Source: Blepharisma japonicum
Taxonomy: Eukaryota; Ciliophora; Heterotrichea; Heterotrichida; Blepharismidae
Direction of reading: 5' to 3'
Assembly (NCBI GenBank): GCA_949751835.1
Contig: CATKHK010000192.1
Location: forward strand, 1-21,176
Length of the DNA stretch: 21,176 nucleotides
Positions 1 through 21,176 of the stretch are shown here, piece by piece; within the stretch, counting starts at the first letter, position 1, and the number at the start of each line of letters is the position of its first letter. The position numbers were made by a program, and so were the translations under genes. The notes under the pieces were generated by a model that saw nothing but the letters and a program-made list of their open reading frames with translations, searched no databases and was not told the DNA's origin.

Positions 1-298
1 TTATAAAAAATAAAATTGCCATCTGTTTGATAAATCGAAAATACATCTGAAGCCCAACACCATATTTTCCAAGATTCTCTGGAGAAGTTGATCAAATGCT
101 ATATAGCTTTGGATCTGACCCATCCGCTTGTTGCTTGACTAATGCGTTTTTAATCCTGAATTTTTTAGCTTCTTCTAGGTTTGGCTCATTTTTAAGCTCT
201 TTTAGTATCTCATCTTCCCCTATATCTCTTGAATCATCTTCGCTAGCACCTAAAACTAGAGTCGCTACAGAGGCAAATATAGCTTGCTGCGATCCCAT
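1..298 (-). CDS. TMEM63/OSCA-like channel, copy A, 5' end only
   Basis: This is the first 99 codons of a channel gene that runs off the left edge. The start is the ATG at 296-298, in the same context as copy B. The N-terminus begins MGSQQAIFASVATLVLGA, followed by an acidic/basic cytosolic stretch and the beginning of TM0 (the LFFI hydrophobic run). An in-frame TGA at 92-94 (residue 69) aligns with TGA in copies B and C and with TGG (Trp) in copy D, so it is read as Trp. Bases 1-125 are identical to 4151-4275, and the rest of the coding part differs from B at only a few residues. Whether the missing remainder is intact cannot be seen. The family call rests on identity to B, whose full channel domain is in the window. 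Confidence 0.85.
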
Positions 299-1238
299 TA
301 TTATTACAATAAAATAGATTTACTAGAAAAATTAGATTTTCATATATATAAGGTTTTTCAAGTTGAGAGACTTTCGAAATCATAAGTTTAAAAAAATTAT
401 AAATGCCCTTTAATTTCTGTAAAATTATAGAATATTTATTAAAATTTTATTTTGTAAAGTTGAGCCAAATAAGACTATTATTGGATTTTTTAAAGAAATT
501 CAAAATTTATATGCGAAGCAAAACCTAAATTATTATAAAATAAGATAAAAATATTTTAAGTATATCGAAATATTTATTGAAAACATTTAATTTTATATAT
601 TTGTTATTTAACTTATAATATGCTGATTACTCTCAATTATCATTGCTTATATATCGATTTCTAAATAAATTTTAATGATCATGACCACTCTCTCCTAAAA
701 TTGCTTTTACTTTTAATTTATTTGTAGGTTTTCTTCAAAATTAAACTAGGTTCTGCATTCTATGGATAAATCCTTTATGCTTGATTTCTCATTTTTTGGT
801 GATATGCATCTTCAAATCTTTATAAACAGTCATTTGAGCTCTTGCTTCCTATGGAATTTTATTTTTCATTCTCTTTTCTTGATATAGAAATCTTAATTCC
901 TGAAACTAAAGTAAGAAATTTTATTCTGGGGTTTGATTATTTTATACTACCCTGCGAGAAGATTATAACTTGCTCTTTATTCCCCATTCTTCTTGCACCT
1001 CCTGATGCTTATACTTCTGATAAAACTGTCAAAATACAAATCCATAATAATGAATTTTTATTTTTCTTTTTCCTGTTTCATTTTGATGAACTGTCAGAGG
1101 CTTGAGGAGAGAAATCAGGTGAGCCATACCTATTCTCAAAGTGCAGATTCATTTTTGGTTGAATTTTAAAATCTAATTTCAAATATTCGACAGTAAAAAT
1201 CAATTTAATTTATAATATTTAAGCAAAATCATATTATA
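1..1238. repeat. Segmental duplication, left copy (pairs with 4151-5472)
   Basis: Position 1 aligns with 4151 and the match runs through the 5' coding end of the channel gene into upstream non-coding DNA. It stops near 1238, where the shared run aagcaaaatcatatta ends; the partner stops near 5472. By eye the identity is very high in the coding part, with scattered substitutions and short indels upstream. The main length difference is a 92-bp segment present only in the right copy. The left edge is set by the window, so the true unit is longer. The A-to-B start-codon spacing is 4150 bp. Confidence 0.9.
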
Positions 1239-1574
1239 GTGAGAGACTTTCACTGGCAGTTTGTTTATTTTTCATGAAATTTTCTAAAGATGTCTTTATG
1301 AAGCATCATTATTTTATTAGCATAACAAATTTTCTAAATAAATATGTATTATCTTTAGAAAAAATATACTTGAATTATAACAATTTATGATTTAATTTAA
1401 TAAAAGCACCAAAAAAGATAAGCTGAGAAAAAAATTATTCCGAAGCTTTATCAAATTTAATTAATCATAAGAAAATTTCCATAAAACTTTGAAAGCCTAA
1501 AGAATAGAGATTATCGAAATTATATGAATGATGTTTTATAATTATGCACGCAATTGAATTTTAGTTATAATCAA
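299..1574. other. Intergenic: upstream region of copy A and 3' flank of copy B
   Basis: Positions 299-1238 are the duplicated upstream block of copy A. On the minus strand it includes a TATA-like ccttatatatatg at about 341-353, some 45-55 bases before the ATG; in such AT-rich DNA this is weak evidence for a promoter. The open frames here are not conserved between the two copies because single-base indels shift them, so I call no gene. Positions 1239-1574 are AT-rich 3' flank of copy B. I see no tRNA, rRNA or convincing gene in it. Confidence 0.6.
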
Positions 1575-4448
1575 TTACTCGTACATTCTACGACTAGAAT
1601 CTTCAGAATTATCAGATGAATAAGATATAAGGGAAGTGTTTTGCACTTCAAAATTAGGAGCTCTTCTAGTTGGACTTGTGGTTGTCGCATCTCTATCATT
1701 TGAGTCAATACATTGCTCAAAATTTAAATTTATGGATGTTGGCTTAGACTGAATAGTAGGAGAGTGAGATGCTGGGTGTGAGGAACCAGCAGGAATAGAC
1801 TCATTTAATTCTGCAGGTCTTGTATTGATAAAATCTACTGTATCAATGAATCGTTGAGATTCATCTGGTAAAAATGTAGCTCCATTTTCAGATGCTCTGA
1901 GCTGCTCAAAAGTTCTCATTCTTTCTATTACACATCTTGCTTCTTCTACATCTTGATTCATTGAGTGAATTAAATACGAATAATTTGGGTTCAGTTCTAA
2001 ATCATATCGTGTTAATGTATAATCTTTCATTTCGTCTTCAATCTCACTAAACTTCTTTGTTTCTGGATGATCTTTAAGCAGAAGTTTCCTCTTGATCTCT
2101 CTTGTTATTTTTTCAGAGAATTCAAATAGCAAAAATATAATAAAACTTATAATGGCTATTATTAAAAACACAATACCATGGTCCATAACTATTCTATCTT
2201 CAAGATCTTGAATTTTATAATCCAGATAATTTACATAAATAAATGTATCATTTTCGTTCTCAAACCTTTTTGTTCTGTCTACAAACCCTTTAGGGAAAAT
2301 GTTTGGGCATCCATAAGCATAAAGAGAAACACAAGAATGAAAGAATACACAAAGCGGCATTGCTTTAATAGCACTACTGTAGATATGATGACTATATGGT
2401 GGAGGTTTTCTATAATGCCTAAGGATTAAAAATTTATCAGTCCAATATATCACAAATAAAGCTAAAAATCCAATTATATTGAGCAGTGGAACCCCTCCTG
2501 AAAAAATAAAACAAGTAAAAATTACTGTTAAAATCATAGAAGTTCTAGCAGCTATCAAAAACACAGGACCAATAAACGCATTATGCATTTCATACTGCGT
2601 CTTATACAGCTTATTACTATTAATTCGATTTCATAATCCTCTCATATAAGACACCAAAAAGTTAAAAATAAAATGAGGTGAAACAATGTTAATGCACATC
2701 ATAATAAAAAACATTGAGCCAACCCTTAAATACCACCATTTCGAAAAATCACTAAAATTGCCTTCAACTAGCTCATCAACATTTTTTTCATCTGTATATT
2801 TAATATGGACTAAAATTGGAGCCAGAATGGTGTTAAATAGCATTGCTACAAAGATTTTGAGCATTGTGTGGGTTTGTTTAAGATTGTAACTTTTGCGTCT
2901 TTCAAAATCTGATAAAATGGTGAGAAGAAGTCTCAGCATAAAATTAGTAATCACAATGCTAAAGCAGATAACAAAGTTAATTGCAGCTGATGATAGCCGC
3001 AAATACACGTAATTCTTGCATATTGATCTAATTTTTGGTTTTTTAGCTCAATCATCTGCAGATTGCAAGCTGCACCAGCAGGCTCTTTTACTACTATTAG
3101 GGTCTGAATTGGTTTCTTCTATAATTTGATGTAAAGGCTCTTTCCCTAATTTTTCTTTATTATGGTCTAAACACTTATAAGAGTCAAGCACATTCTTAGA
3201 CCCACGTCTCATTAGAAATATTAAGGCAACAGATACACAAATCATGATAATAGTAATAGTAACTGATAAAATAATTCTTGATCTTTTTTCAAGGCGCTTT
3301 ATTTCTAGGTTTTCCCACATAATATCTGATGGCTCAGAACCTGGATACACCTTTAATTGATATTTTCCTCGAAATTTCAATCTCGAACTCTTATTATGTC
3401 TCCAGCCAAAAAATCCTTTTCTATATCTTGTAAATGCTCTAGCTCTAGATTCTTTAGTATTAAAAATAATATAAGCTCTATGCACAGGAAGCTCATTATG
3501 AAACATTTTATTGTCTGAAATTGTTATATTTTCATTAAGCTTTGAAAGTTTATTTTGAAGCTTAATTAATTTTTTATTATTTGAGTCAATTTCAAAATCG
3601 TCCCCTAAAAATATTTGTTGAGTTCTGATTTCTTTTAAAACCGTAGCTCTTTCTTTATAAAAATATAATAGGTCTCCATAAGATCTGCCTAAATAAACGT
3701 CGACTATTTCTCCAAAGCAACTAAAGTGATTTATTATTTCTTCTTTATCAATATTTTCTTTTGGAAATCCAGCAACTTCAATAGAGTAATCCGAAACTCT
3801 ATTTTCTCCAGATGTAACATCATGAATTTTTATTTTATTGGTAATAAGGATAATGATTATTCCTATAAGAAAAATTGCTGTATAAAAAGCGTCAATGATT
3901 CAAATTTCTTTATAATTTTCGTTAGCTCGGTCAAGAGTATCCTTTCTTCATTCTTCTTTTTCAGTATTATTCTTCCAGGGAAAATATTGGGTATCATTCT
4001 CTGATATTTGAGTATCTAAAAATTCATCTTTATCTCTTTCAAACCAATAAGGATTTGCTAATGTGTACCTAGACCCACTTTGGCTTTCACCATCTCCAAT
4101 AATGCTACCTGTTGAATTAGTGTAAGCAGGATAGATACTTAAGCAAGCTATTATAAAAAATAAAATTGCCATCTGTTTGATAAATCGAAAATACATCTGA
4201 AGCCCAACACCATATTTTCCAAGATTCTCTGGAGAAGTTGATCAAATGCTATATAGCTTTGGATCTGACCCATCCACCTCTTGCTTGACTAATGCGTTTT
4301 TAATCCTGAATTTTTTAGCTTCTTCTAGGCTTGGCTCGTTTTTAAGCTCTTTTAGTATCTCTTCTTCCGATATATCTCTTGAATCATCTTCACTAGCGCC
4401 TAAAACTAAAGTCGCTACAGAGGCAAATATAGCTTGCTGTGACCCCAT
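1575..4448 (-). CDS. TMEM63/OSCA/CSC1-like (DUF221) mechanosensitive cation channel, copy B
   Basis: A single frame of 957 codons runs from ATG 4446-4448 to a TAA at 1575, provided TGA is Trp; in-frame TGAs start at 4242, 3948, 3900, 3048 and 2631. Predicted order: cytosolic N-terminus; TM0 about 93-108; an extracellular loop; TM1 about 183-203; an RRM-like cytosolic domain about 205-390 ending in the family hallmark EPSDIMWENL (372-381); TM2 about 392-412; TM3-TM5 about 487-597; then the RSN1_7TM core with SGGVPLLN and YWTDKFLILRHYRKPP (about 650-680); TM8-TM9; and a cytosolic tail about 775-957 rich in Ser, Thr and Asn. Known members of this family are stretch- or osmotically gated, Ca2+-permeable channels of plasma or internal membranes; that role here is inference. 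Length is typical of the family. It sits head to tail with A and C. Without TGA=Trp it would be a six-piece pseudogene, which the frame conservation argues against. Confidence 0.9.
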
Positions 4449-5472
4449 TATTATTACAATAAAATAGATTTACTAGAAAAATTAGATTTTCATATATATA
4501 AGGTTTATCAAGCTGAGAGACTTTGATATCATAAGTTTAAAAAAATTATAAATGCCCTTTAATTTCTGTAAAATTATAGAATATTTTATTTTAATTGTAT
4601 TTTGTAAAGTTGAGCTAAATAAGAGTATTATTGGATTTTTTAAGAGAAATTCAAATTTATATGCGAAGCAAAACTTAAATTATTATAAAATAAGATAAAA
4701 ATATTTTAAGTTTATCGAAATATTTATTGAAAGCATTTAATTCTATATATTTGTTATTTAACTTATAATATGCTGATTACTCAATTATCATTTCTTATAT
4801 ATCGATTTCTAAATAAATTTTAATGACCATGACCACTCTCTCCTAAAATTGCTTCTACTTTTAATTTATTGGTAGTTTTTCTTAAAAATTAAACTAGATT
4901 CTGCATTCTATGGATAAATCCTTTATACATATTGCATTTTATAAGATTTAGCTCAATCGCTTTCTTCGTTTCTTTATCTTTACAGATATTTAACTCTTCT
5001 AAATGATTATCAATTTATGCTTGATTTCTGATTTTTTGGCGATATGTATCTTCAAATCTTTACATACAGTCCTTTGAGCTCTTGTTTTTCTACGGAATTT
5101 TATTTTTCATTCTCTTTTCTTTATAGAAATCTTAATTCCTGAAACTAAAGGAAAAAATTTTTTCCTGGGTTTAATTATTTTTATGCTAGACTGCGGGAGG
5201 ATTATAAATTGCTCTTTATTCCCCTTCTTCTCGCACCTCCTGATGTTTTTAGTTGGATAAAACTGTCAAAATACAAATCCATAATAATGAATTTTATTTT
5301 TCTTTTTCCTACTTATTTTGATGAAATGTCAGAGGCTCAGAAGAGAAGTCAGGTGAGCCATACCTATTCTCAAAGTACAGATTCATTTTGGTTGAATTTT
5401 AAAATTTAATTTCAAACATTCTATTGTAAAAATCAATTTAATCTATAATTTTAAGCAAAATCATATTACAAT
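4151..5472. repeat. Segmental duplication, right copy (pairs with 1-1238)
   Basis: This is the partner of 1-1238. It covers the first 99 codons of copy B and about 1 kb upstream. Similarity ends near 5472, where the sequence changes to ataaaatcccttatt, unlike the left copy. It carries an extra 92 bp at 4927-5018. Confidence 0.9.
4927..5018. repeat. 92-bp segment present only in the right duplicate, flanked by TTTAT
   Basis: The left copy reads ctttat|gcttgatttc at 773-788. The right copy has ctttat, then 92 extra bases, then gcttgatttc. The direct repeat TTTAT lies at 4922-4926 and 5014-5018, and each contains TA. This fits a deletion between short repeats in the left copy, an insertion in the right copy, or a TA-bounded internal eliminated sequence kept in one copy. 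The sequence alone cannot choose. Confidence 0.6.
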
Positions 5473-5582
5473 AAAATCCCTTATTTTATTATTTTTCTGG
5501 GTGAATATATGCTTTCTAATTTAATTAATTACTGTACTTCACTCTCTTTCTTGCTAACTTGCTACAGATCCTTATTTTGAAA

Positions 5583-5629
5583 AAAGGACTGAAATATCAA
5601 GCAATGATTTTCATTAAATTCAGTCTTTT
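5583..5629. repeat. Imperfect inverted repeat (about 11-bp stem)
   Basis: GACTGAA at 5587-5593 pairs with TTCAGTC at 5619-5625, extended by one G-T wobble pair and three A-T pairs, with about 25 bases of loop. It lies beyond the 3' end of copy C and upstream of the small plus-strand frame. It could be a chance hairpin in AT-rich DNA; no function is assigned. Confidence 0.3.
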
Positions 5630-5767
5630 ATAAGCATGATTTAGAAGCTCAAGATAATCTAGATAGAAATAATATTGATAAAATACTTTTAATTAATTAA
5701 AAAATTTAAATATAAAATCAGGTATATATAAAATTGTATTTGATATCCCACTAAGAGGCGATTGCAT

Positions 5768-5997
5768 ATGCATTGCATGGAAAAGGTTTTGGAGTCGGAA
5801 GTTGTTGACCCTAACAATATTAGTGACCCTAAAGCATGTAAGCACAAATAGCTATTTATGGCCTAATCCTATTGGCAGTTGCTTGAAACTTATTTTGGCA
5901 GTGGTATCCAAGCCAATTGGTACCCGAGATGGAGCAGGGGGATTCCCTGTTTAAGAAAGAATGAGAATCTCTAAGAAGAGCAGAATTTGTTAATTAG
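5768..5997 (+). CDS. Possible small single-pass membrane protein with one tiny intron, or a frameshifted remnant
   Basis: The plus strand opens with ATG at 5768 (MHCMEKVLESEVV...), continues to about 5837, then meets GTAAGCACAAATAG (5838-5851). Removing these 14 bases joins the frame to a second stretch encoding a hydrophobic helix (IYGLILLAVAWNLFWQWY) and then a charged tail ending in TAG at 5995-5997. The joined product would be about 71 aa with one membrane span. The second stretch contains two in-frame TGAs (5884 and in KKE-W-ES) that read sensibly as Trp. This patch is also less AT-rich than its surroundings. Heterotrich introns are usually 15-16 nt, so 14 nt is off-size, and a frameshifted pseudogene is a real alternative. 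I do not recognise the family. It is the only plus-strand gene candidate in the window. Confidence 0.4.
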
Positions 5998-6242
5998 ACA
6001 AGTGAAGGGGCTAAGCTTGAAATTACAGAGAAACCAGATTTTTTGTCTAGCTCTGGGCTTGGAGAGATGAAAACCTCCCTAATTAACTTGCGTTTTACGA
6101 CAGCTTCTAAAGAAGCCAACTCATGCTCAAAGTTTAAATGTATAGATGGCAGATTTAAATGGAGAGAAAGATTAGGATGAAAATTAATGATATTTAAGAT
6201 ATTTCAGTGCTTTTATTTTCTCAAGTTTATGTCTAATCTCAA
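5994..6242 (-). pseudogene. Decayed C-terminal tail of channel copy C
   Basis: Immediately after the TAA of copy C (6243-6245) the same frame stays readable except for one more TAA at 6213, and ends at TAA 5994. It contains SIHLNFE, matching SINLNFE in the tail of copy B. At the DNA level, 6125-6148 and 1714-1737 differ at about three of 24 bases, and the next 40 bases also align with gaps. The simplest reading is that copy C once had a tail like B and was cut short by deletion and nonsense changes. No GT...AG segment is placed to splice the stops out. This stretch may now serve as 3' UTR. Confidence 0.6.
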
Positions 6243-8804
6243 TTATTTATTTTCAGATTTATTCAGCTTTTCATAAGTTTTCATTCTTCTCAGCACGATA
6301 ATTCCTTCCTCTACATCTTGATTCATCGAATCAATTAAATGCACATAATTAGGATTAAGTTCTAAATCATACCGTGTCAGTGTATATTTTTTCATTTCTT
6401 TTTCAATTTCGTTAAATTTTTTGGTTTCTTTATGGCTTTTTAATAGTAACTTTCTTTTGCACTCTTTTGTTATTTTTTCAGAAAATGAAAATAATAAAAA
6501 TACTATAAAACTTATAGTTGCTAGTATTAAAAACACAATTCCATGATCCATAGCAGCTCGGGCTCCAAGGTTACTTTCTTCATATGCAAAATATTCAACT
6601 ATTTTTTTAGGTGTAGGATAAATTGCAGTCTTTTTAATAAAGCCTTTAGGAAAAACATTTGGACATCCATAAGCATAAAGAGAAACACAAGAATGGAAGA
6701 ACACGCAAAGAGGCATTGCTTTCATAGCGCTACTATATATATGATGACTATACTGAGGAGGCTTTCTATAATGCCTGAGAATCAAAAATTTATCAGTCCA
6801 ATAAATCGTAAATAAAGCCAAAAACCCAATAACATTCAGCAAAGGTATACCTCCTGAAAAAATAAAACATGTAAAAATAACTGTCAATATCATAGATATT
6901 CTCGTCGCTAGCACAAATATTGGCCCAATAAATGCGTTATGTATTTGATATTGTGATTTATAAAACTTATAGCCGACTGCTCTTTTTCATAAACCTCTTA
7001 GATATATTACTAAAAAATTGAAAAGGAAATGAGGAGATATTATGTTTATACACATCATTATAAAAAACATTGACCCAACCCTTAAATATCACGCTTTAGA
7101 AAAATCACGAAATTGAGCTTCAACAAGTTCATCAGCATAATCTCCATCTACATATCTTAAATGTACAAGGATTGGAGCAAGAATTGTGTTAAATAGCATG
7201 GCCGCAAAGATTTTCAGCATTGTATGAGTTTGTCTAAGGTTATAACTCTTGCGTCTTTCAAATTCTGATAAAGTTGTAAGAAAAAGTCTAAGAATAAAAC
7301 TCGTAACCACAATCCCAAAACATATAAAAAAGTTAATTGCAGCCGAAGAGAGTCGCTTATATACATAATTCAAGCATATTGATCTAATTTCTGGTTTTCG
7401 AGTCCAATCTTTGATAGTCTGATGGCTACACCAGCACGATCGTTCTTTACCATGTGGATCTCATCTTGTTTCATATAATACCTCTTCTAATGATTTCTTT
7501 TTATAATCTACTTCATCCAAACACTTATAGGAATCGTATACATGCTGAGAGCCTCTTCTCACCAAAAATATGAGTCCAACAGACACACACATCATAATAA
7601 TAGTAATAGTAACCGATAAAATAATCCTTGACCTTCTTTCACAGCGTTTTAGTTCTAAATTCTCCCACATAATATCGGATGGTTCAGAACTTGAGTACAC
7701 CTTTAATTGATATTTCCCTCGAAACTTCAATTTTGAACTCTTATTATGTCTTCAGCCAAAAAATCCTTTCCTGTATCTTGTAATTGCTTTAGCTCTAGAT
7801 TCTTTAGTATTAAAAATAATATAAGCTCTATGCACAGGGAGCTCATAGTTAAATTTATCTAGGTTGGAAATAGTTATATTTTCATTAAGCTTTGAAAGTT
7901 TATTTTGAAGCTTAATTAATTTTTTATTATTTGACTCAATTTCAGAATCATCTCCTAAAAATATTTGTTGAGTTCTGATTTCTTTTAAAACCGTAGCTCT
8001 TTCTTTATAAAAATATAATAGATCTCCATAAGATCTTCCTAAATAAACGTCGACTATTTCTCCAAAGCTGCTAAAGTGACTTATTATTTCTTCTTTATCA
8101 ATATTTTCATTTGGAAATCCTGCAACTTCAATAGAGTAATCTGATACCTTACAATGCCCAAGTGAATTGTGATGGATTTTTATTTTATTTATAATAAGAA
8201 TTACAATGATTCCGACTAAAAAGATCCATGAGTAAACAGCGTCAATAATCCAAATTTCTTTATAATTTTTGAGAGCATTATCAATAGTCTCGCTCTTTCA
8301 GTTTTTATTAATCTCCCAGCCACATCTGTTCTCTGCAAACGGAAGACAAGTCGTATTTGTGATATCAATGTCTAAAAATCGATCTTTTTCTGGCTCAAAT
8401 CACCAAGGATTTGCTAATGTATATCTAGATCCGCTTTGGCTTTCATCATCTGAAATTATATTTCCTGTTGAATTGATATAAGCCGGATAAATACTTAAGA
8501 AAGCAACTATAAAAAATAGTACAGCCATTTGCTTTAAAAAAAGGAAATAAAGCTCAAGTCCAACGCCATATTTACCAAGCTCTTCTGGAGAAGTTGATCA
8601 AATGCTATATAGTTTCAGGTCTCCCTCATCAGTTTCCTGATCAACCACTGAGTTTTTCATCCTAAATTTCTTTGCTTCATCGATGTTTGACTCTTTTTTG
8701 AGCTCTTTTAGTATTTCTTTTTCATTAAGATCTCTTGAGTTTTCTTCATTGGCACCTAGCACAAGAGTTGCTACAGACGCAAATATAGCTTGTTGCGACC
8801 CCAT
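6243..8804 (-). CDS. TMEM63/OSCA/CSC1-like (DUF221) mechanosensitive cation channel, copy C (tail-less)
   Basis: One 853-codon frame runs from ATG 8802-8804 to TAA 6243, with seven in-frame TGAs read as Trp (first bases on the plus strand 8598, 8400, 8298, 7752, 7461, 7089, 6987). Architecture matches copy B: N-terminal cytosolic segment, TM0, loop, TM1, RRM-like cytosolic domain, hallmark EPSDIMWENL (about residues 374-383), TM2, TM3-TM5, then SGGIPLLN and YWTDKFLILRHYRKPP and the last membrane spans. The product stops at KLNKSENK, so it lacks the roughly 100-aa distal tail of B; all membrane segments are retained, so a working pore is plausible. One stretch in the cytosolic domain (7873-8140) is about 95% identical to B, more than neighbouring parts. 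It is 3' of D and 5' of B in a same-strand array. Channel function is inferred from the family. Confidence 0.9.
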
Positions 8805-9293
8805 TATTTATTATTTATAATAAATTTGTGGACATATAATTTATATTGGTATAAAGAAATGTTGATGAAAATTAATATAAAGCAATATGGGAGCTATATT
8901 AAATAAAAAAATTACTTAAAGCGAGATTGTTGAGTCTAGCTCAAATAAATTCTTTAAAGTTTAAAATTTATTCTTGCCTGCATTTTCTGAGAAATTATAG
9001 AAGTAATATTTATATTTTAAGAATTTTAAGTAACTAAATTGAATTTAAGATGGCGAATACAGAAACATAGTTCCAGCTCAAACACAAACTTTTTATTCTA
9101 TAATATAAAGCTCCCAGCTAATTATTATAAATGCAAAACTATTACAAAATATTTAAAAATTGAAGATTTTCAATTTCTGAGTCTTTTATATTTGACTTGC
9201 AAACCCTTGATTTAATATTCTTATTTTTTACTATTAATAAGATACTATAGCATCAAACAAACAATTATTTTCAATAATAATAAAATTTTCTTA
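8805..9293. other. Intergenic: upstream region of copy C and 3' flank of copy D
   Basis: About 490 bases of AT-rich DNA. It does not share the duplicated upstream block seen at copies A and B. I see no RNA gene, no open frame of note and no strong repeat. The stop of D is a double TAA (9291-9296). Confidence 0.6.
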
Positions 9294-12200
9294 TTATTCT
9301 TCATCAGAACTGCTTCTTTTTCTTCTGCTTTTCTTATTTTTCTTAGGCTTTTCTTCCCCACTGAAGCTAACATCCACATGTTCAGGGCTGCCTTCATCGC
9401 TCACTGACTCTGGAGCTTTATAAGGCTTATCAGAGTCACTTGACTTGCTTTCTTCATTCACTTCTTCTTTACTTACACTTGACTCTTCTGAAGGAGGCTC
9501 TACTTTCTTTGCTTTTTCATTTTTTGGTGATTTCTTTAATTTCTTTTGAGGCTTTTTATCACTTTTTTCTGGTTCTTCGCTAGTTGGCTGATGCTTTTTC
9601 TTTGATTTTTTATCTGGGACATATTTTTCCTTTTCCATATCAGAAACACTTGAATCTTCAACTAAATTGCTTGATGATGAAAAGCTTGCTTTTCTATTAT
9701 GTTTTGGAACTATTTGTGGCTTTTTCTTTTTAAACTCAACCTCTGAGCCCATATCACTGTCTACTTGATTTTCTATAGAATTTTTCTCTTGGGAAGAACT
9801 TGAGCTTACATCAACATCCACTTTTTTGCTTTTTTTCGGTGGCTTATTACTGGGGTTTGGAGTTTTCACCTTAATTTTCGGCCCAGATTTCTTATTCAGC
9901 TCAATATCTGACTTATCTGATGACGAATCTGAGCTGGAGTCTTCTTCCTTTTTCTGCTTTTCACTTGAAGAGTCTGGACTGATAGCCACTTTTTTTCTTT
10001 TTTTAGGAGACTTAAAAACAGGGGTATCTGTATATACAATAGACTGCCCATCTTTATTGAAATCTACATCAGATGAAGATTCTGAGCCTATATCGTCAGC
10101 ACTGCGCTCACTTATATTGTTATCAATCTCAGGGGTCATACCTGACCTATCAGTTTGTGATTTACTTTCTTCACGAGGCTCACCATTATTATTGTCACTT
10201 ACCTCAGCTGTCCTTTGTAAGTCTGCTCCCCTTGGAGTTTGATAAGGTGTTGTAGATCTTATATTAGGATGGTCTTTAGTAATTTCTGCAGATTCATTCA
10301 TATTTTCTATGATCAGCATATAATTAGGGTTTTTCATCAAGTTGTAAGTGGAAAGGCCTGATTTTTGGATTTCCATTTCGACTTCTTTAAAGGTCTTTTG
10401 ATCTTGGGTTTCCTCTTCTTTTCGGTTTTTGCTTCGCATCACAGCAGCGCTGACCTCATCTATGAAAAATATGAGTAGAAGCAAAATGGCGCTTGAACCT
10501 GCTAAAATTATATTGGCAATACCTGAGTCATTCTTTAACCTTTTTTCAAAGCCAGGAGTGGTTGATGTCACATACCCAGAAGACTTTGTATAAAAAGATG
10601 TAGGGAATACATCTGGGCAGCCATAGCAGACCAGCGACACTATGCAATGAATAATAATGCAAATTGGCATCAGCCTTATTGCTTGTATATAAAGATCAGC
10701 TTTATACTTAGGTGGCATCCTATAATGCCTCAAAAGCAAAAATTTATCAGTCCAATAAATCACAAAAAGAGCAGCAAAACAAATGCAGTTTAATAGTGGC
10801 ATTCCTCCAGAGTATATATAGCATGTAAACATAATTGTCAAAATTTGAGAAGTTCTTGTTGAAATCATAAACTCTGGACCTAAAAACGCATCATTAATTT
10901 CATACTGCGTAGCATAATTTTTCCATCCCCATTTCCTCTTGCATGCCCCTATAGGATACATAATAATTAAATATATAAGATGTGGCGACCCAACACAAAT
11001 AAACATTGTGATAACAAAAATTGACCCTACTTTTACATACCAGTACCTTGAAAAATCACTATACTCGCCTTCCAAAATGTACCCATTTGAAAAATCAGCT
11101 CCTCCAGCGTCTAAATTAACTAGATAAGTGATTAGGGCTGTATTTATAGTCATTGCGATAAATACTTTTAGCATAACGCGAGTCTGCTGAGAGCTGCGAC
11201 TTCTTGTTCTTTCACAGCTTGTAATTAAAATTAGCAGGGTTTTTATAAAGAAATTCACTATAATAATTCCACAGCAGCTGAAAAACTTGACTGCAGATGA
11301 CCAAGAGATAGTTTCTATATAGCTAGAACAGTAGTCGCTATAGTCTGATTTACTAATTAAATCATCCCAGCTCTGACCTTGGCACCAGCAATAGGTTTCG
11401 TCTTGTGAAGTATATTCTTCTTTAGCTTCTTTTAGAGATACACCTGTATCTACTTTTAAAGAGTCACATTTTGAATCATTAGGAAGCTCACTTTGAGCTC
11501 TTTTGACACCGTATATGAGAGATACAGAAATAATTAAAAGGATAAGGGTCAATATGACAGCTAAAAATGTTCTGAATCTGCGACTGCATTTACCAATTTC
11601 AAGATTTTCCCAGATGATATCAGATGGCTCTTCAGCGGCAAACACTTTTAGTGGGTGTGTTCTTCTAAAATATAAATCTTTTCTTTTTTTTCTTAAGCAG
11701 CTGCAGCAACATTTTGTTTGATAAGCTTTAATACAAGCTTGTTTGTCTTTTTTTGAATTAAAGGTAACATAAGCATATTTTATAGGGAGCTCATTGTGCT
11801 TTTTCACAAGCTTCTCTTTTTTGATTTTTTCATCAAATTGCTTCAAGCATAGCTTAAAGCCTTTTAATTTTTTATCCTTTTCTAAATCTTTATTAGAAAA
11901 ACGTAAAAGGGCTTCTCTATTGCAAATTTTTTTTTTGAGTATAGCTTTTCCTTGATAAAAAATTAAAAGATCATTATATCTTCTTCCTAGATAGACCTCA
12001 ATTATTTTTCCAAAATTTTTAAAATGGTCTTTTACTTCTTGCGGAGTTACTCCTTCATCTCTGGGTAGCCCTTTAACTTCTACTGAATAGTCAGAAACTC
12101 TTGCTATTTTATGACTTGTTTTGCTTATTAAAATTTTTGATTGTATAGTGTAAAGTAGTAAAGCAATAATAAATAATCCAGTATAAATTGCATCAGCTAT

Positions 12201-12680
12201 CCATGTGTCTCGATATGCGTCATCTATATCATTTTGGTCGCTTTCAGCAACAGCCACATCAGTTACATTTGAGGATATTCCTATCCTATTGGCAATAGTC
12301 AAGCCATAAGTGATTTCTGTGCCATCAGATGTAGTTATTTGGTCTCCTTGATAATTTTCGTATATTGGTCAAATGCTGATACCTCCGATGATGAAAAATA
12401 TAAGCATCATCTGCTTTAGAAATAAAAAATGAAGCTGAAGGCCAAGTCCGTACTCTCCGAAGCTACTGGAACCCATTTTCCAGATACCATACGGTTTTGG
12501 GTTATTTTCGTCATCTCGGTTTGTTATGGAATTTCTATGCCGAAAAGCCCAAGCTTTTTTTAAATCAGCTGGCTCTTGAAGCTCCTTTTCAATTGACTCA
12601 CTATCAGCATTCTTCTGAAGAGACGATCGGTCAATGTTCAAGGCTGCATTTATCAACGAATTAAAAACAGCTGCTGCCAT
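9294..12680 (-). CDS. TMEM63/OSCA/CSC1-like (DUF221) channel with long charged tail, copy D
   Basis: A frame of 1128 codons runs from ATG 12678-12680 to TAA 9294, crossing one TGA (12369-12371, Trp104). Approximate order: cytosolic N-terminus; TM0 84-103; extracellular loop; TM1 161-179; RRM-like cytosolic domain 195-350 with a Cys cluster (CCCSC); hallmark EPSDIIWENL 351-360; TM2 371-390; TM3 461-486; TM4 501-522; TM5 547-576; TM6-TM7 601-643 with SGGMPLLN and YWTDKFLLLRHYRMPP; TM8 667-687; TM9 720-740. The last about 340 residues are low-complexity Ser/Lys/Glu/Asp with many SSSD-type acidic phospho-acceptor runs and basic clusters such as KKRKK and RRKR, ending RSSSDEE. Family members are mechanically gated, Ca2+-permeable channels. 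D is the most diverged copy, uses TGA least among the full-length copies, and its tail suggests cytoskeletal or scaffold tethering or kinase control (inference). Confidence 0.9.
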
Positions 12681-13248
12681 AATATATCTATAATAACTAT
12701 GCTTATATAAACCTATTTTAAAGCTTACTAATAAGTATGATTACATAAAAAAAAATATAGATTATTTAGGTTTTTGAAACATGCTGAATTTGTACAAAGA
12801 AGCATATATTAATTTCATATCAGAGATAAATAATTTAAATATTTTTAACAGTTATTTGCAAATTAGCTGGGCATCTTGACATTATATATTGGCCTTTTGA
12901 AGCAAAGATGAATTAAATATAAGGGAAAATGAAATTTAATAAATAATCTTGAATGTGAAATATATTGCTGATTTAAAAATTATTATACCCTTATGGCAAA
13001 TTAATATTAAATCATTCCAATTTTATAATCATTAAAATTTATTATAATAAGAATCCTCAATTCTTTTAAGCAAAATAATTTTTTTCTTAATCCTTTACAT
13101 AAATGTAACGCATGCTAGTTTTTATATACAAATAAATATCAAATTGCTTTTTAGTTTAACTTTTTTGTTTTTTAATTATTATATCCTGCATTTATAAGTA
13201 TTAATTAATTTATTATAGAAAACGACTTAAATTAAGAGTTTAACTTAT
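12681..13248. other. Intergenic: upstream region of copy D and 3' flank of the giant gene
   Basis: About 570 bases of very AT-rich DNA. On the minus strand a TATA-like TTATATAAGC lies at about 12701-12710, some 20-30 bases before the ATG of D, which is weak promoter evidence. I see no gene, tRNA or repeat of note. The giant gene ends with TAA at 13249-13251. Confidence 0.55.
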
Positions 13249-16200
13249 TTAAGGGCTTAAGATTCCAGCGTTGTGTCTCAACACAATTAAAGCTTCAAGC
13301 ACTGGTATCTCAATCATCTTTGATATAACTCTGACCATTCTTCCAAGCCTCATCTGATCCAGCTGTAGCGTAAGGGCATGGAAATTCATATTTGTGGCTT
13401 CCAAACTTTCTATTAAAGCTTCATTGTGGTGTCTGAGTGCTGTATTGTCTTCTAGCAAGCTATGCTTATCATATCTCAGCTCATTAATTGACTCTATAAG
13501 TCTTGTCCTTTCATCTTCGAACAGTCCCACTTGTCTGCTATAAGAAGAAATCGACGAAAATCCAATAGCAAGCTGTCTTACTCTGACTTCTCTGAGCTGC
13601 AGACAAATGACTTCAGTTGCTCCATTCTTGCTAAGTTCAATGATTTCTTCTTTGGACATTTTTCCTGAAATTGGTTCTTCCATGCTGCTTCTTCCTTGTG
13701 AAGCTGTAGTCGTTATAGGGATTGATATAGAAGTATCCATAGCAGTTGTAGGTCTTTCTGGGGATGGAGTTCGGAAATTGACGCCTTCTCGCAAGTTTGG
13801 CATTACTGCGCTCATTCGGCCATCTCTTGACATATTGCTAGCACGTAACAAAGAGCTGACTGCAAGCTGCACTGATGAGCGGTTATGTATGGGTAGGGCA
13901 GTTCTATAAGTTAGAATAAGCTTAAACATAGCGAACTGCTTGAGACGTCTCTGGTATTGGTTTCCGACTCTTGATATACGCTCCCACATAAGAGTTTGTT
14001 TAGGATGCAGCTCAACTCCATGTCTGGTAATCACATATTTCCATCTCCACACTGATGTTTGGTAAGAAATACTTGTCAAATTGATCATGCTTAGCATATA
14101 TTTCTTCTTCAGTCTCAAAATTCTCATCTTTTCGTCCTGTGACCATATGCTAAGTCTTCCTCTCATCATGATTTTCGCTTTGGCTTCCATAATTCTTGAT
14201 ATCAAGTATGCTCCGTTTACTTTCTTGATCATCTTCAGTTTCAAGACTCTTTCTCTAAGTGTTTCAATGCCTCCTTTTTGCAGTCCTACAAGGTTTCTCA
14301 TGACCTTAGAAACAGTTCTTCTCTTAATCTTATTCCTGTCTATTACATTCAGCCAAGTCCTAAAGCCATTATTTATATTCCTGGAAAGGCATTTCTCTCT
14401 GAGCTTGAACAGATTTTGCAAAGCAGGGGCATATTTAGCTAGAAGTGCTCCTTTGATTTTCATGGTCTGAGCGAACCAGTGTCCTATAGCTCTTCTAGCG
14501 CCGTCTTCTGCGATTAAGTTGATCTTCCTTAAGCTTTGTATAATTCTTTGCATTTTATCATCTGTCCACATCTTGAAGGCCATACGGAGGTTAAATCTGG
14601 AGCCTTGTTGCAGTTTGGCGAATAATAAAGCTACAAGTCTATACCTGTTCACATGTTTTTCAGCGTCATTTACTACTCTCCATTTAAAGACTGCGAAACG
14701 CTTGATCTTGTTAAGGTGTTCATTAAATCTAGCTAAGGCACCTGCTACAAGTGAGCCTCCTCCTACGATTCTTAATAAGCAGTTCTTGAGGATTCGTCTT
14801 GGGATAGCATCTAAGGTCTTGCGGAGTTTTTCGCCATCAAGTTTGGTATTAATTTGGTCTTTAATTGAGTTGTGGACGTTAGATCTCAGCTTGTCAAAGG
14901 CTTCTCTTGAGCGTCTTTGAGCTCTTAACGCAAGACTGACCAGGATAAACTTGACGCGACTTGTTTTACTTACAATTCTAGACTCAGACTCTTTAAGGAC
15001 CCTTTGTGTGACTCTAAATAGTGCTGATCTTAATTTTTCAGTCTTCATACGCTCCTGTATAGCAGCTGCTTTTTTGCCTAACACATTTTCAGCCCATTTT
15101 CTTATGCTATCCTGTGGGAGTTTTTCGCATCTATAAGCTAAAGCTTTAAGCGCTGCTTTGGTCTTTTCACTGATTTGACATTTATCTCTACCAGATCTTA
15201 CTGCTTTTCTGACTGGCTTATCAAGAGCGCTCTTTAGCATGACTCCTTTGAGTTTCTTATCAGAATCCGCTACCTTTTTCTTTTGGCAAGCTAGCTTCCA
15301 TTTGTTTAAGGCATCTCTAGGCTTTTGATCATACAGAATTTGGAGGTTTCTGAAGACTGATTTAACCTTTTCAGAGTGGTCAAGGACAATAGGGTTAAAT
15401 GCAGATCTCAAAGTGCGGACTGGGATCTTGTTAAGGGCTACTCTAAGTTTTTCTCCTCTAAGCTCAGTAATGAGGCCTGGGCATATATTTTGGTAAGCAT
15501 TTCTTAAGGTTCTGGCTGGGATTTTCCTGAGGACATTCTTTAGTTGTTGACCTTTGAGTTCTCCTGTCAAGTCATCAGCTTTACCTTGGTGAGCGTTTTT
15601 AGCGAGTTTGTCAAAGGCAAGCTTAGGCATCCTGTCAGCTCTTCTGGCTAAAGCTTTGAGGGCAGCAACTAGTCTATCCTTAGTAGTTACAATGCTGCTA
15701 AAGCTGTTTCTCAATGTGCGGACTGGGATCTTAGATAAGCAATCTTTAAGTTTGGTAGCATTCAAAGAGTCTAATACTTTCTTATCTTTGACAGCTTGAT
15801 TATAGTTCTTCCATAAGTCAAATGCTTGTTTAGGCTTCTTTTGTAGAGAAATTTCAAGTCTTCTGAGTGCTCCTGCTACAGTATTTCCTTGTCCTAAGAC
15901 TCTATTAAGTGCATCTTTGGCAGTTCTCAAAGGAATCTTCTTTAGTGTATTTTCAAGACTTGTCGCTTTGACATTGTCCATCAATTTCTTTTCTCTACAA
16001 GCTTGCAAGTAGTTCTTCCACTTATCAAAAGCTTCCTTCGGTTTCTTCGTAATGGAAATTTCAAGCCTTCTAAGAGCTCCAGCGACCTTATTGTTTCCTC
16101 CAATAATTCTATCTGCTGCATCTTTGACAGTCCTTGTAGGGATTTTAGCTAGCGCGTTTCTGAGTTTTTCAGTCCTTGCATTGTCAGTTGATTTCTTTTC

Positions 16201-19200
16201 ATTGCAGTCTTTGGTGAAGATTCTCCATTTATCAAAAGCGGTCTTAGTCTTCTTTTGTAGTGCCAGCATGACCCTTCTTAAAGCTCCTTTGACTTTGTCG
16301 CCTCCTCCAATGATTCTTTCTACTGCATCTTTGGCAGTCCTTAATGGAAGTTTGGCGAGCGTTGATCTCAGTTTTTCTGATCTTAAGTTGTCAAGGACTT
16401 TCTTGGTCTTAGTGTCATTGATGAAGTCTTTCCATTTATCGAAAGCTTGTTTTGGCTTCTTATTGATGGATATTTGAAGTCTTCGGAGTGCTCCAGCTAC
16501 AGCTTTGCCTTCTCCAAAAATACGGTTATGAGCGTCCTTAAGGACACGTCTTGGAATATTGGATAAAGCGTTTCTTAGTTTTTCAGTCCTAAGCTGATCT
16601 AAGATGTTCTTTTTATTGGCTTGTTTATTGAACTGATCCCAGAGGTCAAAGGCTTCTTTAGTCTTCTTGTTAAGCGAAATCATAATTCTTCTTATAGCGC
16701 CTTTAACAATGCTGTTGTCGCCCAAAATGCGACCATATGCATCTCTCATGGTTCTCTGAGGCAGTTTTTCAAGTGCTGTCTGTAGCTTTTTAGCGTTCAA
16801 TGCATCTAGTGAGTTCTTAGTCTTGCAGTCTTGAACAAATCCTTTCCATTTATCATAAGCTTGTTTAGGTGATCTCTTCAGTGCAGAAAGAATAGTCCTT
16901 ACAGCTCCTTTCAGCTTATCGCTTTCTCCTATAACTCTTCCTATTGCATCTTTAAGGGTTCTTCGAGGAATTCTGTCGACTGCATGTTTAAGCTTCTCAG
17001 TCTTTAGATTGTCCATGATTTTCTTTTCGTTGCAGTCTCTAACGTATTTCTTCCACTTCTCGAAGGCTTCTTTTGGCTTCTTCTTAAGGTTTATGTCCAT
17101 TCTTCTGATTGCGCCTGCTAACTTATTGCCTTCTCCTAAAAGACGGCTGAGGGAGTCTCTGAGAATTCTTTGAGGAACTTTGCCAAGGGCTGTTTGAAGC
17201 TTCTTAGCATTTAGAGCGTCTAAAGCGTTTTTAGTCTTCATGTCACTAAGATAAGCTTTCCATTTCTCAAAGGCGTCTTTAGGTTTTCGTTTGAGGCTGT
17301 TAACGATGCTGCGCATGGCTCCTTTGACTTTGTCACCTTCTCCTTTGATGCGATCTGCGGCGTCTTTTAAGGTTCTTCGAGGGATACTTTGCAAAACGTT
17401 CTTAAGCTGCTGAGTTCGTAAGTTGTCAAGCATTTTCTTGGTGTTGCAGTCCTTACAGAAGTTTGCCCATTTGCTGAAGGCACCTTTGGTGGATTTCTTT
17501 AAGGTTATTTCAAGCCTTCTCAAAGTTCCTGCTAATTGGTTTCCTTGGCCTACAATTCTTGTGTAAGCGTCTCTGATAGTTCTCTGTGGAATCTTAAAGA
17601 CTAAATCTTGTAGCTTTTTAGCTTTGAGCGCGTCGAGTAAGCCATTCTTCTTACAGTCGTGGACGAAGTCTTTCCATTTTTCAAAGGCGTCTTTAGGCTT
17701 CTTTTGAAGCTGAATGAAAAGTCTGCGAAGAGCACCTCTTATTTTGTTGCCAGATCCGAGGATTCGGTCAGCTGCGTCCTTCATGGTTCGTTTAGGAATC
17801 TTTTCTAAGGCGTTTTGGAGTTTTTGGGTTCTTAAGTTGTCAAGCATATTCTTTGTACCGCAGTCTTTTGCGAACTTAGCCCATTTGTCAAAGGCCTGCT
17901 TAGGGGATCTCTTTAAGGCCATATCAAGTTTCTTTAGGGCACCTAAAACTTTGTCACCTTCTCCAACTATTCTTTGATATGTGTCTCTCAAAGTCCTTCT
18001 AGGAATGGCAAGTGCGATGTTAACTAGTTTTTGGGTTCTTACGTTGTCGAGAAGTCCTTTTGCCTTGCAGTCTTGAATATATTGCTTCCATTTATTAAAT
18101 GCATTTCGTGGCTTATTCTTTAGCTGAATTTCCATTCTGCGAAGAGCTCCTAATATCTTGCTTCCTTGACCTACAATCCTATTATGAGTATCTCTTAGAG
18201 TTCTTGGTAGAACCTTTTCTAAGGAAGTTTTGAGTTTATTAGCTTTGAGAGCATTCACAGCTTTCTTTGTTTGGCAGTCTTTAATATAGTCTTTCCACTT
18301 CTGAAGAGCATCTCTTGGCTTTCTGATCATTGCATTCATTACGTTCTTGATAGCTCCTTTGACTTTGTCGCCTCCTCCAATAATTCTTTGAGTCGCATCT
18401 TTGACTGTTCTCTTAGGTATCCTTTCCAAACAGTTCTTTAATTTCTGGCATCTGACATTATCGAACAAGTTTCTTGTCTTACAGTCTTGAATGTATTGTT
18501 TCCAGATGTTGAAGGCAACTTTTGGTTTCTTTTGAAGCTGAATGAGAATTCTTCTGACATTTCCAGCGAATTTATCTCCATCTCCTAAGACTCTTTGATA
18601 TGCGTCTTTGATTGTTCTAGCAGGAATTCTTTCTAAAGCAACTTTAAGTTTTTGAGCGTTGACAGCGTTAAGAAGGTCTCCTTGCTTGCAATTGTTAACA
18701 AAGTCTTTCCATCTCTTCATAGCTTCACTAGGCATTTCTAAATAGTGCTTGAACAGTAACCTCAAAATACCTAAAGCTCTTGTTCCATGTCTTTGCAGAA
18801 TATAGTCATAGTTGTCCTTAAGAGTTCTGATAGGAATTCTGTCAAGTGCATATCTTAGTTTTTGTGCTCTTACTGCATCTGAAAGGTTGTCGTTCTTCAC
18901 AAGATTTAAGAAAGCTTTCCATTTGATAATAGCATCTCTAGGCATCTTTTCTGCTCTAAGTGCGAAAACTTGTAGAGTCTTCTTGACTTTTTCGCTTGGC
19001 TGGCACCTATCTCTTCCTGATCTTACTTGTTTTCGTACTGGCTTTTCAAGAGCGTTCTTAAGCATGGCTCCTTTGAGTTTCTTGTTAGAATCAGCAGTCT
19101 TCTTCTTTTCACATCCAAGTTTCCATTTATTCAAGCAGTCTCTTGGTTTTTGATAGTATAAAACTGCGAGATTTCTTAAGGCAGACTTAATCTTATCAGC

Positions 19201-21176
19201 ATTGACGAGGATAATAGGGTTGAATGCAGATCTCAAAGTGCGAATAGGAATCTTGTCAAGAGCTTTTCTAAGTTTTTCTCCTTGAAGTTTGTCATTCTTG
19301 GTATCAGGAACAATTCTTCCATAAGCATCTCTTAAAGTTCTAGCTGGTATCTTTCTAAGAACATTCTTCAATTGTTGGCCTTTAAGCTCTCCTTTCAAAT
19401 TATCGGCTTGCTCCTTCAATGCATCGGTATTGGCCTTGTTTACATTCTTGGCTAACTTATCAAAAGCAACTTTAGGCATCCTTTCAGCTCTTCTAGCTAA
19501 AGCTTTGAGTGCTGCAATGAGTCTGTCTTTGGTAGCAACAATGCTATTAAAGCTGTTTCTAAGTGTTCGAACAGGAATCTTTGCTAAAGCATTATTCAAT
19601 TTGCGAGCATTCAAAGCATCTAATACTTTCTTGTCTTTAGTTGCTTTAACATAGTCTTTCCAGAGATCAAATGCTTGCTTAGGCTTCTTTTGGAGCGAAA
19701 TTTCAAGTCTTCTTAAAGCACCTGCAACGTTGTTTCCTTGGCCAATAATTCTATTAAAAGCGTCCTTTGAAGTTCTCAATGGGATCTTTCTAAGAACATC
19801 ACTGAGATTTTTAGCTCTGACATTGTCAACAAGTTTCTGTTCTTTGACATCTTGAACAAAGTCTTTCCATTTATTGAAGGCTTGCTTAGGTTTCTTGGTG
19901 ATTGAGATTTCAAGTCTTCTCAGAGCTCCAGCGACTTTATTGTTTCCTCCAAGGATCCTATCAGCAGCATCTTTAACAGTTCTTATTGGAATTCTTGCTA
20001 AAGCATTTCTGAGTTTTTCTGTGCGAGTATTATCAGTTAGTTTCTTGTCTGCGCAATCTCTGTTAAACTTATTCCACTTATCAAAGGCAGCTTTAGTCTT
20101 CTTCTGTAAAGTGAGCATAAGACGTCTTAAAGCACCTTTAACTTTGTCGCCTCCACCAATAACTCTTTCGAAAGCATCTCTTGTAGTACGCAAAGGTATT
20201 TTCGCTAAAGTGTTTCGTAGTTTCTCAGATCTCAGGTTATCCAAAACTTTCTTCGTTTTAGTGTCGTTCACGAAATCTTTCCATTTATCAAATGCTTGCT
20301 TAGGCTTCTTGTTAATTGATATCTGAAGTCTTCTGAGAGCTCCAGCAACTGCTTTGCCTTGACCAATGATTCTATTGTGAGCATCCTTCAGTGTTCGTCT
20401 AGGAATATTAACTAAAGCATTTCTTAATTTTTCAGTTCTCAGCTGATCCATAACATTCTTCTTATTGCAGTCTTTGTTGAATTTATTCCAAATATCGAAA
20501 GCTTCCCTTGATTTCTTATTAAGTGCAATCACAATTCCTCTTATAGCACTTTTAACGATATTGCTATCATTTGTAATGCGGTTATAAGCATCGCGCATAG
20601 TTCGCTGTGGAATCTTTTCGAGGGCTGTGTGCAACTTCTTAGCGTTTAATGCTACCAATGATTCTTTATCTTTAGTTCCTCTAATATAATCCTTCCATTT
20701 ATCAAATGCTTGTTTTGGTGCTTTCTTAATAGCTGAAAGTGCTGCTCTTAGAACTCCTTTAACTTTATCGCCTTCTCCTTTAACTCTTTCGGCTGCATCT
20801 TTCAAGGTTCTTCTAGGAATGTTCTTCATTGCTGCTTTAAGCTGTTGAGTTCTGACGTTGTCCATAAGTTTCTTTTCTTTGACAGCTCTGAGATAGTCTT
20901 TCCACTTATCAAATGCTTGTTTCGGCTTTTTCTTTAAGTTAATTTCAAGTCTTCTGAGGGCTCCAGCGACTTTGTTTCCTTCTCCAACAATTCTATTATG
21001 AGCATCTCTTAGGGTCCTCTGTGGAACTTTTTCAAGGGCAGTTTGTAGTTTCTTAGCATTTAATGCATCTAATGTCTTCTTTTTCTTGCAATCTTCTACA
21101 AAGTCCTTCCATTTTTGCAATGCATCTCGAGGCTTTCTCTTAAGTGCCAAAATAGCTGTTCGTATTGCTCCTTTGA
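13249..21176 (-). CDS. Giant 69-aa-repeat protein, Sfi1/giant spasmin-binding-like contractile scaffold (5' end outside window)
   Basis: The frame is open to the right edge. Bases 21151-21174 continue it with KGAIRTAI, so no start is visible and the protein exceeds 2640 residues. About the first 2150 visible residues are roughly 31 units, mostly 69 aa. Each unit has a W half (KKPKQAFDKWKDF, then LDNLRxxKLRxALxKIP) and a second half (RTLKDAxxRIxGxGxKVxGALRRL). The F-x-x-W-K core after a Leu-rich helix matches the end of the Sfi1 centrin-binding consensus. Residues about 2150-2420 are degenerate W-containing helices, about 2430-2495 is Ser/Thr/Pro-rich (TPSPERP), and about 2545-2605 is a predicted coiled coil. 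In yeast Sfi1, Paramecium PtCenBP1 and Spirostomum giant spasmin-binding proteins, such arrays bind centrin or spasmin and contract with Ca2+. Here every Trp (about 35) is TGG and none TGA. The protein is strongly basic. Ligand binding is inferred, and no centrin or spasmin gene is in the window. Confidence 0.8.
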   Translation of the reverse strand, partial: KGAIRTAILALKRKPRDALQKWKDFVEDCKKKKTLDALNAKKLQTALEKVPQRTLRDAHNRIVGEGNKVAGALRRLEINLKKKPKQAFDKWKDYLRAVKEKKLMDNVRTQQLKAAMKNIPRRTLKDAAERVKGEGDKVKGVLRAALSAIKKAPKQAFDKWKDYIRGTKDKESLVALNAKKLHTALEKIPQRTMRDAYNRITNDSNIVKSAIRGIVIALNKKSREAFDIWNKFNKDCNKKNVMDQLRTEKLRNALVNIPRRTLKDAHNRIIGQGKAVAGALRRLQISINKKPKQAFDKWKDFVNDTKTKKVLDNLRSEKLRNTLAKIPLRTTRDAFERVIGGGDKVKGALRRLMLTLQKKTKAAFDKWNKFNRDCADKKLTDNTRTEKLRNALARIPIRTVKDAADRILGGNNKVAGALRRLEISITKKPKQAFNKWKDFVQDVKEQKLVDNVRAKNLSDVLRKIPLRTSKDAFNRIIGQGNNVAGALRRLEISLQKKPKQAFDLWKDYVKATKDKKVLDALNARKLNNALAKIPVRTLRNSFNSIVATKDRLIAALKALARRAERMPKVAFDKLAKNVNKANTDALKEQADNLKGELKGQQLKNVLRKIPARTLRDAYGRIVPDTKNDKLQGEKLRKALDKIPIRTLRSAFNPIILVNADKIKSALRNLAVLYYQKPRDCLNKWKLGCEKKKTADSNKKLKGAMLKNALEKPVRKQVRSGRDRCQPSEKVKKTLQVFALRAEKMPRDAIIKWKAFLNLVKNDNLSDAVRAQKLRYALDRIPIRTLKDNYDYILQRHGTRALGILRLLFKHYLEMPSEAMKRWKDFVNNCKQGDLLNAVNAQKLKVALERIPARTIKDAYQRVLGDGDKFAGNVRRILIQLQKKPKVAFNIWKQYIQDCKTRNLFDNVRCQKLKNCLERIPKRTVKDATQRIIGGGDKVKGAIKNVMNAMIRKPRDALQKWKDYIKDCQTKKAVNALKANKLKTSLEKVLPRTLRDTHNRIVGQGSKILGALRRMEIQLKNKPRNAFNKWKQYIQDCKAKGLLDNVRTQKLVNIALAIPRRTLRDTYQRIVGEGDKVLGALKKLDMALKRSPKQAFDKWAKFAKDCGTKNMLDNLRTQKLQNALEKIPKRTMKDAADRILGSGNKIRGALRRLFIQLQKKPKDAFEKWKDFVHDCKKNGLLDALKAKKLQDLVFKIPQRTIRDAYTRIVGQGNQLAGTLRRLEITLKKSTKGAFSKWANFCKDCNTKKMLDNLRTQQLKNVLQSIPRRTLKDAADRIKGEGDKVKGAMRSIVNSLKRKPKDAFEKWKAYLSDMKTKNALDALNAKKLQTALGKVPQRILRDSLSRLLGEGNKLAGAIRRMDINLKKKPKEAFEKWKKYVRDCNEKKIMDNLKTEKLKHAVDRIPRRTLKDAIGRVIGESDKLKGAVRTILSALKRSPKQAYDKWKGFVQDCKTKNSLDALNAKKLQTALEKLPQRTMRDAYGRILGDNSIVKGAIRRIMISLNKKTKEAFDLWDQFNKQANKKNILDQLRTEKLRNALSNIPRRVLKDAHNRIFGEGKAVAGALRRLQISINKKPKQAFDKWKDFINDTKTKKVLDNLRSEKLRSTLAKLPLRTAKDAVERIIGGGDKVKGALRRVMLALQKKTKTAFDKWRIFTKDCNEKKSTDNARTEKLRNALAKIPTRTVKDAADRIIGGNNKVAGALRRLEISITKKPKEAFDKWKNYLQACREKKLMDNVKATSLENTLKKIPLRTAKDALNRVLGQGNTVAGALRRLEISLQKKPKQAFDLWKNYNQAVKDKKVLDSLNATKLKDCLSKIPVRTLRNSFSSIVTTKDRLVAALKALARRADRMPKLAFDKLAKNAHQGKADDLTGELKGQQLKNVLRKIPARTLRNAYQNICPGLITELRGEKLRVALNKIPVRTLRSAFNPIVLDHSEKVKSVFRNLQILYDQKPRDALNKWKLACQKKKVADSDKKLKGVMLKSALDKPVRKAVRSGRDKCQISEKTKAALKALAYRCEKLPQDSIRKWAENVLGKKAAAIQERMKTEKLRSALFRVTQRVLKESESRIVSKTSRVKFILVSLALRAQRRSREAFDKLRSNVHNSIKDQINTKLDGEKLRKTLDAIPRRILKNCLLRIVGGGSLVAGALARFNEHLNKIKRFAVFKWRVVNDAEKHVNRYRLVALLFAKLQQGSRFNLRMAFKMWTDDKMQRIIQSLRKINLIAEDGARRAIGHWFAQTMKIKGALLAKYAPALQNLFKLREKCLSRNINNGFRTWLNVIDRNKIKRRTVSKVMRNLVGLQKGGIETLRERVLKLKMIKKVNGAYLISRIMEAKAKIMMRGRLSIWSQDEKMRILRLKKKYMLSMINLTSISYQTSVWRWKYVITRHGVELHPKQTLMWERISRVGNQYQRRLKQFAMFKLILTYRTALPIHNRSSVQLAVSSLLRASNMSRDGRMSAVMPNLREGVNFRTPSPERPTTAMDTSISIPITTTASQGRSSMEEPISGKMSKEEIIELSKNGATEVICLQLREVRVRQLAIGFSSISSYSRQVGLFEDERTRLIESINELRYDKHSLLEDNTALRHHNEALIESLEATNMNFHALTLQLDQMRLGRMVRVISKMIEIPVLEALIVLRHNAGILSP
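15100..17330 (-). repeat. Higher-order duplicated block, copy 2
   Basis: This is the partner of 18950-21176 at an offset of 3849 bp (3825 bp left of the indel). The left limit is approximate, where the units after VRSGRDKCQ stop corresponding. Units at about 17330-18950 lie between the two copies and do not pair in this window. Confidence 0.8.
18950..21176 (-). repeat. Higher-order duplicated block, copy 1 (extends past window edge)
   Basis: Unit order and unit-specific variants here match 15100-17330 one for one: for example DQLRTEKLRNAL, then NDTKTKKVLDNLRSEKLR, then the Trp-less RMPK(V/L)AFDKLAKN unit, then VRSGRD(R/K)CQ. Anchors at 20261/16412 and 19501/15652 both give an offset of 3849 bp (1283 codons). 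After a small indel near 19420 the offset is 3825 bp. The right end is not seen. Confidence 0.85.

Follow-up and report, generated by a model that had tools for sequence, protein, structure and literature searches.

What does the giant repeat gene at the end of a Blepharisma japonicum contig encode, and could its product form the backbone of a contractile fibre? Giant scaffolds that hold many EF-hand proteins are thought to underlie the Ca2+-driven contraction of ciliates, a process that makes no direct use of ATP; to our knowledge few of these scaffolds are known in sequence. PtCenBP1, a giant many-site centrin-binding scaffold of the Paramecium infraciliary lattice, has been proposed as the backbone of a contractile centrin network; GSBP1 and GSBP2 of Spirostomum are giant spasmin-binding repeat scaffolds proposed for EF-hand partners. 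The window, meaning the whole stretch of 21,176 nucleotides that we analysed, is contig C192 in full, one of 224 in a genome of 45.2 Mb, and the contig end cuts the gene. An original prediction, made from the letters alone, had proposed a filament with many binding sites for centrin or spasmin. Our analysis gives moderate support to a reading in which one gene of at least 5009 residues encodes a linear scaffold that carries centrin-type EF-hand proteins within a cortical fibre.

The prediction had guessed at Blepharisma or a relative, in agreement with the genetic code and telomeres of the assembly. Neighbouring genes on C192 contain in-frame TGA and end in TAA (UGA = Trp). A three-fold pattern of the telomere repeat CCCTAACA gave 168 matches, compared to 0 for the reversed control, and several of those listed lie less than 100 bases from a contig start. 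For Blepharisma stoltei, passages of PMC9942806 describe UGA read as Trp, CCCTAACA telomeres and a genome of 41 Mb in 64 contigs. The UGA = Trp genes on C192 and the ciliate telomeres in the assembly rule out bacterial contamination. The neighbours are three related-looking membrane protein genes in tandem on the minus strand (1575-4448, 6243-8804 and 9294-12680), each containing TGA codons in frame. The first and second match the 10TM (OSCA/TMEM63-type) cytosolic domain at 30.8 and 29.4 bits (cut-off 27); for the third, only RRM_1 scored above its own cut-off. If these are Ca2+ or osmotic-stress channels, their adjacency to the giant gene may be due to chance. Rfam and tRNA scans of the window gave 0 and 0 matches.

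The C-terminal part of the giant gene occupies positions 13249 to 21176 of the minus strand. Its frame runs from 21174 to 13249 and encodes 2641 residues followed by TAA at 13249-13251, with no stop before the contig end, which bears out the predicted frame of more than 2640 residues. Residues 1-2141 (14752-21174, minus strand) form an array with a period of 69 residues; identity autocorrelation is 0.301 at this lag and 0.324 at twice the lag (138 residues), and did not exceed 0.097 in 200 shuffles. A 69-column HMM, seeded with 22 of the protein's own units and thresholded at E<1e-4, detects 32 stretches across the array, 28 of which cover at least 60 of the 69 positions, and the best stretch in 50 shuffled copies of the protein had an E value of 0.11. 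These two controls reject a chance repeat. Since 2141/69 is about 31, the predicted number of units was also right. Tandem Repeats Finder reported 3 short arrays in the window, and the 207-base unit is not among them.

The array is interrupted twice, at equivalent places of a super-repeat. One irregular stretch (residues 553-730; 18985-19518, minus strand) holds one degenerate unit and two partial ones, and the other (residues 1836-2005; 15160-15669, minus strand) is its counterpart. Next to them lie the two super-repeat copies, at residues 208-552 (19519-20553) and 1491-1835 (15670-16704), both on the minus strand and offset by 1283 residues. The copies share 79% protein identity with a dS of 2.2, at which synonymous sites are near saturation, and a dN of only 0.14, so the protein sequence has been under purifying selection. 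Near residue 2141 the array stops, and the final 500 residues (2142-2641; 13252-14751, minus strand) form a different tail that contains 8 Trp and was found at one locus in the genome.

The window does not hold the N-terminus of this gene; the start is probably on contig C25. In a search of the 45-Mb genome in which only the best candidates were scored, the only match to the array besides the window was the end of C25. There, an open frame of 2382 residues (C25:477594-484740) has its own N-terminus, contains 11 full units and runs off the contig end. The two contigs break off within the array at the same unit phase. The N-terminal 935 residues of the C25 frame were found complete at one locus in the genome; partial relatives of the first 70-155 residues occur at three further loci, and C25 itself has one internal match. 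The C25 and window pieces correlate in codon usage at r 0.951, and none of their 68 Trp codons is TGA, compared to 13 of 40 in the three neighbour genes. Given the shared phase, the single complete copy of each end module, and the agreement in codon usage and TGA avoidance, we infer that C25 and C192 probably carry one gene of at least 5009 residues, calculated as 2382 less the 14 before the first Met plus 2641, with the gap between the contigs not counted. The predicted giant size thus stands, and the gene is probably larger than the window showed. With 32 stretches in the window and, if this is one gene, 11 full units on C25, the protein has the scale that characterizes PtCenBP1 and the GSBPs.

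Alternatively, C25 and C192 could hold separate, paralogous genes that were both truncated in the assembly. Trp is absent from the last six units of C25, the last C25 unit shares just 48-57% DNA identity with window units one to three, and the contigs are bridged by no sequence, all of which favor two genes. However, register and codon usage agree between the contigs, both end modules have a single complete copy, and among the best candidates scored the array matched no further contig; two paralogues therefore need two more missing ends, and we consider them improbable. The last two complete C25 units share 94% DNA identity, and a recent duplication like theirs can break an assembly.

The N-terminal module of the giant gene also occurs elsewhere. 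Just upstream on C25, two tandem frames (C25:473456-474358 and C25:475581-476390; locus L007) match its first 70-110 residues at 78% and 90% identity and continue into a different C-terminal part; judged by sequence, the module has been shuffled. A 243-residue frame on another contig (C11:37305-37769 plus flanks; L066) carries the same module at 35% identity together with two A-F-x-x-W-like motifs, ends in a Cys-rich sequence (CCLCCCC) and is possibly a short membrane-anchored relative.

We aligned 35 units (alignment A1), comprising 24 of the 28 near-full units in the window and all 11 from C25, with the consensus KGALRRLEISLKKKPKQAFDKWKDFVKDCKEKKLLDNLRAKKLKNALEKIPRRTLKDAANRILGEGDKV. Residues A18, L43 and R53 are invariant, while P51, T54, D57 and R61 reach 90% conservation or more. 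The prediction had each unit ending in A-F-x-K-W-K. A motif of this kind does recur, with 10 exact copies and 28 of the form A[FLYVIM]xxW, but not in every unit: position 22 is Trp in 28 of the 35 and Leu in the other 7, all of them on C25. The strongest conservation is found in the stretch P-x-R-T-x-x-D-A-x-x-R in the second half of the unit, half B, rather than in FxxWK. Position 29 is Cys in 21 of the 35 units.

The two unequal halves foreseen for the unit could be aligned with each other. L7..P15 pairs with L43..P51, and beyond an insertion of 4 residues the stretch 16-22 pairs with 56-62, which places the core [KR][DQE]A[FL]x[KR]W of half A opposite [KR]DAxxRI of half B. The half-to-half score was reached by 2 of 500 column permutations and that of the 7-residue core by 0 of 5000; a separate hhalign comparison of the halves was weak (P 0.019, probability 2.4%). 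Halves A and B thus look related, differing by an insertion of one turn. An AlphaFold model of two units, built from 27 of 29 two-unit windows (alignment A6, in which two overlapping neighbours of the query were left out), has helices at 2-30 and 33-62 in unit one and at 68-99 and 103-131 across unit two, with low confidence (pLDDT 63.3, pTM 0.23). A four-unit model from 7 sequences was worse (pLDDT 41.5), and its alignment (A5) contains shifts, with 345 columns for 276-residue rows. From these models we take the helix pattern only and not the packing: each unit is predicted to form two helices of about 30 residues. Together with the related halves, this pattern agrees with the proposal of a helical two-part unit. 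Hydrophobic moments, calculated for six stretches of one unit, indicate an amphipathic helix A at 100 degrees (p 0.0006; its second part, p 0.0034). The full length of helix B is not amphipathic (p 0.27), although the portion that follows its proline is (p 0.0074); three of the six p values were 0.097, 0.27 and 0.75.

Searches of Pfam, NCBIfam and the PDB gave the unit no convincing family, Sfi1 included. In Pfam, DnaG_DnaB_bind (2.1e-06, below its cut-off) and GCR1_C (23.1 bits, cut-off 23) were rejected as sums of weak repeat matches in which 0 single stretches pass, and among the 35 single units no family matched more than 3. The best NCBIfam entry, PriX (2.2e-05; 24.7 bits, cut-off 50), was likewise a sum of weak repeat matches. 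Sequence matches in the PDB were dismissed as chance, with best E values of 0.13 for the protein, 0.12 for the unit profile and 0.05 for a profile of the Trp in the flanks. One scan each of viral and prokaryote contigs confirmed 0 of 8 and 0 of 17 pattern matches as relatives, and a Blepharisma scaffold of this kind is not among the literature matches listed.

Two sequence features of the Sfi1 family, to which the prediction had compared the protein, are absent from it. The Sfi1 consensus given in passages of PMC5112337 and PMC9406199 is AX7LLX3[FL]X2W[KR]. This strict motif occurs 0 times in the C25 and window pieces, as does LL-x3-[FL]-x2-W with L, I, V or M as the second L, and the Pfam Sfi1 profile, PF08457, matched neither C25 nor C192 in a genome search, nor the protein or its units by hmmscan. 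Elsewhere in the genome, one match to this profile exceeds the cut-off (28.4 bits; C113:18500-23500, L059), and there is a weak match on C5. The gene at L059 is separate from the giant gene and has an 803-residue frame with UGA = Trp.

The charge of the protein and part of its Trp cores favor a centrin scaffold. Window units carry a net charge of +5 to +13 each (about +10) and the total is +366, with unit charges measured on 24 window units and 10 of the 11 C25 units. Centrin targets are described in parts of PMC8622359 and PMC9406199 as having an 8-4-1 hydrophobic triad around Trp. In the N-terminal part of C25, a bulky hydrophobic residue stands at -3 for 15 of 19 Trp (5.6 expected), is combined with K/R at +1 for 9 (1.1 expected) and with a hydrophobic residue at -7 for 7 (1.4 expected), and none of these three values was reached in 2000 shuffles. 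The spacers on C25 have the -3 hydrophobic for 9 of 9 Trp (2.8 expected). These enrichments agree with the centrin-target triad, as far as sequence can indicate. In the tail of the window piece the enrichment is marginal, at 6 of 8 Trp for the -3 hydrophobic (2.9 expected, p 0.033) and 2 with K/R at +1 as well (0.5 expected, p 0.087). Intervals between Trp in the N-terminal part of C25, counted with one Trp before the first Met, fall at 34-45 residues in 8 of 19 cases and at 69-70 in 2. An alignment around Trp (A7) holds 26 of 27 windows, several of its rows being near copies of each other; the Trp left out are C25 144, 186, 245, 247, 292 and 853 and tail 2376, 2378 and 2397.

Within the array, the fit to the triad is mixed. 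Read in reverse, positions 4 and 1 are present in 28 of the 35 units, but all 35 have Pro, Thr or Ser 7 residues before the Trp, and the triad is therefore complete in none. The forward triad is complete in 22 of 35 when Cys is counted as hydrophobic, and in half B, with Ile replacing Trp, a triad is found in 11 of 35. By our reading of the alignment, Trp-centred binding would not account for the conservation of P-x-R-T-x-x-D-A-x-x-R in half B.

Candidate partners are encoded in the same genome. From an EF-hand search in which 150 of 1191 candidates were scored, 30 were reported as loci and 16 of these 30 were parsed, together with 11 genome regions (nine counted centrins, one calmodulin cluster and one Sfi1 match), we count at least nine centrin loci: L050-L055, on C31, C13, C46, C24, C6 and C104, and L056-L058. 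The centrin-like proteins L022-L024 and L042 are left out of the nine. The nine proteins have 168-171 residues and share 90.5-99.4% identity, with 76.1-89.5% identity in coding DNA. Six loci encode an identical 157-residue core while differing at 69% of synonymous sites on average, which points to an old, multi-copy family under extreme purifying selection. Two of the nine, for which we measured net charge, are at -18 and -16. One centrin compared with the PDB matched caltractin best (203.6 bits) and other centrins at 178-191 bits; its calmodulin matches were a calmodulin-calcineurin fusion at 190.9 bits and other entries at no more than 146.4. The calmodulin cluster itself (L049; C81:177000-185000) contains one 149-residue calmodulin in two identical copies, plus two divergent calmodulins. 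Codon usage in the pieces of the array gene correlates with that of the centrin genes at r 0.878 and 0.911, compared to 0.781 and 0.797 for the channel-like neighbours, and hints at high expression of the giant gene. Basal bodies need centrins too, and the centrin genes are therefore not specific evidence for a fibre scaffold.

Set beside known systems, the protein combines shared and distinct features. Like members of the Sfi1 family (yeast and human SFI1, Tetrahymena Sfr and Toxoplasma TgSFI1), it is a long basic array, predicted with low confidence to be helical, with hydrophobic-x-x-W-[KR] cores; centrin genes are present in the same genome, and a relaxed 8-4-1 pattern is enriched in the N-terminal part on C25. 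Unlike them, it has a regular 69-residue unit in two parts, Pro at the third position of the triad in the array and the conserved P-x-R-T-x-x-D-A-x-x-R. It is probably an Sfi1-like scaffold, although the strict motif and Pfam profile of the Sfi1 family are absent. By description, it has in common with PtCenBP1 that both are giant ciliate proteins with many repeated sites. GSBP1 and GSBP2, again by description, are giant repeat scaffolds from the same class, the heterotrichs, and the Blepharisma protein could be a GSBP orthologue. In Paramecium, passages of PMC5483020 describe a contractile lattice of Sfi1/centrin filaments, with 36 ICL centrins in 10 subfamilies, and PMC12661445 describes, in part, protist myonemes with giant scaffolds that have hundreds of sites.

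How might such a scaffold work? The prediction of a centrin or spasmin scaffold is partly supported by the basic array, the centrins, the Trp core on C25 and the two-part unit, and runs counter to the results for the strict Sfi1 motif and Pfam. We propose that each unit consists of two related helices of about 30 residues whose cores, [KR]-[DQE]-A-[hydrophobic]-x-[KR]-[W or I], follow each other at distances of 40 and 29 residues. The basic rod would be lined with acidic centrins, one or two per unit. Loading of the centrins with Ca2+ would then alter the length or packing of the row, and the fibre would shorten.

We put forward a more elaborate version very tentatively, in which a strong Trp site alternates with a weaker, Ca2+-gated Ile site along a chain of at least 5009 residues, giving an EF-hand scaffold with two registers. 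The unit would have arisen by duplication of an older site about 35 residues long, the second copy gaining a helical turn and carrying Ile at the position of the first copy's Trp. Ca2+ would recruit or clamp a centrin at every second position and fold the chain at Gly-rich hinges. If true, this would be a contraction design unlike the single continuous helix of Sfi1.

The same features could instead belong to a basic helical repeat that binds microtubules, for example those of the cortical Km fibres, or another acidic polymer, its Trp serving helix packing. The net charge of about +10 per unit is suited to this, the Sfi1 motif is missing and the most conserved positions lie outside FxxWK. In the related Stentor, according to parts of PMC8511388, Km fibres lie directly above the myoneme, which itself contains centrin-like proteins. 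However, the 8-4-1-like Trp core is enriched beyond the array too, and no microtubule-binding family is among the Pfam and NCBIfam matches listed; we regard microtubule binding as unlikely.

A second possibility leaves the partner in place and removes the movement: the protein could hold centrin in basal-body or cortical structural fibres that do not contract. Blepharisma is only weakly contractile, which counts in favor of a static scaffold. Sfi1-type proteins serve basal bodies and centrosomes too (parts of PMC5112337 and PMC8622359), and some binding between centrins and their targets is independent of Ca2+ (parts of PMC8622359 and PMC9406199). The great length of the protein, the number of its units and the many identical copies of centrin indirectly suggest bulk fibres instead, and we judge a static role to be improbable.

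We return to the proposed centrin scaffold of a contractile cortical fibre. Its short regular unit and a candidate partner centrin, encoded by the same genome, make the 69-residue piece suited to production and titration. If binding occurs, its dependence on Ca2+ and how many centrins each unit holds could be measured directly, and the question of one site or two could be answered. Built as a row of docking sites for centrins, the giant protein would be a good candidate for the backbone of Ca2+-driven fibres in Blepharisma.
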